Shown here: in pieces, positions 1 to 64,000 of the stretch
Numbering within the stretch: position 1 is the first letter of the stretch
Layout: each line of letters starts with the position of its first letter
Assembly (NCBI GenBank): GCA_018828125.1
Contig: JAHJWB010000001.1
Location: 310,001-374,000 of the forward strand
Length of the DNA: 64,000 bases
From: Gammaproteobacteria bacterium
GTDB lineage: Bacteria > Pseudomonadota > Gammaproteobacteria > Burkholderiales > Burkholderiaceae_C
Direction of reading: 5' to 3'
Program-made: the position numbers and the translations under genes
Notes under the pieces: model-generated
Databases searched by the model: none
What the model was told of the DNA's origin: nothing
What the model saw: the letters and a program-made list of their open reading frames with translations, nothing else

Positions 1-14
1 CGTTTGCTTATTGT

Positions 15-533
15 ATGGACCACCCCTTTTTGCGCTGGATGGACCGGCTGTATCTGGCCACCATCTGGGCGGCCGGCACCGCCATCTTCTTCATGTCGCT
101 GATCATTCCCTGGGGCGTTTTCAGCCGCTATGTGATGGGTACCGGGTCGCAATGGCCCGAGCCCATTGCCATCCTGCTCATGATGGTATTCACCTTCATT
201 GGTGCTGCAGCGGCCTACCGTGCGGGCGGGCACATTGCGGTCGACATGCTCACCGAGAAACTGCCCGCCGCATTGCAACGGCTGCTTGCCGTGGTGGTGG
301 ACCTGCTCATGCTGGTCATCTGCGGCTTTGTGGCCTGGTATGGCACCAATCTGTGCATCGAGACCTGGGGCCAGGGCATTGCCGAGCTGCCGTGGTTGCC
401 GGTGGGCGCCACCTATGCAGCGCTGCCCATTGGCGCTGTAGTCACGCTGCTGTTTGTGATCGAAAAAATAGCGTTCGGCTCGCAGGCACACCGGCGCATC
501 GTGCGCTTTGAAGAACTGACAGAAGGCGCCTGA
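15..533 (+). CDS. TRAP transporter small permease (DctQ family)
   Basis: This is the small membrane subunit of a tripartite ATP-independent periplasmic transporter, which works with the DctM-type permease and a periplasmic binding protein to import organic or sugar acids. The 172-residue product has the usual four hydrophobic segments (about residues 13-35, 48-68, 90-112 and 130-150) and the DctQ-type stretch SRYVMGTGSQWPEP after the first segment. Its stop lies two bases before the dctM start, so the two are translationally coupled. The reading frame stays open to the window edge, so the start may lie further upstream. The dctP binding-protein gene is not in view and probably lies outside the window. 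The garD gene downstream suggests an aldarate or uronate substrate; that is inference. Confidence 0.88.
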   Translation: MDHPFLRWMDRLYLATIWAAGTAIFFMSLIIPWGVFSRYVMGTGSQWPEPIAILLMMVFTFIGAAAAYRAGGHIAVDMLTEKLPAALQRLLAVVVDLLMLVICGFVAWYGTNLCIETWGQGIAELPWLPVGATYAALPIGAVVTLLFVIEKIAFGSQAHRRIVRFEELTEGA

Positions 534-535
534 TC

Positions 536-1819
536 ATGGACACCCTTGTATTGCTGGGCACGTTCTTCGTGCTGATGATGATCGGCGTGCCGATTGCGTA
601 TTCGCTAGGCCTGTCGGCGTTGGTGGGCGCCTTGTGGATCGATCTGCCGCTGGACGCGGTGATGATCCAGCTCGCGTCGGGCGTCAACAAGTTTTCGCTG
701 TTGGCCATCCCCTTCTTTGTCCTGGCGGGCGCCATCATGGCCGAGGGCGGCATGGCGCGGCGCTTGGTGGCGTTTGCGGGCGTGCTGGTGGGGTTCATCC
801 GTGGCGGGTTGTCGCTGGTGAACATTCTGGCATCCACATTTTTCGGTGCCATCTCCGGTTCGTCGGTGGCTGACACGGCGTCGATTGGCTCGGTGCTGAT
901 CCCCGAGATGGAAAAGAAAGGCTACCCACGGCCCTTCGCCACGGCCGTTACCGTGAGCGGCTCGGTGCAAGCCATCTTGATCCCGCCTAGCCACAACGCA
1001 GTGCTCTATTCGCTGGCGGCGGGCGGTACGGTGTCGATTGCGGCGCTGTTCATGGCGGGCGTGTTGCCCGGGCTGCTCATGGGCCTCACGCTGGCCGCGC
1101 TGTGTCTTTTCACGGCGCACCGCGAAGGCTACCCTAAGGGCGAGGTCATCCCGCTCAAACAGGCGCTCAAGATCTGTGTGGAGGCCCTGTGGGGCCTGAT
1201 GACCATGGTCATCATTCTGGGGGGCATCCTGTCGGGCGTCTTTACTGCCAATGAGTCCGCTTCGATTGCCGTGGTGTGGGCGTTTTTCGTCACGATGTTC
1301 ATCTACCGCGACTACAAATGGCGCGACCTGCCCAAGCTCGTCCACCGCACCGTCAAGACCGTCACGGTGGTGATGATCCTCATCGGGTTTGCAGCAGCCT
1401 TTGGCTACCTGATGACCATGATGATGATCCCGATGAAGGTCACAGCCTTCCTCACCAGTCTGTCGGACAACAAGTACGTCATTCTGGCCATGATCAACAT
1501 CATGCTGCTGCTGCTGGGCTGCCTGATGGACATGTCGCCGCTCATCCTCATCCTCACACCCATCCTGCTGCCGGTGGTCAAGATGCTGGGTGTGGACCCG
1601 GTGCACTTCGGAATGATCATGATGGTGAACCTGGGAATTGGGCTCATCACACCGCCGGTGGGCACGGTGCTATTTACCGGAGCGGCGGTGGCCAAGCTGC
1701 CGCTGGGCGTGGTCAGCAAGGCCATGATGCCGTTTTTTATGGCGTTGTTCGTGGTGCTGCTGATGGTTACCTATGTGCCCGCACTGTCGCTCTGGCTGCC
1801 ACGGTTCATGGGTTTGTGA
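536..1819 (+). CDS. TRAP transporter large permease (DctM family)
   Basis: The 427-residue product is the size of the large TRAP permease subunit that forms the sodium-driven translocation channel in the inner membrane. It has about twelve hydrophobic segments. Family-typical stretches are visible: an N-terminal GVPIAYSLGLSAL, the SGSSVADTASIG motif near residue 106, and a C-terminal half with LGIGLITPPVGTVLF. It follows dctQ by two bases and precedes the lactonase gene by nine. This points to one operon for uptake of a sugar acid and its breakdown by the two enzymes that follow. I see nothing broken in the reading frame. Confidence 0.93.
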   Translation: MDTLVLLGTFFVLMMIGVPIAYSLGLSALVGALWIDLPLDAVMIQLASGVNKFSLLAIPFFVLAGAIMAEGGMARRLVAFAGVLVGFIRGGLSLVNILASTFFGAISGSSVADTASIGSVLIPEMEKKGYPRPFATAVTVSGSVQAILIPPSHNAVLYSLAAGGTVSIAALFMAGVLPGLLMGLTLAALCLFTAHREGYPKGEVIPLKQALKICVEALWGLMTMVIILGGILSGVFTANESASIAVVWAFFVTMFIYRDYKWRDLPKLVHRTVKTVTVVMILIGFAAAFGYLMTMMMIPMKVTAFLTSLSDNKYVILAMINIMLLLLGCLMDMSPLILILTPILLPVVKMLGVDPVHFGMIMMVNLGIGLITPPVGTVLFTGAAVAKLPLGVVSKAMMPFFMALFVVLLMVTYVPALSLWLPRFMGL

Positions 1820-1828
1820 GGGCGCGCA

Positions 1829-2851
1829 ATGGCAGTTGAGCAATTTCTGGTAGTTGTCTCCTGCGCCGACAGCGGCGAGTTGCATGTGCTGCGCCTGTCG
1901 GCCGATGGGCAATTGCAAACCGTGCAAGTGGTCACGCTGGGCGGCCAGCTCATGCCTATGGCGCTGAGCCCGGACAAGACCCGGTTATATGTCGCTCGCC
2001 GCAGTGACCCGCTGGCGGTCATCGGGCTGGCGGTGGACGCTGCAGCAGGCACGCTGCAGACAAAGGGCGAAAGCGCGCTGCCGGCCAGCATGGCCAGCCT
2101 CCACACCGACCACACCGGGCGCTGGCTGTTCAGCGCCTCTTACGGCGCCGACATGGTGGCCGTGCAGTCGCTGGGCGCCAATGGCTTGGCCGCTGAAGCC
2201 GCGACCCATGCCACGGGGCGCCACGCGCACTGCGTGCTGGCGGACCCGACCAACCGCTTTGTACTGGCCACGTCCCTCGGAGGAGGACAGCTGCACCGCT
2301 ACCACTTCGACGCCGCCGCAGGCGATCTGATCCCCATGGACGCGCCCGTGTTCCCCATGCCCACGGGCACCGGGCCGCGCCACCTGTGCTTTAACCAGAG
2401 CGGTGACCGGCTGTATGTGCTGGGCGAGTTGGATGCCCGCGTGCACGTGCTGTCGTTCGACCCTGCCACGGGCGCGCTGGCGCTGCTGCAGAGCCTCACC
2501 ACATTGCCTCCCGGTTTCGCGGGTAATGCATGGGGTGCTGACCTGCACCTCACACCCGACGGCCGATGGCTGTACAGCAGCGAGCGCAACAGCCACACGC
2601 TGGCAGGCCACGCAGTCGATGGGCACACGGGCTTGCTCAACCCCACCGGCCATTGGCCCACACAGGCCACACCGCGTGGTTTTGCCATCACGCCCGAAGG
2701 CCGGTTTTTGCTGGCCGCCGGGCAGACCAGCCACAAGGTGGGGGTGCATGCCATCGACAGCGCCAGCGGCGCATTGACACTGTGTGCCGAGCATGGTGTG
2801 GGCCTTAACCCCAACTGGGTGGTGGCGCTGAGCACGGCCCCCGCGCAATGA
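1829..2851 (+). CDS. Lactonase family protein (6-phosphogluconolactonase-like beta-propeller)
   Basis: The 340-residue protein shows the repeating propeller pattern of the PF10282 lactonase family, with recurrent blocks such as [41 protein letters not shown] and [13 protein letters not shown]. Family members open sugar lactones to aldonic or aldaric acids; no signal peptide is evident. It sits between the TRAP permeases and galactarate dehydratase. A reasonable inference is that it hydrolyses the aldarolactone formed when a uronate dehydrogenase oxidises galacturonate or glucuronate, giving GarD its substrate. The enzyme could instead act on another sugar lactone; the sequence alone does not settle this. 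Confidence 0.8.
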
Positions 2852-2870
2852 ACTGGAAAGACCTGACCTG

Positions 2871-4442
2871 ATGCAAGCCCTGACCATCCGCATGCACCCC
2901 GCCGACAACGTCGCCATCGTGGCGAACGACGGCGGTTTGCCCGCAGGCACCGTGCTGCCAGAGGGCGTGCCGGGTGCCGGCATCGCCCTGCGCGACAAAG
3001 TTCCCCAAGGCCACAAGGTGGCGCTGCAGCACATTGCCGAGGGCGATGTCGTGCGCCGCTACAACGTGCCCATCGGCTATGCGCTCAAGTCCATCCCCGC
3101 GGGCAGCTGGGTGCACGAGCGCCTGCTGCAGATGCCCTCGGCCCGCGCGCTCGAAGGCCTGCCCATGGCCACGGTGAAGCCGCCAGTGCTGGAGCCTTTG
3201 ACCGGCTACACCTTCGAGGGCTATCGCAACGCCGACGGCTCCGTGGGTACGCGCAACATCCTTGCCATCACTACCACCGTGCAGTGTGTGGCGGGCGTGG
3301 TGGCCAACGCGGTTCGCCGCATCAAGGCAGAGCTGCTGCCTTCGTTTCCGCAGGTCGATGACGTGATCGGCCTCGAACACACCTACGGCTGTGGCGTGGC
3401 CATTGATGCGCCCGACGCCATCATCCCCATCCGCACGCTGCGCAACATCAGCCTGAACCCCAACTTCGGCGGCGAGGTCATGGTGGTCAGCCTGGGCTGC
3501 GAGAAGCTGCAACCCGACCGCCTGCTGCCCCCGGGCAGTTTCCCCATCACCGACGAGCGCGATGCGGCTCTGGGCCCCGAGACGGTGTGCCTGCAGGCCG
3601 ACGAGCATGTGGGCTTCATGTCCATGCTCGACCACATCGTGCAAAGCGCGCGGCCCCACCTGGAGCGCCTTAACGCCCGCCGACGCGAGACTATCCCCGC
3701 CAGCGAGCTGGTGCTGGGCGTGCAGTGCGGCGGCAGCGACGCGTTCTCAGGCGTCACCGCCAATCCGGCCGTGGGCTACTGCGCCGACCTGCTGGTGCGC
3801 GCTGGTGCCACGGTGATGTTCAGCGAGAACACCGAGGTGCGTGATGCGGTCGAGCAGCTCACCAGCCGTGCAGCGACGCCCGAGGTGGCCGAGGCCATCG
3901 TGCGCGAACTGGGCTGGTACGACCGCTACCTCGACCGGGGCCGCGTGGACCGCGCGGCCAACACTACGCCGGGCAACAAGGCGGGCGGGTTGTCCAACAT
4001 CGCCGAAAAGGCCATGGGCTCCATCATCAAAAGCGGCACCGCTCCCATCGCGCACGTGCTGGCCCCGGGCGAGAAGCTGCGCAGCGACCAGCGTGGCCTT
4101 GTGTACGCCGCCACGCCCGCAAGCGACTTCATTTGCGGCACGCTGCAGCTGGCTGCGGGCATGAACCTGCATGTGTTCACCACCGGCCGAGGCACGCCCT
4201 ACGGTCTGGCCGAATGCCCCGTGGTCAAGGTGGCCACGCGCAGCGACCTGGCGCGCCGCTGGCACGACCTGATGGACATCAACGCCGGCAAGATCGCCGA
4301 CGGGGAGGCCACCATCGAAGACCTGGGCTGGGAGATGTTCCACCTGCTGCTCGACGTTGCGAGTGGCCGCAAGAAGACCTGGGCGGAGCAGTGGACGCTG
4401 CACAACGCGCTGGTGCTGTTCAACCCTGCACCTGTGACTTGA
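2871..4442 (+). CDS. garD: Galactarate dehydratase
   Basis: GarD dehydrates galactarate to 5-keto-4-deoxy-glucarate. The 523-residue length equals my recollection of the E. coli enzyme (UxaA altronate dehydratase is shorter). Long stretches match the E. coli GarD sequence as I remember it: [54 protein letters not shown] and a C-terminus ending FNPAPVT. Residues 1-100 form the SAF-like N-terminal domain, followed by the two dehydratase domains. Cysteines in HTYGCGVAI and VQCGGSD are likely metal or active-site positions. It is the last gene of the TRAP/lactonase operon. A hairpin and a dispersed repeat follow it, so the operon probably ends here. Confidence 0.9.
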
Positions 4443-4445
4443 AGT

Positions 4446-4566
4446 GGCACCCCCTGAGTCGCTTCGCGCCTTCCCCCTCTCTCGCCTCGCTGCGCGAGCC
4501 GGGAGGGGGACGCCCCCGGTGCGGCGGGGCGGCCCTTGCACGGGGGCACTGGCTCGGCCAGTGCCC
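4446..4566 (+). repeat. Dispersed GC-rich intergenic repeat, long copy (family 2)
   Basis: The sequence after garD begins CCCCCTGAGTCGCTTCGC and contains a C-run/G-run hairpin (CCCCCTCTC .. GGGAGGGGG), the block GGGCGGCCCTTGC and a terminal hairpin CACTGGC-TCG-GCCAGTG. The same order of blocks occurs after the response regulator at 11296-11395. It is therefore a dispersed repeat placed after stop codons. It is not coding in any convincing frame. Confidence 0.7.
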
Positions 4567-4654
4567 GTTGCGTGCGGCAGGGTGACGCATAGGGAAATAA
4601 ATCATTGGAATTTCGTTCTTGCAGCCTTCGTCCCTGAGCGCTTGAGCACCCCCC

Positions 4655-4680
4655 AACAGCCCGTCTAAGCGCGGGCTGTT
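4655..4680 (+). terminator. 9-bp perfect hairpin between garD and the EamA pseudogene
   Basis: AACAGCCCG and CGGGCTGTT form a perfect 9-bp stem around an 8-base loop. The stem ends in TT and is followed by TCACT, so the downstream T tract is weak. It may end garD transcription or act in the leader of the next gene. The call as terminator is moderate because the T run is short. Confidence 0.45.
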
Positions 4681-4703
4681 TCACTAGAGAGACACGATGT
4701 CAC

Positions 4704-5643
4704 ATGGGTCACACCCGTTTTTCCGACCGCAAGGTCGTGGTGGCGCTGGCGCTGCTGTGTTGCCTGCTCTGGGGCAGCTCCTACCCCGCCATCAAGACCG
4801 GGTACGCCTGGTTCGGCATCTCACGCAATGACATCCCCACGCAGCTCTTATTCGCAGGCTGGCGCTTTCTGGGCGCAGGGCTGATCCTGCTGGCTTGGGC
4901 CGTGGCCACGCGCAAGGCCATCTGGGGCCTGGGGGTGGGTGCGGGACGCCAGCTGGTAGTGCTGGGCTTGGCACAGACCACGCTGCAGTACGTGTTCTTT
5001 TTACGTGGGCCTCGCGCACACGACGGGCGTCAAGGGCTCGATCATGAATGCCACGGGTACATTTTTCAGCGTGCTGCTGGCGCACTGGATCTATCACAAC
5101 GACCGGCTCAGCCACGCCAAGCTCTGGGGCTGTCTGGTGGGCTTTGCGGGCGTGATGGTGGTGAACTTGGGGCGCGGCACGCTGGACCTGGACTTCACGT
5201 TGCTGGGCGAGGGTTTTGTGGTGATTGCCGCCTCCGTGCTGGCCGCCGCAAGCATCTACGGCAAGCAGGTGTCTCAGCGCATGGACTCGGTGGTGATGAC
5301 GGGCTGGCAACTGGGCATTGGCGGCGTGGCGCTGCTGGCCATTGGCTGGGGCCTGGGCGGCTCGCTCACAGGCTTCACCTGGGGCTCCAGCGTGTTGCTG
5401 GTGTACCTGGCGTTGCTGTCATCGGCCGCGTTTTCGCTGTGGAGCATCTTGCTCAAGCACAACCGCGTGAGCCAGGTCACGGTGTTCAACTTCACGGTGC
5501 CGATCTTCGGCGCCGCGCTGTCCGCAGTGTTCCTGGGCGAGGCGCTGCTGGAGTGGAAGAACCTGCTGGCCCTGGTGTTGGTGTGCGCGGGCATCTGGCT
5601 GGTGACGCGCGATGTTCCGGTTCCCCCAGTCGCCGCCAAATAG
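4704..5643 (+). pseudogene. EamA/DMT-family transporter, broken by a one-base insertion in a T tract
   Basis: Two overlapping reading frames together make one complete drug/metabolite transporter. Frame one (4704 onward) gives the N-terminus with LLWGSSYPAIKTGYAWFG and runs into nonsense after QYVFF. Frame two (the ORF track entry at 5005-5643) resumes with VGLAHTTGVKGSIMNATG and gives the remaining segments to the stop at 5643. Deleting one T from the T5 run at 4998-5002 joins them as QYVFFYVGLAHTTG. The length minus one is divisible by three, giving 312 residues, normal for the family with ten membrane segments. It could be a real pseudogene, a phase-variable tract (five T is short for that) or a sequencing error. 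The substrate is unknown. Confidence 0.85.
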
Positions 5644-5664
5644 ACGCCCCCTAAACTGGTGGCC

Positions 5665-6792
5665 ATGGCTTATTCCCTTTCACGCGAAGCGTTTCAGCGC
5701 GACCTGCACGGTCAGCGCACCGATCTTTTCACCCTGCGCGGCGCTGGTGGCTTGCAGGTGGCCGTCAGCAACTACGGTGCCCGCCTGGTGCAGGTGGCGG
5801 TGCCCGACGGGCAGGGCGGCCTTGTTGATGTGACGCTGGGCTACGACAGCCTGCAGGACTACCTGGACGGTCAACTCTCCATGGGCGCTCTCATCGGCCG
5901 GTGGGCCGGGCGTTTGCGGGGTGGTCGGTTGGCGCTGCCCGATGGCGAACCGCTGCAGCTGCCCACCAATAGCGGCCCGCACCACCACCATGGCGGGCCC
6001 AAGGGCAGCCGGTTTCAGGTGTTTGCCGTAGACGACGTGCAGGCCGATGCGCTGACGCTGAGCCACACCTTTCGCAGCGAGGACGACGGCGTGCCCGGCG
6101 CGGTGCGCCTGCAGCTGCGACTGCACATCACGGCCGACAATGCGCTGCACATGGCGTGGACAGGCGAGGCGCTGGACGCGCCCACGCTGCTCAACATCAC
6201 CGGGCACGCGTTCTTCAACCTGGCTGGAGCAGGCAGCACCCACGGCCACACCCTGCAAGTGCCTGCCAGCCGCTATGTACCGCTGGCGGCCGACGTGTGC
6301 CCTGTCGGGCTGGCGCAGCCGGTAGACGCCACGCCTTTCGACTTTCGCCAGGCGCGCAGCGTGGGCGACGCCGTGGCAGACCCCAGCGAGCAATTGGCGC
6401 TGGCGGGGGGGCTGGACCACTACCTGGTGCTGGATGACCACGTGTGGGGTGAAGAGGGCGCAGCGCTCTCGCCACCGGTGTCGGCCATCGCCCCGTCGCA
6501 GAATCTGCACCTTGCTGCGCTGCTGAGCGAGCCCGTCAGTGGTCGCTCGATGGAGGTGTGGAGCACCGCGCCCGGTGTGCAGGTGTACGCGGGCCACGGC
6601 CTCAAGGCCAACCCGGCGCGCGACCAGGGGCGCGGCGCGGAGCAGGGCGGCTGGCTGTGGCAACCAGGAGATGGCATCTGCCTAGAGCCCATGGAGTACC
6701 CCGATGCACCCAACCAGCCGGGGTTTCCGGCGCGCTGGCTGGCACCGGGCGACGTGGTGCAGGGGGCCATTGTGTATCGCTTTATTGGATGA
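5665..6792 (+). CDS. Aldose 1-epimerase (galactose mutarotase family)
   Basis: The 375-residue protein has the mutarotase beta-sandwich pattern. It includes YGARLVQVAVPD near the start, the catalytic-histidine region NSGPHHHHGGPKG near residue 110, LLNITGHAFFNLAG near residue 180 (second conserved histidine) and LDHYLVLDD near residue 255. It interconverts alpha and beta anomers of aldoses in the cytoplasm. A GTG at 5659 in the same frame is an alternative start; I chose the ATG at 5665. It begins 21 bases after the EamA stop, so the transporter and epimerase were probably co-transcribed. With garD upstream this fits a galactose/galacturonate-related locus. Confidence 0.88.
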   Translation: MAYSLSREAFQRDLHGQRTDLFTLRGAGGLQVAVSNYGARLVQVAVPDGQGGLVDVTLGYDSLQDYLDGQLSMGALIGRWAGRLRGGRLALPDGEPLQLPTNSGPHHHHGGPKGSRFQVFAVDDVQADALTLSHTFRSEDDGVPGAVRLQLRLHITADNALHMAWTGEALDAPTLLNITGHAFFNLAGAGSTHGHTLQVPASRYVPLAADVCPVGLAQPVDATPFDFRQARSVGDAVADPSEQLALAGGLDHYLVLDDHVWGEEGAALSPPVSAIAPSQNLHLAALLSEPVSGRSMEVWSTAPGVQVYAGHGLKANPARDQGRGAEQGGWLWQPGDGICLEPMEYPDAPNQPGFPARWLAPGDVVQGAIVYRFIG

Positions 6793-6840
6793 GGCCGGTG
6801 GAGACGGTTGGGCGTAGCGTTCACACGGATTTTTGAGTGT

Positions 6841-6886
6841 TTTTGGCCTGTAGCGCTTATCCGTTAATCGCTAGTAGCTATTAAAT
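6841..6886 (-). repeat. 46-bp palindromic dispersed repeat (family 1), copy 1
   Basis: TTTTGGCCTGTAGCGCTTAT followed by CGCTAGTAGCTATTAAAT matches the family 1 consensus in reverse orientation. It lies between the converging epimerase and LysR genes, so it could fold in both transcripts. Confidence 0.75.
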
Positions 6887-6939
6887 TTATAGCATTGGGC
6901 TCGCATCTAACTTCTTGAATCCCGTCAGATAGCGCCTGC

Positions 6940-7893
6940 CTAAGCGCCGTGAGAGGCCGTGGCCGCTGCGCTGTTCGCCTCGCTTTGCAGATGCGTCTGC
7001 ACCACAGCTGCCAGCCAGTCCATCACCACCCGCACGCGCTGGGGCAGGTGACGCCGGTGGGGGTAGATCAGCGTCACCGGCATGGGCGGGGCAGGGTGGT
7101 GCGGCAGCACCTCCACCAGCAGTCCCCGGTCGATCAGCTCGCGCACGCCCAGCAATGGCGCCTGGATCAACCCCAGCCCGGCGGCGCAGGCGCCCAGGTA
7201 GGCCTCGGCGCTGTTGACGGTGACGCGCCCAGCCATGGGGTGAAACTGCGGGCTGGCGTCGTTGTCGTCCGCCATCGTTTCAAATCCGGCGGACTTTGTG
7301 CCCAGCGTGCTCACGTAGTGCACCAGGTCATGCTGCGCCAAGTCGGCCAGTGATTGCGGTGTGCCCTTGCGCGCCAGGTAGCCGGGGCTGGCGCAGGTGG
7401 CCACGCGCACCAGACCCAGCGGGCGCGCCACCAGCCCGGGCTCTGCCACCGGGCCCACGCGGATCACGCAGTCAAAGCCCTCGCGCACCAGGTCCACGCG
7501 GCGGTCGGTGCTGCTCAACTCCACCTCCAGCAACGGGTGGCGGTTCAGCAGGTCGGGAAGGGCGGGCAGCACCAGCTGGCGCGCAATGCCGGTGGACATG
7601 TCGATGCGCACACGCCCGCGCAGCGCCGTGCCGTCGGGCTGCTGGAACATGGCCTGCAGCTCGTCCACATCGTCCAGCAGGTCCTTGCAGCGCTCGTAGT
7701 AGGCCTGTCCGTCTTGCGTTAGCTGCACACGCCGGGTGGTGCGGTGCAGCAGGCGGGTGCCCAGTTGCGCCTCCAACTGCTGTACCGCCAGCGAGGCGCT
7801 GGCCTTGGGCAGGCCCAGCACCTGCGCAGCCTGGGTGAAGCTGCTCAGTTCGGCCACGCGGGCGAAGATTTGCATCCGGTCGATTGGGCTCAT
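6940..7893 (-). CDS. LysR-family transcriptional regulator
   Basis: The 317-residue protein has an N-terminal winged helix-turn-helix (residues 1-60, with FTQAAQVLGLPKASASLAVQQLE and LLHRTTRRVQLTQDG) and a C-terminal effector-binding domain (residues 90-300, with IRVGPVAEPGLVARPLG). This is the CrgA-like subgroup that often controls a divergent oxidoreductase gene. The ATG at 7893 is 126 bases from the divergent SDR gene, and an inverted repeat lies between them. Autoregulation and control of the SDR are likely by family behaviour. The inducer is unknown. Confidence 0.92.
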   Translation of the reverse strand: MSPIDRMQIFARVAELSSFTQAAQVLGLPKASASLAVQQLEAQLGTRLLHRTTRRVQLTQDGQAYYERCKDLLDDVDELQAMFQQPDGTALRGRVRIDMSTGIARQLVLPALPDLLNRHPLLEVELSSTDRRVDLVREGFDCVIRVGPVAEPGLVARPLGLVRVATCASPGYLARKGTPQSLADLAQHDLVHYVSTLGTKSAGFETMADDNDASPQFHPMAGRVTVNSAEAYLGACAAGLGLIQAPLLGVRELIDRGLLVEVLPHHPAPPMPVTLIYPHRRHLPQRVRVVMDWLAAVVQTHLQSEANSAAATASHGA

Positions 7894-7927
7894 TGTTTTT
7901 TATATTTGGACAATGAATCTGATTTTG

Positions 7928-7942
7928 CACAGTTTATCTGTG
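7928..7942. promoter_or_regulatory. Inverted repeat in the LysR/SDR divergent region, candidate operator
   Basis: CACAG-TTTAT-CTGTG is a perfect 5-bp dyad with a 5-base centre. It lies 35 bases upstream of the LysR start and 78 bases before the SDR start. Its place in the divergent promoter region makes it a plausible LysR-type recognition site. No binding evidence can be read from sequence. Confidence 0.4.
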
Positions 7943-8019
7943 TTGTAGACCCCAATACAGTTCATTGCAGCCCGATTACGCGGTGTGACCAGGGCCCAGA
8001 CACTCCAAAGGACATTGCC

Positions 8020-8808
8020 ATGACGACCTCTTCCTCCATCTCTTCCACACCTTCCACGCGCATCGTGCTCATCACCGGTGGCAGCCGGGGCCTGGGCCGC
8101 AATGCGGCTCTGGCGGCTGCAGTCAGCGGCATCGACGTGGTGCTGACCTACCGCCATCAGGCCACTGAGGCAGGTGCCGTGGTGGCAGAAATTGAAGCCC
8201 TGGGCCGCCGCGCCGTGGCCTTGCCGCTGGATGTGGGCGACGTCTCCAGCTTCGAGGCCTTTGCAGGGCAATTGCAACAAGCCCTGCGCACCCACTGGCA
8301 GCGCGAGCGTTTTGACTTTCTGGTCAACAACGCAGGCATGGGGATCCATGCGCCCATCACCGAGACCACAGAAGCGCAGTTCGATGCGCTAGTGAACGTG
8401 CATCTGAAGGGCGTGTTCTTCCTCACGCAGCGCTTGCTGCCCTTGATGAACGACGGCGGCCGCATCCTGAACCTGTCGTCAGGCCTGGCCCGCTTTGCGC
8501 TGCCTGGCTACGCCGCCTATGCGGCCATGAAGGGCGCCATCGAGGTGCTCAGCCGCTACCTGGCCAAAGAACTCGGCCCGCGTGGCATCACCGTGAACGT
8601 GGTGGCCCCCGGCGCCATCGAAACCGACTTTGGCGGTGGCGCCGTGCGCGACAACGCGCAGCTCAACGCGTTTGTGGCCGGGCAAACGGCACTGGGCCGC
8701 GTGGGCGTGCCGGACGACATTGGCCCGCTGGTGGCATCGCTGCTGCAGCCTGCCACGCGCTGGGTGAACGCCCAGCGCATCGAGGCATCGGGCGGCATGT
8801 TCTTGTAA
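8020..8808 (+). CDS. SDR-family oxidoreductase
   Basis: The ORF track starts at 7744, but that extension runs antisense through the LysR gene. The real start is the ATG at 8020 (MTTSSSISS), giving 262 residues. The classical short-chain dehydrogenase motifs are present: nucleotide-binding TGGSRGLG, NNAG, the catalytic serine in LNLSSG, and the YAAMK catalytic Tyr-Lys pair. The GSRGLGRN region and lack of an early acidic residue hint at NADP(H) use. Divergent from the LysR gene and probably under its control. The substrate cannot be read from the sequence. Confidence 0.9.
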   Translation: MTTSSSISSTPSTRIVLITGGSRGLGRNAALAAAVSGIDVVLTYRHQATEAGAVVAEIEALGRRAVALPLDVGDVSSFEAFAGQLQQALRTHWQRERFDFLVNNAGMGIHAPITETTEAQFDALVNVHLKGVFFLTQRLLPLMNDGGRILNLSSGLARFALPGYAAYAAMKGAIEVLSRYLAKELGPRGITVNVVAPGAIETDFGGGAVRDNAQLNAFVAGQTALGRVGVPDDIGPLVASLLQPATRWVNAQRIEASGGMFL

Positions 8809-8949
8809 CCAGGGCGATGGCTGGGGGAGCATCGCGCCTCCCGCCAAGCGTTTCACGTGCGCTTTGGGGGGAGACGCCGCCTAAGTTTCGTCTAAGTGTC
8901 CGTGCCCACACTGCCTTCCATCGCAACCCTGATTGAAAAGGCAGACACC

Positions 8950-10470
8950 ATGATCAACACCCTCACTTCCACACCCCGCCGTCTCATCCTGGCCTTGGTG
9001 GCCGCTGGGGCGGTGGGCGCCACCGGCGCCGGGCTGATCAGCGGCCAGCAGGCGCGCGCGCTGACCAACCCGGTGCCAGCCGTTGCGCAGACCCCGTTCG
9101 CGCCCGGAGGCGCGCTGCCCAGCTTTGCGCAGATCACCGCGCAGAACGGCCCGGCCGTGGTCAACATCAGCGTCACGGGCAGCACCAAGACGGCGATGGT
9201 CGATGACGGCGGCGACGACGAAGAGCAGCCCGCTGCCCGCCAGGGCCGGGGTCCGCAGCTGGATCCCAATGACCCGTTTTACGAGTTCTTCCGCCAGTTC
9301 GGCTTTCCCGGTGCGGGGGGGCAAGGCCCGCGCAGCAATGTGCCCACGCACGGCCAGGGCTCGGGTTTCATCGTCAGCCCAGACGGCCTGGTGCTGACCA
9401 ATGCCCACGTGGTCAAGGGTGCGAGCGAAGTCGTCGTCAAGCTCACCGACAGGCGCGAGTTCCGCGCCAAGGTGCTGGGCGCCGACCCCAAGACCGATGT
9501 GGCTGTGCTCAAGATCGACGCCAAGGATTTGCCCACCGTGCGCCTGGGCAGCACGCGTGACCTGCAGGTGGGCGAATGGGTGCTGGCCATCGGCTCGCCC
9601 TTCGGCTTTGAAAACAGCGTGACGGCGGGCGTGGTCAGTGCCAAGGGCCGTTCGTTGCCCGACGACAGCCTGGTGCCCTTCATCCAGACTGACGTGGCGG
9701 TGAATCCCGGCAATTCGGGCGGGCCGCTGTTCAACTCGCGCGGCGAGGTGGTGGGCATCAACTCGCAGATCTACAGCCGCTCGGGCGGCTACCAGGGTGT
9801 GTCGTTCTCCATCCCCATCGAGCTGGCCGCCAAGATCAAGGACCAGATCGTGGCCACCGGCAAGGTGCGCCATGCGCAGCTGGGCGTGGCCGTGCAGGAG
9901 GTGAACCAGGCCTTTGCCGAATCGTTTGCGCTCGACAAGCCCGAAGGCGCGTTGGTGGCCAGCGTCACCAAGGGCAGCCCGGCAGCGAAGGCAGGCCTGC
10001 AGGCCGGTGACGTCATTCGCCAGGTGGATGGCCAGCCCATCGTGTCGTCTGGCGACTTGCCTGCCTGGGTGGGCCAGGCGCAGCCCGGGCAGCAGGCCAA
10101 GCTGTCGGTGTGGCGCCAGGGCAAGCCGGTGGAGCTGACCGCCACCCTGGGCGATGCCAGCGACAAGACCAGCAAACAGACGCGCAATGAAGAAGCCGTG
10201 GGCAAGGGCCAACTGGGTCTGTCACTGCGCCCGCTGGAGCCCGAGGAGCGCCGTGAGGTGGGCGTGGCCGAAGGCCTGGTGATCGAACAGGCGCGCGGTC
10301 CCGCGGCGGCGGCGGGCGTGCAGCCAGGCGATGTGCTGCTGGCCATCAACGGCGCACCGGCCAAGAACATCGAGCAGGTGCGCACGGCGATGGCCAAGGC
10401 GGGCAAGTCGGTTGCGCTGCTCATCGAGCGGGACGGCAACAAGATTTTTGTGCCCGTACGCCTGGGGTAA
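8950..10470 (+). CDS. Periplasmic Do-type serine protease (DegP/HtrA family)
   Basis: Starting at the ATG at 8950, the 506-residue protein has a signal peptide (hydrophobic ALVAAGAVGATGAGLI, residues 14-30). A trypsin-like domain follows with the full catalytic triad: H153 in TNAHVV, D183 in KTDVAV and S256 in NPGNSGGPLF. Two PDZ domains fill the C-terminal part (about residues 300-400 and 420-500). It degrades or refolds misfolded periplasmic proteins. The GTG at 8896 in the track would put 18 extra residues before the signal peptide and is less likely. It is followed by a response regulator/histidine kinase pair and a cardiolipin-synthase-like gene, a set that looks like an envelope-stress block. 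Confidence 0.93.
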   Translation: MINTLTSTPRRLILALVAAGAVGATGAGLISGQQARALTNPVPAVAQTPFAPGGALPSFAQITAQNGPAVVNISVTGSTKTAMVDDGGDDEEQPAARQGRGPQLDPNDPFYEFFRQFGFPGAGGQGPRSNVPTHGQGSGFIVSPDGLVLTNAHVVKGASEVVVKLTDRREFRAKVLGADPKTDVAVLKIDAKDLPTVRLGSTRDLQVGEWVLAIGSPFGFENSVTAGVVSAKGRSLPDDSLVPFIQTDVAVNPGNSGGPLFNSRGEVVGINSQIYSRSGGYQGVSFSIPIELAAKIKDQIVATGKVRHAQLGVAVQEVNQAFAESFALDKPEGALVASVTKGSPAAKAGLQAGDVIRQVDGQPIVSSGDLPAWVGQAQPGQQAKLSVWRQGKPVELTATLGDASDKTSKQTRNEEAVGKGQLGLSLRPLEPEERREVGVAEGLVIEQARGPAAAAGVQPGDVLLAINGAPAKNIEQVRTAMAKAGKSVALLIERDGNKIFVPVRLG

Positions 10471-10635
10471 GCGGCGCTGGCCGGCAGTTGGAAACCCTCT
10501 GCCCGAATCAGCGCGACGGGTGCTGAGGCACTGCCCGCCAGGACCCAGCACCGAGCGCACTGATCCACGGTGAGGCATTGCGCATACGGGCCACTTCGGT
10601 GGCCCGGTTCATTTCATTGGCTATGCTTGTCGACC

Positions 10636-11295
10636 ATGCGCCTGCTGCTTGTAGAAGACGACCCCATGATCGGCGAAGCCGTGGCAGACCTGCTGCGCGC
10701 CGAACACTACGCTGTGGACTGGGCGCGCGATGGCGACGCCGCCGACACCGCATTGCGCACACAGCCCTACGACCTGGTGCTGCTGGATCTGGGGCTGCCC
10801 AAGCGCGACGGCATCACCGTGCTGCGCGACTTGCGCACACGCAAGAACCGCACGCCCGTGCTGGTGGCCACCGCACGTGACGCCGTCGCCCAGCGCATCG
10901 AGGGGCTCGATGCAGGGGCCGACGACTACGTGCTCAAGCCCTACGACCTCGATGAACTGCTGGCCCGCATTCGCGCGCTTCTGCGCCGTGCAGCCGGGCG
11001 CGCCGAGCCGGTGTACGAACACAAGGGCGTGTGCATCAACCCCGTAACGCGCGAGGCCACGGTGCAGGGCGTGCCGGTGGTCTTGTCAGCGCGTGAATGG
11101 GCTGTGCTGGAGCCACTTATCGCCCGTCCCGGCATGGTGCTGTCGCGCCAGCAGTTGGAAGACAAGCTCTATGGCTGGGGCGATGAGGTGAGCAGCAACG
11201 CGGTGGAGGTCTACATCCACGGCTTGCGCAAAAAGCTAGGGGCCGAGGTGCTGCTCAACGTGCGCGGCGTCGGCTACCTGGTGCCGAAAATATGA
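10636..11295 (+). CDS. OmpR-family response regulator
   Basis: The ORF track begins at 10570, but the receiver domain begins exactly at the ATG at 10636 (MRLLLVEDDP), giving 219 residues. The phospho-acceptor is D51 in LVLLDLGLP, and K100 or so in VLKPYDLDEL completes the receiver site. The C-terminal winged helix (residues 125-219) ends with the OmpR-type GVGYLVPKI. It pairs with the histidine kinase at 11438. The degP-like gene upstream is a possible target, but that is inferred only from position. Confidence 0.93.
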   Translation: MRLLLVEDDPMIGEAVADLLRAEHYAVDWARDGDAADTALRTQPYDLVLLDLGLPKRDGITVLRDLRTRKNRTPVLVATARDAVAQRIEGLDAGADDYVLKPYDLDELLARIRALLRRAAGRAEPVYEHKGVCINPVTREATVQGVPVVLSAREWAVLEPLIARPGMVLSRQQLEDKLYGWGDEVSSNAVEVYIHGLRKKLGAEVLLNVRGVGYLVPKI

Positions 11296-11395
11296 CCCCC
11301 CTGAGCGGCTTTGCCGCTTCCCCCCAAGGGGGGACGACAGCCTTTGCTGCGGGGCTGCCCTTGCTGGCTGTCCCAGCGAAACGCGGCGCGCCCTT
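11296..11395 (+). repeat. Dispersed GC-rich intergenic repeat, short copy (family 2)
   Basis: Directly after the response regulator stop comes CCCCCTGAGCGGCTTTGCCG, then CCCCCCAAGGGGGG, then TGCTGCGGGGCTGCCCTTGC. The block order matches 4446-4566, with the central hairpin shortened. It separates two genes of one two-component system, so any folded RNA would lie inside the regulator-kinase transcript. Confidence 0.65.
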
Positions 11396-11437
11396 TTCGT
11401 GTGGCGTGGCGAGTACGGAGATTCGCGGGTCATTGAA

Positions 11438-12808
11438 ATGACGGAATTACAAGCCCCCCGTTGGCGCAGCATGCTGCAGTCGTTGCTCCCCCGCTCGCTG
11501 CGCATGCGGCTGCTGGTGTTCTTGCTGGCCGCCATCGTGCTGGCTGGCGCGGTGCAGGGCGCGTTGGCGTATCGCGGCGCGCTGGCCGAGGCCGATGCGC
11601 TGTTCGACTATCACATGCAGCAGACCGCGCTGGCCCTGCGGTCGGGTCTGCCGGTGGATGCGCAAGGGCTTGGACCCGGCTTGAGTCCCGAGGACGAAAA
11701 CCACGAATTCATCGTGCAGGTGTGGACCAACGAAGGCCTGCGCATTTTTGAATCGGCTGTTGGCGCGGCGCTGCCACAGGTTGCCGTGCTGGGCTTTGCC
11801 AACGTGCAGGCGCGCGGGGGCACCTACCGGGTGTTTTCGCTGCAGACCCGCTCGCAGGTCATCCAGGTGGCGCAGAACATGGCCGCGCGGCGCGACATGG
11901 CCCGCAGTCTGGCGCTGCGCACGCTGGCACCGCTGGCCTTCATGGCGCCGCTGCTGGTGCTGGCGGTGTGGTGGGGCGTGAGCCGGTCGTTGGCCCCGGT
12001 GGAGCGGGTGCGCCGCCAGCTGGCCCAGCGCCAGGCCGACGACCTGTCACCGGTGAGCGATGCGCAACTGCCGGATGAAGTGCAGCCTCTGGTCAGTGAA
12101 CTCAACCTGCTGTTCGAGCGCGTGCAGCGCGCCTTTGATGCCCAGGAGCATTTTGTGGCCGATGCCGCGCACGAACTGCGTTCGCCCCTGGCCGCGCTGC
12201 GGCTGCAACTGCAGGGCCTGCAGCGCGCGGGCGACGATACCGCCCGTGCTGCCGCCGTTGAACGCCTGTCGTCAGGCATCGACCGCGCCACGCGCCTGGT
12301 CGAGCAGCTGTTGACGCTGGCGCGGCAGGAAGCCAGTACGGCCGTTGCCGAACCTGTGGACCTGCGCGCCGTGGCGCAGCTGGCCCTGGCCGATGTGGCA
12401 CCCGCCGCGCAGGCGCGAAGCATGGATGTGGGCCTGCTTGCATCCGACCCTGCCACCGTACCCGGCAACGCGGAGGCACTGCGCATGCTGGTGAGAAACC
12501 TGCTCGACAACGCCATCAAATACACGCCGCCCGGTGGCCGGGTGGACTTGCACCTGCGCGCTGACGGCGACCGTGCCGTGCTGCTCACGGTGGAAGACAG
12601 TGGCCCCGGCATTGCCCCTGAGTACCGCGACCGCGTCATGCAGCGGTTTGTGCGCGAAACGTCCGAAGGCGCGCCCGGCAGCGGCCTGGGCCTGGCCATT
12701 GTGCAAGCCATCGCCACCGCGCATGGCGCCACGATGCTGCTGGATAGTTCTGAGCGCCTGGGCGGGCTGCGGGCCGTGGTGCGCTTTGTCGGGGGCACGT
12801 CGCCGTGA
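11438..12808 (+). CDS. Sensor histidine kinase
   Basis: Taken from the ATG at 11438, the protein has 456 residues. A first membrane segment (about residues 24-46) and a second (about 165-185) flank a periplasmic domain of roughly 115 residues. Then come a HAMP-like linker, the phospho-acceptor H245 in HELRSPLAAL, the N box RNLLDNAIKYTPPGG and the G boxes DSGPGIAPEY and GSGLGLAIVQ. This is the PmrB/QseC-like class. It shares a GTGA overlap with the cardiolipin-synthase-like gene, so the two are translationally coupled. The track's earlier start at 11399 is inside the end of a dispersed repeat and was rejected. Confidence 0.92.
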   Translation: MTELQAPRWRSMLQSLLPRSLRMRLLVFLLAAIVLAGAVQGALAYRGALAEADALFDYHMQQTALALRSGLPVDAQGLGPGLSPEDENHEFIVQVWTNEGLRIFESAVGAALPQVAVLGFANVQARGGTYRVFSLQTRSQVIQVAQNMAARRDMARSLALRTLAPLAFMAPLLVLAVWWGVSRSLAPVERVRRQLAQRQADDLSPVSDAQLPDEVQPLVSELNLLFERVQRAFDAQEHFVADAAHELRSPLAALRLQLQGLQRAGDDTARAAAVERLSSGIDRATRLVEQLLTLARQEASTAVAEPVDLRAVAQLALADVAPAAQARSMDVGLLASDPATVPGNAEALRMLVRNLLDNAIKYTPPGGRVDLHLRADGDRAVLLTVEDSGPGIAPEYRDRVMQRFVRETSEGAPGSGLGLAIVQAIATAHGATMLLDSSERLGGLRAVVRFVGGTSP

Positions 12809-14283
12809 CCTCCTGGCTGGCCGTTCTGTCAGGGCTTGGACATGCCTTGCTGGCGGCTGCCGGTTTGCTGGTGTATGTGCTGGCCACGCGCATTGGCCAC
12901 CAGCGGCGCCACCCGTCGGCGGCGCTGGGTTGGGTCGGGGGCATCGTGGTGTTCCCGTATGTCGCGGTGCCGTTGTTTTTGATGTTCGGAATGCGCAAGT
13001 TCGCGCGACCGTTGCGGGTGCCGCGCCAGACACCCTCGGCGCGTCCGACACATTCACAGCAGCCAACGCATTCAGCGGATGCCGCAGCGGTAGCCGGCCC
13101 TGCCTGGGCGCTGCAGCTGTTGGCATGCATGGACCTTGCGGCGCCGGTCCACAACCGCGCCATCGTGTTTCACCGGCAGGGCACCGAAGCCTTGTCGGGC
13201 CTGATGGGCGCCATCGAGCGATCCTCGCGCACGCTCGACGTCGGCACCTTTGTGTTCGGCCACGACGAAGTGGGCCAGCGCGTGGCCGCCGCGCTGCTGC
13301 GGGCGGTACAGCGCGGCGTTGCGGTGCGTTTGTTGGTCGACGCCGTGGGCAGCCTGAAGATGCCCCGATCCCTGTTGCGCGAGCTGCGTGCCGGTGGGGT
13401 GGACGTCCAGCGCTTCATGCCGCTGTGGACCAGCCCCATCCAAGGGCGCACCAACCTGCGCAACCATCGCAAGCTGCTGCTGGCCGATGGTGAGTACCTG
13501 TGGAGCGGTGGGCGCAACTTGGCCACCGAGTATTTTCTGGACCGCCCCGGAACGCCTGCGTGGGTCGATCTGAGCTACGAAGTCCATGGTCCAGTTGCCA
13601 CGCAGGCCGCCGCGCAGTTCGACGCGGACTGGCGCATGGCCAGCGGACGTTTGGGCGCGCTCCCATCGGCGCCTGTGCGCGGGGCCCTGCCGCTGGCTGA
13701 CGAGCGCGCGTCGCAAAGTGCGCAGCCGCCTGGCCCGCTCGCCGTGGGCCCGTGGGCGCAATGGGTGCCCAGCGGCCCCGACCATGCGGACGACACCGTG
13801 CACACCCTGCTGCTGGCGGGGGCCTTTCAGGCGCAGCGGCGCATCGTGGCCGTCACGCCGTACTTTGTGCCCGACGATGCGCTGCTGGCCGCGTGGTGCC
13901 TGGCTTGCCGACGGGGCGTGCAGGTCAGCCTGCTGCTGCCGCGCCAGTCCAATCACCACCTGGCCGACTGGGCCCGTGAGCGTGCGCTGCGCGATCTGGT
14001 GGCCGCCGGGGCGCAGGTGTGGCTGGCCGATGACATGGTCCATGCTAAGGCGGTGATCATGGACGACGACATCGCGTTGTGCGGGTCGGTCAACCTGGAC
14101 GCACGCAGCCTGTTCCTCAACTACGAGGCGATGACGGCTTTTTATGGGGGGCAGGAGATCCGATGGTTGTCCGACTGGTGCGCGCAGCACATCGCAGCGG
14201 CGCGGCCGTATGACGCCCGCAGGCCCTCGTGGACGCGCGACATTGCCGAAGGAATGGTGCGATCCATTGCGTTCCAGTTGTAG
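12805..14283 (+). CDS. Phospholipase D-like protein, cardiolipin synthase type
   Basis: The 492-residue protein begins with a GTG that overlaps the kinase stop. Two N-terminal membrane segments (about residues 5-25 and 40-58) are followed by two PLD domains. Each has an intact HxKx4D motif: HRKLLLAD in the first half and HAKAVIMD near residue 413. The second is followed by GSVNLDARSLFLNYE, typical of cardiolipin synthases. The enzyme probably makes cardiolipin from phosphatidylglycerol at the inner membrane. Coupling to a sensor kinase and a DegP-like protease suggests membrane-stress adaptation. The linker at residues 60-105 is variable and alanine/proline-rich. Confidence 0.87.
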   Translation: MTSWLAVLSGLGHALLAAAGLLVYVLATRIGHQRRHPSAALGWVGGIVVFPYVAVPLFLMFGMRKFARPLRVPRQTPSARPTHSQQPTHSADAAAVAGPAWALQLLACMDLAAPVHNRAIVFHRQGTEALSGLMGAIERSSRTLDVGTFVFGHDEVGQRVAAALLRAVQRGVAVRLLVDAVGSLKMPRSLLRELRAGGVDVQRFMPLWTSPIQGRTNLRNHRKLLLADGEYLWSGGRNLATEYFLDRPGTPAWVDLSYEVHGPVATQAAAQFDADWRMASGRLGALPSAPVRGALPLADERASQSAQPPGPLAVGPWAQWVPSGPDHADDTVHTLLLAGAFQAQRRIVAVTPYFVPDDALLAAWCLACRRGVQVSLLLPRQSNHHLADWARERALRDLVAAGAQVWLADDMVHAKAVIMDDDIALCGSVNLDARSLFLNYEAMTAFYGGQEIRWLSDWCAQHIAAARPYDARRPSWTRDIAEGMVRSIAFQL

Positions 14284-14361
14284 CCGTCAGCGCATTGCAC
14301 GCCGCGCGCGCAGAACCCGTCGCATGATGTGCATCCCTTCAACCGCACACCCGTCTTCTCC

Positions 14362-15360
14362 ATGGCACCCCATTTCATTGTTCTCGGCGCAGGCGCAATT
14401 GGTTGTTATGTAGGGGGGCGGCTGGCGGCCCACGGCCAGTCCGTGTGCCTGGTCGGGCGACCGCATGCGCTGGAGCCCATCAGCCTGCAGGGCTTGCAAG
14501 TGACCGATCTTGACGGCTTTGACCGCCATGTGCCTGCCAGCGCCTTGCAACGGGCCCACACGCTGGCAGATGCAGCGCCCGGTGCCCACAGCGTGGTGCT
14601 GCTGTGCGTCAAAAGCGGCGCCACCGACGCTGCAGCGCGTGAGCTGGCAGCGGGCTGCGCACCCGGCACCCCGGTCATCTCGCTGCAAAACGGGGTGGAC
14701 AACGTGGCCCGCGTCGCAGCACTGGCGCCTGGCCTGAACGTGCTGGCGGGCATGGTGCCCTACAACGTGGTGCTGCGCGGCGCCCATGTGCACCGCGCCA
14801 CTGCAGGACATTTGCAGCTGCAGCGCGATGCCGTCACCGAGCGCATCGCGCCAGTGTTTGATGCTGCGGGCCTGGCCACGGTGCTGCCGGCCGACATCCG
14901 CGCGGTGCAATGGGGCAAGCTGCTGCTCAACCTGAACAACCCGGTCAATGCCTTATCTGATTTGCCTTTGCGGCAAGAGCTGCTCGACCGCGACTGCCGC
15001 CGCGTCTTTGCCGCACTGCAGACCGAAGCGTTGCATGTGATGGCCCGCGCAGGCATCACCCCTGCCCAGGTCACCGCCGTGTCGCCCACGCTGCTGCCTC
15101 ATGTGCTGCGCCTGCCCAACTGGCTGTTTACAAGCTTGGCCAAACGCATGCTGCAGATGGACGCCAAGGCGCGCTCGTCGATGTGGGACGACCTGGAAAC
15201 CGGGCGCGTGACCGAGATTGATGCACTCAGCGGGGCGGTGGTTCGGCTGGCGATGCAGCATGGCATGCAGGCACCGCTCAATGCGCGCATGTGCGAGCTG
15301 CTTGGCGGCCCACGCCAGCGCCTCACGGGTCCGCAGATGCGGCAGAGGCTGGGGGTGTGA
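14362..15360 (+). CDS. 2-dehydropantoate 2-reductase family protein (PanE/ApbA-like)
   Basis: From the ATG at 14362 the protein has 332 residues. The Rossmann motif LGAGAIGCYVGGRLA is at the very N-terminus, LLCVKSGAT follows near residue 85, and the family lysine lies in QWGKLLLNLNNPVNAL near residue 185. PanE reduces ketopantoate to pantoate with NADPH in coenzyme A synthesis, but many paralogues act on other 2-keto acids. With no pan genes nearby the exact substrate is open. The earlier in-frame ATG at 14329 in the track adds eleven residues before the fold and is less likely. Confidence 0.85.
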   Translation: MAPHFIVLGAGAIGCYVGGRLAAHGQSVCLVGRPHALEPISLQGLQVTDLDGFDRHVPASALQRAHTLADAAPGAHSVVLLCVKSGATDAAARELAAGCAPGTPVISLQNGVDNVARVAALAPGLNVLAGMVPYNVVLRGAHVHRATAGHLQLQRDAVTERIAPVFDAAGLATVLPADIRAVQWGKLLLNLNNPVNALSDLPLRQELLDRDCRRVFAALQTEALHVMARAGITPAQVTAVSPTLLPHVLRLPNWLFTSLAKRMLQMDAKARSSMWDDLETGRVTEIDALSGAVVRLAMQHGMQAPLNARMCELLGGPRQRLTGPQMRQRLGV

Positions 15361-15852
15361 TCAGGCGGCCGGTTTCGTGCTGCCCAGCGGCACGCGCAGG
15401 CCGGTCTTCAGGCTGCTGAGGGCGACTGACGTTCTGAACCGCTTGATGTTGTCGTCCCCCTCAAACAGCCGCCGCGTCAGCGCCTCGTAGTCCGCCATCG
15501 ACGCCACGGAAACCACCAGCAGGTAGTCCGCCTGGCCAGTCACGTTGTAGCACTGCTGAACCGCTTCCTCGGCAGCAAAGCGCTCGCGCAACCGTGCGGT
15601 GCAATCGGGCCGCTCATTCTCCAGATGCACTTCCATCACGATGGTCAGCGGCGTGCCCACCTTGGCGGGGTCCAGCACGGCGACGTTGGCGCGGATCACC
15701 CCGCTGTCTTTCAGCCGCTGAATGCGCCGCTGCACGGCCGGGGCAGACAGGTTGACCGCTTGCGCAATCACGCGCTGGGGCGTGGTGTTGTCGGTCTGCA
15801 GGATGTCGAGGATCGCGATGTCAAAGCGGTCCAGTTCTGGGGTGGCGGGCAT
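15361..15852 (-). CDS. Lrp/AsnC-family transcriptional regulator
   Basis: The protein start was set to the ATG at 15852 (MPATPELDRFD), giving 163 residues, the normal size for Lrp. The N-terminal helix-turn-helix includes LQTDNTTPQRVIAQAVNLS and APAVQRRIQRLKDSGVI. The C-terminal RAM ligand domain follows with YNVTGQADYLLVVSVASMAD. It is divergent from an amino-acid-exporter-like EamA gene, a common arrangement in which an Lrp protein senses an amino acid and induces its export. The first 25 residues of the track ORF are upstream sequence. Confidence 0.92.
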   Translation of the reverse strand: MPATPELDRFDIAILDILQTDNTTPQRVIAQAVNLSAPAVQRRIQRLKDSGVIRANVAVLDPAKVGTPLTIVMEVHLENERPDCTARLRERFAAEEAVQQCYNVTGQADYLLVVSVASMADYEALTRRLFEGDDNIKRFRTSVALSSLKTGLRVPLGSTKPAA

Positions 15853-15941
15853 GGAATGTCTTGGGTTGGTGAGCGAAAGTTGCATGCAGGCTCTGAAATT
15901 CGAGCAAAAAGCACGCGTGAGTCGCACTATATTTTCAACCC

Positions 15942-16844
15942 ATGAGCGCTTCTCTTCTCCAACGGTTTTTCCCGTTTCTTGCCGTCCTGGGTTCGGTCAC
16001 TGCACTGGGCATCGGCACCTCCTGGGCCAAGCACTGGCTGTTTCCGGTGGTGGGGGCGCAGGGCACCACGGCCGTTCGGGTGGGCTTTTCTGCCTTGCTG
16101 GTGCTGCTGCTGTGGCGCCCGTGGCGTTGGCCTTTGTCGCGGGCAGATGCGCGCGCCATCGTGCTGTACGGCGCTGCCCTGGGCGGGATGAACCTGATGT
16201 TCTACATGTCCCTGCGCACGCTGCCGTTTGGCTTGGCGGTGGCCATCGAATTCTCGGGGCCGCTGGCGGTGGCGATCTGGTCGTCGCGCCGCGCGGTGGA
16301 TTTTGTGTGGGTGGCGCTGGCCATGGCCGGGCTGGGCATGCTGCTGCCGCTGGGGTTGAACGGTAGCACGCTGGACCCGGTGGGAGTGTTGTATGCGCTG
16401 GGCGCTGCGGTTTTCTGGGCGCTGTACATCGTGTTCGGCAAGCGCGCCGGGCATTTGCACGCGGGGCATACGGTGTCGCTGGGCCTGCTGGTGGCGGCGC
16501 TGGTGGTGGTGCCTGTGGGCGTGGTGCATGCGGGCGCCGCGCTGCTGTCGCCCAGTGTGCTGCTCATTGGCGTGGCGGTGGCGGCAGTGTCCAGCGCCAT
16601 CCCGATCTCGCTGGAAATGATGGCCCTGAAGCGCCTGCCCAAGGAGGCCTTCGGCATCATGATCAGCATGGAGCCCGCGGTGGCTGCCGTGCTGGCCTTG
16701 ATGCTGCTGGGCGAGCACCTGAGCGCGATCCAGTGGCTGGCCATTGGCTGCATCGTGGCAGCGTCGATGGGCAGTGCGGCCACCGCCGCGCGTCCCGTCG
16801 ATGGCCGCCCGATGGATTCAAAAAAGATAGCTGCCAGCGCTTAG
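15942..16844 (+). CDS. EamA/RhtA-like inner-membrane exporter
   Basis: The 300-residue protein has about ten membrane segments and resembles RhtA-type threonine/homoserine exporters, with SFYMSLRTLP-like MFYMSLRTLPFGLAVAIEFSG and IPISLEMMALKRLPKEAFG. It is read divergently from the Lrp gene 89 bases away, which fits amino acid export under Lrp control. The last seven residues (KKIAASA) and the TAG stop lie within a copy of the 46-bp dispersed repeat. The native C-terminus has therefore been replaced or extended by repeat sequence. Confidence 0.88.
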   Translation: MSASLLQRFFPFLAVLGSVTALGIGTSWAKHWLFPVVGAQGTTAVRVGFSALLVLLLWRPWRWPLSRADARAIVLYGAALGGMNLMFYMSLRTLPFGLAVAIEFSGPLAVAIWSSRRAVDFVWVALAMAGLGMLLPLGLNGSTLDPVGVLYALGAAVFWALYIVFGKRAGHLHAGHTVSLGLLVAALVVVPVGVVHAGAALLSPSVLLIGVAVAAVSSAIPISLEMMALKRLPKEAFGIMISMEPAVAAVLALMLLGEHLSAIQWLAIGCIVAASMGSAATAARPVDGRPMDSKKIAASA

Positions 16845-16869
16845 TGGATAAGCGCTAGAGCCATTTTTT
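16821..16869 (+). repeat. 46-bp palindromic dispersed repeat (family 1), copy 2, overlapping a CDS end
   Basis: GATAGCTGCCAGCGCTTAGT followed by GGATAAGCGCTAGAGCCATTTTTT matches the consensus in forward orientation. It covers the final codons and TAG stop of the RhtA-like gene. It also lies just beyond the 3' end of the giant ATPase gene on the other strand, where it could act as a hairpin between convergent transcripts. Confidence 0.85.
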
Positions 16870-16886
16870 GCCTCAAACCAGCCCGC

Positions 16887-19800
16887 TTATTTCTTGGGCG
16901 AGGGGCGGATGCTGTCGATCATCCCTTCCAGCCGTTCCACTTCCTCGTGCATCTTGGCGTCCGCGCCCACCCGCGTTTCCACGGCGCGCACCAGCGGCAT
17001 GATGAGCTGACGGTAGGTGACCGACAGCGACAGCAGGGCATCCACCATGCGCTGGCTCTGCGCCGCGTCGCTGTTCTGCGCACTGGCGTGCAGGGCCTGG
17101 GTGCTGGCCTGCAGCGCCTGCAAAGCCTGCGCGGTGGCGTCCAGGCTGGCGCGCATCTGGGCCTGCGTCTGCGTGGTGCCGCCCTGCAGGTGTTTGGCCA
17201 GTTCGGCCAGTGCCGCCAATGACGGCTCCAGCCGCGCCAGCAGTGCGGCCTGGGCCTGCTGCTCGGGTGTGGGTGTGGGGCTGGCCATGTGCTGGGCAAT
17301 CGCGGCCAGCGGCTGCGCCAGTTGCTCACCCAGGTGTTGCGCGTTGTGGGTCAGTTGTTCGGTGAACTGGCGCGGCTGCAGCGCATCGACGCTGCGGGCA
17401 ATGTCCAGCAGGCCGCGCGTCACGCGCACGCTGGGGTCGTCTTCAGCGCCGCCCATCTTGCGCTGGCGTTGGTAGCCGTCGCAAATTTCCGTCCAGCGCG
17501 CCGCTTCGTCGGGCGTGGGGTTGCCGATCAGGTGGGCCAGTTGCAACAGGTTTTCTTCGGCGCCGGTGGTCAGCGTCTGGGCCTCGCCCCGGTAGTGGTC
17601 GCGCAGCAGCGCGTCCAGTTCGTGGGGCTGCATCAGCGGCGTGACCTGTGGCGCCAGCCGCGCCATGTTGCGGTAGCTGCCCTGTAGGCGAAACGGCGGC
17701 GCCACACGATAGCGGTCGTCCTGCGCGGCCGATGCGATGTAGGCCAGATTCACCTTGAGCAACAGGTCGCGCACCGTGAACAGGCGCTGGAACAGGTTCT
17801 TCAGTTCATCCAGCTCGGCCGCGCTGTAGGGGTGGGCAAAGGTGGTGGGGTCGATGGCCTCGCCCTGCGCCAGGCGCACCAGCAGGTGCACGTCCTTGGG
17901 CTCGCGGGCGGTCAGCGGCTGGGTCACCGGGTTGGCGGTCAGGCTGTTTTCCAGGTACGACAGCGCAAACACGGCTTCGCGGCCCGACAGCACGTCGCCC
18001 AGGTTGTAGATGTCGGCCCGGTTGGCCAGCATGTCCGGAATGCGGAACACGTCGCCGGATTCGGTGTACGGGTTGCCCGCCATCACCACCGCAAAGCGCT
18101 TGCCCCGCATGTCCCAGGTGCGGGGCTTGCCTTGCCACACGCCTTCGATGCGGCGGGTGCCGTCGGCCAGGGCGATGAACTTCTGCAGAAACTCGGGGTG
18201 CGTGTGCTGGATGTCGTCCAGGTACAGCATCACGTTGCTGCCCATGGCCAGGCCCAGGTTCAGCTTTTCCAGCTCTTGCCTTGCAGCGCTGTTGGGCGCG
18301 GTGGCGGGGTCGATGGACGTGACGCCGTGGCCCAGCGCAGGGCAGTTGATGCGCACAAACACCAGGCCCAACCGGTCGGCCACGTATTCCATGATGGTGG
18401 TTTTGCCGTAGCCGGGCGGCGAGATCAGCAGCAGCATGCCCATGCGGTCGGTGCGGCTGGCATCGCCTGCCGCGCCAATCTGCTTGGACAGGTTGGCGCC
18501 AATCAGCGGTAAATACACCTCGTCAATCAGCCGGTTGCGCACAAAGGTAGACAGCGGCTTGGCCTGGAACTGCGCCAGGTGCAGGCGCGCCTTCTCTTGC
18601 ACCAGCAGCTCGTGGCGCAGCGTTTGCAGCGCGGCAAAGCTGGTCACCGCATGCACGCGGTGGTAGCGCACGCGACGCCAGAAGTCGTTCAGGTCAATCG
18701 CCAGCGTGCCCTCCGCAATGCGCGCATGCTCGCTGCGCAGGCCCCGCACGGTGGCCTGCAAGGTGGCGTTGACGCGGTGGCGGGGGGCGTCTACCGACAG
18801 CAAGGTGGCAGCGTCATCAATGCCCGCCAGCAGCGCAGCGGTGTTCTCGGATTGAGACTGCGCATACGCGCGCACCCAGTGGCGGGCCAGGCGCCAGCGT
18901 TCGGCAGGCTCTGCGGCCGACAAATCGCGCTGCCAGTTGGCACGCAGGCCGCCATGGTCCAGCGCGCGCTCCAGCCCTTGCGCCAGGTCTTGGCCTGCGC
19001 CGCTGACTACCCACGTGGGGGGCAGGTCGGGCGTCGTTTCGCGTTCGGCCAGCTCGCGCACCAGGTACGCGGCGGCGTCCATGCTCAGCGTGGTGGCCAG
19101 GGCGTCGTGCTCGCTGGCGGTCAACGCGCCGGGTGTGGGCGCTATCTCGGGCAGCAGCTCGTGCAGCAGGTGCGGGAACTCGTGCGCAAAGCGGTGCAGC
19201 GCGGCCTGGGCTTCGTGTTCCAGCGCCTGCTGTGCATCGCGCCGGGTGAACAGTTGGGCAATGTGTGCAGCACTGCGCGCGCGGCGCGCCAATGACTGGC
19301 GTCCCTCTTCGCGCAGGCCATGCTGCCAATACAACAATGCCAGGGCGCGTTCTGCTGGGCCATACACCAGTAGGCCTGCAGCGGCCTGCAGCGGCGCCAG
19401 CACCTGAACCAGCCGCAGCGCATCGTCGTCATGAATGCCGCGCTGGTAGCCCTCTTGGTAGCGGCCTGCGGCAAAGCGGCGCAGGGGCTCCAGCAAGGTG
19501 GCGGGCAGCGGGGCGTCTGGCGCCAACTCGGTCAGTTGCACCAACAGCTCGGCCCAGCCGGGTTCGGTGCTGCCGTTTTGCAGGGCATCCATCCACTCTG
19601 CGCTGAGGTATTCAATGCGCGACAAGGCGGGCGTCTCGGACACCAAGGCCTGGTCCCAGTAGGGGCGCAGGGCCAGCAGGCGTTCGTCGTGTGCGGGTGC
19701 CAGGTAGTCGGTGCCGGTGATCTGCCATGCCAGCCCGCCGTCGTGCGCCACCAAGGTCAGGTCCAGCGGCTGGCGGTTGACCGTGAAGCTATGCGCGCCC

Positions 19801-22499
19801 AGGCGCAGCCCGCTGGCGGCGCCTTCGCCCGAGGCCAGCTCGCGCTGGTCGCGCACCGAGCGCAGGGCTTGGTCGCGGGCGGTTTTCAGGCGCGTGTCGA
19901 TGTCGTCGGCCGCCACGGCGGCGCCCAGGCGGCGCAGCTCGGCTACCTGATCGCGCAGCTTGGCCAGCATAGGGTCGGCCGCAAAATAGCTGTGCACCTG
20001 TGTGAGCTCGGTGAGCGCCGCCACGCGGCGGGGCACGCCGTCCAGAATGCGGGCCGTGGCATCGGCCAGCGCCTTCGCGCGGCGCTGGCGCGCTTCCAGC
20101 AGGCTCTGGCGGCGGGCCGACAGGGCCTCGTACACCGACTCGCGCTTGGTGGCGATGTCGGTGAGGAACTCTTCCTGCTCGGCAAAGCGGGCTTCAATGT
20201 CTTCGAGCTGCGCCAGCAGGCGGGTCAGCGCTTCGTCGCATTTTTCGGGCGTGTCCGCCAGCTCCAGCGCGTTTTCCACCGCCTGGCTAAACAGTTTGAA
20301 CTGCGCGCCAAACTCGGCCCGCTGCTCGGCGGCACCCAGCGAACGGCGGCGCAGGCGCGCGTCGGCCCGCAGGCGGTTGATGTCCGCATACAGCAGTGCA
20401 ATGCGGTCGAGAATGGCCGTGCGTTGCACCGCATCGCCACCGGGCAGGCTGCCCAGTTGCTCGCTCAACAGGTCCAGCCCGGCGGCCTCGTCATCCAGAA
20501 CCGTCAGCTGCTCGGCAAGGTGCGATGCAGTGGCTGCCAGGGGCAGGGCGGCAGCAACCTTTTCCAGCGCCTGGCGTTGTCCGTTGAACGCCTTTTCATC
20601 GGCCAGGAACTGCATGGCGCGCTCGCCCACGCGCTGCTGTTCGTCCGTCAGCGCCTGGGCCATGGCGTCGATGGCGGCGAGGTCGGCGTAGCGCAGTTCG
20701 CGCAGCAGGTGCAGTTCGCCCTGGCGCTGGCGCAGGCGGTTGAGCGCCAGCACAAAATCGTTCGGGCTGCGCCACATCTGGCTGGCGATCACCGTCATCA
20801 GCTCGCGCTGTTGGCCTTCGGCCTTCTGCATGGCGCGGGCGGTGTCCTGGCGGATGCTTTCCACCTTCTCGAATTCGCCCAGCGTGGCCTGTGCGGCCTG
20901 CTCGATGGCCGTCAGGTCTGCAGCGGCGTTCTGCACCTCGGGCGCATCCAGCCAGAAGTACGCATCGCGTGCGCGCAGGCATTGGCGGATCAGGTCTTCA
21001 TACGCCGTGCGGGTGGGCACCTGTTCGCGCACGGTGCGCGCTATGCCCAGCAGGTCAGAAATACCGCGCACCAGGTCGGCATTGCCCACCCGGCCAAAAA
21101 AGCCAGTGCCCGCGGGCTGGCGGCTGGCGTGTTCTTCCGTCGCAAAAGGGGTGCGCCACAGCTGCATCGGATGCACCCGCGTGGCCTCGCCACGTGCGGC
21201 CTGAAACACCAGCATGCGTCCGTCGGGCAGGGTGCCGTACCCGTCGGCCAGGATGGGCGGCGCCAACGACTTTTCAATGAGGTTGTAGGTGAACAGGGCG
21301 TAGCAGCCCGCATCCAAGGTGGCCGGGCTGCCCTGCGGCGGCGGCACCGTGCCGTAAAAGATGTAGGCCACGTCCTCGCCGTTGGGCGAGCGCTTCATAC
21401 GCGTAAAGCGCAGCTGCTCGGTCAGCTCCGGCGGCAGGTCAAAGCGCTTGTGTTCGCCCGACTGCAGGTAGTACCCACCCGGGAAGATGATGCCGTGGTC
21501 TTCCGGCAGCTGCATGCACGACGCGCCAATGGCGTCGATGCGCACCACCTGGCGCGTGCGCTGATTGAACACCAGGTAGCGCGTGGTGTTCTCGCGGTAG
21601 GGGCGCACCTGCAGCAAGATGAGCAGCCCCAGCTTGGCGTACGCAATCTCGGCGTCGCCCAGGGCCTGGTTGGGGTCGTCCACCGGCTCTTCGTAAATGC
21701 CAAGACCCGTTTCGGTGTTGTTCTCGATCTTGAGCGTCAGCGTGCCGCCGGTGGTCTCCACAAACAGCGTGTCCAGCACATTGAAGTGCGGGTGCGCGCC
21801 GCTCACGTGGTTTTCGCGGGTGAGCGGGGTCCAGGCAAAGTCGTGGCTGGGCGGCGGCGTCAGGTCGCGTTCGCCGCGGTTGTCCACGTATTTGAGCGTG
21901 CCATCGCTCTCGCGCCGCCAGCGGAACACGCGAATATCCTGCGCCTGCTGCCCGATCTGAAACGCTGCCAGCAGAAACTCGGGCGTGGGCCGCAGCAGCT
22001 GCAGGGTGGCTTGTTTGTAGTACGTATACAGCTCGTTGAAGTCCGCCACAAAACGCGGGTCGTCCAGAAAGCTGTCGGTCAACGGCACCCGCACCAGCTC
22101 GTCGTTCTCGGCATTTGCGCCAGTGGCGTCTGCTCCTGGGTGTGCCAGTTCATAAATGGCGAACACGTCCTCCACCCGCGTCTCGCGCTTGAGGCCCATG
22201 AACACGTTGTAGCCAAACAGCAGCCGGTTGCCGCCGATGTAGGCCAGGTCGCGGGCCACACAGTTGTGCTCGGTGCGCGCACGCAGGCGCATCAGCAGTT
22301 GCTGGTCGCGCTGGCCAAACTGTTCAATGCGTGCGGCATTGAGCGCCTGGGCCTTGGCCAACAGCTGGTCGCCTTGCACTTCCAGGCGTTTTTTCAGCAG
22401 CTCGTAGCTGCTGCTGTTGGCCACGCTGGTGTCTACGGCGGCGGCATTAGCGTTGACGTCGTCGTCTGCCGATTCGGGGGCGGATGCCTTGGTGTTCAT
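16887..22499 (-). CDS. Giant AAA+ ATPase with coiled coil (DUF3686-type 'DNA repair ATPase')
   Basis: This 1870-residue protein is the last gene of the PspA/flotillin operon. Residues 60-500 form a conserved N-terminal region that I associate with DUF3686. Residues about 545-885 are long Glu/Arg/Ala-rich helices with coiled-coil character. The AAA+ core (about 1340-1640) has Walker A SPPGYGKTT near 1365, Walker B MLYLDDIQ near 1426, sensor-1 asparagine in VVMAGNPY near 1473, and an arginine-containing NRADIYNLGD. The last 180 residues are helical. No signal peptide or membrane segment is evident, so it is probably cytoplasmic or peripheral. The database label 'DNA repair ATPase' has little support here. 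A role in remodelling the PspA/flotillin membrane assembly is my inference from the operon. Its ATG overlaps the zinc-ribbon stop. Confidence 0.88.
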   Translation of the reverse strand: MNTKASAPESADDDVNANAAAVDTSVANSSSYELLKKRLEVQGDQLLAKAQALNAARIEQFGQRDQQLLMRLRARTEHNCVARDLAYIGGNRLLFGYNVFMGLKRETRVEDVFAIYELAHPGADATGANAENDELVRVPLTDSFLDDPRFVADFNELYTYYKQATLQLLRPTPEFLLAAFQIGQQAQDIRVFRWRRESDGTLKYVDNRGERDLTPPPSHDFAWTPLTRENHVSGAHPHFNVLDTLFVETTGGTLTLKIENNTETGLGIYEEPVDDPNQALGDAEIAYAKLGLLILLQVRPYRENTTRYLVFNQRTRQVVRIDAIGASCMQLPEDHGIIFPGGYYLQSGEHKRFDLPPELTEQLRFTRMKRSPNGEDVAYIFYGTVPPPQGSPATLDAGCYALFTYNLIEKSLAPPILADGYGTLPDGRMLVFQAARGEATRVHPMQLWRTPFATEEHASRQPAGTGFFGRVGNADLVRGISDLLGIARTVREQVPTRTAYEDLIRQCLRARDAYFWLDAPEVQNAAADLTAIEQAAQATLGEFEKVESIRQDTARAMQKAEGQQRELMTVIASQMWRSPNDFVLALNRLRQRQGELHLLRELRYADLAAIDAMAQALTDEQQRVGERAMQFLADEKAFNGQRQALEKVAAALPLAATASHLAEQLTVLDDEAAGLDLLSEQLGSLPGGDAVQRTAILDRIALLYADINRLRADARLRRRSLGAAEQRAEFGAQFKLFSQAVENALELADTPEKCDEALTRLLAQLEDIEARFAEQEEFLTDIATKRESVYEALSARRQSLLEARQRRAKALADATARILDGVPRRVAALTELTQVHSYFAADPMLAKLRDQVAELRRLGAAVAADDIDTRLKTARDQALRSVRDQRELASGEGAASGLRLGAHSFTVNRQPLDLTLVAHDGGLAWQITGTDYLAPAHDERLLALRPYWDQALVSETPALSRIEYLSAEWMDALQNGSTEPGWAELLVQLTELAPDAPLPATLLEPLRRFAAGRYQEGYQRGIHDDDALRLVQVLAPLQAAAGLLVYGPAERALALLYWQHGLREEGRQSLARRARSAAHIAQLFTRRDAQQALEHEAQAALHRFAHEFPHLLHELLPEIAPTPGALTASEHDALATTLSMDAAAYLVRELAERETTPDLPPTWVVSGAGQDLAQGLERALDHGGLRANWQRDLSAAEPAERWRLARHWVRAYAQSQSENTAALLAGIDDAATLLSVDAPRHRVNATLQATVRGLRSEHARIAEGTLAIDLNDFWRRVRYHRVHAVTSFAALQTLRHELLVQEKARLHLAQFQAKPLSTFVRNRLIDEVYLPLIGANLSKQIGAAGDASRTDRMGMLLLISPPGYGKTTIMEYVADRLGLVFVRINCPALGHGVTSIDPATAPNSAARQELEKLNLGLAMGSNVMLYLDDIQHTHPEFLQKFIALADGTRRIEGVWQGKPRTWDMRGKRFAVVMAGNPYTESGDVFRIPDMLANRADIYNLGDVLSGREAVFALSYLENSLTANPVTQPLTAREPKDVHLLVRLAQGEAIDPTTFAHPYSAAELDELKNLFQRLFTVRDLLLKVNLAYIASAAQDDRYRVAPPFRLQGSYRNMARLAPQVTPLMQPHELDALLRDHYRGEAQTLTTGAEENLLQLAHLIGNPTPDEAARWTEICDGYQRQRKMGGAEDDPSVRVTRGLLDIARSVDALQPRQFTEQLTHNAQHLGEQLAQPLAAIAQHMASPTPTPEQQAQAALLARLEPSLAALAELAKHLQGGTTQTQAQMRASLDATAQALQALQASTQALHASAQNSDAAQSQRMVDALLSLSVTYRQLIMPLVRAVETRVGADAKMHEEVERLEGMIDSIRPSPKK

Positions 22500-23059
22500 G
22501 AATTAAGCGGCTCAGTGGCGCGGATGAGGGCCAGGACTTCGTCTCGGTGGGGTTGCTCGGCCAGCCAGCGGCGGATGCGCAGCACCTCGTCCATGCAGGC
22601 GTCGCCATGGCGCTGGCGCAGCGCCAGCATGCGCGTGGCCTGCAAGCGTTCGGTTTGCAGGCGGCGCTGGCCGCCGTCAGATAGCAGGGTATCGAGCTGC
22701 TGCGCCAGACCGCGCTGGACCAGGGCCTGCCATTCGCCACGGTCCAGCCATAAATATTGGCAAGGCCCGCAGCGGTCTACCCGGAAGTCGCCTTGCGCAT
22801 CCACCGCCAGGCGCTGCATCAGCCGCGCACAGGCCGGGCAGGCGCGCGCTTGCCCCTGGTCTGCGGGCACGTCGACCGCCCCGGGGGCATCTGGGCTCGC
22901 GACCCAATCAGGAGAGCGGCTGCGCCAGCGGCGCCAGTCATCCATCTGCAGCAGCACGGCGCCGCAGTCAGGGCAGGCGACGGCGGGAAGTCCTTCTTCA
23001 AGGGCCGCGTTCGTCAAAGAGGACCGGCTGGCGCAGCTGCAATGCAGTCGTGTGGTCAT
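22496..23059 (-). CDS. Zinc-ribbon protein (zf-TFIIB-like)
   Basis: The 187-residue protein has CPDC near residue 29 and a second, better preserved ribbon with CPAC near 75 and CGPC near 98. The latter is followed by LWLDRGEWQAL, the signature end of zf-TFIIB-type ribbons. The rest is charged helix with no membrane segment. It overlaps the giant ATPase start by four bases (ATGA), indicating tight co-translation and perhaps a stable complex. I know no function for this family. No clear SD sequence precedes the ATG at 23059. Confidence 0.8.
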   Translation of the reverse strand: MTTRLHCSCASRSSLTNAALEEGLPAVACPDCGAVLLQMDDWRRWRSRSPDWVASPDAPGAVDVPADQGQARACPACARLMQRLAVDAQGDFRVDRCGPCQYLWLDRGEWQALVQRGLAQQLDTLLSDGGQRRLQTERLQATRMLALRQRHGDACMDEVLRIRRWLAEQPHRDEVLALIRATEPLNS

Positions 23060-23082
23060 GGGGGTGAATTGCTATGCAAAGA

Positions 23083-23168
23083 GGAGCGGGTAGCGCTTGA
23101 TTTCATTGGGGTGCAGGTAAAAAACTATCTGAAACCCTTTGAGGACAAGCGCGAGCAGCTATCGTTTT
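23083..23168 (-). repeat. Degenerate family 1 repeat with an enlarged loop
   Basis: On the minus strand GATAGCTGCTCGCGCTTG is separated by about 45 bases from AAGCGCTACCCGCTCC. The halves resemble the two arms of the 46-bp repeat, but the usual 3-6 base loop is expanded. It fills the gap between the flotillin stop and the zinc-ribbon start. The identification is tentative. Confidence 0.4.
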
Positions 23169-25293
23169 ATTTGCGGAAGGTCTGCATCAGTTGCTGCAGC
23201 GCCTGCTTCTGGCTGTCGGTGCCGTTGGTGGCGATCTTGGCCAGCAGGGCCGACACGGTCAGGCTCTGCAGCTCGCCGGCCGAGCCGCCTGCTGCGCCCA
23301 GGATCTGCTTGACGTCTTCCACCACGTCACGTTCGCCGCTCAGCTGGTCTTTGAAAGCCACCTGCAGCGTCTGGCTCTTGCCCACGGCCGCGTCGATGCC
23401 CTTGCCCACCGACAGTGCGCGCACGAAGCTGTCGAAATAATCGCCCTGGCCGCCCACGATGTCGATCTTGGCGTTTTGCAGCGCCACGCCCAGCACCTCG
23501 GCTTGCTCCTTGGCAATGGCGGTCTGCGCCTCGATGCCCTTAATGGTTTCGGCGTGCGCGCGTTCCAGGCGCATGCGGTATTCCTCGTGGTCCCGCGTCT
23601 CTGGGCTCATCGCCTTCATGGCTTCGAACTTTTCCTTCAGGCCGCGCGCTTCTGCGTTGAACTTCACGTCGATGTTGTGGGCCTCGGCGTCGCCCATCTT
23701 GGCCAGCGCTTCGGCGTCTGCGGTGCGCACATGCGCTTCGGCGTTACCGATCTTTGCCTTGCCTTCGGCTTCGGCGTCAAAGCGCGCGCGCATGCCGGTG
23801 GCTTCGGCCTGCGAGCGGGCTTCGATCACATGGGCTTCGGAGCGGCCGACCTTTTCTTTGCCGGTGGCCTCTGCCTCCAGGCGGGCCAGTTGTGCGCCGG
23901 CGGCGGCAATCTGTACCTTGGCGTCTGCCAGACCGGGTGCGGCCGACAGGGCTTCGATCCCTTCTGCATCGCGCTTCTTGGCTTCGGCTTCGCGCTCGGC
24001 GACTTTCAGGCGCGCGTCGGCCAGCACCAGGTCCTCGGCGGCCTTGTGGCGCGCCTTGCGCTCCTGTGCTTCGGCGGTCTTCACTTCCATGATGACCTTC
24101 TCTTCGGCTGCGGCTTCGGCGCCGATCACGATGGCTTTGCGGGTGCGGTCGGCCTCAGCCACTTCGCGCACTTCCTTGATCGCTTCTTCCTGCTCGGCCA
24201 CGGTACGCTCGACCACGATGCGTTCGCGCACCACGTCGGCAATGGCCTTTTTCTGGATTTCAACGGCCTTGTCTTTTTCGATGCGCTGAAGCGTCACCTC
24301 CTTTTCGCGGGCGACGATTTCCAGGTCTTGCGCACGTGTCACGCGCTCTTGCTCAATCACCACTGCGCGCTTGCGGTTGTTCTCGGCCACTTCCTTTTCG
24401 CGCAACACGTTTTCCTGCTGCACGGCCAGGGCTTGTTCGGACTGCAGGCGGGCCATTTCAGAGCGGGTGCGTTCTTCCGCCTGAATCTTGGAGGTCTCGG
24501 CTTCTTCGCGGGCCTTCACGGTGGCCACTTCGCGTGCCTGGCGGGCGGTGGCGTCGGCCTGTTGGCGCTCCAGCTCCAGCATGGCTTCCTGCGTTTCCAC
24601 GTTCTTCTTTTTGATCTGCATTTCCTCGTTGCGGCGCAGTTCGTTGGTCACCACGTGTTCCGTGGCGGTCAGCTGGGTGATCTTCTTGATACCCTGCGCG
24701 TCGAGGATGTTGTTGGAGTCGAGTTTGGACAGCGGCGTCTGCTCCAGGTAGTCAATGGCCGCGTCTTCCAGCACATAGCCCGACAGGTCGTCACCAATCT
24801 GCTCGATGATCTTGTCGCGAAAGCGGTCGCGGGCCTGGTACAGGTCCACAAAGTCCAGCGACTTGCCTGCGGTCTTCAGGGCTTCAGAGAACTTGGCCGA
24901 GAACAGGTCTTCCAGAATCTCGTGGTTGGACGCGCGCGCGCAGCCAATGCCCTGCGCCACGCGCAGTACGTCTTCGGCCGTCTTGTTCACCCGCACAAAG
25001 AACTTCACCTTGATGTCGGCGCGGATGTTGTCCGCGCAGATCAGGCCCTGGTCACCCGATCTGTCGATCTCGATCGTCTTGACCGAGATGTCCATCAACT
25101 CGGCCTTGTGGATTATGGGGTAGACCATTCGCCCCGTGAAGGTGACTTCAGGCTCGGCGCGCAGGGTGTTGATGATGAGTGCGTGGCCTTGCTCCACCTT
25201 GCGGTAGAACTTCGCGAACATGGCGAACATCGCCAGGATAAGGACGACGATGACGCCAACGGCAATCAGGATGACCATGAGGGATTGCTGCAT
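23167..25293 (-). CDS. yqiK: Flotillin-like SPFH protein (YqiK family)
   Basis: The 708-residue protein has one N-terminal membrane segment (residues 7-29, MVILIAVGVIVVLILAMFAM). An SPFH/band-7 domain follows (about residues 35-210, with HALIINTLRAEPEVTFTGR and MDISVKTIEIDRSGDQGLIC). Residues 220-620 form a very long Glu/Ala/Lys-rich flotillin-type coiled coil. Flotillins scaffold ordered inner-membrane microdomains. In E. coli yqiK lies next to yqiJ, as here, and the pair has been linked to envelope integrity. A shadow ORF of 706 codons on the other strand is an artefact of the EA-rich repeats. Confidence 0.92.
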   Translation of the reverse strand: MQQSLMVILIAVGVIVVLILAMFAMFAKFYRKVEQGHALIINTLRAEPEVTFTGRMVYPIIHKAELMDISVKTIEIDRSGDQGLICADNIRADIKVKFFVRVNKTAEDVLRVAQGIGCARASNHEILEDLFSAKFSEALKTAGKSLDFVDLYQARDRFRDKIIEQIGDDLSGYVLEDAAIDYLEQTPLSKLDSNNILDAQGIKKITQLTATEHVVTNELRRNEEMQIKKKNVETQEAMLELERQQADATARQAREVATVKAREEAETSKIQAEERTRSEMARLQSEQALAVQQENVLREKEVAENNRKRAVVIEQERVTRAQDLEIVAREKEVTLQRIEKDKAVEIQKKAIADVVRERIVVERTVAEQEEAIKEVREVAEADRTRKAIVIGAEAAAEEKVIMEVKTAEAQERKARHKAAEDLVLADARLKVAEREAEAKKRDAEGIEALSAAPGLADAKVQIAAAGAQLARLEAEATGKEKVGRSEAHVIEARSQAEATGMRARFDAEAEGKAKIGNAEAHVRTADAEALAKMGDAEAHNIDVKFNAEARGLKEKFEAMKAMSPETRDHEEYRMRLERAHAETIKGIEAQTAIAKEQAEVLGVALQNAKIDIVGGQGDYFDSFVRALSVGKGIDAAVGKSQTLQVAFKDQLSGERDVVEDVKQILGAAGGSAGELQSLTVSALLAKIATNGTDSQKQALQQLMQTFRK

Positions 25294-25392
25294 GAGAACG
25301 CTTTCTGGTGAAAGGGTTGAGAAGAAAAACGAAACGGATGGAAAGAAATGGAGGCCCGGCGAGAGCGCCTAAACGCACCACGCCAGCGTGCG

Positions 25393-26037
25393 TCACGCCG
25401 GTGGCAGCGGCATGACCAGGTAGCGGTGCGTGCCCGCGTCGTATTCGGTGATCAGCGCGGTGTCGCCGCGCTTCAAGCTGTTGGGGCTGGGCGACCACAC
25501 GCGGATGTTGAGGCTGGCGCCGCGTTGCGCGACCTCGGCGCGGCCCTGGCGCTCGTCGACCGTGCCGGTCAGCACACGGCAGGTCTGGCCGACCAGCGAA
25601 GCATTGCTCTGCGCAGTGTGGTGCACGAACAGCCCGCGCAGCGGTCGCACCAGCCGTGCGGTGATGACGATGGACAGCGCAAACGCCACCAGCAACACCA
25701 CCAGGCCCACCAGCCATTTCAGGATGTCGGTTGGCACCCAGGCCAGCACAGTGACGCCCGCCAGGAACGTCAGCGTCCAGCCCACCAGCACCAGCAGGCT
25801 GACCACAATGGAAAACGGCACGCCGTGCAGCCCAAAGGCCACCACATAGCTGGCGATGGTGCCCATGTCGTCCACGCTGGCGTCGGCGTGGGTTTCGATG
25901 TCCAGGTCAATGCCGCTGGACTCGAAATCCACCATGCCGATGATGGCCAGCAGCCAATACACCAGCACTACGCCCAGCAGCACCGTGTAGATGGCGGTCG
26001 GAAAGGCCGTAGCCGCCGTTAAGAGACTGGCAAACAT
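25393..26037 (-). CDS. yqiJ: YqiJ-like membrane protein with C-terminal OB-fold (NfeD-like)
   Basis: The 214-residue protein has an N-terminal membrane segment (about residues 14-35), two more (about 76-96 and 104-126) and a soluble C-terminal domain (about 140-210, SLVGQTCRVLTGTVDERQG .. GDTALITEY) with the beta-rich look of the NfeD OB-fold. NfeD-like proteins partner flotillins. It lies 99 bases upstream of yqiK, the same order as in E. coli. It probably anchors or regulates the flotillin microdomain. Confidence 0.85.
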   Translation of the reverse strand: MFASLLTAATAFPTAIYTVLLGVVLVYWLLAIIGMVDFESSGIDLDIETHADASVDDMGTIASYVVAFGLHGVPFSIVVSLLVLVGWTLTFLAGVTVLAWVPTDILKWLVGLVVLLVAFALSIVITARLVRPLRGLFVHHTAQSNASLVGQTCRVLTGTVDERQGRAEVAQRGASLNIRVWSPSPNSLKRGDTALITEYDAGTHRYLVMPLPPA

Positions 26038-26096
26038 GAAAATCCCCCCTCGTTATGTGTTGTGTTCTGGTCGAGGAAAACGCAGAACCGGACTTC

Positions 26097-26480
26097 TTAT
26101 TTTTTCTTGGATGAAGAAGACGCGCTGTTTTTCTCTTGCGCGTTCTTCACGTCCTTCGCGTTCTGCACAAACGCGATCAGCTCGCGTGTTGCCGCCTCTT
26201 TGATTCCCAGGCGGTCATCGGGCGCAAGGCCGTAGCGCTGCGCCAGCAATTCGTAATCGGCCCCGTCCAGCGTCACCGTAAGGCGCGGCCGTTTGGGTCG
26301 CGCTGCGACCGGCAAGTCGAGCACGCTGCGGATCTGCGTGGACGTGGATACATTGGCATGAAAGGCCGCCACGCGGACGGCTTCCATCACCGCCTCTTCC
26401 ACATCAAACGCAACCTGAACGGCGCGCAGCGCGGGCTCCGAGCCCTGCCACCGCGCGGGTTTGCGCGGGGCGGGGCTCAT
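26097..26480 (-). CDS. Small conserved-looking protein of the PspA operon, possible tandem ribbon-helix-helix
   Basis: The 127-residue product is not a family I recognise by name. By eye it has two beta-helix-helix units: AVQVAFDVEE plus helices ending TSTQIRSVLDL (residues 21-57), and RLTVTLDGADYELLAQ plus IKEAATRELIAFVQ (residues 64-108). That pattern is compatible with two ribbon-helix-helix folds, which usually bind DNA. The C-terminus is a flexible Ser/Lys tail ending SSSSKKK. Its ATG overlaps the pspA stop (ATGA), so it is made together with PspA. It could be the operon's regulator or an adaptor; both are speculation. Confidence 0.75.
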   Translation of the reverse strand: MSPAPRKPARWQGSEPALRAVQVAFDVEEAVMEAVRVAAFHANVSTSTQIRSVLDLPVAARPKRPRLTVTLDGADYELLAQRYGLAPDDRLGIKEAATRELIAFVQNAKDVKNAQEKNSASSSSKKK

Positions 26481-27220
26481 GGGGCGGGTGTGGGTGCTGC
26501 GGGAGCGGTTGTGCTTGCAGCGCTACCGGCCGCCTGGCGGGCACGCAGGCGCTCCATCACCTTGGCGGCGCGGGCCTTGTCGTTGTCGCCAATACCCGCA
26601 TCGGCCAGCTTGCGCTCCAGTGCGCGGTGGCCAAACTCCTGGTCCAGCTGCTCCGCGGCCGCCATGCGGTCGGCCAGGTCTTCGTGCCGCTTCTTGATGC
26701 GTTCCAGCGAATCGCGTGCACTGGTCAGCTGCGAGCCGGTGGCGCCAATGCTTTCTGAAATGCTCTGCGTGGCGCGGTAGACGCTCTCGGTGGTCTTGGC
26801 AATGCCGATCTCGCGCTCGTGCTCGCGCACACGGCCTTCTGCGCTGCGTATCAAATCCTTCAGGCGAGACACCTGCAGCGCGTAGCTGGCATGCGCCTGC
26901 GTCTGCTCCGTCAGCTCGGCCTCCAGCGCGGCCACGCGGTCGGCTACCTCCAGCGCCAGGCCTTCGTTGGCCTTGTCCAGCGCCTGCACGGCCATGTCTT
27001 CGTGGCGCAGCATGTCGGACTTGATCCGCTCAATGTCGCGCGCTGTCTGCATCTGTTTGGCCATCACGCCGGTCAACTCGGTCTTGGCCTCGTTGATGCT
27101 CGCCTTGGCGTCGATGATCTCTTGTTCATAAATGCGCGTGGCATTGCCATCGACCACGCTCTGGCCCAGTTCGCGTGCGCTGCCGCGCAGCAGGGTGACT
27201 AGCTTCTTGATGACCGACAT
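26477..27220 (-). CDS. PspA/IM30 family protein (YjfJ-like, bacterial ESCRT-III fold)
   Basis: The 247-residue protein begins with an amphipathic helix (SVIKKLVTLLRGSARELG) and continues as long helices to about residue 220, the all-helical PspA/IM30 pattern. A short Ala/Thr/Pro-rich tail follows. PspA proteins assemble on damaged inner membranes and share the ESCRT-III fold. This paralogue resembles YjfJ, not the sigma54-controlled PspA, and no pspF, pspB or pspC is nearby. An SD-like AGGAGAA precedes the ATG. The neighbours yjfI, yqiJ, yqiK and an AAA+ ATPase suggest a membrane-remodelling assembly. Confidence 0.9.
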   Translation of the reverse strand: MSVIKKLVTLLRGSARELGQSVVDGNATRIYEQEIIDAKASINEAKTELTGVMAKQMQTARDIERIKSDMLRHEDMAVQALDKANEGLALEVADRVAALEAELTEQTQAHASYALQVSRLKDLIRSAEGRVREHEREIGIAKTTESVYRATQSISESIGATGSQLTSARDSLERIKKRHEDLADRMAAAEQLDQEFGHRALERKLADAGIGDNDKARAAKVMERLRARQAAGSAASTTAPAAPTPAP

Positions 27221-27313
27221 GATGGTTCTCCTGTCACAGTCGAAAAATCACACAAAGAGAAAGAAGGGCGGCGACCGCGCGCTTCAACGGATATTCGAAA
27301 AGGTTGCAGCGCC

Positions 27314-27730
27314 TCAGCGCAGAAACTCGGCCAGTGCGTCCAGCGCATCCAGCGCGTTGTCGCTCAGTACCGCCACTTCATGCGCCACGTCTTCAGCGCG
27401 CGCCGCACGGGCCAGCGCACCCACCAGCACAAACCGCCCATCCACGCGTCCAAAGGCCGACAAAGGCACGGAGGGGTTCAGGTCCAGCAGCGCCTCCATC
27501 AGCTCGGCACGCCGCTCGGGGCGCACGTCGGCGTCGGTCCACAGGTAGCACAGACAGATGACCTGCATATCCGAGCAGGTCACAAAGATGGGCAGCTCGT
27601 CGCGCCCTTCAATGCTGACCTGCACCACCGGCACATCGCCCGCAATGGGCTGCAACTGCACCGACACGCCCCCCATGAGCGCGGAGGTCAGCACGTCCAG
27701 GTTGTTGAGTTGTTCCAGCAAAGTGGGCAC
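27314..27730 (-). CDS. yjfI: YjfI family protein (DUF2170)
   Basis: The 138-residue acidic cytoplasmic protein starts at GTG 27730, with AAGGAG eight bases upstream. Recognisable stretches are DVPVVQVSIEGRDELPIFVT, ICLCYLWTDADV and FGRVDGRFVLVGAL, which I associate with E. coli YjfI, whose gene precedes the PspA paralogue yjfJ. It is the first gene of the operon. Comparative studies place such proteins as PspA partners; their biochemical action is unknown. Confidence 0.83.
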   Translation of the reverse strand: MPTLLEQLNNLDVLTSALMGGVSVQLQPIAGDVPVVQVSIEGRDELPIFVTCSDMQVICLCYLWTDADVRPERRAELMEALLDLNPSVPLSAFGRVDGRFVLVGALARAARAEDVAHEVAVLSDNALDALDALAEFLR

Positions 27731-27797
27731 AGCGTCTCCTTCATCACACGGGTGGGACAGGCGGCCGGGGAAGGTGCGTGTGCCTGCATGGATGGGG

Positions 27798-27826
27798 AGA
27801 ATACGTGTGCTGACATATCATGTCAA
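27798..27826 (-). promoter_or_regulatory. Sigma70-type promoter of the yjfI-pspA-flotillin operon, overlapping a palindrome
   Basis: Read on the minus strand, TTGACA (27826-27821) and TATTCT (27803-27798) are separated by exactly 17 bases, a near-consensus sigma70 promoter about 70 bases upstream of the yjfI start. TGACAT-ATC-ATGTCA (27811-27825) is a perfect 6-bp inverted repeat covering the -35 box, where a repressor would block polymerase. I do not see the GG-N10-GC pattern of a sigma54 promoter, which classical psp operons use. Confidence 0.65.
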
Positions 27827-27920
27827 TGCAATTGTTTGTCACTAATTGCAAGCGCGGTATTCGGCGAATGGTGGGTACAGGTTTGTGTATCGGGATGGGG
27901 AAGCATTAACGTATTCGTAT

Positions 27921-28914
27921 CTACCTTTGGAGGGTGTCGGCAACCGTGACCTCGGGTCGCATCAGACTCAACCAGCCTTGAATGGCTTCCCGTCTAGCCT
28001 GCAGAGCCCGCTCGCGAGAATCAGCAGCATTCATGGGCCGAATAGAACCCATCTCAAAGGCCTCGTCCTCCCACGCGATCCATTGCTTGCTGAACTCCTT
28101 CCACACGGCGTGCAGCGCGCGGAATCGTGCGCGCTCCCCGCTCTTCGTCGCAACTGCCAAAGCTCCCCGTATTGCTGCCGCAAGTGCTTGGCGCTCAGCG
28201 TTGCAACGAGACCAAGCTGCGATGTTCATTTCGTACTGTGTCAGGGGTACGTCCTTCCAGATCGTGGACCACATCACAGCGTCTAGAGCGTGCACAAACG
28301 CATCACATGAATCCACAGCGGCCGTTGCGTCGTGGAACGAAAGCTCGAACTTGGTCGCTGCTTCATGAGCCAATATGTGGCGTCTATCAAAAGCGTGTGC
28401 AAGCCCGCGCCACAAATCATCCACCGACGCCACTAGCCGGTCGGAATCATTCACACCTCCATTGCGCAAGCGATAGGGATCACGAGCCTCGGCAACGAGT
28501 CTCTTGATGTCTGCGTCAAGCAGCGCGCTAAAAGAGTTCTCCAGACTGGAGACAGAATTGAAGGGAATGACATGCGCTATCACCTCGCCAATCGTCACTG
28601 CCTTTCGGTGAAGTGACGGGATGACATCAGCGGCTGATTTCAGACGATCTTTTGCCAGAGCGAGCCCGCGCTCGAGGTACGGCGGCCCGCTATTGACGAT
28701 GGACGCTACGGTCGATTTGAAGTGGCTTTCCAGCACCGCAATGGCGAAACAGCTCGGGGTCGCCATTCGGGCCGATGCTTTTGAGGCTGCGACTGAGTTG
28801 TATCAATCGCACGTTCGTTTCGTAGAACTCCACTCCATCAATACGGCCAAATTGCATTCGCGCTCGCACGCTCTGCACCTGAGATTCGATCTCTGTTCCA
28901 AGTCCTTTCGCCAT
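27921..28914 (-). pseudogene. HEPN-like protein gene with a one-base frameshift
   Basis: Two frames join into one protein. The upstream frame starts at the ATG 28914 (MAKGLGTEIESQVQ, with GAGGGCGAGGG just before it) and is meaningful through GDPELFR. The downstream frame carries on as IAVLESHFKSTVAS to the stop at 27921. Dropping one G of the GG at 28743-28744 fuses them, and the length minus one is an exact 330 codons plus stop. The rest is helical and contains DRRHILAHEA, an R-x4-H motif like that of HEPN domains of the RiboL-PSP type, which often act as RNases in defence or toxin systems. The ORF track shows only the 281-codon 3' part. The gene is less GC-rich than its neighbours. It could be intact with a sequencing error. 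Confidence 0.6.
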
Positions 28915-29180
28915 CCCTCGCCCTCTGTAATGTGAGGAGGCATTGTGTCTGATGGGCTGGTGATTTTGCGCACAGCAATCGGGAGTCCTCCCACGGTCTG
29001 CCGAAACCCGGAACAAGTGACCCTCTGCGCGTGCGAAGCGACATGCGGCGAATTGGCCATCTGACCTTGCACGCGCAGGGATCGAAGTGAGATGCGGTAT
29101 GTGGCTGAGGTGCGTAACGGTGGCAAATCCGACCCACACCACGAAGACCCTGCCACGGGGTTGCTTCTTCTTTGAATACT
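28915..29180. other. Non-coding gap between the HEPN-like gene and the repeat/tRNA
   Basis: No open reading frame here has convincing composition; the 144-codon minus ORF crosses the 46-bp repeat and looks spurious. I see no transposase fragment. Any promoter of the HEPN-like gene would be here. Confidence 0.4.
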
Positions 29181-29234
29181 ACTATTTTGATAGCTGTTAG
29201 CGCTTATAAAATAAGCGCTAGAGGCCATTTTGAC
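29181..29234 (+). repeat. 46-bp palindromic dispersed repeat (family 1), copy 4
   Basis: ATTTTGATAGCTGTTAGCGC followed by TTATAAAATAAGCGCTAGAGGCCATTTT is one of the best-preserved copies, in forward orientation. It ends eight bases from the CCA end of the tRNA-Arg gene, so on the minus strand it lies directly downstream of the tRNA and could end its transcript. Confidence 0.88.
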
Positions 29235-29241
29235 CATATTT

Positions 29242-29316
29242 TGGTCCCCTCGACAGGAATCGAACCTGTATCTGACGCTTAGGAGGCATCCGTTCTATCC
29301 ATTGAACTACGAGGAG
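29242..29316 (-). tRNA. tRNA-Arg (anticodon CCT)
   Basis: The minus strand folds as a cloverleaf: acceptor CTCCTCG with CGAGGGG, D arm GTTC..GAAC, anticodon stem GATGC/GCGTC around the loop CTCCTAA (anticodon CCT), T arm ACAGG-TTCGATT-CCTGT, discriminator A and an encoded CCA. It is 75 bases long and reads AGG codons. Its 3' end points into the lower-GC HEPN-like region, as expected if that region had once integrated at the tRNA. Confidence 0.95.
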
Positions 29317-29371
29317 GCAAGACAGCCGCGCATTGTAGTGGGCGCACGTACGCCCGCTGGCGAGCGCAGCC

Positions 29372-32300
29372 TCAGTCGTACTTCACCGTGTAGATGATGT
29401 CCACCGCGCTCTTCTCGCCCGTCTGGCCGCGCAGGGTGAGGCTGCGGGTGAGGTCGTAGAAGATGTACAGCGTGCCCAGCGTGCCCGATAGGCTGCGCTC
29501 GTAAGTCACGTACAAATCCTTGGACAGGCGCTTGCCGAAGGTGAGGGCGGCGGCGGTGGCGTCTTCGCCGGAGCCGGGGCCTTTGACGCCGATTTCGTCC
29601 AGCCCAAGCCGCCTGGCGATGCCGCCGCCGGGGTTGTTGCCGCGGCCCAGCAGCGCCAGGGCGGCTTGTTGCAGCACGGCGGCTTCGGCGCCCCCGGCGG
29701 CGGCGTCGCGGCCCAGCACTACCCATGACAGTTTTTCGGCGTCGGGCAATTCGGGGTCGGAGTACAGCTTGACGCGCGGCGCCTTGGCGCTGCCGGTGAC
29801 CTGCACACCCGCACGCACGCTAATGTTGGGGCGCAGCGCCAGGATGTCGAGCGACGGGTTGTCGTAGGGGCCGTTGAAGCGGATCAAGCCCGTTTCCACG
29901 TTCAGCGACTGTCCCCAGGCGCGGTAGCGGCCTTCGTCGGTGCGCACTTCGCCGGTCACGCGTGGCGGGGCGCCGGGCACGGCGCTGCTGCGGATGTCCA
30001 GCTCGCCGGTCAGCCGCGTGGTGATGCCGTGGCCGCTGAGCGCAAAGTCGCGCCCCAGGTTGAGGGTGATGGCAATGTCGGGTGGCTTGGCGGTTTCGGC
30101 CTGGGCGGCTACCTGGTTGGCCTTGGCGGCGGCCTGGGCCTTAGCCTGGTCGGCGCGGTCCTTGGCTTTAGAGCGCACCACCACATCCGAGCCCAAGGTG
30201 GGGGCGGATTCGTCCGGCAGGATGATGGTGGCGCGGTCGGTGGTGAGCTTGCCGCGCAGGCTGATCTGGCCCTGCTGCAGTTGCGCTTGCAGGGTGCCCG
30301 ACACGCTGACCTGGCGGTCGGCGCGCACCAGCACCTGCAGCGCCTTGGCCTCGGCCTGCAGCGACATCGCAATGCCCGACATGCCGGTGGCCGTGGTGGC
30401 ACTGTCGCCCCAGGTGATACGGCCTGTGCCGGTGAGCGTGCCGCCGTCTTTCGAGGCTGCTGTGCGGTTGCCGCTGAAGCCCGCAATGCGCGCACTGCTG
30501 CCGCGCCCGCCCTGAAGGCGGAACTCGGTGATGTTGAGCTGGTTACCCTGCAGCGTGGCGCGCAGGCGGCCGCCTTGCAAGTCCACACCGTCGACCACCG
30601 AGCGCACGGCCATGTCATCGGCCCCCAGCGTGCCCGCCCAGCGTGGAGCGGTGCGGGTGCCCGACAAGGTGGCGCTGGCATCCAGGGTGCCACGCACGCG
30701 CCAGCCGGGGGGCGCCAGGGCCGACCACACGCCAACATCGGGCAGGCGTGCGCGCAGGGTGCCTGCCAGCGGCGCATCGGCGGGCCAGACGATGGGGCTG
30801 TCGGCGGTGGCAGGCGCCAAACGCGTGCTGACGGTGGCGTCGACCTCGCCCGCGCGGTCGCTAGTCCACAGCAGGCGGGCGCGCAGGGCATCGCCTTCGG
30901 CTTCAATCGAGATCTCTGCCTGGCGCACGCCTGCAGCACTGCCCGCGGTGGAGGCCGCGTCCGCTGCGCTGGCCGACGCTTCAGTGGCGATGGCGGTGAC
31001 CGCACCGGCACCCGCACCTTGTCCGCTGCTTTGCACGGCGGTGACGGCGGTGCTGTCGCCCGCCAGGATGCGCAGGTCGCCGCTGGCGCGGCGTAGGCTC
31101 GCGCTGGCACGCAGGGTGCTGGTGGTGTCCACGTTCCATTGCCCATCCAGCACCAGGCTGGTGGCCAGCCCCATGCGCGCGAGCAGGGGCTGGGCGGGCA
31201 GGCCGGGGCTGGCGGTGGCGGCGTCGGTGGTGCCCAGGCCCAGTGCATCGACCCAGGCCATGGGGAGGCCTTGCAAGGTGCCTTGGGTTTGCACGGAGGC
31301 TTGCGCGCCGGGGGTGGAGCTGCGCACCAGCCGCGCGGGCTGCCAGCGGAGCGTCACGGTGCCGGGCGTAGGGCCAGTCAGGCGGGCCTGGCCAGCGGAG
31401 GTTTGCAGGGTGAGGGCGGTGGCCGTGTTGGCGGCAGTGATCGACAGGGGCTCTGCCAGCTGCAGCGCCCAGGGGCCGGGGCTCTGGGTATCTTGTGCCT
31501 GCAAGCGCAGTTCGGTGATTTGCGCTTGCCATTGCCCGGCGCCGGTCAACCCGCCTGACACGCGGGTTTGCAGTGTGGCGCGCAGGGGTTGTGGGGCGGT
31601 GGTGCGCGCCTCGCCGTTCAGCACCAGGGTTGCCTGCGCCAGGCTGCCCGACAGGGTTGCGGTCAGCGCACGCAGCTGCAGGGCTTGCGTGGCGGCAGGC
31701 CTGGGTGTTGCGCCGGTCGCAGCCGTGGGCAGGGTCACATCCAACTGGGGTGCAGTGAGCGTGGCTTGCAGCTCAAACAGGTCTTTGCCTGCGGGCAGTG
31801 TTTTGCCGTCAGCCGCTGCCTGCAGTTGCTGCAGCGCGGTTTGCCAGCCGCCCTTCCAGCGTGTGGTGAGTTGTGCCGCACCCTTGGCCGTGGCGCCTTG
31901 CAGCGCGAGCCGCACGTCGGTGCCCACAAAGGGCAGGGTTGTCAGCCAGTTCAGCGTGCGGTCGGCATCGCTCCATTGCACCTCCAGCTCGCCTGCACCG
32001 CTCTGCGGTGCGATTTGTCCGTTGGCCCGCGCGGTGGCGCCCGGCACGGTCAGCGCCAGTTGCCCCTGGGCCGATTGCGTGCCCAGGGCCACGCGCAGTT
32101 GGGTGGCTTCTGCTCGCGCCTGGAGCGCGTCCAGCAGCAGGCGGTCGAGCTGCAGGGTGCCGCCAGATTGGTTGGCCGCTGGCGCTTGCCAGCTGCCCTG
32201 CGCGGTCAGGGTGTTGATGCGCAGCGGGGCGGTGCCACCGGAACGCATGGTACGTGCAGAGGGGCCCCGGGCGGCGCGGATGTCGGCGTTGAAGCGCACG

Positions 32301-33760
32301 GCCTCGCCTTGTGTCTGGGCGCTGATGCGGCCTGACAGGGGCCCTGCGGCCAGTGCGGTGTGCAGCGCATCGGGCTGCAGGGCGCGCAGATCGGCCTGGC
32401 CTTCCACCGCGCCGGTTGCCGGGGTGTAGTGGCCCTGGGCCGTGGCGCTGCCGTTGCCCACCTGCAAGGTGGCAGTGGGCACGGTCCAGCGCGTTCCGTC
32501 GTAGGTGGCGTTCGCCTGCAGCGCAGTGAGGGGCAGGCGGGTTTGGTCCCAAGGGCCCGGCAGGTCGTTGCGCAGTTGGGCGTCGATAGCCCAGCCGCCC
32601 GATGGAGGCGCGGCGGTGCTGTTGGCCGTGCTGTCGGCCGTGCCCGCGGCGCTGGGGCCCGCTTGCAGCGTGCCATGTAGTTGGGTGACCGGCGCTTGTG
32701 GCCATAGCACGGCCAGGTTCACGGCACGCAGCGTGGCGGTCGCTGCCAGCAGAGGCTGCGGGGCCCACGGGGCCAGCGAGGCTTGCACGTCGGCCTGCAT
32801 GGGCTCTGTTAAGGCGGGCATGGCGGCCTTGGCCGCGGGTTGGGGTGCAGTTGGTTTGGAAGGCGTGGTTGCCGACGCCGGCTGTGACGGTTGTACAGCT
32901 GTGGCCCCCGCCAACGCGGCGTCGGCGACAGGGCTGACGCGCGCCTGCAACTCCAGCCGCGCCGCCGCTGTGGCCAGCGTGCCTTGCAGCGTGGCGTGAG
33001 CGCCCAGCTGGATGGGGGTGGTCGATGTGCTGCCGGGCACGGTGGTTTGCACATTGCCGTCCACCGTGAGATCCAGGGCCATGGGTGTTTGCGCCTGCAG
33101 AGTGGCGCGCGCGCTGTAGCGGCCTTGGGCCAGTTCCACCTGGTCAATGTTCAGCCGGTGCTGGTTGCCGTCAAACCGGTAGTCGCCCAGCAGGCCCAGT
33201 GCCTCCACTTCGGGCGACCCGGCCCATTGGATTTCATCGACCCGAAACGGCACGCCGATCTGAATGGGCAGCACCAGCTCCGTCATGGGCGTGGGGGGGG
33301 TGTCTGGTGTCGGATTGGGGGGCGTTTGCGGGGTGATCAGCACACGTGTTGCGTGCACCTCGCCCAGTTCCAGTCGGCGTTGCAGCAAGGGGGCCAGTTG
33401 CCAGCCCAGGCGGATGTCGGTCACTTCGACCGCTAGGGTGGGGCTGCTCCAGCGCAGCCAGCCAATGCGGCCGCCGCTGCGCAGCGCGCCGCTCACGTCG
33501 CGGCTTTCCAGCGTTTGTTCGGCGGGCAAATACTGCGCGGCGCGCGCCAGCGCGGTGGCCAGCGATGTGCTGCTACCTGCCCATATCCACACGCCAGCGG
33601 CCACCGCCAGCAGCAACGCCACCAGGGTCAGCAGCAACCAGCCCAGCGCCCGCACGGCCCGCGGCGCGCGGCGCGGTGGCGTGCGCTTGGCCGTGGACGC
33701 CCCGGCGCTGAAATCGGATGCGCGGTTGCGCGCTGGGGGTGTCGGGTTGCGGGTCGCCAT
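29372..33760 (-). CDS. tamB: Translocation and assembly module protein TamB
   Basis: TamB is an inner-membrane-anchored protein that spans the periplasm and works with TamA in outer-membrane protein or lipid delivery. The start is the ATG at 33760 (MATRNPTPP), overlapping the tamA stop by one base, and gives 1462 residues. The N-terminus has one membrane segment (ALGWLLLTLVALLLAVAAGV, about residues 29-51). A long beta-repeat body follows, and the C-terminal DUF490 domain includes RPNISVRAGVQVTGSAKAPR, LSWVVLGRD and a terminal beta strand VDIIYTVKYD. The length is normal for the family. The 75 extra residues in the track lie inside tamA. Confidence 0.93.
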   Translation of the reverse strand: MATRNPTPPARNRASDFSAGASTAKRTPPRRAPRAVRALGWLLLTLVALLLAVAAGVWIWAGSSTSLATALARAAQYLPAEQTLESRDVSGALRSGGRIGWLRWSSPTLAVEVTDIRLGWQLAPLLQRRLELGEVHATRVLITPQTPPNPTPDTPPTPMTELVLPIQIGVPFRVDEIQWAGSPEVEALGLLGDYRFDGNQHRLNIDQVELAQGRYSARATLQAQTPMALDLTVDGNVQTTVPGSTSTTPIQLGAHATLQGTLATAAARLELQARVSPVADAALAGATAVQPSQPASATTPSKPTAPQPAAKAAMPALTEPMQADVQASLAPWAPQPLLAATATLRAVNLAVLWPQAPVTQLHGTLQAGPSAAGTADSTANSTAAPPSGGWAIDAQLRNDLPGPWDQTRLPLTALQANATYDGTRWTVPTATLQVGNGSATAQGHYTPATGAVEGQADLRALQPDALHTALAAGPLSGRISAQTQGEAVRFNADIRAARGPSARTMRSGGTAPLRINTLTAQGSWQAPAANQSGGTLQLDRLLLDALQARAEATQLRVALGTQSAQGQLALTVPGATARANGQIAPQSGAGELEVQWSDADRTLNWLTTLPFVGTDVRLALQGATAKGAAQLTTRWKGGWQTALQQLQAAADGKTLPAGKDLFELQATLTAPQLDVTLPTAATGATPRPAATQALQLRALTATLSGSLAQATLVLNGEARTTAPQPLRATLQTRVSGGLTGAGQWQAQITELRLQAQDTQSPGPWALQLAEPLSITAANTATALTLQTSAGQARLTGPTPGTVTLRWQPARLVRSSTPGAQASVQTQGTLQGLPMAWVDALGLGTTDAATASPGLPAQPLLARMGLATSLVLDGQWNVDTTSTLRASASLRRASGDLRILAGDSTAVTAVQSSGQGAGAGAVTAIATEASASAADAASTAGSAAGVRQAEISIEAEGDALRARLLWTSDRAGEVDATVSTRLAPATADSPIVWPADAPLAGTLRARLPDVGVWSALAPPGWRVRGTLDASATLSGTRTAPRWAGTLGADDMAVRSVVDGVDLQGGRLRATLQGNQLNITEFRLQGGRGSSARIAGFSGNRTAASKDGGTLTGTGRITWGDSATTATGMSGIAMSLQAEAKALQVLVRADRQVSVSGTLQAQLQQGQISLRGKLTTDRATIILPDESAPTLGSDVVVRSKAKDRADQAKAQAAAKANQVAAQAETAKPPDIAITLNLGRDFALSGHGITTRLTGELDIRSSAVPGAPPRVTGEVRTDEGRYRAWGQSLNVETGLIRFNGPYDNPSLDILALRPNISVRAGVQVTGSAKAPRVKLYSDPELPDAEKLSWVVLGRDAAAGGAEAAVLQQAALALLGRGNNPGGGIARRLGLDEIGVKGPGSGEDATAAALTFGKRLSKDLYVTYERSLSGTLGTLYIFYDLTRSLTLRGQTGEKSAVDIIYTVKYD

Positions 33761-35679
33761 CAGAAGCTGAACCCCAGGCGCAGGTGCAGCCGCACCTCTT
33801 TGGTTTTGACGCCGTAGGCCAGGTCGGCCTGCAGCGGACCCACAGGGCTGCGCCAGCGCACGCCAGCGCCCACACCCACGCGCGGGTCCAGGTCGCCCGC
33901 ACGGTCGGCTACGGCGCCCGCGTCCACGAACAGCGTGCTTTCCCAGTCGGTCATGCTGCCGTTGTAGACGATGGGGCGCTGCCATTCAACACTGCCCACC
34001 GCCAGATAGCGGCCACCATACAACTGGCGGTTGTCGGTGCGTGCGCCAATGCTGCGGTAGCCGTAGCCACGCACCGTGGTGTCGCCGCCCGTCAAAAAGA
34101 GCTGGGTCACGGGCACCTGCGCGCCGTCACGTGCCAGCACCGCGCCAGCCTCGGCGCGCAGGGACACGCGGGCGTTGCGGCCCAGGCCTGCATCGTCGGT
34201 CACACGTCCGGCCGGGACGAACGACTGCCAGCGCACCAGGGTGCGCACAAACGGATCACGTTCGGGCCGCAGGGTGGTGCCCAGGCCCAGTTCCACCGCG
34301 ATGCCGTGGCCGCGGGTGGGCGCCGTCAGGTTGTTGAAGTAGCGACCCGTCCAGCCGTAGTTGATGCTGAGGGCCGTGCTGGACTCGGCGGGCGACAACG
34401 CATTGGCCGTCAGTCCCTGGCTGTTGGCGTAGTCGTATTGCAGGAAGTAGTTGCGGTCGATCTTCTTGGTGCTCTTGCTGCGGCCAGAGCGCAGGCGGCC
34501 GCTGTTCACGTCGTAGTCGCCCGTGGCCTCGCGCTGCAGTTGCGCGCCTGCAAACCAGCGCCAGCCGTTGTTGTTGGGCAAGTCGGTCCATTCGCTGCTG
34601 GCATGTTTGGTCTCGCGGTCCAGCGAGAGCTTGCTGACCGCGCGCCACCCGATGACGGGCAGCTGGTTGTGGATGTGCTCCAGCGACAGGCGCGCGCCAC
34701 TGTCGGTCGAAAAGCCGGGGCCAAACACCAGCTTTTGCAAAGGGGCTTCGCGCACCTGGGCCACCACGGGCGCGGCCTCGGGGTCGGTACCTTCGGTGTC
34801 GAGCGTGAGAAACACAGCGTCGTAATAACCGCTGCTGGCCAGGCGCAGTTGTGCGTCCAGCATTTCGGCCTCGTCATACACGGCCCCCGTGGGCAGGCGC
34901 GCCAGGCGCCGCGCGCCATCGGGGTCGTAGCGCTCGCTGCCCTGCACGCGCACGGGCCCAAAACGGTAGGGCGGGCCGGGGTCGTACGTCACGCTGAGCT
35001 TGGCCTCGTGTGTGTCGGCATCCACCTCGGCACGGCTGTTGGCAATGCGTGCCGTGGGGTAACGGCGCACTTGCAGTTGCCGCAGACCCCCGGTTTTGGC
35101 AGCGTCCCAAGCTGATTGGGTGAATGGCAGCCCTTGGGGCAGCGACCAGTTGCGCTGCACGCGCGATTCCTGGCGGGTTCGGCCTTCGGTGTCGGTGCCT
35201 GCGGTGCTGGCAAAGTCAATGTCGGCGCTGGCAATGCGGGTCTGTGGGCCGGGTTGCACCGTGACGACCACGGTGCGCGGGGTGCTTTTGCTGTCGGGGG
35301 TTTCGGTCAGCTCCACTGTGATGGTGGGTGCAAAGTAGCCCAAGGTTCCCAGCAGTTCACGCGCATTGGCATCGGCCGCGCCCAGCAGGCGCTGCAGCTC
35401 GTTGGCATGCAGGTCGGGCAGGTTGCGAAAACGCTGCAGCTCCAAGTGACGCTCCAGCGTCTCGCGCACGGCGTCGGGTGCACGCACCTCCACGGCAAAG
35501 GAAGGGGAGTCAGATTCGGCGATCACAGGGGCCGACGCGGCGTCTGCACCCTCGGCTTTGTCTTTGCTGGGCAGCAGGCTGCAACCGGACAGGCACAAGG
35601 CGCCAAAAAGCAGCAACGCCGACCATGGGGCCGGCGTTGGAGCATTTGCAGTGGTAGGGTGCAGGAGTCTGAACGGCAC
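33760..35679 (-). CDS. tamA: Outer-membrane Omp85-family protein TamA
   Basis: The 639-residue protein has N-terminal POTRA-like domains (about residues 60-270, with LQRFRNLPDLHANELQRLL and VQPGPQTRIASADI). A C-terminal 16-strand barrel follows with RGYGYRSIGARTDNR, the Omp85 lid-lock region, and LRLGFSF at the end. It forms the outer-membrane pore of the TAM complex with TamB, encoded next. The N-terminal signal contains LCLSGCSLL, a lipobox-like sequence with Cys near residue 33, unusual for an Omp85 barrel. The gap upstream (35680-35866) separates it from the VWA gene on the same strand. Confidence 0.93.
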   Translation of the reverse strand: MPFRLLHPTTANAPTPAPWSALLLFGALCLSGCSLLPSKDKAEGADAASAPVIAESDSPSFAVEVRAPDAVRETLERHLELQRFRNLPDLHANELQRLLGAADANARELLGTLGYFAPTITVELTETPDSKSTPRTVVVTVQPGPQTRIASADIDFASTAGTDTEGRTRQESRVQRNWSLPQGLPFTQSAWDAAKTGGLRQLQVRRYPTARIANSRAEVDADTHEAKLSVTYDPGPPYRFGPVRVQGSERYDPDGARRLARLPTGAVYDEAEMLDAQLRLASSGYYDAVFLTLDTEGTDPEAAPVVAQVREAPLQKLVFGPGFSTDSGARLSLEHIHNQLPVIGWRAVSKLSLDRETKHASSEWTDLPNNNGWRWFAGAQLQREATGDYDVNSGRLRSGRSKSTKKIDRNYFLQYDYANSQGLTANALSPAESSTALSINYGWTGRYFNNLTAPTRGHGIAVELGLGTTLRPERDPFVRTLVRWQSFVPAGRVTDDAGLGRNARVSLRAEAGAVLARDGAQVPVTQLFLTGGDTTVRGYGYRSIGARTDNRQLYGGRYLAVGSVEWQRPIVYNGSMTDWESTLFVDAGAVADRAGDLDPRVGVGAGVRWRSPVGPLQADLAYGVKTKEVRLHLRLGFSF

Positions 35680-35866
35680 GGCGAGAAGGAATAAAGGGCT
35701 TGTTGTGGGTGGCGGCCAGTGCCTCCAGACCCGGAGGCGGCTACCGCGGCCCCCCGACTATGCCCCTAAAAAAAGCCCCTGCCTGTCAGACAGCGTCCCA
35801 CATCGCGCCAACCTCGCCTGCGGTTTTGGGAGCGGCTTCGCATGCAACCGCCGCCCCAGGCGCCCT

Positions 35867-37054
35867 TTACTTGGACAAAAGCCGCATGGTTTCTTCCAAC
35901 CCCTTGAGCGACAGCGGGTGCATGCGGTTACCCACCAGTTGCTGAATGATGCTGATGCTCTGGCGGTATTGCCACACGCCCTGGGGCTCTGGGTTGATCC
36001 AGGCGTGTTTGGGGAAGGCATGTGTCAGGCGCTGGATCCACTCGGCGCCCGGTTCTTCGTTGTTGTATTCCACGCTGCCGCCGGGCTGCAGGATTTCATA
36101 TGGGCTCATCGTGGCGTCGCCCACGAAGATCAGTTTGTAGTCCTTGTTGTACTTGCGGATGATGTCCCAGGTGGGGAATTTCTCAGCAAATCGGCGGCGG
36201 TTGTTCTTCCACATGAAGTCGTACACGCAGTTGTGGAAGTAATAGAACTCCAGGTGCTTGAACTCGGTCTTGACGGCGCTGAACAGCTCTTCGACCCGCT
36301 GGATGTGCTCATCCATCGTGCCGCCCACGTCCATCAGCAGCAGCACCTTCACGTTGTTGTGCCGCTCAGGCACCATCTTGATGTCGAGGTAGCCTGCGTT
36401 GGCGGCCGTGCTGCGGATGGTGTCGGGCAGGTCCAGCTCCAGCTCATGGCCTTCGCGCGCAAACTTGCGCAGGCGGCGCAGCGCTACCTTGATGTTGCGC
36501 GTGCCCAATTCTTGCTGGTCGTCGTAGTCCTTGTAGGCGCGCTGCTCCCACACCTTCACGGCGCTCTTGTTCTTGCCCGCGCCGCCAATGCGCACGCCCT
36601 GCGGGTTGTAGCCGCCGTGGCCAAAGGGGCTGGTCCCGCCCGTGCCAATCCACTTGCTGCCGCCTTCGTGGCGTTCTTTCTGTTCTTCAAGGCGCTTTTT
36701 CAGCGTTTCCATGAGCTCATCCCAGCCCATCTTCTCTATGGCGGCTTTTTGCTCAGGCGTGAGCTCGTTCTCCAGGATCTTGCGCAGCCAGTCGGCCGGG
36801 ATCTCCTTGGTGAAGTCGGCCACCATCTCCACGCCCTTGAAGTAGGCGCCGAAGGCCCGGTCAAACTTGTCGTAGTGCTTCTCGTCCTTGACCAGCGTGA
36901 GGCGCGAAAGGTTGTAGAAGTCGTCCAGCGCCCAACCGTCGTCCGACTTGGGGCCCACCACGCCCGCCTGCAGGGCTTCCAGCAGGGTGAGGTATTCCTT
37001 GACCGAAACGGGCAGCTTGGCCGAGCGCAGGGTGTAAAAGAAGTCGATGAGCAT
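35867..37054 (-). CDS. VWA-domain protein of the CoxE/MoxR-associated type
   Basis: The 395-residue protein starts with FFYTLRSAKLPVSVKEYL, typical of CoxE-like VWA proteins that act with MoxR ATPases as metallochaperone or activation pairs. The VWA domain lies at about residues 200-360. Its metal site reads LLLMDVGGTMDEH where DxSxS is usual, followed later by FVGDATMSPYE. The moxR gene is upstream in the same operon, separated by a GNAT gene. The SD sequence GGAGG, eight bases before the ATG, lies inside a degenerate copy of the 46-bp repeat. Confidence 0.85.
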   Translation of the reverse strand: MLIDFFYTLRSAKLPVSVKEYLTLLEALQAGVVGPKSDDGWALDDFYNLSRLTLVKDEKHYDKFDRAFGAYFKGVEMVADFTKEIPADWLRKILENELTPEQKAAIEKMGWDELMETLKKRLEEQKERHEGGSKWIGTGGTSPFGHGGYNPQGVRIGGAGKNKSAVKVWEQRAYKDYDDQQELGTRNIKVALRRLRKFAREGHELELDLPDTIRSTAANAGYLDIKMVPERHNNVKVLLLMDVGGTMDEHIQRVEELFSAVKTEFKHLEFYYFHNCVYDFMWKNNRRRFAEKFPTWDIIRKYNKDYKLIFVGDATMSPYEILQPGGSVEYNNEEPGAEWIQRLTHAFPKHAWINPEPQGVWQYRQSISIIQQLVGNRMHPLSLKGLEETMRLLSK

Positions 37055-37055
37055 G

Positions 37056-37101
37056 AAATTGGCCTCCAGCGCTTATGCAGTAAGCTATCGACGCTCTAAA
37101 A
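37056..37101 (-). repeat. Degenerate 46-bp repeat (family 1) forming the GNAT-VWA junction
   Basis: GAAATTGGCCTCCAGCGCTT followed by ATGCAGTAAGCTATCG keeps one arm and part of the other. On the minus strand it supplies the TAG stop of the GNAT gene and the GGAGG ribosome-binding site of the VWA gene. The first 16 bases starting at 37051 are identical to 47468-47483 at the pcaI-pcaJ junction. Confidence 0.65.
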
Positions 37102-37675
37102 GGTATAGCAGTTGCGCTTTCGCCTCGGGCCATTCGCCGGCGCGCATGCTGTACATCACCGTGTCGCGGATGGTGCCGTCGCGGCGCAGCGCGTGACCTC
37201 GGATCACGCCGTCCTTCTTGGCGCCCAAGCGCTCAATGGCTTGTTGCGACGCAAAGTTGAAGTTGTCGGTGCGCCAGCCCACGACATGGCAGCCCAGGGT
37301 ATCGAAGGCGTGGCCCATCATCAGCAGCTTGCAGGTGGTGTTGACGTGGCTGCGCTGCACGCTTTTGCGGTACCAGGTGTAGCCAATCTCCACACGTTTC
37401 ACGGCGGGCAGGATGTCGTGGTAGCTCGTGGTGCCCAGCACCTCGCCGCTGGCGTCATCCACCACGGCAAAGGCAAAGCGGTTTCCGTCGGCGCGCATCC
37501 GCAGCGCGTCTTCGATGTACTTGCGCGTGTTCTCGGGCTCGGGCACCGAGGTCACGCGCAAGGTCCACAGCTGTCCGTCGGCTGCAGCGGCGCGCAGGCC
37601 TTCTTCGTGTGACAGCGCCAGAGGTTCGAGGCGAACGCCACGGTCGGTGAGTGTGATGGGCTCGACAAAAGACAC
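37085..37675 (-). CDS. GNAT-family N-acetyltransferase (RimJ/RimL-like)
   Basis: The 196-residue protein begins with GTG and has the RimJ/RimL-like pattern RLEPLALSHEEGLRAAAAD near the start, GTTSYHDILPAVKRVEIGYTW in the middle (strands 4 and 5 of the acetyl-CoA fold) and NFASQQAIERLGAKKDGVIR near residue 145. It would transfer an acetyl group from acetyl-CoA to an amine or protein N-terminus; the acceptor is unknown. It lies between moxR and the VWA gene, 57 bases after moxR. Its last codons and stop come from a repeat copy. Confidence 0.87.
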   Translation of the reverse strand: MSFVEPITLTDRGVRLEPLALSHEEGLRAAAADGQLWTLRVTSVPEPENTRKYIEDALRMRADGNRFAFAVVDDASGEVLGTTSYHDILPAVKRVEIGYTWYRKSVQRSHVNTTCKLLMMGHAFDTLGCHVVGWRTDNFNFASQQAIERLGAKKDGVIRGHALRRDGTIRDTVMYSMRAGEWPEAKAQLLYLLERR

Positions 37676-37732
37676 GGGCTGCTCCGTTGGTCACTGAATG
37701 AAAGTGAAAACTGTCTGCAGAGAGGTGGCCTC

Positions 37733-38587
37733 TCAGCGGTTCCGCTGGTTCATGAACACCAGCTTTTCAAACAGGCTCACGTCCTGTTCGTTCTTCAAGA
37801 GCGCGCCCACCAGCGGCGGCACGGCTACCTTGTTGTCGGCGCTTTGCAGTGCGGTCAGTGGAATGTCCTCGGCCACCAGCAGCTTGAGCCAGTCGAGCAG
37901 TTCGCTGGTCGATGGTTTCTTCTTGAGGCCCGGCAGGTTGCGCACGTCGTAGAACGTCTTCATCGCCACGCCCAGCAAGTCGGCCTTGAGCGTGGGGAAG
38001 TGCACGGCCACGATCTGGCGCATGGTGTCGGCTTCGGGGAACTTGATGAAGTGAAAGAAGCAGCGGCGCAGGAAAGCGTCGGGCAGCTCTTTTTCGTTGT
38101 TGGAGGTGATGAACACCAATGGGCGGTGCTTGGCCTTGATGAGTTCGCGCGTTTCGTAGCAATAGAACTCCATGCGGTCGATTTCGCGCAGCAGGTCGTT
38201 CGGAAACTCGATGTCGGCCTTGTCGATCTCGTCGATCAGCAGTGCGACCGGGCGGTCAGCAGTGAAAGCCTGCCACAGCACGCCCTGGATGATGTAGTTG
38301 CGGATGTCCTTGACCCGCTCGGCACTGTCGCCGTCATTGAGCTGGCTGTCCCGCAGGCGACTCACGGCATCGTACTCATACAGGCCCTGCTGCGCCTTGG
38401 TGGTGGACTTGATGTGCCATTGCAGCAGGGGCATATCGAGCGCTTGCGCCACTTCTTCGGCCAGCATCGTCTTGCCGGTGCCTGGCTCGCCCTTGATGAG
38501 CAGGGGGCGTTGCAAGGTAATGGCCGCGTTGACGGCGAGCATCAGGTCTTGGGTTGCGACGTAGTTCTGGGAGCCTTGGAATTTCAT
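37733..38587 (-). CDS. MoxR-family AAA+ ATPase
   Basis: The 284-residue AAA+ protein has Walker A GEPGTGKT near residue 33, Walker B ALLIDEIDKAD near 117 and FITSNNEKELPDAFLRRC (sensor 1 and arginine region) near 158. MoxR ATPases work with VWA-domain partners to mature or activate target enzymes, and such a partner is the third gene of this operon. The target is not evident. It is divergent from the cytochrome c4 gene. Confidence 0.9.
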   Translation of the reverse strand: MKFQGSQNYVATQDLMLAVNAAITLQRPLLIKGEPGTGKTMLAEEVAQALDMPLLQWHIKSTTKAQQGLYEYDAVSRLRDSQLNDGDSAERVKDIRNYIIQGVLWQAFTADRPVALLIDEIDKADIEFPNDLLREIDRMEFYCYETRELIKAKHRPLVFITSNNEKELPDAFLRRCFFHFIKFPEADTMRQIVAVHFPTLKADLLGVAMKTFYDVRNLPGLKKKPSTSELLDWLKLLVAEDIPLTALQSADNKVAVPPLVGALLKNEQDVSLFEKLVFMNQRNR

Positions 38588-38635
38588 GGGGGCGAATCAC
38601 CGGATCGTTGATGAATGAGCTTGACAGGCGCTGGC

Positions 38636-38641
38636 TATAAT
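38636..38641 (+). promoter_or_regulatory. TATAAT -10 box upstream of the cytochrome c4 gene
   Basis: A perfect TATAAT lies 53 bases before the cytochrome start. A perfect TTGACA is at 38621-38626, but only 9 bases separate them, too short for a normal sigma70 pair. Either only the -10 box is used or the hexamers belong to different elements. Confidence 0.4.
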
Positions 38642-38693
38642 CGGCGGTTGATCAGAGCCCAGAGCTGAACTTCCACGAGATTGTGCGCGCAAA

Positions 38694-39356
38694 ATGAACA
38701 AAACGTTGACCACGCTATTTGCCCTGGCTGTCGCTTCCGTGACCGCCTTGTCCCACGCCCAGGAAGCCAAAGGCGACGTGGAAGCCGGCAAGCAAAAGAT
38801 TGCCATGTGTATTGGTTGCCATGGCATTGTTGGCTACCAAGCCAGCTTTCCTGAGGTGCACAAGGTGCCCATGATCTCGGGCCAAAGCGGCAAGTACATT
38901 GCCGCAGCGCTGGTGGCCTACCAAAAGGGCGAGCGCAAGCACCCCACGATGCGCAGCATCGCCGAGTCGCTCTCTGAGCAAGACATCGCAGACGTTTCGG
39001 CCTATTACGAACAACATGGCAAGACTGCGGCCGAGCTGCCTGGAAAGCCTGCGCGCGAACCCAGTGTGCAAGTCGCCGAGCTGCTGAAGAAGGGCGCTTG
39101 TGTGTCCTGCCACGGCGACAACTTTGCCAAGCCGATCGATCCGTCGTATCCCAAGATTGCAGGGCAGCATGCGGACTACCTGTTCGTGGCGCTCAAGTCG
39201 TACAAGGTTGAAAAGAACAACAATGTGGGACGTAGCAACGCCATCATGGCAGGCGTCGCCAAGCAGTTCACCAACAACGAGCTGAAGGCCTTGGCCAACT
39301 ACCTTGGTGGTGTGGAAGGCGATCTGCATGTGGTGCCACAGTCGCGCTTTCGCTGA
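38694..39356 (+). CDS. Di-heme cytochrome c4-like protein
   Basis: The 220-residue protein has a signal peptide (residues 1-22, cleaved after SHA) and two CXXCH heme-binding motifs, CIGCH at residues 39-43 and CVSCH at 136-140. They lie in two homologous halves, each with a methionine suited as distal ligand. This is the cytochrome c4 pattern: a periplasmic electron carrier to terminal oxidases. A strong bidirectional terminator follows. Confidence 0.92.
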   Translation: MNKTLTTLFALAVASVTALSHAQEAKGDVEAGKQKIAMCIGCHGIVGYQASFPEVHKVPMISGQSGKYIAAALVAYQKGERKHPTMRSIAESLSEQDIADVSAYYEQHGKTAAELPGKPAREPSVQVAELLKKGACVSCHGDNFAKPIDPSYPKIAGQHADYLFVALKSYKVEKNNNVGRSNAIMAGVAKQFTNNELKALANYLGGVEGDLHVVPQSRFR

Positions 39357-39373
39357 GCGAAGAGCCTTCTAGC

Positions 39374-39410
39374 CAACAAAAAAGCCCGCTCACTGCGGGC
39401 TTTTTTGTTG
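39374..39410. terminator. Bidirectional rho-independent terminator
   Basis: CAACAAAAAAGCCCGC-TCACT-GCGGGCTTTTTTGTTG forms a long perfect stem with A and T runs on both sides. It ends the cytochrome transcript and can also end the convergent DUF1841 transcript. Confidence 0.92.
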
Positions 39411-39425
39411 GGGGCGAATTTTGCA

Positions 39426-39474
39426 TTAAAAATGCCCCTAGCGCTTATCCAGTAAGCGCTGGTAGCTATCAAAT
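39426..39474 (-). repeat. 46-bp palindromic dispersed repeat (family 1), copy 6
   Basis: AAAAATGCCCCTAGCGCTTA followed by TCCAGTAAGCGCTGGTAGCTATCAAA is a clear reverse-orientation copy. It lies between the terminator and the stop of the DUF1841 gene. Confidence 0.85.
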
Positions 39475-39494
39475 AGATATCAACTTCAAAAGCT

Positions 39495-39929
39495 TCAATC
39501 CTTGGTGGCGCGCCGCTGCACACAGGCGATGTAAGCATCCCCATCGGGTGGGCGGCCGGCGCGCTGGCTTTCCCACAACATCTCGCCCAGGCAGTCCATG
39601 GCGGCGTGGTGGGCGTCGTGCAGCGAGTCGAGCCGCGCGGTCAAAAGCTCCACCGCCTGGCGGATGCCACGTGGCTGATCAATGCTGCACTGCTCGCTGA
39701 TGGACAGGTGCATCGACAGGTGCAAAAAGGGGTTGGTCTGCGCCGGGGTTTCGTCGTAGTTGCGTGCCACGGCGGCATCGGCGTCGGACAGGTCGGCCAG
39801 GTATTCGGGGTGCTCGGCGATCCACAGGCTGGCCAGGGTCTCGATGGCTTCCATGGGAGCACCGCTTTGGGTTTTGGCGTGCACCCCGCAAAGAAAGCGG
39901 CGCACGTCGGCTTGGGAGGGGCTGAACAT
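39495..39929 (-). CDS. DUF1841 family protein
   Basis: With the start at the ATG at 39929 (MFSPSQADVRRF) the product has 144 residues. It is a soluble, mostly helical protein with NPFLHLSMHLSISEQCSIDQ and HAAMDCLGEMLWESQR, which I recall as DUF1841. The function is unknown. The 20 extra N-terminal residues in the track are not family-like. It stands alone, convergent with the cytochrome gene. Confidence 0.8.
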   Translation of the reverse strand: MFSPSQADVRRFLCGVHAKTQSGAPMEAIETLASLWIAEHPEYLADLSDADAAVARNYDETPAQTNPFLHLSMHLSISEQCSIDQPRGIRQAVELLTARLDSLHDAHHAAMDCLGEMLWESQRAGRPPDGDAYIACVQRRATKD

Positions 39930-40134
39930 GGGGCAAGAGCGTAGCACGCACCCTGTGGGCCACGTGCGCGCAAGGTCAGGCAGTCCCAATCATCTTGGGC
40001 GCGGATGCCACGCGTGGCCGCGGCGGCGTCCTACGTGGGGGTGCGGGCTGCGAACCTACATTTGCGTTGCGCAGAGACAAGGATCCGGGTCCGCTTTGCC
40101 AAGTCCTCAAATACCCGGTTTTGGGAGAAGTGTC

Positions 40135-40356
40135 ATGAATGCAATGCGAATCGTCGGTGTGCTGTTGTTGGTGGTGGGTCTGGCTGGGTTTCTGACCGGC
40201 GGTTTCAGCTTTACCAAGGACACCACACAAGCCAAACTTGGCCCGCTGGAGCTGACAGTCAAAGAAAAGGAATCGGTCAACATCCCGCAATGGATGAGCC
40301 TCGGCGCCATGGTGCTGGGCGGCGTGGTGCTGGTACTGGGCTTCCGCAAGAACTGA
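40135..40356 (+). CDS. Small membrane protein (DUF3185-like)
   Basis: This 73-residue gene is hidden in the 3' part of a longer track ORF. It starts at the ATG at 40135 after TTGGGAGAAG, a good SD. Two membrane segments (residues 4-24 and 53-70) flank a short loop rich in charged residues (KDTTQAKLGPLELTVKEKE). The layout fits small DUF3185-type inner-membrane proteins of unknown role. Confidence 0.75.
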   Translation: MNAMRIVGVLLLVVGLAGFLTGGFSFTKDTTQAKLGPLELTVKEKESVNIPQWMSLGAMVLGGVVLVLGFRKN

Positions 40357-40498
40357 AATAACAAGCTCCGTCGGCAATCGGCCAAAGAAGCGTGACAGCC
40401 GCAATGCGGCGACTCGTTGAGGGCCCCGTGAAGTGGTTGGAAGGCTGGGGCACAATCCCCGGTCTTCCACCCACTTCCGCATTTGTGGCACCCGTTTC

Positions 40499-41167
40499 AT
40501 GCGCATCCTTCTCGCAGAAGACGAACCTGACCTTGCCAACTGGCTGGTACGGGCCCTGCAGCAGGCGGAGTTTCAGGTGGACTGGGTGGACGATGGGCGC
40601 ATGGTGCGCCGCAGCCTCAAGGCCACCCGCTACGACGCGCTGATCCTCGACCTGGGCCTGCCGGGCCTGGGCGGGCATGAAGTGCTGGCCGACCTGCGCG
40701 ACGCGGGGCACACCTTGCCAGTGCTCATCCTCACCGCGCGCGATTCGCTGATGGAGCGGGTGAGCACCCTGCATGAGGGGGCTGACGACTTTCTCGCCAA
40801 ACCGTTTGAACTGGCCGAGCTGGAAGCCCGGCTGGTGGCGCTGGTGCGCCGTGCGCGTGGGGGTGAACACCCGCGCCTGGCGTGCGGCCCCCTGGTGTAC
40901 GACGCGGGCACGCGCCAGTTCACGCTGGACCATGCCCCGCTGTCACTCACCCCGCGCGAACATGCGGTGCTGCGCGCGCTCATCCAGCGCAGCGGCGAGC
41001 CGCTGTCCAAGCAGGAGATCCTGGACCGCGTGTTCAGCGACGAACAGGACGTGAACCCCGAGGTGACCGAGGTGCTGGTGCACCGCCTGCGCAAGCGCCT
41101 GGCCGACACGGGGGTGCAGATCACCACTTTGCGCGGCCTGGGCTACGTGCTCGAAAGCACGGTGTGA
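40499..41167 (+). CDS. tctD: OmpR-family response regulator TctD-like
   Basis: The receiver domain starts at the ATG at 40499 (MRILLAEDEP), giving 222 residues. The phospho-acceptor is D51 in LILDLGLPG, and KPFELAEL carries the conserved lysine. The C-terminal winged helix ends with GLGYVLES. It overlaps the kinase gene by one base (TGATG). Position beside tctCBA and the kinase type make it TctD-like, the activator of tricarboxylate uptake genes. Confidence 0.88.
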   Translation: MRILLAEDEPDLANWLVRALQQAEFQVDWVDDGRMVRRSLKATRYDALILDLGLPGLGGHEVLADLRDAGHTLPVLILTARDSLMERVSTLHEGADDFLAKPFELAELEARLVALVRRARGGEHPRLACGPLVYDAGTRQFTLDHAPLSLTPREHAVLRALIQRSGEPLSKQEILDRVFSDEQDVNPEVTEVLVHRLRKRLADTGVQITTLRGLGYVLESTV

Positions 41168-42618
41168 TGTCCAACCTGCGCCAGCGCCTCGGCCGCCTGG
41201 TGGAGCGGCTGCACGCATTGAGCCTGCGGCGAACGCTGCTGCTGGTGCTGTTTCCGGGGCTGCTCACCCTGGTGGGAGCCGAGCTGTGGCTGACCTGGCG
41301 CACCGCGGTGGACGCGGCCAATGCCGCCTACGACCGGTCTTTGCTGGGCGCCATCAAAGCGATGGACGCGAACATTTCCACCGAGAGCGGGGGGCTGGGC
41401 GTAGAGCTGCCCTACCGCATGCTCGAATTTTTTGAGCTGACCGCCAGCGGGCGCGTGTACTACCGTGTGGCCACCGAAAACGGCCTGGTGGAGATAGGCA
41501 ATGCCGACCTGCCCCCGCCCCCGCGCGAGCTGATCACCGAGCATCCGCAGTTCAGCGACGCCATCTACTACGACACGCCCGTGCGCATTGGCTCGTATGC
41601 ACGTTTCATCGACCCGCCGTTGGCCGGGCAGTCCGGGCCACAGCGCCTGGTGATCCAGGTGGCCGAAACGTTGGAGTCCCGCCAGGCCTTCACACGCATT
41701 CTGGTGCTGCAGGCGTTTGCGCGCGATGTGCTGCTGGTGGTGGCGGCCTCTGGGGTGATGGTGCTGGTGGTGGCCTGGGCGCTGCGGCCGCTCACGCGGC
41801 TGCGCAACGGCGTGCAGTCGCGGGCGGCGATTGACCTCACGCCGATATCGACCGGCGGCATACCGGCCGATGTGAAACCCTTGGTGGAGGCCATCAACCA
41901 CCATGTGGAGCGCAACCGGCGGCAGGCGCAGGGCCTCCGGCAGTTTGTGGACGACGCCTCGCACCAGCTGCGCACGCCACTCACCACGCTGTCCACCCAG
42001 GTCAGCTTTGCGTTGCGCGAGGCAGACCCACAGGAGCAGCGCAAAGCGCTGGAAGCGATCAAGCTGCAGTTGGACGAAACCGTGCGGCAGACCAACCAGA
42101 TGCTGGCCCTGGCCCGCGCTGATAGCGCAGAAGGCGCCGAGGTCGCCGCGGAGACCGTGGACCTCAACGCTCTGGCGCAAGAGGTCACCCGCAAGTGGTG
42201 GAGCGAGGCGCGCGAGCGCGGCATTGACCTGGGTTTTGAGCCTGCAGCCAGTCGCCTGCACACCCAGGCCCAGCCCGCCTTGCTGAAAGAGGCCCTGTCG
42301 AACCTGCTGCACAACGCCCTGCGCTACACCCCGCGCGGCGGGCACGTGACGGTGTGCGTCAATCCGTCTGACGCACACGCCGCCATCACCGTGGTGGACA
42401 CCGGCCCTGGCGTGGCCGCACAGGAGATGGCACGGCTGGGCGAGCGGTTTTTCCGAGGCGGCAATGGGCGCCTGCCTGGCACCGGCCTGGGCTTGGCCAT
42501 CGTGAAATCGGTGGTGGAGCGCCACGGCGGCCACCTGCAGATTGCCGCCGGACGCGAGGGGCGCGGGCTGAGTGTGGCCATGCTTTTTCCTCGGCTGGAT
42601 GATTCGGGTTTCCCCTGA
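41167..42618 (+). CDS. tctE: Sensor histidine kinase TctE-like
   Basis: From the ATG at 41167 the protein has 483 residues. It has two membrane segments (about residues 22-42 and 185-205) around a periplasmic sensor domain with VYYRVATENGLVEIG and AIYYDTPVRIGSYAR, typical of TctE (TctE_N-type). The phospho-acceptor is H266 in SHQLRTPLTTL. The ATP-binding domain has LLHNALRYTPRGG, DTGPGVAAQE and GTGLGLAIVKS. It senses tricarboxylates or related acids outside and switches on tctCBA via TctD. Confidence 0.9.
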   Translation: MSNLRQRLGRLVERLHALSLRRTLLLVLFPGLLTLVGAELWLTWRTAVDAANAAYDRSLLGAIKAMDANISTESGGLGVELPYRMLEFFELTASGRVYYRVATENGLVEIGNADLPPPPRELITEHPQFSDAIYYDTPVRIGSYARFIDPPLAGQSGPQRLVIQVAETLESRQAFTRILVLQAFARDVLLVVAASGVMVLVVAWALRPLTRLRNGVQSRAAIDLTPISTGGIPADVKPLVEAINHHVERNRRQAQGLRQFVDDASHQLRTPLTTLSTQVSFALREADPQEQRKALEAIKLQLDETVRQTNQMLALARADSAEGAEVAAETVDLNALAQEVTRKWWSEARERGIDLGFEPAASRLHTQAQPALLKEALSNLLHNALRYTPRGGHVTVCVNPSDAHAAITVVDTGPGVAAQEMARLGERFFRGGNGRLPGTGLGLAIVKSVVERHGGHLQIAAGREGRGLSVAMLFPRLDDSGFP

Positions 42619-42753
42619 CCTTTTGGCAAATTCTCTGAAAGGCGTTTGAAAGTAGCGGCTCGGTACATTGCCTTCACCGTCCTGCCCACGCCCCAACGAT
42701 GTTGATCGGGAGGTCGTGGCGGCGGGGGATAACAACCTCTTGGAGACACACCG

Positions 42754-43743
42754 ATGATCCGCAAGCTTTCCCTTCTGTCCCTGGTGCTGGCCTGCGCGGC
42801 CACAGCGGCAACGCCCGCCATGGCTGGCCCGCTCGACAAGCCCGAGTGCATCGCACCGGCCAAGCCGGGCGGTGGTTTCGATCTGACCTGCAAACTGGTG
42901 CAGTCGGGCCTCATGGAGGGCAAACACATCAGCGACGCGATGCGCATCTCGTACATGCCCGGCGGCATTGGTGCCGTGGCTTACAACGCCATCGTGGCCC
43001 AGCGCCCCGCAGAGTCCAACACCCTGGTCGCGTATTCGGGCGGGTCGCTGCTCAACCTGGCACAAGGCAAGTTTGGCCGTTACAACGAAAACGATGTGCG
43101 CTGGCTCGCCGCCATCGGCACCGACTTTGGTGCCGTCGTCGTGGCCGAAAAATCGCCTTTCAAGACCCTGCAGGACTTGATTGCCGCCGTGAAGGCTGAT
43201 CCCACCAAAGTCGTGTTTGGCGCGGGTGGCACGGTGGGCAGCCAGGACTGGATGAAGGCAGCTTTGACCGCGCGCGCTGCGGGCCTGAACCCAAAGTCCA
43301 TGCGCTTTGTGGCGTTTGAAGGCGGTGGCGAAGCGCTGACCGCGCTGCAAGGCGGCCATGTGCATGTGTACTCGGGGGATGCGTCGGAGGCCGAAGAGCA
43401 GATCAAGGCGGGTGCCAAGATCCGTGTTCTGGCTGTCATGTCTGACAAGCGGCTGGAAGGCAGTCTGGCGCAGGTGCCTACGGCCAAGGAACAAGGCCTC
43501 GACATCGAGTGGCCCATCATCCGCGGCTTCTACCTGGGCCCCAAGGTCAGTGACGCTGACTACAAGGTCTGGCAAGACACCTTCAACCGCATGTTGGCCA
43601 CGCCCGCGTTTCAAAAGCTGCGCGCTGAACGCAGCCTGTACCAGTTCTCCATGACGGGCCCGGAGCTGGACGCGTACATCAAGAAGCGCGTGGGCGAATA
43701 CCGCACCCTGGCCGCCGAGTTCGGCCTCAACGTCAGCAAATAA
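42754..43743 (+). CDS. tctC: Tripartite tricarboxylate transporter substrate-binding protein
   Basis: The 329-residue protein has a signal peptide (residues 1-24, cleaved after AMA) and the Bug/TctC fold, with APAKPGGGFDLTCKLVQSG at the first ligand-binding loop and GAGGTVGSQDW at the second. SD GGAG precedes the ATG. It is the periplasmic binding subunit for TctA/TctB encoded next, with a citrate-like ligand presumed. The 135-base leader after tctE holds the likely TctD-dependent promoter. Confidence 0.9.
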   Translation: MIRKLSLLSLVLACAATAATPAMAGPLDKPECIAPAKPGGGFDLTCKLVQSGLMEGKHISDAMRISYMPGGIGAVAYNAIVAQRPAESNTLVAYSGGSLLNLAQGKFGRYNENDVRWLAAIGTDFGAVVVAEKSPFKTLQDLIAAVKADPTKVVFGAGGTVGSQDWMKAALTARAAGLNPKSMRFVAFEGGGEALTALQGGHVHVYSGDASEAEEQIKAGAKIRVLAVMSDKRLEGSLAQVPTAKEQGLDIEWPIIRGFYLGPKVSDADYKVWQDTFNRMLATPAFQKLRAERSLYQFSMTGPELDAYIKKRVGEYRTLAAEFGLNVSK

Positions 43744-43795
43744 ACCCCCACGTATCGAGCGAGTGCGCCGGTGCACCAGCAGAGGAGGACCAACA

Positions 43796-44269
43796 ATGAG
43801 TGATCGAATTCTGGGCGCCGTGTGCGTGGTGGTGGGCGCAGGCATGGCCTGGGCCGCCCAAGGCTATGCGGCCGAAATCTCCTACGAGCCCGTGGGGCCG
43901 CGTGCGTTTCCGCTGCTGCTCTCGGCGTTGATGGTGGCCTGCGGCGCTTGGCTGGTGGTGCGCCCCGGTGTGGCTGCAACAGCCGAAGGGGATGGCGCGG
44001 GCGCAGAAGCAGCGCGCTGGCAAAACCTCAAGCCGCTGGCGTTGGCCGTGTTGGCCATCGGCCTGTACGTGTCGCTCTTTCAGTGGCTGGGATTCCCGTT
44101 GGCCACGGCCTTGATGGCGCTGCCCGTAGGCATGGCGTTCGGGGGCAATTGGCGCCAGTCGCTGGCCGCGGGTGCCGGCATGGGCGTGGTGCTGTACTTA
44201 ATGTTCGACAAGCTGCTGGACGTGATCCTGCCCACCGGGCTGCTGTCGTTCATTCTTGGGGGGCGGTGA
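43796..44269 (+). CDS. tctB: Tripartite tricarboxylate transporter small permease
   Basis: The 157-residue product, from the ATG at 43796 after a strong AGAGGAGG site, has four membrane segments (about residues 5-22, 37-56, 79-99 and 112-140), the TctB pattern with EPVGPRAFPLLLSAL near residue 28. It is the small inner-membrane subunit. Its stop is one base before the tctA start codon. Confidence 0.9.
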   Translation: MSDRILGAVCVVVGAGMAWAAQGYAAEISYEPVGPRAFPLLLSALMVACGAWLVVRPGVAATAEGDGAGAEAARWQNLKPLALAVLAIGLYVSLFQWLGFPLATALMALPVGMAFGGNWRQSLAAGAGMGVVLYLMFDKLLDVILPTGLLSFILGGR

Positions 44270-44270
44270 A

Positions 44271-45785
44271 ATGGATACCTTGCAATACCTGTTGGCCGGT
44301 TTTGGTGTGGCGCTCACGCCCACCAACCTGGTGGTGGCAGCCCTGGGGGCTTTCATTGGCACCGTGGTGGGCATGCTGCCGGGCCTGGGGCCCATCAATG
44401 GCGTGGCCATCTTGATGCCGCTGGCGTTTGCGCTCAAGCTGCCGCCCGAGACCGCGCTCATCCTGCTGGCGGCCGTGTACATGGGCTGCGAATACGGCGG
44501 TCGCATCTCGTCCATCTTGCTCAATGTGCCGGGGGACGCAGGGGCCATCATGACCGCGCTGGACGGCTACCCCATGGCGCGCAAGGGCATGGGGGGCGTG
44601 GCGCTCTCCATATCCGCCTGGGCCTCGTTTGTGGGCTCGGCCATTGCCACGGTGGGCATCGTGCTGTTTGCGCCGCTGCTGGCGCGCTGGGCGCTGGCCT
44701 TTGGGCCTGCCGAATACTTTGCGCTGATGTGTTTTGCGTTTGCCTGCATTACGGGCCTGATGGGCGATGCGCCTATGAAAGCCATGCTGGCTGCCGTGAT
44801 CGGGCTGTCGTTGTCCACGGTGGGGCTTGACTCCAACTCCGGCGTTTACCGCTTCACGGGCGGCAGCGTGCACCTGTCGGACGGCATTCAGTTCATCGTG
44901 GTGGTGATCGGCGTGTTCTCGGTCAGCGAGATCTTGCTGATGCTGGAGCAACACCACCGCAACGAAGGCATCCTCAAGGTGACGGGCCGCACGCTCTTCA
45001 ACCTGAAAGAACTGGCGCAGACATGGTGGGGCACCGTGCGCTCGGGCCTGGTGGGCTTTGTGGTGGGTGTGTTGCCCGGTGCAGGCGCCACCATTGCCAG
45101 CGCCATGACGTATTCCATGGAAAAGCGGATGGCGGCCAAAGACGGCCAGTTTGGCCAGGGTGACATTCGCGGTGTGACCGCACCCGAGGCCGCCAACAAC
45201 GCTTCGGCTGCAGGCTCGTTTGTGCCCATGCTCACGCTGGGTGTGCCGGGCTCGGGCACCACGGCGGTGATGGTGGGGGCGCTGTCGCTCTACAACATTA
45301 CGCCGGGCCCGGCGCTGTTCACGCAGAACCCCACGCTGGTGTGGGGGCTGATCGCATCGCTCTTCATCGCCAACGTGATGCTGCTGTTCATCAATATCCC
45401 CATGGTGGGCGTGTTCACCCGCGTGCTGCGGCTGCCCAACTGGATCCTGGTGCCCGGCATTCTGGCCGTGAGCGCTGTGGGCGTGTATTCGGTGCATGCC
45501 ACCACGTTCGACCTGCTGCTGATGGCCGGGTTTGGTGTGGCAGGCTACCTGCTGCGCAAGCAGGGCATGCCCATGGCGCCGCTGATCCTGGGCTTTGTGC
45601 TGGGCGACATGATGGAGCAGAACCTGCGCCGCGCGTTGTCCATCACCAATGGCGAGCTGGGCATTCTGGTCGAAAGCCCCATCTCCATCAGTCTTTGGAT
45701 TGGTGCGATCGCCATGGTGGCCGTGCCGCAACTGCTGCGGATACTGGCGCGCAGAAAACGCGGCGCTGCCGAGGCGGCTGCCTGA
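44271..45785 (+). CDS. tctA: Tripartite tricarboxylate transporter large permease
   Basis: From the ATG at 44271 the protein has 504 residues, the standard TctA length, with about twelve membrane segments. Hallmarks are the two GxxxGxLPGxG-type loops [18 protein letters not shown] near residue 27 and [18 protein letters not shown] near residue 263. [16 protein letters not shown] also matches the family. It is the sodium-dependent translocation subunit. A terminator follows, closing the tctDE-tctCBA block. Confidence 0.93.
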
Positions 45786-45813
45786 GCCGTAACCCACACT
45801 CCCTCACTGCAAC

Positions 45814-45838
45814 AAGCCCGCCCTGAGCGGGCTTCTTT
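45814..45838. terminator. Rho-independent terminator between tctA and the IclR gene
   Basis: AAGCCCGC-CCTGA-GCGGGCTT followed by CTTTT forms a strong stem with a T-rich tail. It serves tctA, and it lies between convergent genes so may also end the IclR transcript. Confidence 0.88.
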
Positions 45839-45863
45839 TCGCTGGATGCGGGCGCGCTGGTCC

Positions 45864-46664
45864 TCAGGCGCCCGGCGCGCCCATCATGCGCGAGATGATG
45901 CGCGCTGCCCGCAGCAGCGCGGGCAGCATCTGTTCGCGCATCTGCGCCTCGCTGGTGCGGTTGGCCTGGCCGCTGATGTTGAGCGCGGCCACCGTGCGGC
46001 CCGTGCGGTCGGTCAGCGGTGCGGCAATCGAGATCAGGCCCTCTTCCAGTTCCTGGTTCACCAGGCACCAGCCCTGCGCGCGGGCGGTGCGGATGCGTGC
46101 GAGCAGCTCGGCCAGATCGGTGGTGGTGTGCGCGGTGTGGCGCACCAGCGGCACCGGCACCAGCCGCGCCTGCAGTTCGTCGTCGGGCAGCGAGGCCAGC
46201 AGCACACGGCCCATCGACGTCCAGGGCGCGGGCAGGCGCGAGCCCACGCCCAGATTGGTGCGCATGATCTTGTGCGTGGGCACGCGCAGCACGTAGACGA
46301 TGTCGAGGCCGTCCAGCACGGCGGCCGATGACGATTCGCGGACTTCTTCCACCAGGTCTTCCATCACCGGCTCGGCCAGGTTCCAGATCGGCAGCGACGA
46401 CAGGTACGCAAACCCCAGATCCAGAATGCGCGGGCTCAGGCGAAACAGCTTGCCGTCCGTCTCCACATAGCCCAGCGTCTGCAGCGTGAGCAGGATGCGC
46501 CGCGCGCCCGCGCGCGTCAGGCCCGCCTGCGCGGCGACTTCGCTCAGGGTCTGCTGCGGCGCGCTTGCGCTGAACGAACGGATCACCTCCAGCCCGCGCG
46601 CGAACGACTGCACATAGCTGTCACTGGGCTTGGGGTCTTTGGGTTCTGCGGGTTGTGAATTCAT
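45864..46664 (-). CDS. IclR-family regulator, PcaR/PobR-like
   Basis: From the ATG at 46664 (MNSQPAEPK) the product has 266 residues. The N-terminal helix-turn-helix has TLSEVAAQAGLTRAGARRIL followed by LGYVETDGKLFRLSPRILDLG. The C-terminal ligand domain has GSRLPAPWTSMGRVLLASL. These stretches are those of the PcaR/PcaU/PobR branch that controls beta-ketoadipate genes. It is divergent from pcaIJF, with phased repeats between. Beta-ketoadipate is the likely effector, by family analogy. The 31 extra residues in the track cross the operator region and are not coding. Confidence 0.9.
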   Translation of the reverse strand: MNSQPAEPKDPKPSDSYVQSFARGLEVIRSFSASAPQQTLSEVAAQAGLTRAGARRILLTLQTLGYVETDGKLFRLSPRILDLGFAYLSSLPIWNLAEPVMEDLVEEVRESSSAAVLDGLDIVYVLRVPTHKIMRTNLGVGSRLPAPWTSMGRVLLASLPDDELQARLVPVPLVRHTAHTTTDLAELLARIRTARAQGWCLVNQELEEGLISIAAPLTDRTGRTVAALNISGQANRTSEAQMREQMLPALLRAARIISRMMGAPGA

Positions 46665-46670
46665 ACGTAT

Positions 46671-46714
46671 GCGAACTATAATTCTTTCAGCGAACATTTG
46701 TTCTATAAGCGAAC
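46671..46714. promoter_or_regulatory. Triple GCGAAC direct repeat, candidate IclR/PcaR operator
   Basis: GCGAAC occurs at 46671, 46690 and 46709, exactly 19 bases apart each time. The middle copy is part of the inverted repeat GAACA-TT-TGTTC (46692-46703). The array fills the gap between the divergent IclR and pcaI genes. Operators of IclR-type regulators of aromatic catabolism combine direct and inverted elements, so this is a strong candidate site for the divergent regulator. Confidence 0.65.
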
Positions 46715-46756
46715 AAATTTCAAAGAGACAACAGAGCAAACCAAGAAAGCGTTGCA

Positions 46757-47473
46757 ATGATCAACAAACTGGCGGACTCGGTGGCCCATGCCCTTCAAGG
46801 GGTGCCGGATGGTGCCACGGTGTTGATTGGCGGGTTCGGCACGGCGGGTATTCCGGGTGAGCTGATTGACGGGCTTATCGCACAGGGCGCCAAAGACCTG
46901 ACGGTGGTGAACAACAACGCAGGCAACGCCGACCTGGGCCTTGCCGCGCTGCTCAAGGCGGGCCGTGTGCGCAAGATCATCTGCAGCTTTCCACGTCAGG
47001 TCGACAGCTACGTGTTTGACGAGCTGTACCGCAGCGGCAAACTCGAACTCGAACTGGTTCCCCAAGGCAATCTGGCCGAGCGCCTGCGCGCTGCGGGCGC
47101 GGGGATCGGCGCCTTCTTCTGCCCCACAGCCCATGGCACAGAGCTGGCCCACAACGCAGATGGCACCAGCAAAGAGACGCGCGAGATCAATGGCAAACAC
47201 TACGTGCTCGAATACCCCATTCACGGCGACGTGGCCCTGATCAAGGCCGAGCAGGGCGACCGCTGGGGCAACCTGACCTACCGCATGTCGGCGCGCAACT
47301 TTGGCCCCGTGATGGCCACGGCCGCCAAGACCACGGTTGCCACCGTGCACGAAGTGGTGGAGCTGGGTGCGCTGGATCCTGAAGCCATCGTCACACCTGG
47401 CATCTACGTCACCCACGTGGTCCAGATCGACCGCACCGCCACGCAGGCCGGTGGATTCAAGAAATCGGCATGA
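46757..47473 (+). CDS. pcaI: 3-oxoadipate CoA-transferase subunit A
   Basis: The 238-residue protein has the CoA-transferase family I alpha pattern: GATVLIGGFGTAGIPGELID near residue 20, NNNAGNADLGLAALL near 54 and FCPTAHGTELA near 118. Together with PcaJ it moves CoA from succinyl-CoA to beta-ketoadipate. PcaF encoded next completes the thiolytic cleavage. It is the first gene after the phased operator, and the stop overlaps an in-frame ATG for pcaJ. Confidence 0.9.
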   Translation: MINKLADSVAHALQGVPDGATVLIGGFGTAGIPGELIDGLIAQGAKDLTVVNNNAGNADLGLAALLKAGRVRKIICSFPRQVDSYVFDELYRSGKLELELVPQGNLAERLRAAGAGIGAFFCPTAHGTELAHNADGTSKETREINGKHYVLEYPIHGDVALIKAEQGDRWGNLTYRMSARNFGPVMATAAKTTVATVHEVVELGALDPEAIVTPGIYVTHVVQIDRTATQAGGFKKSA

Positions 47474-47517
47474 AATTGGCCTCTGGCGCACAAGGAACAA
47501 GCGTGAAAAGCTATCAA
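47471..47517 (-). repeat. Degenerate 46-bp repeat (family 1) at the pcaI-pcaJ junction
   Basis: TGAAATTGGCCTCTGGCGCA .. AACAAGCGTGAAAAGCTATC keeps the flanking arms (TTGGCCTCTGGCGC and AGCTATCAAAA) of the reverse-orientation consensus, but the central palindrome is eroded. It overlaps the pcaI stop and covers the pcaJ start. Confidence 0.5.
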
Positions 47518-48153
47518 AAACGTAGTAAAGACGAATTAGCAAAACGCGTGGCGCAAGACATCCACGACGGCGCCTACGTGAACCTGGGCATCGGCCAGCC
47601 CACCCTGGTGGCCAACCACATCCCGGCGGGCCGCGAGGTCATCCTGCAAAGCGAAAACGGCATCCTGGGCATGGGCCCTGCGCCCGCTGCGGGGCTGGAG
47701 GACTACGACCTCATCAACGCCGGCAAGCAGCCCGTCACGCTATTGCCGGGCGGCGCGTACTTTCACCATGCCGACAGCTTCGCGATGATGCGCGGCGGCC
47801 ACCTTGATATCTGCGTGCTGGGCGCGTTCCAGGTCAGCGCCAAGGGCGACCTGGCCAACTGGAGCACGGGCGAGCCTGGCGCCATCCCCGCCGTGGGCGG
47901 TGCGATGGACCTGGCCATCGGTGCCAAGCAGACGTGGGTGATGATGGACCTGCTGACCAAGCAGGGCGCCAGCAAGATCGTCACGCAATGCACCTACCCG
48001 CTCACCGGTGTCGCCTGCGTGAAGCGCATCTACACCGATCTGTGCACACTGGCTTGCACGCCCACGGGGCTGCAGCTCATCGACACGGTGCCCGGCCTGT
48101 CGCTGGCCGAGCTGGAGCAACTGGTGGGCCTGCCCATCCGCGAAGCCCCCTGA
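47503..48153 (+). CDS. pcaJ: 3-oxoadipate CoA-transferase subunit B
   Basis: The beta subunit has VNLGIGQPTLVANHIP near the start, then SENGILGMGPAP, with the glutamate that forms the covalent CoA thioester intermediate in this family, and GGHLDICVLGAFQVSAKGDLANW. I chose the GTG at 47503 (216 residues, VKSYQKRSKDELAKR) because it has AAGGAA at the right distance and family proteins begin about here. The ATG at 47470, overlapping the pcaI stop, would add 11 residues made of degenerate repeat sequence. Forms the heteromeric enzyme with PcaI. Confidence 0.88.
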   Translation: MKSYQKRSKDELAKRVAQDIHDGAYVNLGIGQPTLVANHIPAGREVILQSENGILGMGPAPAAGLEDYDLINAGKQPVTLLPGGAYFHHADSFAMMRGGHLDICVLGAFQVSAKGDLANWSTGEPGAIPAVGGAMDLAIGAKQTWVMMDLLTKQGASKIVTQCTYPLTGVACVKRIYTDLCTLACTPTGLQLIDTVPGLSLAELEQLVGLPIREAP

Positions 48154-48188
48154 CCGAATCCAACCCCCAGAAACGAGGAGACAACACC

Positions 48189-49403
48189 ATGAGCACACCA
48201 CAACGCCAAGCCTTCATCTGCGACGCCATCCGCACCCCCTTCGGCCGCTACGGCGGCGCGCTCAGCAGCGTGCGCACCGACGACCTGGGCGCCATCCCCA
48301 TCAAGGCGCTGATGGAGCGCAACCCCGGTGTGGACTGGGCGGCAGTGACCGACGTGCTCTACGGCTGCGCCAACCAGGCCGGTGAAGACAACCGCAACGT
48401 GGCCCACATGGCCAGCCTGCTGGCAGGCCTGCCCATCGATGTAGCGGGAGCCACCATCAACCGCTTGTGCGGCTCGGGGCTCGATGCTGTCGGCACCGCA
48501 GCGCGCGCTATCAAGGCGGGCGAGGCGGGCCTGATGATTGCGGGCGGTGTGGAAAGCATGAGCCGCGCCCCGTTCGTGATGCCCAAGGCTGAGAGCGCGT
48601 TCAGTCGCAACAACGCGGTGTATGACACCACCATCGGCTGGCGCTTCATCAACAAGCTGATGAAAGAAAAGTACGGCGTCGATTCGATGCCCGAAACCGC
48701 CGAGAACGTGGCCGCCGACTTCGGGATCGAGCGCGAAGCACAAGACCGCATGGCCCTGGCCAGCCAGCTCAATGCCGTGGCCGCCATCAAGGCCGGCCAC
48801 TTGGCGCGCGAGATCGTGCCCGTGCACGTCCCGCAGAAAAAAGGCGACGCCATCATCGTGAGCCAGGACGAACACCCGCGCGAAACCAGCCTCGAAGCGC
48901 TGGCCAAGCTCAAAGGCGTGGTGCGGCCCGATGGCACGGTGACGGCGGGCAATGCATCGGGTGTGAACGACGGCGCCTGCGCGCTGCTGCTGGCCGATGA
49001 AGCCAACGCCGCCAAATACGGCCTCAAGCCCCGCGCCCGCGTGGTGGGCATGGCCGTGGCCGGTGTGGCGCCGCGCATCATGGGCTTTGGCCCCACGCCC
49101 GCCACGCTCAAAGTGCTGGCGCAGACCGGTCTGACCATCGACCACATGGACGTGATCGAGCTGAACGAAGCCTTTGCCGCGCAGGGCCTTGCCGTGTTGC
49201 GCGCGCTGGGTTTGAAAGATGACGACGCGCGTGTGAACGCCTGGGGCGGCGCGATTGCGCTGGGCCACCCACTGGGTGCCAGCGGCGCCCGCCTGGTGAC
49301 CACCGCCGTCAACCGCCTGCACGAGCACGCCGGTCAGTACGCGCTGTGCACCATGTGCATTGGCGTGGGCCAGGGCATCGCCATCATCCTGGAGCGCGTG
49401 TGA
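48189..49403 (+). CDS. pcaF: 3-oxoadipyl-CoA thiolase
   Basis: The 404-residue thiolase starts at the ATG at 48189 after GAGGAG. It has the acyl-accepting C94 in NRLCGSGLDAVG, GGVESMSRAPFVM near residue 119, the histidine loop NEAFAAQGLAV, GGAIALGHPLGASGAR and the second catalytic cysteine in CTMCIGVGQG. It splits 3-oxoadipyl-CoA into succinyl-CoA and acetyl-CoA, the last step of the beta-ketoadipate pathway. DAIRTPFGRYGGAL at the N-terminus matches PcaF more than generic acetyl-CoA thiolases. Confidence 0.93.
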   Translation: MSTPQRQAFICDAIRTPFGRYGGALSSVRTDDLGAIPIKALMERNPGVDWAAVTDVLYGCANQAGEDNRNVAHMASLLAGLPIDVAGATINRLCGSGLDAVGTAARAIKAGEAGLMIAGGVESMSRAPFVMPKAESAFSRNNAVYDTTIGWRFINKLMKEKYGVDSMPETAENVAADFGIEREAQDRMALASQLNAVAAIKAGHLAREIVPVHVPQKKGDAIIVSQDEHPRETSLEALAKLKGVVRPDGTVTAGNASGVNDGACALLLADEANAAKYGLKPRARVVGMAVAGVAPRIMGFGPTPATLKVLAQTGLTIDHMDVIELNEAFAAQGLAVLRALGLKDDDARVNAWGGAIALGHPLGASGARLVTTAVNRLHEHAGQYALCTMCIGVGQGIAIILERV

Positions 49404-50140
49404 CTGCAGTGGACAAAAGCACTCCCGTCACGGTCGTCACGGGTGCCAGCAACGGCATTGGCAAAGCCATCGCCGAAGCGGTGCTGGCCCAGGGCCGCGC
49501 CGTGGTCAACCTCGACTATGTGCTGCCCAACTGGAGCCATCTTCAACTCACGTCGTACCAAGCCGATCTGACAAACGAAGAGTCCACGCGCACTCTGGCG
49601 GCCGAGATTGCCGCCCACCACAACGTGACAGCCCTGGTGAACAACGCGGGTGCCACGCGCCCCGGCAGCATCGACACCGCCACCACCGCGCAGCTTGATG
49701 ACGTGGTAGGCCTGCACCTGCGTGCGCCCATGCTGCTGGTGCAAGCCTTTTTGCCCACGCTGCGTGCCAGCGGGCAGGGCCGCATCGTCAACATGTCGTC
49801 GCGCGCCGCACTGGGCAAGGGCGAGCGCATCGTGTACTCGGCCACCAAGGCCGGAATGATCGGCATGACGCGCACACTGGCCATGGAACTGGGGCGCGAC
49901 GGCATCACCGTCAACGCGATTGGCCCCGGGCCGATTGCCACTGAATTGTTCCGCCAGAGCAATCCGGACGGTGCACCGCAGACCGAGCGCATCCTGAACA
50001 GCATTGCCGTGGGCCGCATGGGCACCGCCGAAGACGTGGCCCGTGCCGCGCTGTTTTTCCTCTCGCCCGACAACGGTTTTGTAACCGGCCAGATTCTGTA
50101 CGTGTGCGGAGGCACCACGCTGGGAGTGGCACCTGTCTAG
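49400..50140 (+). CDS. SDR-family oxidoreductase coupled to pcaF
   Basis: The start is a GTG overlapping the pcaF stop (GTGTGA), giving 246 residues. The SDR motifs are TGASNGIG near residue 16, NNAG near 83, the catalytic serine in NMSSRAA and YSATK. ITVNAIGPGPIATELFR and GQILYVCGG match the C-terminal half. Tight coupling to pcaF implies the activity is needed with beta-ketoadipate degradation, perhaps on a ring-modified or side-chain substrate; the reaction is unknown. The track's earlier start is inside pcaF. Confidence 0.88.
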   Translation: MTAVDKSTPVTVVTGASNGIGKAIAEAVLAQGRAVVNLDYVLPNWSHLQLTSYQADLTNEESTRTLAAEIAAHHNVTALVNNAGATRPGSIDTATTAQLDDVVGLHLRAPMLLVQAFLPTLRASGQGRIVNMSSRAALGKGERIVYSATKAGMIGMTRTLAMELGRDGITVNAIGPGPIATELFRQSNPDGAPQTERILNSIAVGRMGTAEDVARAALFFLSPDNGFVTGQILYVCGGTTLGVAPV

Positions 50141-50294
50141 CACCTGATCTGACGACTTCTTTCATCGCCCTCTGACCGGGGCACCCACCGATGTTCTCGC
50201 CCAGGCGCCAGTGCCCGGTTGAGGCCATGGCACGGCCACCTTCCGGCGCGCCACCGCGATTTTTTTCACCACCATCCCGAAGGAGACAAGCCTT

Positions 50295-51302
50295 ATGAAC
50301 CCGATCAACACCCTTGCACGCCGCCGCTTCACCCTCGGCGCCATCGCCTCTGCCGCCATGCTGGGCTCAGGCCTCATCGCCAGCCCCGCTGCCATGGCGC
50401 AGACCTTCCCCACCAAGCCCGTCACCATCGTCGTCCCCTTCGCAGCCGGTGGCACCACCGACATCCTGGCGCGCATCATCGGCCAGGCATTGACCACCGA
50501 ACTGGGCCAATCGGTCATCGTCGACAACCGCGCGGGCGCTGGCGGCAACATTGGCGCATCTCTTGCGGCGAAGGCCCCAGCCGACGGCTACACGCTGTTC
50601 ATGGGCACGGTGGGCACGCATGCCATCAACGCCAGCCTGTACAAGAAGATGCCGTTTGACCCGGTCAAGGACTTTGCCCCGCTGACCCGCGTGGCCAACG
50701 TGCCCAACCTGCTGGTGGCCAACCCCGCCCAACCTTTCAAGACCGTGCCCGAGTTGATTGCCTACGCCAAGGCCAACCCCGGAAAGCTCAACTTTGGCTC
50801 GTCGGGCAGCGGCAGCTCCATCCACCTGTCGGGCGAATTGTTCAAGAGCCTGGCCAAGGTGGACATGGTGCACGTGCCGTACAAGGGCAGCGCCCCGGCC
50901 GTCACCGACCTGCTGGGTAACCAGATCGGCATCATGTTCGACAACATGCCCTCGGCCATCCAGCATGTGCGCAGCGGCAAGCTGGTGCCCATTGCCGTGA
51001 CCACCGCCAAGCGCTCGCCCGAGCTGCCCAACGTGCCCACCATTGCCGAAGCTGGCGTGGCGGGCTACGAGGCCACGTCGTGGTTCGGCATGTTTGCCCC
51101 CGCAGGCACGCCTGCGCCGGTGCTGGCCAAGCTGAACACCGCGCTGGTCAAGGTGCTGAACCAGGCCGATGTGAAGAAGAAGATCAACGACCAGGGCGCC
51201 GAAGCCACGAGCGAAACACCTGCACAGTTTGCCGCCTTCATCCAGGCCGAATCGGTGAAATGGGGCAAGGTCGTAAAGGAGTCCGGGGCCAGCCTGGATT
51301 GA
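50295..51302 (+). CDS. Bug-family (TctC-like) periplasmic substrate-binding protein
   Basis: The 335-residue protein has an N-terminal signal with twin arginines (RRRFTLGAIASAAML), possibly Tat-dependent, cleaved near AMAQT. The Bug fold follows, with VPFAAGGTTDILARIIGQAL and DNRAGAGGNIGASLAAKAPADGYTL. SD GGAGA precedes the ATG. No tctA or tctB accompanies it; the nearest set is the tctCBA operon 5 kb upstream. Its place after the pca genes suggests it binds an aromatic acid or a related carboxylate, which is inference. Confidence 0.92.
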   Translation: MNPINTLARRRFTLGAIASAAMLGSGLIASPAAMAQTFPTKPVTIVVPFAAGGTTDILARIIGQALTTELGQSVIVDNRAGAGGNIGASLAAKAPADGYTLFMGTVGTHAINASLYKKMPFDPVKDFAPLTRVANVPNLLVANPAQPFKTVPELIAYAKANPGKLNFGSSGSGSSIHLSGELFKSLAKVDMVHVPYKGSAPAVTDLLGNQIGIMFDNMPSAIQHVRSGKLVPIAVTTAKRSPELPNVPTIAEAGVAGYEATSWFGMFAPAGTPAPVLAKLNTALVKVLNQADVKKKINDQGAEATSETPAQFAAFIQAESVKWGKVVKESGASLD

Positions 51303-51330
51303 TGGTTGCCAGGGACCTTCAGAGTCCTGA

Positions 51331-51376
51331 ATTGATAGCTGCTAGCGCTTTATCCATAAGCGCTAGCAGCTATTTC
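51331..51376 (+). repeat. 46-bp palindromic dispersed repeat (family 1), copy 8, near-perfect palindrome
   Basis: ATAGCTGCTAGCGCTTTATC followed by CATAAGCGCTAGCAGCTAT is the most symmetrical copy: the arms ATAGCTGCTAGCGCTT and AAGCGCTAGCAGCTAT are exact complements. It lies between convergent genes and may serve as their terminator hairpin. Confidence 0.92.
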
Positions 51377-51393
51377 TGTTTAAAAGACCCCGT

Positions 51394-51996
51394 TCATTGA
51401 ACGCGGTACACCCGCCCGGTCTGCGCGCCTTCCACGCTGCGCTGGTAGGCCAGCGCAACGCGCTTGGCGGGCACGGATTCGAACCCCGGGAAAAACGGCC
51501 CGTACACACCCACCGACTCGGTGAGGATGGTGGGGCTGACCGCGTTGATGCGCAGGCCGCGCGGCAGTTCGATGGCGGCGGCGGCCACAAAGCCTTCGAT
51601 GGCGGCATTGACCGCCGTGGCGTTGGCGCCGTTGCGGATGGGTTCGGTGCTCAGGATGCCGCTGATCAGCGTGATGGAGCCTCCGTCGTGCAGATACTGG
51701 TGCCCCAGCAGAGCCAGTTGCACCTGGCCCAGCAGCTTGTCTTGCAACCCCAGGTTGAACTGCTCAGCCGTCATGTCAGTCAGCGGGCCAAAGTGCAGGT
51801 TGCCCGCGGTGCTAACAATCGCGTCCACCTTGCCGACCGCTGCGAACAACGCGGCCAGCGAAGCGGGCTGAGAAAGATCTGCGTGGTGTGCGCCGCTGCT
51901 GCGGCCAACGGTGATGACCTCGTGGCGGGCGCCCAGGTTGGCTAGCACGGCCTGGCCGATGGTGCCGCTGGCGCCGATGAGAAGAATCTTGGACAT
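51394..51996 (-). CDS. Short SDR-like protein lacking the catalytic tyrosine motif
   Basis: The 200-residue protein has the nucleotide-binding GASGTIG near residue 8, STAGNLHFGP near 63, and NAVSPTILTES near 153, as in small atypical SDRs. Where the YxxxK motif should be, the sequence reads NGANATAVNAAIEGF, so the usual catalytic tyrosine and lysine are absent. It may bind NAD(P)H with a different mechanism or be a sensor. It is divergent from a LysR regulator that probably controls it. Confidence 0.83.
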   Translation of the reverse strand: MSKILLIGASGTIGQAVLANLGARHEVITVGRSSGAHHADLSQPASLAALFAAVGKVDAIVSTAGNLHFGPLTDMTAEQFNLGLQDKLLGQVQLALLGHQYLHDGGSITLISGILSTEPIRNGANATAVNAAIEGFVAAAAIELPRGLRINAVSPTILTESVGVYGPFFPGFESVPAKRVALAYQRSVEGAQTGRVYRVQ

Positions 51997-52122
51997 GGCG
52001 TTTTCCTTGCGTTGAATGAAAAGGAGGGTTGAGGAAGAGACAAGCCTTGATTCTTTTGCTAATAAATCAATGCATAAAGCATCTGCAAGTTATTCTTGTG
52101 CTAACTATTGATTAGGAATGGC

Positions 52123-53022
52123 ATGGACAAGCTGCGCAACATGGAGGTCATGGTGGAGGTGGTCGAGGCCGGCAGTTTTGCCGCCGCGTCGCGCCAGCTC
52201 AACGTGTCGGCCGTGATGGTGGGCAAACACATCCAGCAGCTCGAAGCCCACCTGGGTGCACGCCTGTTTCAGCGCAGCACACGACAGAACAGCCTGACGG
52301 AGGTGGGAGCCGCGTTTTATGAAGACAGCAAACGCGTGCTGGAGCAGGTGCGCTGGGCTGAATCCGCGGTGGAGCGCAGCCGCGCTGTGCCCCAAGGGCT
52401 GCTGCGGGTGAGCGCGCCGTTCACGCTGGGCAACCACGTTATCGCCCCGCTGGTGGCCGACTTTCTGTTGCGCCACGAGCAGGTGCGGGTAGACCTGCAG
52501 CTGACCGACAGCGTGGTGGACCTGGCAGGTGAGGGCTTTGACGTGGCCGTGCGCATTGGCCAGGTGGTGGATGAAGGCCTGGTGGCCCGGCCCTTGCGGC
52601 CCTACCGCATGGTGATTGCCGCTGCGCCCGTCTATCTGCAGCGCTACGGCACGCCCGCGCGCCGGGCCGATCTGGCCCGCCACCACTGCCTGAGCCATTC
52701 GGTGTGGCAGCGCCGCGTGGAGTGGACGCTGCGCGACGGGGAGGAAACCTTTTTCTGGCCGGAGAACGCGCGCCTGCAGTGCAACCAGGGCGACGGCCTG
52801 CGCCAGGCGGCGTTACGCGGTCTGGGCCTCATCATGCAACCCGAAGTGCTGTTGGCCGACGACCTGGCCAGCGGCGCACTGGTGGCCGTGATGCAACCGT
52901 GCCTGCCCGCGCCGCGCCCGGTGCAACTGGTGTATGCGCCTGATCGGCGCCAGTTGCCCAAGCTGGCCCGGTTCGTGGAGCATGTCGTGTCCGCGCTGGG
53001 GGTTGGAGCAGATGCGCGTTAG
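52123..53022 (+). CDS. LysR-family transcriptional regulator
   Basis: From the ATG at 52123 (MDKLRNMEVMVE) the protein has 299 residues. The helix-turn-helix region has FAAASRQLNVSAVMVGKHIQQ and LFQRSTRQNSLTEVG, and the ligand domain has FDVAVRIGQVVDEGLVARPL. Divergent from the atypical SDR 126 bases away, so likely its regulator. The TTG at 52108 used by the track is less likely than the ATG. Confidence 0.9.
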   Translation: MDKLRNMEVMVEVVEAGSFAAASRQLNVSAVMVGKHIQQLEAHLGARLFQRSTRQNSLTEVGAAFYEDSKRVLEQVRWAESAVERSRAVPQGLLRVSAPFTLGNHVIAPLVADFLLRHEQVRVDLQLTDSVVDLAGEGFDVAVRIGQVVDEGLVARPLRPYRMVIAAAPVYLQRYGTPARRADLARHHCLSHSVWQRRVEWTLRDGEETFFWPENARLQCNQGDGLRQAALRGLGLIMQPEVLLADDLASGALVAVMQPCLPAPRPVQLVYAPDRRQLPKLARFVEHVVSALGVGADAR

Positions 53023-53063
53023 GGGGCGGTCGAGTGCTCCGGGATGGGATTCTTGCTATGCAG

Positions 53064-53110
53064 TTGATAGCTGTATGCGCTTATGGAATAAGCGCTAGAG
53101 GCTGATTTTC
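53064..53110 (+). repeat. 46-bp palindromic dispersed repeat (family 1), copy 9
   Basis: TTGATAGCTGTATGCGCTTA followed by TGGAATAAGCGCTAGAGGCTGATTTT is a clear forward copy. It lies between the convergent LysR and adhesin-E-like genes. Confidence 0.85.
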
Positions 53111-53175
53111 TCAAAAAACACGAGTCATTCAGAACGCCGGGTGCATGCGCCCTGTCGGCAGACCACTGCCCCCTG

Positions 53176-53709
53176 CTACAGATTGCGCACCCGGCACGCC
53201 GCATGGACGAGGCGCTTGGACCATTCGGGGGACATGTCCTTGAACAGCACCTCGGCCTCGCCCTCTTTGTAGTCCTCCCTGGCAATCGCATCGCCACCCC
53301 AGGACGGCTGCGCGTAGTAGACAAGCCGCAGATACCACGCCCCTTTGGCGGGGCAATCGACCACCGCCTTGGCGTAGTACGAGCGGTATTTCTGGCCCTT
53401 GAACGATGTGCGCTGCTGGTCGCGCGACACCCGGAGGTCCAGCACCACTTTCTGGTCCATGCCAATGGGCTCGGGCAGGATTTGGATGAGGTTCTTGCTG
53501 GCTTCACGCGGGTCGCCGGTGAGCGTGAACCAGCCATCGGTGGCCGCTTGCTGACCACCGGCCACGGCTGCAATACACACCACAACGGCACAGAGCATAA
53601 GAAAAACCTTCAGCGGCAGTCTTTGGAGGGGCAGCGGCCACCGCCTGCGAGGGCCGGTGTCGCCTCTTGGGGCGCGGGGGGATGGCGCAGGAGGCATGCA
53701 ATGCCCCAT
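53176..53709 (-). CDS. Secreted protein resembling surface-adhesin protein E
   Basis: The 177-residue product has an N-terminal basic stretch, a hydrophobic signal (VFLMLCAVVVCIAAVAGG, about residues 35-52) and a domain with DGWFTLTGDPREASKNLI, YYAKAVVDCPAKGAWYLRL and a C-terminal CRVRNL. The pattern of conserved tyrosines, DC pair and late cysteine resembles the protein-E-like family common as hypothetical secreted proteins in Burkholderiales. The start is uncertain (an ATG at 53697 would shorten it by four residues). Function unknown; a periplasmic or surface place is likely. Confidence 0.6.
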   Translation of the reverse strand: MGHCMPPAPSPRAPRGDTGPRRRWPLPLQRLPLKVFLMLCAVVVCIAAVAGGQQAATDGWFTLTGDPREASKNLIQILPEPIGMDQKVVLDLRVSRDQQRTSFKGQKYRSYYAKAVVDCPAKGAWYLRLVYYAQPSWGGDAIAREDYKEGEAEVLFKDMSPEWSKRLVHAACRVRNL

Positions 53710-53773
53710 TCAGCCGAAAAAATATTATCTCCGAGCCATAGGCTCGGGGCTTGCAGCGCGCAAAAAGTGTGGC

Positions 53774-54205
53774 TTAGCCGCCCCAGCTGCAATTGGCGGC
53801 GTTGGGTTCGATAAGGTCCCAGGCATTGCCATACAGGTCCTCAAACACCGCCACGGTGCCGTGGGGTTGCACCTGGGGTTCGCGCACAAAAACGACGCCC
53901 TGTTGGGTGAAATGCTGGTGGTCGCGTGCCAGGTTGTCGGTGAAGAGAAACAAGAACACCCGCCCGCCTGTCTGGTCCCCAATGCGTGCGGCCTGCTCTG
54001 GCGTGCTGGCGCGGGCCAGCAACAAGTGGGCACCCGCCGATGCGCCAGCCGCAGCGGGCCGAATCACCACCCAGCGCTTGTCCTGCTCGGGGATGTACGT
54101 GTCTTCGACCACAGAAAACCCGAGCTTGCCCACAAAGAAGTCCAGCGCCTCGTCGTACTCGCGCACGACCAGGGCAACCAGTCCGAGGGACCGATGGGCC
54201 GTCAT
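53774..54205 (-). CDS. VOC/glyoxalase-fold protein
   Basis: From the ATG at 54205, preceded by AAGGAGAA, the product has 143 residues. It shows the two beta-alpha-beta-beta units of the VOC fold: LGLVALVVREYDEALDFFVG at the start and GRVFLFLFTDNLARDHQHF later, with FEDLYGNAWDLIEPN near the end holding the usual metal-ligand glutamate. Function could be a lyase, epimerase or resistance protein. It is the last of three genes read together (transglutaminase-like, thioesterase, VOC). Confidence 0.85.
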   Translation of the reverse strand: MTAHRSLGLVALVVREYDEALDFFVGKLGFSVVEDTYIPEQDKRWVVIRPAAAGASAGAHLLLARASTPEQAARIGDQTGGRVFLFLFTDNLARDHQHFTQQGVVFVREPQVQPHGTVAVFEDLYGNAWDLIEPNAANCSWGG

Positions 54206-54230
54206 GGGGTTCTCCTTCGGCGGTAGCCGT

Positions 54231-54695
54231 TCATTCCACCGCGTCGCTTGGGGCCACGGGTCCGATCTTGAACACACCGCTCACGCGTGCACAGGGCACG
54301 CCGTCTGCGGTGACCAGCCCTTGCGCAAACACTAGCGAGCGCGTGATGCGCAGCGGGTGGGCCTCGCCCTCTACCCAGGCGCCCAGCGTGGCGGGGGCCA
54401 GGTAGTCAATCTGCAGGCTGATGGTGGGCAAAAAACGGTCGGCCACTTGGTCGCTTTTGCGGTGCACCGACAGGGGCATCAGCATGTCGCAGAACGTGGC
54501 CATCATGCCGCCGTGCAGGTTGCCCATGGGGTTGGTGTGCCGCCGCTCCACCCGAAAGCCGAACTTCACCACATCGCCCTGGTGCAGCACATACAGCGGG
54601 CCGTTGTGCTGGATGTAAGGGCCGCCCGCCTCCAGCGGCCCAAAGCCTGCGGGGATGTCGGTGGTGTCGTTGTTGGCGTTGTCTGTGGCGCTCAT
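54231..54695 (-). CDS. PaaI-type hotdog thioesterase
   Basis: The 154-residue protein has the hotdog-fold signature PMGNLHGGMMATFCDM near residue 57 and LQIDYLAPATLGAWVEGEA near residue 95. Such enzymes hydrolyse acyl-CoA thioesters in the cytoplasm. Its start overlaps the stop of the transglutaminase-like gene by one base, so the two are co-translated. The acyl substrate is unknown. Confidence 0.85.
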   Translation of the reverse strand: MSATDNANNDTTDIPAGFGPLEAGGPYIQHNGPLYVLHQGDVVKFGFRVERRHTNPMGNLHGGMMATFCDMLMPLSVHRKSDQVADRFLPTISLQIDYLAPATLGAWVEGEAHPLRITRSLVFAQGLVTADGVPCARVSGVFKIGPVAPSDAVE

Positions 54696-55390
54696 CAGCG
54701 GGCTTCCTTTTCGTTGTCAATGTCGTGGGCAAAACTGGCGTCCTGCAGGCTGCTGCGGGTCGCGTCGCCCTCCAGCCAGCCGCTGTACACCGTGCGAAAG
54801 TCGGCCACGATCTGCGCCAGGGGCAGGTCGTCAAACGTGCCACGTTGCAGCACGTATTCCATGTGGCGCTGGCCTGTCTTGTCGAAGGGGTGGTAGATGG
54901 AGTCGCTCACGCCATCGAACTCCAGCGGCAGCAGCCCGAAGCGCTCGCACAGCTCGATGTTGAACGCGGGCGTGGCCTTGCGCCACTGGCCCTCCAGCCA
55001 GATGTCGGTGTAGCCGTGCCAGATGAAGAGATCGGTTTTCATGGTCTCGCGCATGCGCTCGGTCGACAGGTGGTTTTTCACATCCGCAAACCCCATGCGC
55101 GCCGGGATGCCCGCCGCTCGGCAGGCGGCCGTCAGCAGTGCCGCCTTGGGCACACACCAGCCGTAGCCGTTGGCCAGCACGGTGCTGGCGGTCATGCCGT
55201 GGGGCGAGAGGTCGATGCGGTACGGGTCGTAGCGAAAGCCGTCGCGCACGGCCAAATAGAGGGCCACGGCGCGCTCACGGTCGGTGGTACCTTGCGCGTG
55301 TTCGGCGGCAAAGGCGCGCACGCTGGGCGCATCGCTGTCGATGAGCGCGGTGGGGGCCAGCGTGCCGGGGTGGGGTTGGTCTGCTGTCAT
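54695..55390 (-). CDS. Transglutaminase-like (papain-fold) protein
   Basis: The start is set to the ATG at 55390 (MTADQPHPG), giving 231 residues. The transglutaminase core has the catalytic cysteine in NGYGWCVPKAALL near residue 79 and the histidine in FIWHGYTDIWL near 122, followed by WRKATPAFN with the likely catalytic aspartate position replaced by Ala-Thr-Pro-Ala-Phe-Asn spacing. Bacterial members are peptidases or amidases of unclear substrate. First of a three-gene run with the thioesterase and VOC genes. Confidence 0.82.
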   Translation of the reverse strand: MTADQPHPGTLAPTALIDSDAPSVRAFAAEHAQGTTDRERAVALYLAVRDGFRYDPYRIDLSPHGMTASTVLANGYGWCVPKAALLTAACRAAGIPARMGFADVKNHLSTERMRETMKTDLFIWHGYTDIWLEGQWRKATPAFNIELCERFGLLPLEFDGVSDSIYHPFDKTGQRHMEYVLQRGTFDDLPLAQIVADFRTVYSGWLEGDATRSSLQDASFAHDIDNEKEAR

Positions 55391-55489
55391 GTGGGGGCGT
55401 CTCCTGCCGTGGGGCGTGCCCCCAGTGTGAAGGCGCCAGACACCCGATGCTGTCACAGGTGCGCCAGCGCCGCTCCGCATTCCATTGCA

Positions 55490-56134
55490 CTACACCCGCC
55501 AGGCAGGCAACTGCCAGTTGCGCCACAGCGCCAGCCCGCGCAGCCCGGCGGTCAGCAGCACGCAGGCCACCATCGGTGCCCAGTCCGGCGCCTGCAACTG
55601 GCGCAGCGCCACGTCAGCCCAGCCACCCGCAAAGGCGCACAGCGCATACGGGCGGTGGTCGCTGAAGGCCTGGGGCACCTCATTGCACAACACGTCGCGC
55701 AGCACGCCGCCGAAGACACCGGTGGTCACGCCCATCATCACGCTGATGATGGGTGGCATGCCGATGGCGGTGGATATGTCGACACCCACCGCGGCAAACA
55801 GGCCCAGCCCAATCGCGTCGGGCAGCAGCATGGCGCGCTCGGTGGGCTGAAAGTGCCGCTGGCGCATGAACAGCATGGCCGCAATGCACAGCGCCAGAAT
55901 GCCCCAGACGAATTCGGTGTGCCGTATCCAGAAAAACGGGCGCTGGTCCAGCAGCAAGTCGCGCAGCGTGCCCCCGCCTAGCGCCGCCACAAACGCCACC
56001 ACACACACGCCCACCGCATCCAGCCGCTTGCGCGCCGCCGCGATCACGCCGGACAACGCAAACGCAATGGTGGCGGCGACTTCCAGGGTGAGGCGCAGGG
56101 TGTGAATCCAGGGGGCGGTGGTGAACGAGTCCAT
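55490..56134 (-). CDS. Trimeric intracellular cation channel family protein (YicG/UPF0126-like)
   Basis: From the ATG at 56134 the product has 214 residues and seven membrane segments in two repeats. The repeats carry matching motifs: FALSGVIAAARKRLDAVGVC and ALGGGTLRDLL in the first, and GLGLFAAVGV and VFGGVLRDVL in the second. This is the TRIC-type potassium-permeable channel family. The track's longer start adds 18 residues that look non-coding. No partner genes nearby. Confidence 0.88.
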   Translation of the reverse strand: MDSFTTAPWIHTLRLTLEVAATIAFALSGVIAAARKRLDAVGVCVVAFVAALGGGTLRDLLLDQRPFFWIRHTEFVWGILALCIAAMLFMRQRHFQPTERAMLLPDAIGLGLFAAVGVDISTAIGMPPIISVMMGVTTGVFGGVLRDVLCNEVPQAFSDHRPYALCAFAGGWADVALRQLQAPDWAPMVACVLLTAGLRGLALWRNWQLPAWRV

Positions 56135-56183
56135 GCGCGCGATTGTGCCGTGGTGCCGCGCGGGGTTGTGAACAGTGATCACT

Positions 56184-56236
56184 ACCAAAAATAGCTGTTG
56201 GCGCTTACTGGATAAGCGCTAAAGGCTATTTAGACC
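56184..56236 (+). repeat. 46-bp palindromic dispersed repeat (family 1), copy 10
   Basis: AAAATAGCTGTTGGCGCTTA followed by CTGGATAAGCGCTAAAGGCTATTTA is a forward copy. It lies upstream of the TRIC gene and downstream of the DUF3325-like gene, both on the minus strand. Confidence 0.83.
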
Positions 56237-56261
56237 ATAAATTTTGCGGGCAGGGGCCCCG

Positions 56262-56633
56262 TCAATGCGTTCCGCCCAATCGCAGCACCTGCACCCCCAG
56301 CGCCAGCGCGCAAACACTGGTCCCGGCCCACCCCAGGCGCGGCGCCCAGCGCAGGCTGGCCTCTGGCCACTGGTTCATCGCCAGCACCAGCAGCCAGCCC
56401 AGCACCATCCACGCGGCCAGCACCAGCGCGATGCCGGCGGTCCACCCTGTGGCCACGGTGGCAGCCGCCGTTTGTATCAGCAGTGTGGTCAGCACCAGGG
56501 CCCACGCGCGCTGCGGTGATGCGTGGCGGGAGGCGGCTTCGTCGCCCCATGCGCGCGTGGGCACGGCCCGGGCCCAGTGGGTCAAAGCCAGCAAAGACGC
56601 CAGGGCGGAGGCGGTGCACAGCAGGTCGTTCAT
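56262..56633 (-). CDS. DUF3325-like membrane protein of the iron-uptake operon
   Basis: This 123-residue gene is the end part of a longer track ORF. The start is the ATG at 56633, overlapping the previous gene by four bases. It has four hydrophobic segments (about residues 3-22, 43-63, 66-86 and 103-120) and the loop WARAVPTRAWG that I associate with DUF3325 proteins next to TonB receptors. The function in ferrisiderophore use is unknown. Last gene of the TonB-receptor/PepSY operon. Confidence 0.72.
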   Translation of the reverse strand: MNDLLCTASALASLLALTHWARAVPTRAWGDEAASRHASPQRAWALVLTTLLIQTAAATVATGWTAGIALVLAAWMVLGWLLVLAMNQWPEASLRWAPRLGWAGTSVCALALGVQVLRLGGTH

Positions 56634-57502
56634 GCGGGCTCGTGCGGGCGGTGGGAGGGGGCGGGCGGTGCCGAGGGCGGGGCAGGGGTGGGTGCTGGGG
56701 CGGCCGACCACGGCGCGCGCCGCATCTCTTGCCGCACGCGGTGAAACACCGGGCCGCTGCAGGCGGCCATGGCGCACAGGGCTGCAGCCACTGCCCATTG
56801 CAGCAATCCCGCCTTGGCGGCCAGGCCGCCGTACGCCAGCGCCGCCAGCATCCACAGCAACGCGGCACCGCGGGGCGCCCAGGTGCGCAGCGTGGCGGCG
56901 GGCAATGCCACAAAAAACGCGAGCAACAGGCCCAGCATGCCGGACGCACGCGCAGGTTCGGTGGCCACGATGTGGGCGAGGCGAAACGACTCCATCGCCA
57001 GCAGGCCGCTCAGCCACCACGGCAGGTGCGCCGCCACGGCAACCCGGCTCCAGCCGTGCGGGTGCCACCGGCGGCGTATCGCCACGGCCTGCACTGCGGG
57101 CCCCGGTGCGGTCACAGCCCCATGTCGCAACGGTTTGCGCCTAGGCCCCTGCACCCGCTGCGGCCCGATGAAGGCCGCAATGCCCGCGCAGGCCAGTCCC
57201 ATCGCAACCAGGCTGATCAGCACGGCAGGGCCTTGCGCGCTGCCCAACCCCAGCCCTGCGACACCCGCTACGGCGAGCAGTGCGCCGGCACCCCCCAGTG
57301 ACACGCGCCACAGTGCCAAGGTGCGCAGCGCCCTCGCGGCCACGGCAGATAGCAGCAGCCACACGCCGATGAGCGCCCACACCGCCCACACGGGGCGCTG
57401 CGCCAGCGAAGGCAGGCCTGCAGGGCTCCACAGGTGCACGAACACCACCACGATGAGTGCGGCAGGCGTGGTGGCGTGCAGGGCCAGAAAGAAGCGTTGC
57501 AT
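56630..57502 (-). CDS. Multi-pass membrane protein of the iron-uptake operon
   Basis: From the ATG at 57502 (MQRFFLALH) the product has 290 residues with about seven to eight hydrophobic segments and a long Pro/Ala-rich tail (APAPTPAPPSAPPAPS). I do not recognise the family with certainty. Its place between the PepSY gene and the DUF3325-like gene, with overlapping starts and stops, ties it to siderophore uptake. The 48 extra residues in the track precede the first membrane segment and overlap the PepSY gene. Confidence 0.7.
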   Translation of the reverse strand: MQRFFLALHATTPAALIVVVFVHLWSPAGLPSLAQRPVWAVWALIGVWLLLSAVAARALRTLALWRVSLGGAGALLAVAGVAGLGLGSAQGPAVLISLVAMGLACAGIAAFIGPQRVQGPRRKPLRHGAVTAPGPAVQAVAIRRRWHPHGWSRVAVAAHLPWWLSGLLAMESFRLAHIVATEPARASGMLGLLLAFFVALPAATLRTWAPRGAALLWMLAALAYGGLAAKAGLLQWAVAAALCAMAACSGPVFHRVRQEMRRAPWSAAPAPTPAPPSAPPAPSHRPHEPA

Positions 57503-57563
57503 GGTGGAAGGCCGAGGGGACACTGGAAGGGCAGCGGGCAAAAAGTGGGGATCGAGACGCGGC

Positions 57564-58724
57564 TCAACCCGCCGCCGCAATGCCGCTGGCCGCTGGGCTC
57601 TGCGCGGCTTCGGCCTCGGCCTCGCGCCGCCGCTGCTGGCGCGCATCCAGCCAGATCAGCGTGCCCGAGATCGACAGAAACGCGGGCGTCATGCCCAGGA
57701 TGAAATACAGCCACTTCAGCGCCAGCCCGCCAAAGTCGCCAAAGTGCAGCGGCTCCATCAGGCCGTTGACCAGCGACCAGAAACCCGCCGTGCGCGGGTC
57801 GTGCACCTTGCGCGGCACACCGGTGGCGGCGTTGACGTCGACCCGCGCGGTGCTGGCAAGGTGGCCGTTGAGATTGCCGGTAAAACCCGCCTGGGCCGTG
57901 CGGGTGCCCCAGCGGCGCAGCGACACATAACGCGCCTCAAGCCCCGGCACGGCATGCTGCGCGGTGGCGTACAGCGCATCCAGCGATTGCATGGGCACCT
58001 GTGCGGCGGCATCGCCAGCGGTCTTGCGCGCGGGCTTGGTGGCTGCAGCTTCGGTGCTGCTGGTGGTGATGTATTTGTAGCCCTGCTCAAACAGCGGCGC
58101 CAGGCCCATCCAAGCGCCCGTGGCCGCAATCAGGATGTGAAACCCCAGCCCCCAGATGCCGGCGGACTTGTGCAGGTCCGACATCACCACCCGAAAGCTG
58201 CGGCCCCAGCGCTGGGTGAACAGCTCCGCCAGGATCTTGCGATGGATGACGATGCCCGTGGCTATCAGCACCAGCATCGCCGCGCCGAGGAACCCCACAA
58301 TCCACCGCGGCCCGAAAAACAAGAACACATGCAGCATGCGCAGGTACTGGCCGAGCTGGCTGTCCACCGGGCCGACCACCGTGCCGGTGTCGGAGCGCAT
58401 GGCGACCTTGGTGCGGGTGTTGGCCGGGGCACCGCGCTCGCGCACAAACGCAAAGTAGTTGGGGTTGACCGCATCCGGCAGCGCGATGGTCTCCACCGTG
58501 GCGCCGGGGAAACGGGTGTTCAGCTGCGTCAGCACCGCATCCAGCGACGCTGGTTTTTCGGAGCGCGGCAGTTTCGCCAGCGACGGGTTGGCCCACAGGT
58601 CGATCTCGTGCTTGAACACCACCACCGCGCCCGAAAAGCACACGATGAACATCAACAGCCCCGTGACGATGCCCGCCCACGAGTGCAGAACGAAGAGGCG
58701 GTTGAGCGTGCGCTGGCTGGTCAT
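57564..58724 (-). CDS. PepSY-domain membrane protein, siderophore-reductase type
   Basis: The 386-residue protein starts with LNRLFVLHSWAGIVTGLLMF, the hallmark of PepSY-associated membrane proteins. Four membrane segments (about residues 14-36, 138-160, 190-212 and 335-357) alternate with PepSY-like periplasmic domains, and conserved histidines (HSW, MLHVFLFF, DLHKSAG, EPLHFGDFGG) could bind heme. Such proteins are thought to reduce ferric siderophores in the periplasm or inner membrane. It follows the TonB receptor by 37 bases. Confidence 0.87.
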   Translation of the reverse strand: MTSQRTLNRLFVLHSWAGIVTGLLMFIVCFSGAVVVFKHEIDLWANPSLAKLPRSEKPASLDAVLTQLNTRFPGATVETIALPDAVNPNYFAFVRERGAPANTRTKVAMRSDTGTVVGPVDSQLGQYLRMLHVFLFFGPRWIVGFLGAAMLVLIATGIVIHRKILAELFTQRWGRSFRVVMSDLHKSAGIWGLGFHILIAATGAWMGLAPLFEQGYKYITTSSTEAAATKPARKTAGDAAAQVPMQSLDALYATAQHAVPGLEARYVSLRRWGTRTAQAGFTGNLNGHLASTARVDVNAATGVPRKVHDPRTAGFWSLVNGLMEPLHFGDFGGLALKWLYFILGMTPAFLSISGTLIWLDARQQRRREAEAEAAQSPAASGIAAAG

Positions 58725-58761
58725 GGCGTGCGTGCGGGCAGCAGGGTGGTGGTGCAGGGCG

Positions 58762-60936
58762 TCAGAAGAAGTACGTCACGCCCAGGTTGAAGCTGCGCGG
58801 CAACGCGGGCGACACCACATTGGCGTTGATCGCCCCGTCGTAGTACGCCTTGTCGAACAGGTTCTTCACCCCGGCAGTCACGCGGTAGCTCTCGCCCACG
58901 TAGCTGATGGACGCATCGGCCACGAAGTACGACGGCAGCGTGAAGGGGTACGAGCCGATCTGCTCGCTCACATACCGCCCGCCCAGGCCCAGCGTCACGC
59001 GCTGGTATTGCGGCAGCTTGTACGTGGCCCAGGCCGTGAGCGTGTGGCGCGGCGTGAGGTTGAGCGGCAGGCCCACGATGGCGGCGTTGTTGTCGCGCGT
59101 GACCTTGGTCTGCGTGTAGGTGTAGGCGCTGGTGATCTTCCAGCCGTTTTTCAGGTCGGCGCCCAGTTCCAACTCCAGCCCGCGTGCGCGCTGCTCGCCG
59201 GTCTGCACGCTGAAGCCCGTGTTTACCGGGTCGGCGGTGGTCACGTTCTCGCGCACCAGGTCAAACACCGCCAGCGCGCCGGTGACCTGGCCGCCGGGGG
59301 CTTCGTACTTCACGCCGGCCTCCCATTGCTTGCCGGTCTCGGGCACAAACGATGCACCCGCAAAGTCCAGCCCCGAGGTGGGCAAGAACGACTCGCCATA
59401 ACTGCCATAGGCCGCCCAGCCGGGCTTGAACTCATACACCAGCCCCGCCGACAGCGTGGTGGCGTTGTCCTTCTGGCGCGTCTCTTGGTTGGCCACGCGG
59501 TTGTGGATGTCGTTGGTGGACCAGTCACGGCGCAGGCCCAGCAGGGCCGTCCAGCCCTGGCCGAACTTGATCTGGTCCTGCGCATACAGGCCCGCCACGG
59601 TGAGCTTGGCGGGCGCATCGCTGGTCAGCGCCGCAGGGCAGGTGGCCTGCATGCCGTAGACGGGCGCAAACAAGTCCAGCGCGCCGATGCGGCAGGTGCG
59701 GCTGGCCGTCAGGCTGTGGCCGCTGCGCACATCCAGACCCGTGACCAACTGGTGTTTGACCCCCAGCGCCTTAAAACGCGACAGCAGCGAGGTATCCGTG
59801 GCCAGCAGGTCGAAGTCCATGTACTGGCGCGACGCACTGCGGTTTTGCAGCCGCTGGTCGGCCTGCAGCGCCTGGTTGGAGACGAAATTGCCCGTGCCCT
59901 TCTCGGTCTCGTAGCGCACGTTCTGGCGGAAGGTCATGGTGTCTGACAGCCGATGCTCCAGCGCATAGCCCACCGTGGTGCTCTCCACGTCGTACACGCC
60001 GAAGGCCGGTTCGCCCGTGAACATCGTGACGGGCAGCTTGCCGTTGCGGTTGGGCAGCAGCGTGCCGTAGGGCGTGATGCCCTGCTGGCGCATCCATTCA
60101 CTCTGGCTGTAGGTGGCAAACAGCACCAGGTCGGTCTGCGCGCCCAGGTCGACCGAGAGCGAAGGCGCAAACCACCGGTCCCTGCGGTAGACGAACTGCG
60201 TGGGGTCGTCGGCGTTCGACACCTGGGCGTTGATGCGCAGCGCCGTCTTGCCCGATTCGGACAGCGGCCGGTTGATGTCGGCCTGCAGCGTGCGCTGGCC
60301 AAAGCTGCCCACTTCCACACCCACTTCGTTGATCGCATCCTTTTTGGGCCGCTTGCTCACCGCGTTGACGATGCCGCCGGGCTGCACCTGGCCGTAGAGC
60401 ACCGAGGCCGAACCCTTGAGCACTTCAAAGCGCTCATAGCCATACGGCTGCAGCTTGGCCCACATGCCCGGGCTCTGCACCAGGCCATCGACCAGGATGG
60501 ATTCGGTGGAGCGAAAGCCGCGGATGTTGAGGTCGTCAAACCCCCGGCGCCCAAAGTTGACCGGGCTGACCCCGGCCACCGTTTGTAGCGCCTGCTGCAC
60601 ATTGGTAATCTGCCGCGACTCCATCTGCTCGCGCGTGACCACGCTGACCGACTGTGGCGTCTCCAGCCGCCGCATGGGCGCCTTGCTGGCGGTCTGTGCC
60701 TCCACGGGCGCAAAGCCCATGTCTTTTTCAGTGCTGGCGTTGATGCGGACTTCCTGCAATTGCGGTGCCGTCACCGCCGCGTCTGCTGCCGGTGCGCTGG
60801 CTTGTTGGGCCATGGCGGCTTGGGCAAGGCACAGGGCCAGTGGGGTCAGGGCGAAGAGGGTGGCCTTTCGGGCCGGTGATGCGCAAAGGTGGGAGGGCAG
60901 CGAACAATGCGCCGCGCGCGAAGGCAGAGAAGACAT
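58762..60936 (-). CDS. TonB-dependent siderophore receptor
   Basis: The 724-residue protein has a long signal region ending near AMAQQ (residue 45). The plug domain follows, with ETPQSVSVVTREQMESRQ and IRGFRSTESILVDGL and FEVLKGSASVLYGQVQPGG. The 22-strand barrel closes with the C-terminal aromatic RSFNLGVTYFF. It belongs to the ferrichrome/ferrioxamine-type receptor group, whose plug motifs it shares. It is the first gene of the iron operon, with a Fur-box-like site about 95 bases upstream. The siderophore is unknown. Confidence 0.93.
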   Translation of the reverse strand: MSSLPSRAAHCSLPSHLCASPARKATLFALTPLALCLAQAAMAQQASAPAADAAVTAPQLQEVRINASTEKDMGFAPVEAQTASKAPMRRLETPQSVSVVTREQMESRQITNVQQALQTVAGVSPVNFGRRGFDDLNIRGFRSTESILVDGLVQSPGMWAKLQPYGYERFEVLKGSASVLYGQVQPGGIVNAVSKRPKKDAINEVGVEVGSFGQRTLQADINRPLSESGKTALRINAQVSNADDPTQFVYRRDRWFAPSLSVDLGAQTDLVLFATYSQSEWMRQQGITPYGTLLPNRNGKLPVTMFTGEPAFGVYDVESTTVGYALEHRLSDTMTFRQNVRYETEKGTGNFVSNQALQADQRLQNRSASRQYMDFDLLATDTSLLSRFKALGVKHQLVTGLDVRSGHSLTASRTCRIGALDLFAPVYGMQATCPAALTSDAPAKLTVAGLYAQDQIKFGQGWTALLGLRRDWSTNDIHNRVANQETRQKDNATTLSAGLVYEFKPGWAAYGSYGESFLPTSGLDFAGASFVPETGKQWEAGVKYEAPGGQVTGALAVFDLVRENVTTADPVNTGFSVQTGEQRARGLELELGADLKNGWKITSAYTYTQTKVTRDNNAAIVGLPLNLTPRHTLTAWATYKLPQYQRVTLGLGGRYVSEQIGSYPFTLPSYFVADASISYVGESYRVTAGVKNLFDKAYYDGAINANVVSPALPRSFNLGVTYFF

Positions 60937-61030
60937 GAGGGTCCCGATAAAAGTGAGCAGACAACAGACGCAGGGGGCGCTGGCTCACGTGGCTTTTTCG
61001 GGACGTTGGCTGGCGGAAGATTGTTATTTT

Positions 61031-61048
61031 AATGCGAATGCTTATCGT
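61031..61048 (-). promoter_or_regulatory. Fur-box-like site upstream of the TonB receptor
   Basis: On the minus strand ACGATAAGCATTCGCATT matches the GATAAT/ATTATC-type Fur consensus in most positions and resembles Fur sites of Burkholderiales. It lies in an AT-rich patch 95-112 bases before the receptor start, a normal place for iron-dependent repression. Confidence 0.65.
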
Positions 61049-61225
61049 TTGCTTGCGGAGCTGTGCATGCATGCCTTGTTTCACTGGCCGTTTGTTCACC
61101 GTGGGGCGTATCCTCCCGCCGATAGGCGTTCGGCACGGCTGCGGGCCAACGTTGGTTTGCGGCGTTGCCTCGCAATCCGCACGCAGACTCCCTGCCACTC
61201 GCCCGGCCTCAGAAAGGACCCGACC

Positions 61226-61744
61226 ATGCGTTCGTTCATCGTGATTGCCCTAGCCGCGTCGTTGCTCACTGCATGCGCCTCACCTGGCTTCGATGCAGGC
61301 CGAAGCGAAACCGTACTGCCTTTGAACCGGGCCTGGGTGGATGGCCGCATCGTTGAGTACGTCACCACCGATATTTCGGACCTGGCAATGGCCCGAATGG
61401 CGGGGGTCAATCACGTCCCCGGCCTGTCTGCGGCAGCCAGAATGCCGCCGGGGTCCTCGCTCGTTGCGCGTGTCTACAAGTTTCCGAACGAGGAGCAGAT
61501 CAGCGTCTTTCAGTCGGCTCCCGTCCCTGCGGGGGCCGAGAACCAGGACCAGAGTTACAGCCCGCTGTGGCGCGTCGTGATGGTGCGGTGGCTCGATCAG
61601 GCGGTCCGGCGCGAATTGAAGTCCGAAGAACAACTGCTGGCGGCCGAGGAAAGGAAGGAACTCGTCTTGGAAGTGACCGACATCGTCGTCAATTGCCCAG
61701 TCACGCGCGGCGCCGCGGGGGAGGCTTTGAAGGGCGTGCGGTGA
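61226..61744 (+). CDS. Predicted lipoprotein (DUF7482-like)
   Basis: The gene is the 3' part of a longer track ORF. Starting at the ATG at 61226 after AGAAAGGA, the product has 172 residues. The signal ends in LLTACAS, a lipobox with Cys at residue 17, so it is a lipoprotein. The mature part begins with NRAWVDGRIVEYVTTDISD and NHVPGLS, which I associate tentatively with DUF7482. Function unknown. It is divergent from the TonB receptor. Confidence 0.75.
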   Translation: MRSFIVIALAASLLTACASPGFDAGRSETVLPLNRAWVDGRIVEYVTTDISDLAMARMAGVNHVPGLSAAARMPPGSSLVARVYKFPNEEQISVFQSAPVPAGAENQDQSYSPLWRVVMVRWLDQAVRRELKSEEQLLAAEERKELVLEVTDIVVNCPVTRGAAGEALKGVR

Positions 61745-61788
61745 GGCGTCCGGTGGTGGCCCAGCGCGCGGAGTTCACACGCCAGAAT

Positions 61789-61847
61789 GCTATCAAAAGA
61801 AGAGCTGTTAGCGCTTGATGAGTAGGCGCTAGAGCCTGTTTTTATCT
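61789..61847 (+). repeat. 46-bp palindromic dispersed repeat (family 1), copy 11, overlapping the kef-type gene end
   Basis: TATCAAAAGAAGAGCTGTTA followed by GCGCTTGATGAGTAGGCGCTAGAGCCTGTTTTT is a diverged forward copy. On the minus strand it contains the last codons (KNRL) and the TAG stop of the cation/proton antiporter. Confidence 0.75.
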
Positions 61848-63739
61848 AAATTTTTGGCACTTGCAGGCGCATCGCCTTCCGCCGCATCCTCCGCCCTTTC
61901 ATACCCCGGGTACGCAGCACCCGCCGCACGCAGCGCCGCGCTCTCCTGCCGCTCCTTTTCCATCTGCTCGGCAAACTGGTTACGCCCCTCTCGCGCCACC
62001 GCGATGAATTTGGCGCGGTCCTTGTAATGCGGGTACATGCGGTCGGCCAGCGCAATGTTGTGCGTGCGAAAGCGCTGGGTGATGGCCGTGGCTTCGGCGG
62101 CTTGCCAGCCCATCAGCTCTAGCACGCTCTGCGCGCTTTGCAGGCTGGACTCGAACAGCTCACGCTGCACCAGGGTCACGCCCAGGTCGCGAAGCTTGTT
62201 CCAGTGGGTGATGTCGCGGGCGCGGGCCACCACCTGCAGGTGGGGAAAGTGCTCGCGTGCGAGCTTGGCGATCTGGAGCGACTGTTCTGCGTCGTCCACG
62301 GCAATGACGAGGATGCGCGCATGTGCGGCGCCGGCGATGCGCAGCAGGTCCAGCCGCGTGGCGTCGCCATAAAACACGCGGTAGCCAAAAGTGCGCGCGA
62401 TTTCCAGCATGTCCACGCTGTGGTCCAGCACGGTGGTGGGGATGCCCTGGGCCAGCAGCACGCGCGAGACGATCTGCCCGTAGCGGCCGAAGCCCGCGAT
62501 GATGATGGGCGCCTCTTGGGGCTCGGAGATTTCCTCGGCCTGGGGCGCTGCGGTCTTGAGCTGTGCGTAGCGGCGCAGCAGAACGCGGTCCAGCAGCACC
62601 AGCAGCAGCGGGCTGATCAACATCGACAGCGCCACCGCGCCGATGAGCAGCGAGGCAGTCTCGGCCGGGAACACGCTGGCGCCCGCGGCGGCCTGGAACA
62701 CCACAAAGGCGAACTCGCCGCCCTGGGCCAGCAGCAGGGTGAAGACGGGGCGCTCCTGGTAGGGGATGTCGACCACCTTGGCCAAGGCGTAGATGACCAC
62801 GGCCTTGGCTGCCAGAAAGCCGACCAGGATGGCCGCCATGAGGCCGGGCGACCGCAGGATCACGCCAAAGTCGATGCTCATGCCCACGGCGATGAAGAAC
62901 AGCCCGAGCAGCAGGCCCTTGAAGGGCTCGATGTCGACCTCCAGCTCGCGGCGGTATTCGCTGTCGGCCAGCAGCACGCCGGCCAGAAAGGCGCCCAGCG
63001 CCATCGACAGCCCTACCAGCACCATCAAGTAGGCGATGCCCACCACCAGCAGTAGAGCGGCAGCGGTGAAGACCTCTGGCGTGTTGCTCCGGGCGATCCA
63101 GCGCAGCACGGGGCGCAGCAGCAGGCGCCCGCCAAGGATGATGGCGGCGATCACGCCCACGATCTTGAGCACCTCCAGCACCATCTCGCCCGGCGTGTGG
63201 CCTGCGCCTTCGCCAGCGGCAGCGCCCAGCACGGGCAGCAAGGCCAGGATGGGGATGGCCGCCACGTCCTGGAACAGCAGAATGGAGAAACCCGCCTGCC
63301 CGCTTTGCGTGCGCATGAGGTTGCGCTCGGCCAGCACCTGCAGCGCAATCGCCGTGGACGACAGCGCCAGGCCTAAAGCGCCCACCAGGCTCACGCGCCA
63401 GGGCAGGCCCGCCAGCGCGCCCAGCGCAAACAACACGGCCGCGCAGCCCAGCACCTGGGCCGCGCCCGTGCCGAAGATCGGGCGGCGCAGGGCCCACAGG
63501 CGGCTGGGTTGAAGCTCCAGCCCGACCAGGAAGAGCATGAGCACCACGCCAAACTCGGCAAAGTGCAGGATGTCCTGTACGTTGCTGACCAGCCCCAGGC
63601 CCCACGGCCCGATGGCGATGCCCGCCGCCAGGTAGCCAATGATGGCGCCCAGGCCCAGCGCCTTGGCGATGGGCACGGCCAGCACGGCGGCAGTGAGGTA
63701 GAGAAAACCGTAGGTGAGCCAGGTGGGGGCGTGTTCCAT
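61829..63739 (-). CDS. Monovalent cation/proton antiporter, KefB/KefC-like (CPA2)
   Basis: From the ATG at 63739 (MEHAPTWLTYG) the product has 636 residues. The first 390 form about twelve membrane segments of the Na/H exchanger fold, with GYLAAGIAIGPWGLG near residue 35 and ALSSTAIALQVL near 125. A TrkA-N NAD-binding domain (about 410-520, GFGRYGQIVSRVLLAQG) follows, ending in a charged tail. It exports potassium in exchange for protons. No kefF/kefG-like partner is visible. The 47 extra residues in the track lie before the first membrane segment. The C-terminus runs into a repeat copy. Confidence 0.9.
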   Translation of the reverse strand: MEHAPTWLTYGFLYLTAAVLAVPIAKALGLGAIIGYLAAGIAIGPWGLGLVSNVQDILHFAEFGVVLMLFLVGLELQPSRLWALRRPIFGTGAAQVLGCAAVLFALGALAGLPWRVSLVGALGLALSSTAIALQVLAERNLMRTQSGQAGFSILLFQDVAAIPILALLPVLGAAAGEGAGHTPGEMVLEVLKIVGVIAAIILGGRLLLRPVLRWIARSNTPEVFTAAALLLVVGIAYLMVLVGLSMALGAFLAGVLLADSEYRRELEVDIEPFKGLLLGLFFIAVGMSIDFGVILRSPGLMAAILVGFLAAKAVVIYALAKVVDIPYQERPVFTLLLAQGGEFAFVVFQAAAGASVFPAETASLLIGAVALSMLISPLLLVLLDRVLLRRYAQLKTAAPQAEEISEPQEAPIIIAGFGRYGQIVSRVLLAQGIPTTVLDHSVDMLEIARTFGYRVFYGDATRLDLLRIAGAAHARILVIAVDDAEQSLQIAKLAREHFPHLQVVARARDITHWNKLRDLGVTLVQRELFESSLQSAQSVLELMGWQAAEATAITQRFRTHNIALADRMYPHYKDRAKFIAVAREGRNQFAEQMEKERQESAALRAAGAAYPGYERAEDAAEGDAPASAKNLDKNRL

Positions 63740-63877
63740 GGGAGGGGTGTGCCGGCAATGGCGATGACGTTGGGAGGGCACCGCTGGGGAGCGGACGGAT
63801 GGGGATGGGCGTGTCAGGATTCTGGCATTGCGTCGGCGATGGGGGATGGGGTCGCGCGGTAAGCCCATGAGGTGCTT

Positions 63878-63934
63878 CAATTTTGATAGCTTTTGGCGCT
63901 TTCTGGTAAAGCGCTGGCGCCACTTTTATCCATA
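63878..63934 (+). repeat. 46-bp palindromic dispersed repeat (family 1), copy 12
   Basis: CAATTTTGATAGCTTTTGGC followed by GCTTTCTGGTAAAGCGCTGGCGCCACTTTT is a diverged forward copy upstream of the kef-type gene. Confidence 0.75.
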
Positions 63935-64000
63935 TCTTGGCAACAAAAGCGGGGGCGTTGTTAAGATGCTCGCCCTTCTCAGCACACAGGCACGGTGACC
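63935..64000. other. Window end, non-coding
   Basis: No gene starts before the window ends. A promoter for a plus-strand gene beyond the edge may be here (TTGTTAAGAT-like AT-rich stretch in GC-rich sequence), but nothing firm can be called. Confidence 0.25.

Follow-up and report, generated by a model that had tools for sequence, protein, structure and literature searches.

The window analysed here, a stretch of 64,000 nucleotides from a gammaproteobacterial genome, carries seven consecutive minus-strand genes, which we call A to G from the promoter onwards. Gene A (27314–27730, minus strand) encodes a short DUF2170/YjfI protein of 138 aa (PF09938, E 1.2e-26); it starts with GTG, with AAGGAG 5' of the start. 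It matches the BacA model NF050185 only from model position 80, and by homology it is a CesT/Tir-like chaperone domain corresponding to the C-terminal part of BacA. According to Pfam, it adjoins a PspA/IM30 family gene of the YjfJ type, gene B (26477–27220, minus strand; 247 aa; PF04012, E 6e-32). Gene C (26097–26480, minus strand) encodes a small protein of 127 aa, with no family assigned, that is probably a tandem ribbon-helix-helix (RHH) regulator. The product of gene D (25393–26037, minus strand) is a three-helix membrane protein of 214 aa without a Pfam match; its YqiJ-like label comes from homologous loci, and its homologues, for example in Hymenobacter, carry the label DUF1449. Gene E (23167–25293, minus strand), also named from homologous loci, encodes a flotillin/YqiK of 708 aa with a TM segment, an SPFH domain and a coiled coil, matching Pfam Flot (PF15975) only below threshold. 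Gene F (22496–23059, minus strand) encodes a zinc-ribbon protein of 187 aa (PF13453, E 2e-6) with CxxC pairs at 29/32, 74/77 and 97/100. Gene G (16887–22499, minus strand) encodes a DUF3686-DUF7902-AAA+ ATPase of 1870 aa (PF12458, E 2e-177; PF25472, E 3e-19; AAA_5, E 4e-6).

All seven ORFs are intact, and the coordinates agree with those of the preliminary description of this DNA. That description spoke of several ATGA overlaps; there are just two, between pspA and gene C and between the zinc-ribbon and ATPase genes, and the remaining intergenic gaps measure 93, 59, 99 and 107 bp. A convergent EamA transporter gene lies beyond the ATPase end, and an LprI-like gene on the operon's strand lies upstream of the promoter. 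Between the convergent EamA and ATPase genes, an inverted repeat AGCGCTTAGTGGATAAGCGCT followed by TTTTTT (16836–16856) forms a possible shared terminator for both; a terminator scan did not include this repeat among its reports.

A sigma-70-like promoter, TTGACA-N17-TATTCT (27798–27826, minus strand), with 10/12 consensus matches, was the best of three found, against 1.2 expected in shuffles, and its first base is the right edge of the feature (27826). Upstream of gene A there was no good sigma-54-type site (TGGCAC-N5-TTGC). Overlapping the −35 element and the spacer is a perfect inverted repeat, TGACATGATATGTCA (27811–27825, no strand assigned), a putative operator. No second perfect copy exists in the 5.18-Mb genome, where a single further site matches at one mismatch.

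Relatives of the operon

E. coli has the same protein pairs in two separate loci, yjfI-yjfJ and yqiJ-yqiK. Unlike the window, these loci come without a DUF3686 ATPase, for which the control genomes gave no match. YjfI/YjfJ and YqiJ are also named by Ravi et al. 2024 (PMC11237479), who describe DUF2170-PspA-YqiJ-flotillin-AAA+ operons and propose ESCRT-like, ATP-dependent membrane remodelling for them. The membrane-remodelling idea of the preliminary description was thus already in print. The operons of that article share with the window DUF2170, PspA, flotillin, YqiJ and an AAA+ protein with a coiled coil and a reported beta-propeller, and an abbreviated flotillin-YqiJ-AAA+ form is also noted there. 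Relative to what is described there, the window has gene C and the zinc ribbon inserted among these genes, its DUF2170 is short and its operator differs. The gene order recurs in dozens of species, so the arrangement is far from chance, and the seven-gene set is a member of this already described, rare operon class. What is new here is a dedicated operator before the operon together with a likely in-operon repressor, in two interchangeable versions; the available text of Ravi et al. (PMC11237479) holds no mention that we found of operators, of gene C or of a strict flotillin-ATPase pairing.

For comparison, we assembled 91 loci from one scan of genome contigs and from other sources. Eighty of them were the top scorers among at least 581 relatives, which biases the set towards near relatives; linkage counts use the 77 loci where 5 kb or more lies upstream of the ATPase. 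A separate phylum-wide sample of 249 genomes served for the co-occurrence of DUF3686 and flotillin, and DUF3686 proved rare across the phylum (6/249 genomes). Some copies of the ATPase operon are borne by large plasmids, found in Pseudomonas, Streptomyces, Hymenobacter and Deinococcus (loci L013, L012, L014 and L015), a location that fits horizontal spread; no close relative of the ATPase was found among viral contigs. The Pseudomonas plasmid (L013) is pQBR103 from Pseudomonas fluorescens SBW25, where the PspA module includes rhomboid, DUF2491, DUF350, DUF1190 and glutathionylspermidine-synthase genes.

The ATPase and its membrane partners

In gene G, the DUF3686 domain spans residues 46–515 (20955–22364, minus strand; Pfam) and is reported to be a beta-propeller by Ravi et al. 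2024 (PMC11237479). The AAA+ core (18000–18488, minus strand) was placed by motifs invariant across phyla in homologue alignments: Walker A, SPPGYGKT (residues 1360–1367); Walker B, ending in YLDD (D1428 and D1429); sensor-1, GNPYTE (N1476); and LANRAD, with R1494 as the candidate arginine finger. Every aligned homologue has DD rather than the usual DE in Walker B (residues 1428–1429, nt ~18213–18218), so the catalytic glutamate may be swapped for aspartate or placed elsewhere.

In an AF2 model of residues 870–1740 (pLDDT 84), two paired strands lie between Walker B and sensor 1, the arrangement of the pre-sensor-1 beta-hairpin group to which MoxR-type proteins such as NorQ and CbbQ belong. 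In the fold search, RuvB was nearest by E-value, whereas by target-normalised TM-score NorQ and CbbQ were nearest (0.58, versus about 0.40 for RuvB); MCM was also near. Pfam AAA_5 scored slightly better than AAA (E 2e-5). Judged from the model, the AAA+ domain resembles MoxR-type NorQ/CbbQ and RuvB, not Vps4. Gene G differs from MoxR-type proteins in its very long N-terminal DUF3686 and coiled-coil region, and no VWA-domain partner gene was noticed. The MoxR/NorQ/CbbQ/RuvB-type branch consists of remodelling ATPases that service large protein assemblies and is distinct from the Vps4 branch.

The closest association of the ATPase is with flotillin and YqiJ. Both genes lie near the DUF3686 ATPase gene at all 77 loci, a sample drawn from the best 80 of at least 581 relatives plus others, and in almost all of them directly upstream; among all loci compared, flotillin homologues were found at 85 and YqiJ-like genes at 81. 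In the phylum-wide sample, a close, near-full-length flotillin (48–100% identity) occurred in the same 6/249 genomes as the ATPase and in 0/243 others, an overlap with a probability of ~3e-12 by simple counting; the 20 other flotillin matches in the 249 genomes are partial, cover roughly the first 450 residues and reach at most 30% identity. The pair has a patchy distribution across Pseudomonadota, Actinomycetota, Deinococcota, Bacteroidota and Myxococcota. The core machine thus consists of the ATPase with flotillin and YqiJ, as their co-inheritance shows, and the preliminary description was right to place the ATPase in a membrane system. The direct target of the ATPase, we infer, is the flotillin/YqiJ assembly.

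The database names of the ATPase point elsewhere. A DNA repair function is suggested by inherited names only ("ATPase involved in DNA repair" in Pfam, "DNA repair ATPase" in RefSeq) and by RuvB standing among the nearest folds. The RuvB-like similarity is, however, general to this AAA+ branch, and the MoxR-type TM-score is at least as good; no DNA-repair gene adjoins the ATPase in the annotated loci, and flotillin and YqiJ accompany the gene at all 77 loci counted. The label is unfit for this setting, as had been argued from the window, and we rejected a repair role on gene context, considering it very improbable indeed.

PspA is a much looser associate. In the same sample (again the top 80 from at least 581 relatives, with others added), 39/77 loci have PspA, 39/77 have DUF2170 and 38/77 have both, while gene C occurs in 12/77. 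Parsimony on the ATPase tree requires 13 changes of the PspA-bearing state, and at least eight changes are forced for the core-only label. A PspA_IM30 gene was absent from 6 of the 29 core-only genomes checked, a result confirmed by a search with the PspA of the window; the same query found none in a seventh core genome (that of L029). These PspA-less genomes, Aquabacterium among them, are mostly drafts, yet of normal size. PspA-DUF2170 is an optional plug-in to the ATPase-flotillin/YqiJ core, and the PspA-less genomes indicate that the core job of the ATPase is separable from PspA. In four genomes, G007 (L009), G275 (L095), G263 and G253, the DUF2170-PspA-C module is present but unlinked from the flotillin-ATPase core. 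The zinc-ribbon gene, present at 12/77 loci of the best-80-of-at-least-581 sample plus others, is accessory as well. It stands downstream of the ATPase in L035, L050 and L056, not upstream, and is divergent from yqiJ in L009; such placements suggest a mobile accessory gene.

This distribution bears on the proposal that the ATPase disassembles PspA as Vps4 disassembles ESCRT-III, its main conserved task being to extract PspA subunits from membrane-bound polymers. In its favour, PspA has the ESCRT-III fold according to the literature, it shares an operon with the ATPase at half of the sampled loci (39/77, counted in the sample with the top 80 from at least 581 relatives), and ATP-dependent remodelling is what Ravi et al. 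2024 propose for such operons. Yet the other half of the loci, and seven core genomes altogether, do without PspA, the AAA+ domain lies closest to MoxR-type NorQ/CbbQ, RuvB and MCM, and Pfam detected no MIT domain in gene G. We regard this as an unlikely account of the general task. The preliminary description would have been refuted by DUF3686 ATPases occurring mostly without PspA/flotillin neighbours; as regards flotillin this is not the case, but its picture of Vps4-style PspA disassembly finds no support as the general, conserved task of the ATPase. The placement of the fold leaves room for an ATPase that works like Vps4 in a loose sense, but not for one that is a Vps4-like ATPase; Vps4 homology of gene G was rejected, given the fold search and the partner distribution.

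Two operon types with their own operators

Operons that carry DUF2170 fall into two exclusive types among the loci compared. Type 1, found in this window, other Burkholderiales, Pseudoalteromonas, Zooshikella and others, combines a short DUF2170 (136–145 aa) with a separate gene C. Type 2, found in pseudomonads, Delftia, Comamonas, Cellvibrio, Lysobacter and Gilliamella, lacks gene C and has a DUF2170 with an N-terminal extension of ~65 aa. The motif TGACAT-N3-ATGTC(A) occurs 26–115 nt upstream of 13/13 type 1 operons with sequence and 0/27 type 2 operons (Fisher, 8e-11), whereas T(T/C)ACATGT(A/G)A occurs in 25/27 type 2 operons, often in two copies, and in 0/13 of type 1. In 30/30 further pseudomonad promoters, two copies of the latter stand 22–23 nt apart, and these 60 sites are all of its matches in 102,645 bases. 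Across these sequences, the putative operator types pair strictly with the two predicted regulator types.

Gene C thus co-occurs strictly with the TGACAT-N3-ATGTC operator, which stands as a short inverted repeat at the promoter of gene C's own operon; L087 carries C and has no visible operator on its short contig. The family consensus of gene C matches only RHH models (RHH_1 and FitA-like RHH), weakly (E 0.07). An AF2 monomer (pLDDT 81.5) is helical, with helices where the first strand would be expected, and the fold search gave no significant match to this model; nor did profile comparison find homology between C and the N-terminus of the long DUF2170. Gene C likely encodes an RHH-like autorepressor of its own operon, which would account for the protein listed in the preliminary description as a 127-aa unknown.

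The core-only loci L009 and L095 have a type-1 operator and no gene C nearby, and, as predicted, a C gene was found elsewhere in both genomes. These genomes also carry operators before their unlinked pspA loci. The same operator thus precedes both loci in two module-unlinked genomes, a possible trans regulon. Six PspA-less core genomes without C gave 0, 0, 0, 0, 0 and 1 operator matches.

Alternatively, a global unlinked regulator, for example one of envelope stress, could bind these operators while gene C does something else. The weak RHH match and the lack of an AF2 fold match leave C's fold unproven, and operator-bearing genomes such as G007 do have a few extra sites elsewhere. Against it, the full-form operator is unique in the window's genome, operator type switches exactly with C versus the long DUF2170 in 40 operons, C is encoded elsewhere in the genomes whose unlinked core has the operator, and the six PspA-less core genomes that lack C have next to no matches. 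This alternative appears rather unlikely to us, and both operon types probably come with an autoregulator of their own, whose binding we deduce from sequence patterns.

In type 2, the regulator would be the extended DUF2170 itself, whose extra segment has weak matches to a MazE-like antitoxin and a plasmid repressor model. In a P. aeruginosa-like genome (G395, L130:2249-2869), the BacA reading frame runs for 206 codons, beginning at an ATG that closely follows the tandem operators, and the gene is 99% identical to crystallised BacA (8Q8O). The 146-aa crystallised protein aligns from about residue 60 of the 206-aa protein, its start being an internal ATG preceded by AAGGAG. The NCBI BacA model likewise spans 206 aa, and relatives match it over the full length, so the crystal appears to be without a conserved N-terminal segment. 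These missing ~60 residues are probably the DNA-binding part of BacA.

The long start has no strong Shine-Dalgarno sequence and comes right after a −10-like TAGTGT, so that a leaderless BacA mRNA is possible. A sigma-54 promoter has been proposed for the pseudomonad bac operon; we saw no convincing sigma-54 site between the operators and the long BacA start in the P. aeruginosa-like locus. An internal Shine-Dalgarno start with a match of at least 6 nt occurs in 15/27 long DUF2170 genes versus 4/85 control windows, and synonymous resampling reproduces the signal half the time. A second, short DUF2170 from an internal start of the long gene is therefore only suggestive.

A proposed layered model of the system

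The P. aeruginosa bac operon (PA3732-PA3728; compared in L130) has DUF2170 (BacA), PspA (BacB), YqiJ, flotillin and the DUF3686 ATPase in the same order as the window. It differs in its long, 206-aa DUF2170, in lacking gene C and the zinc ribbon, and in its operators, tandem TTACATGTGA/TTACATGTAA rather than TGACAT-N3-ATGTCA. The six-gene bac operon affects biofilm formation, swarming and rhamnolipids and responds to osmotic shock (PMC2587700, PMC10948618), and when bacA is missing, levels of the other Bac proteins climb 6- to 13-fold (PMC10948618). PA3728-PA3732 are induced on phage infection (PMC12041424). An anti-phage defence role was considered and set aside, PADLOC having given just weak coiled-coil or P-loop matches. 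In B. subtilis, the PspA-YdjG/H-YdjI system resembles the window in that an SPFH protein and membrane proteins dock PspA, with YdjI recruiting PspA to the membrane; unlike in the window, the available part of the report names no AAA+ ATPase (PMC8581546). YdjI is a different SPFH protein from the classical flotillins.

We favour a layered, inducible inner-membrane stress machine, made up of a core, a PspA plug-in and in-operon operator control, and give this model as a whole a probability of roughly 60%. In the first layer, YqiJ and the dedicated flotillin subfamily would form a membrane scaffold, with the giant DUF3686 AAA+ protein as its ATP-driven remodelling partner. In the second, the scaffold would recruit PspA and its chaperone-like partner DUF2170 to seal or remodel membrane that has been damaged, and PspA may be recycled with the aid of the ATPase; the docking of PspA on the scaffold is proposed by analogy with YdjI in B. 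subtilis (PMC8581546). In the third, C would bind TGACAT-N3-ATGTCA in the promoter and keep the operon off until a presumed stress signal arrives, a job that the N-terminal extension of the long DUF2170 (BacA) may do in type 2 at the tandem T(T/C)ACATGT(A/G)A sites.

For the evolution of the system, we tentatively suggest, with somewhat less conviction than for the model itself, an obligate flotillin/AAA+ pair into which PspA has been plugged and unplugged repeatedly, with the autorepressor either separate and RHH-like or fused to DUF2170. In the fused form, repression could be governed directly by the chaperone-substrate state. The operator data also provide a concrete regulatory model for the pseudomonad bac operon. 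We know of no settled account of how SPFH/flotillin assemblies are disassembled or reset. An ATPase whose inheritance is tied without exception to one flotillin subfamily is a direct candidate for this disassembly or reset, and the question thereby becomes testable.
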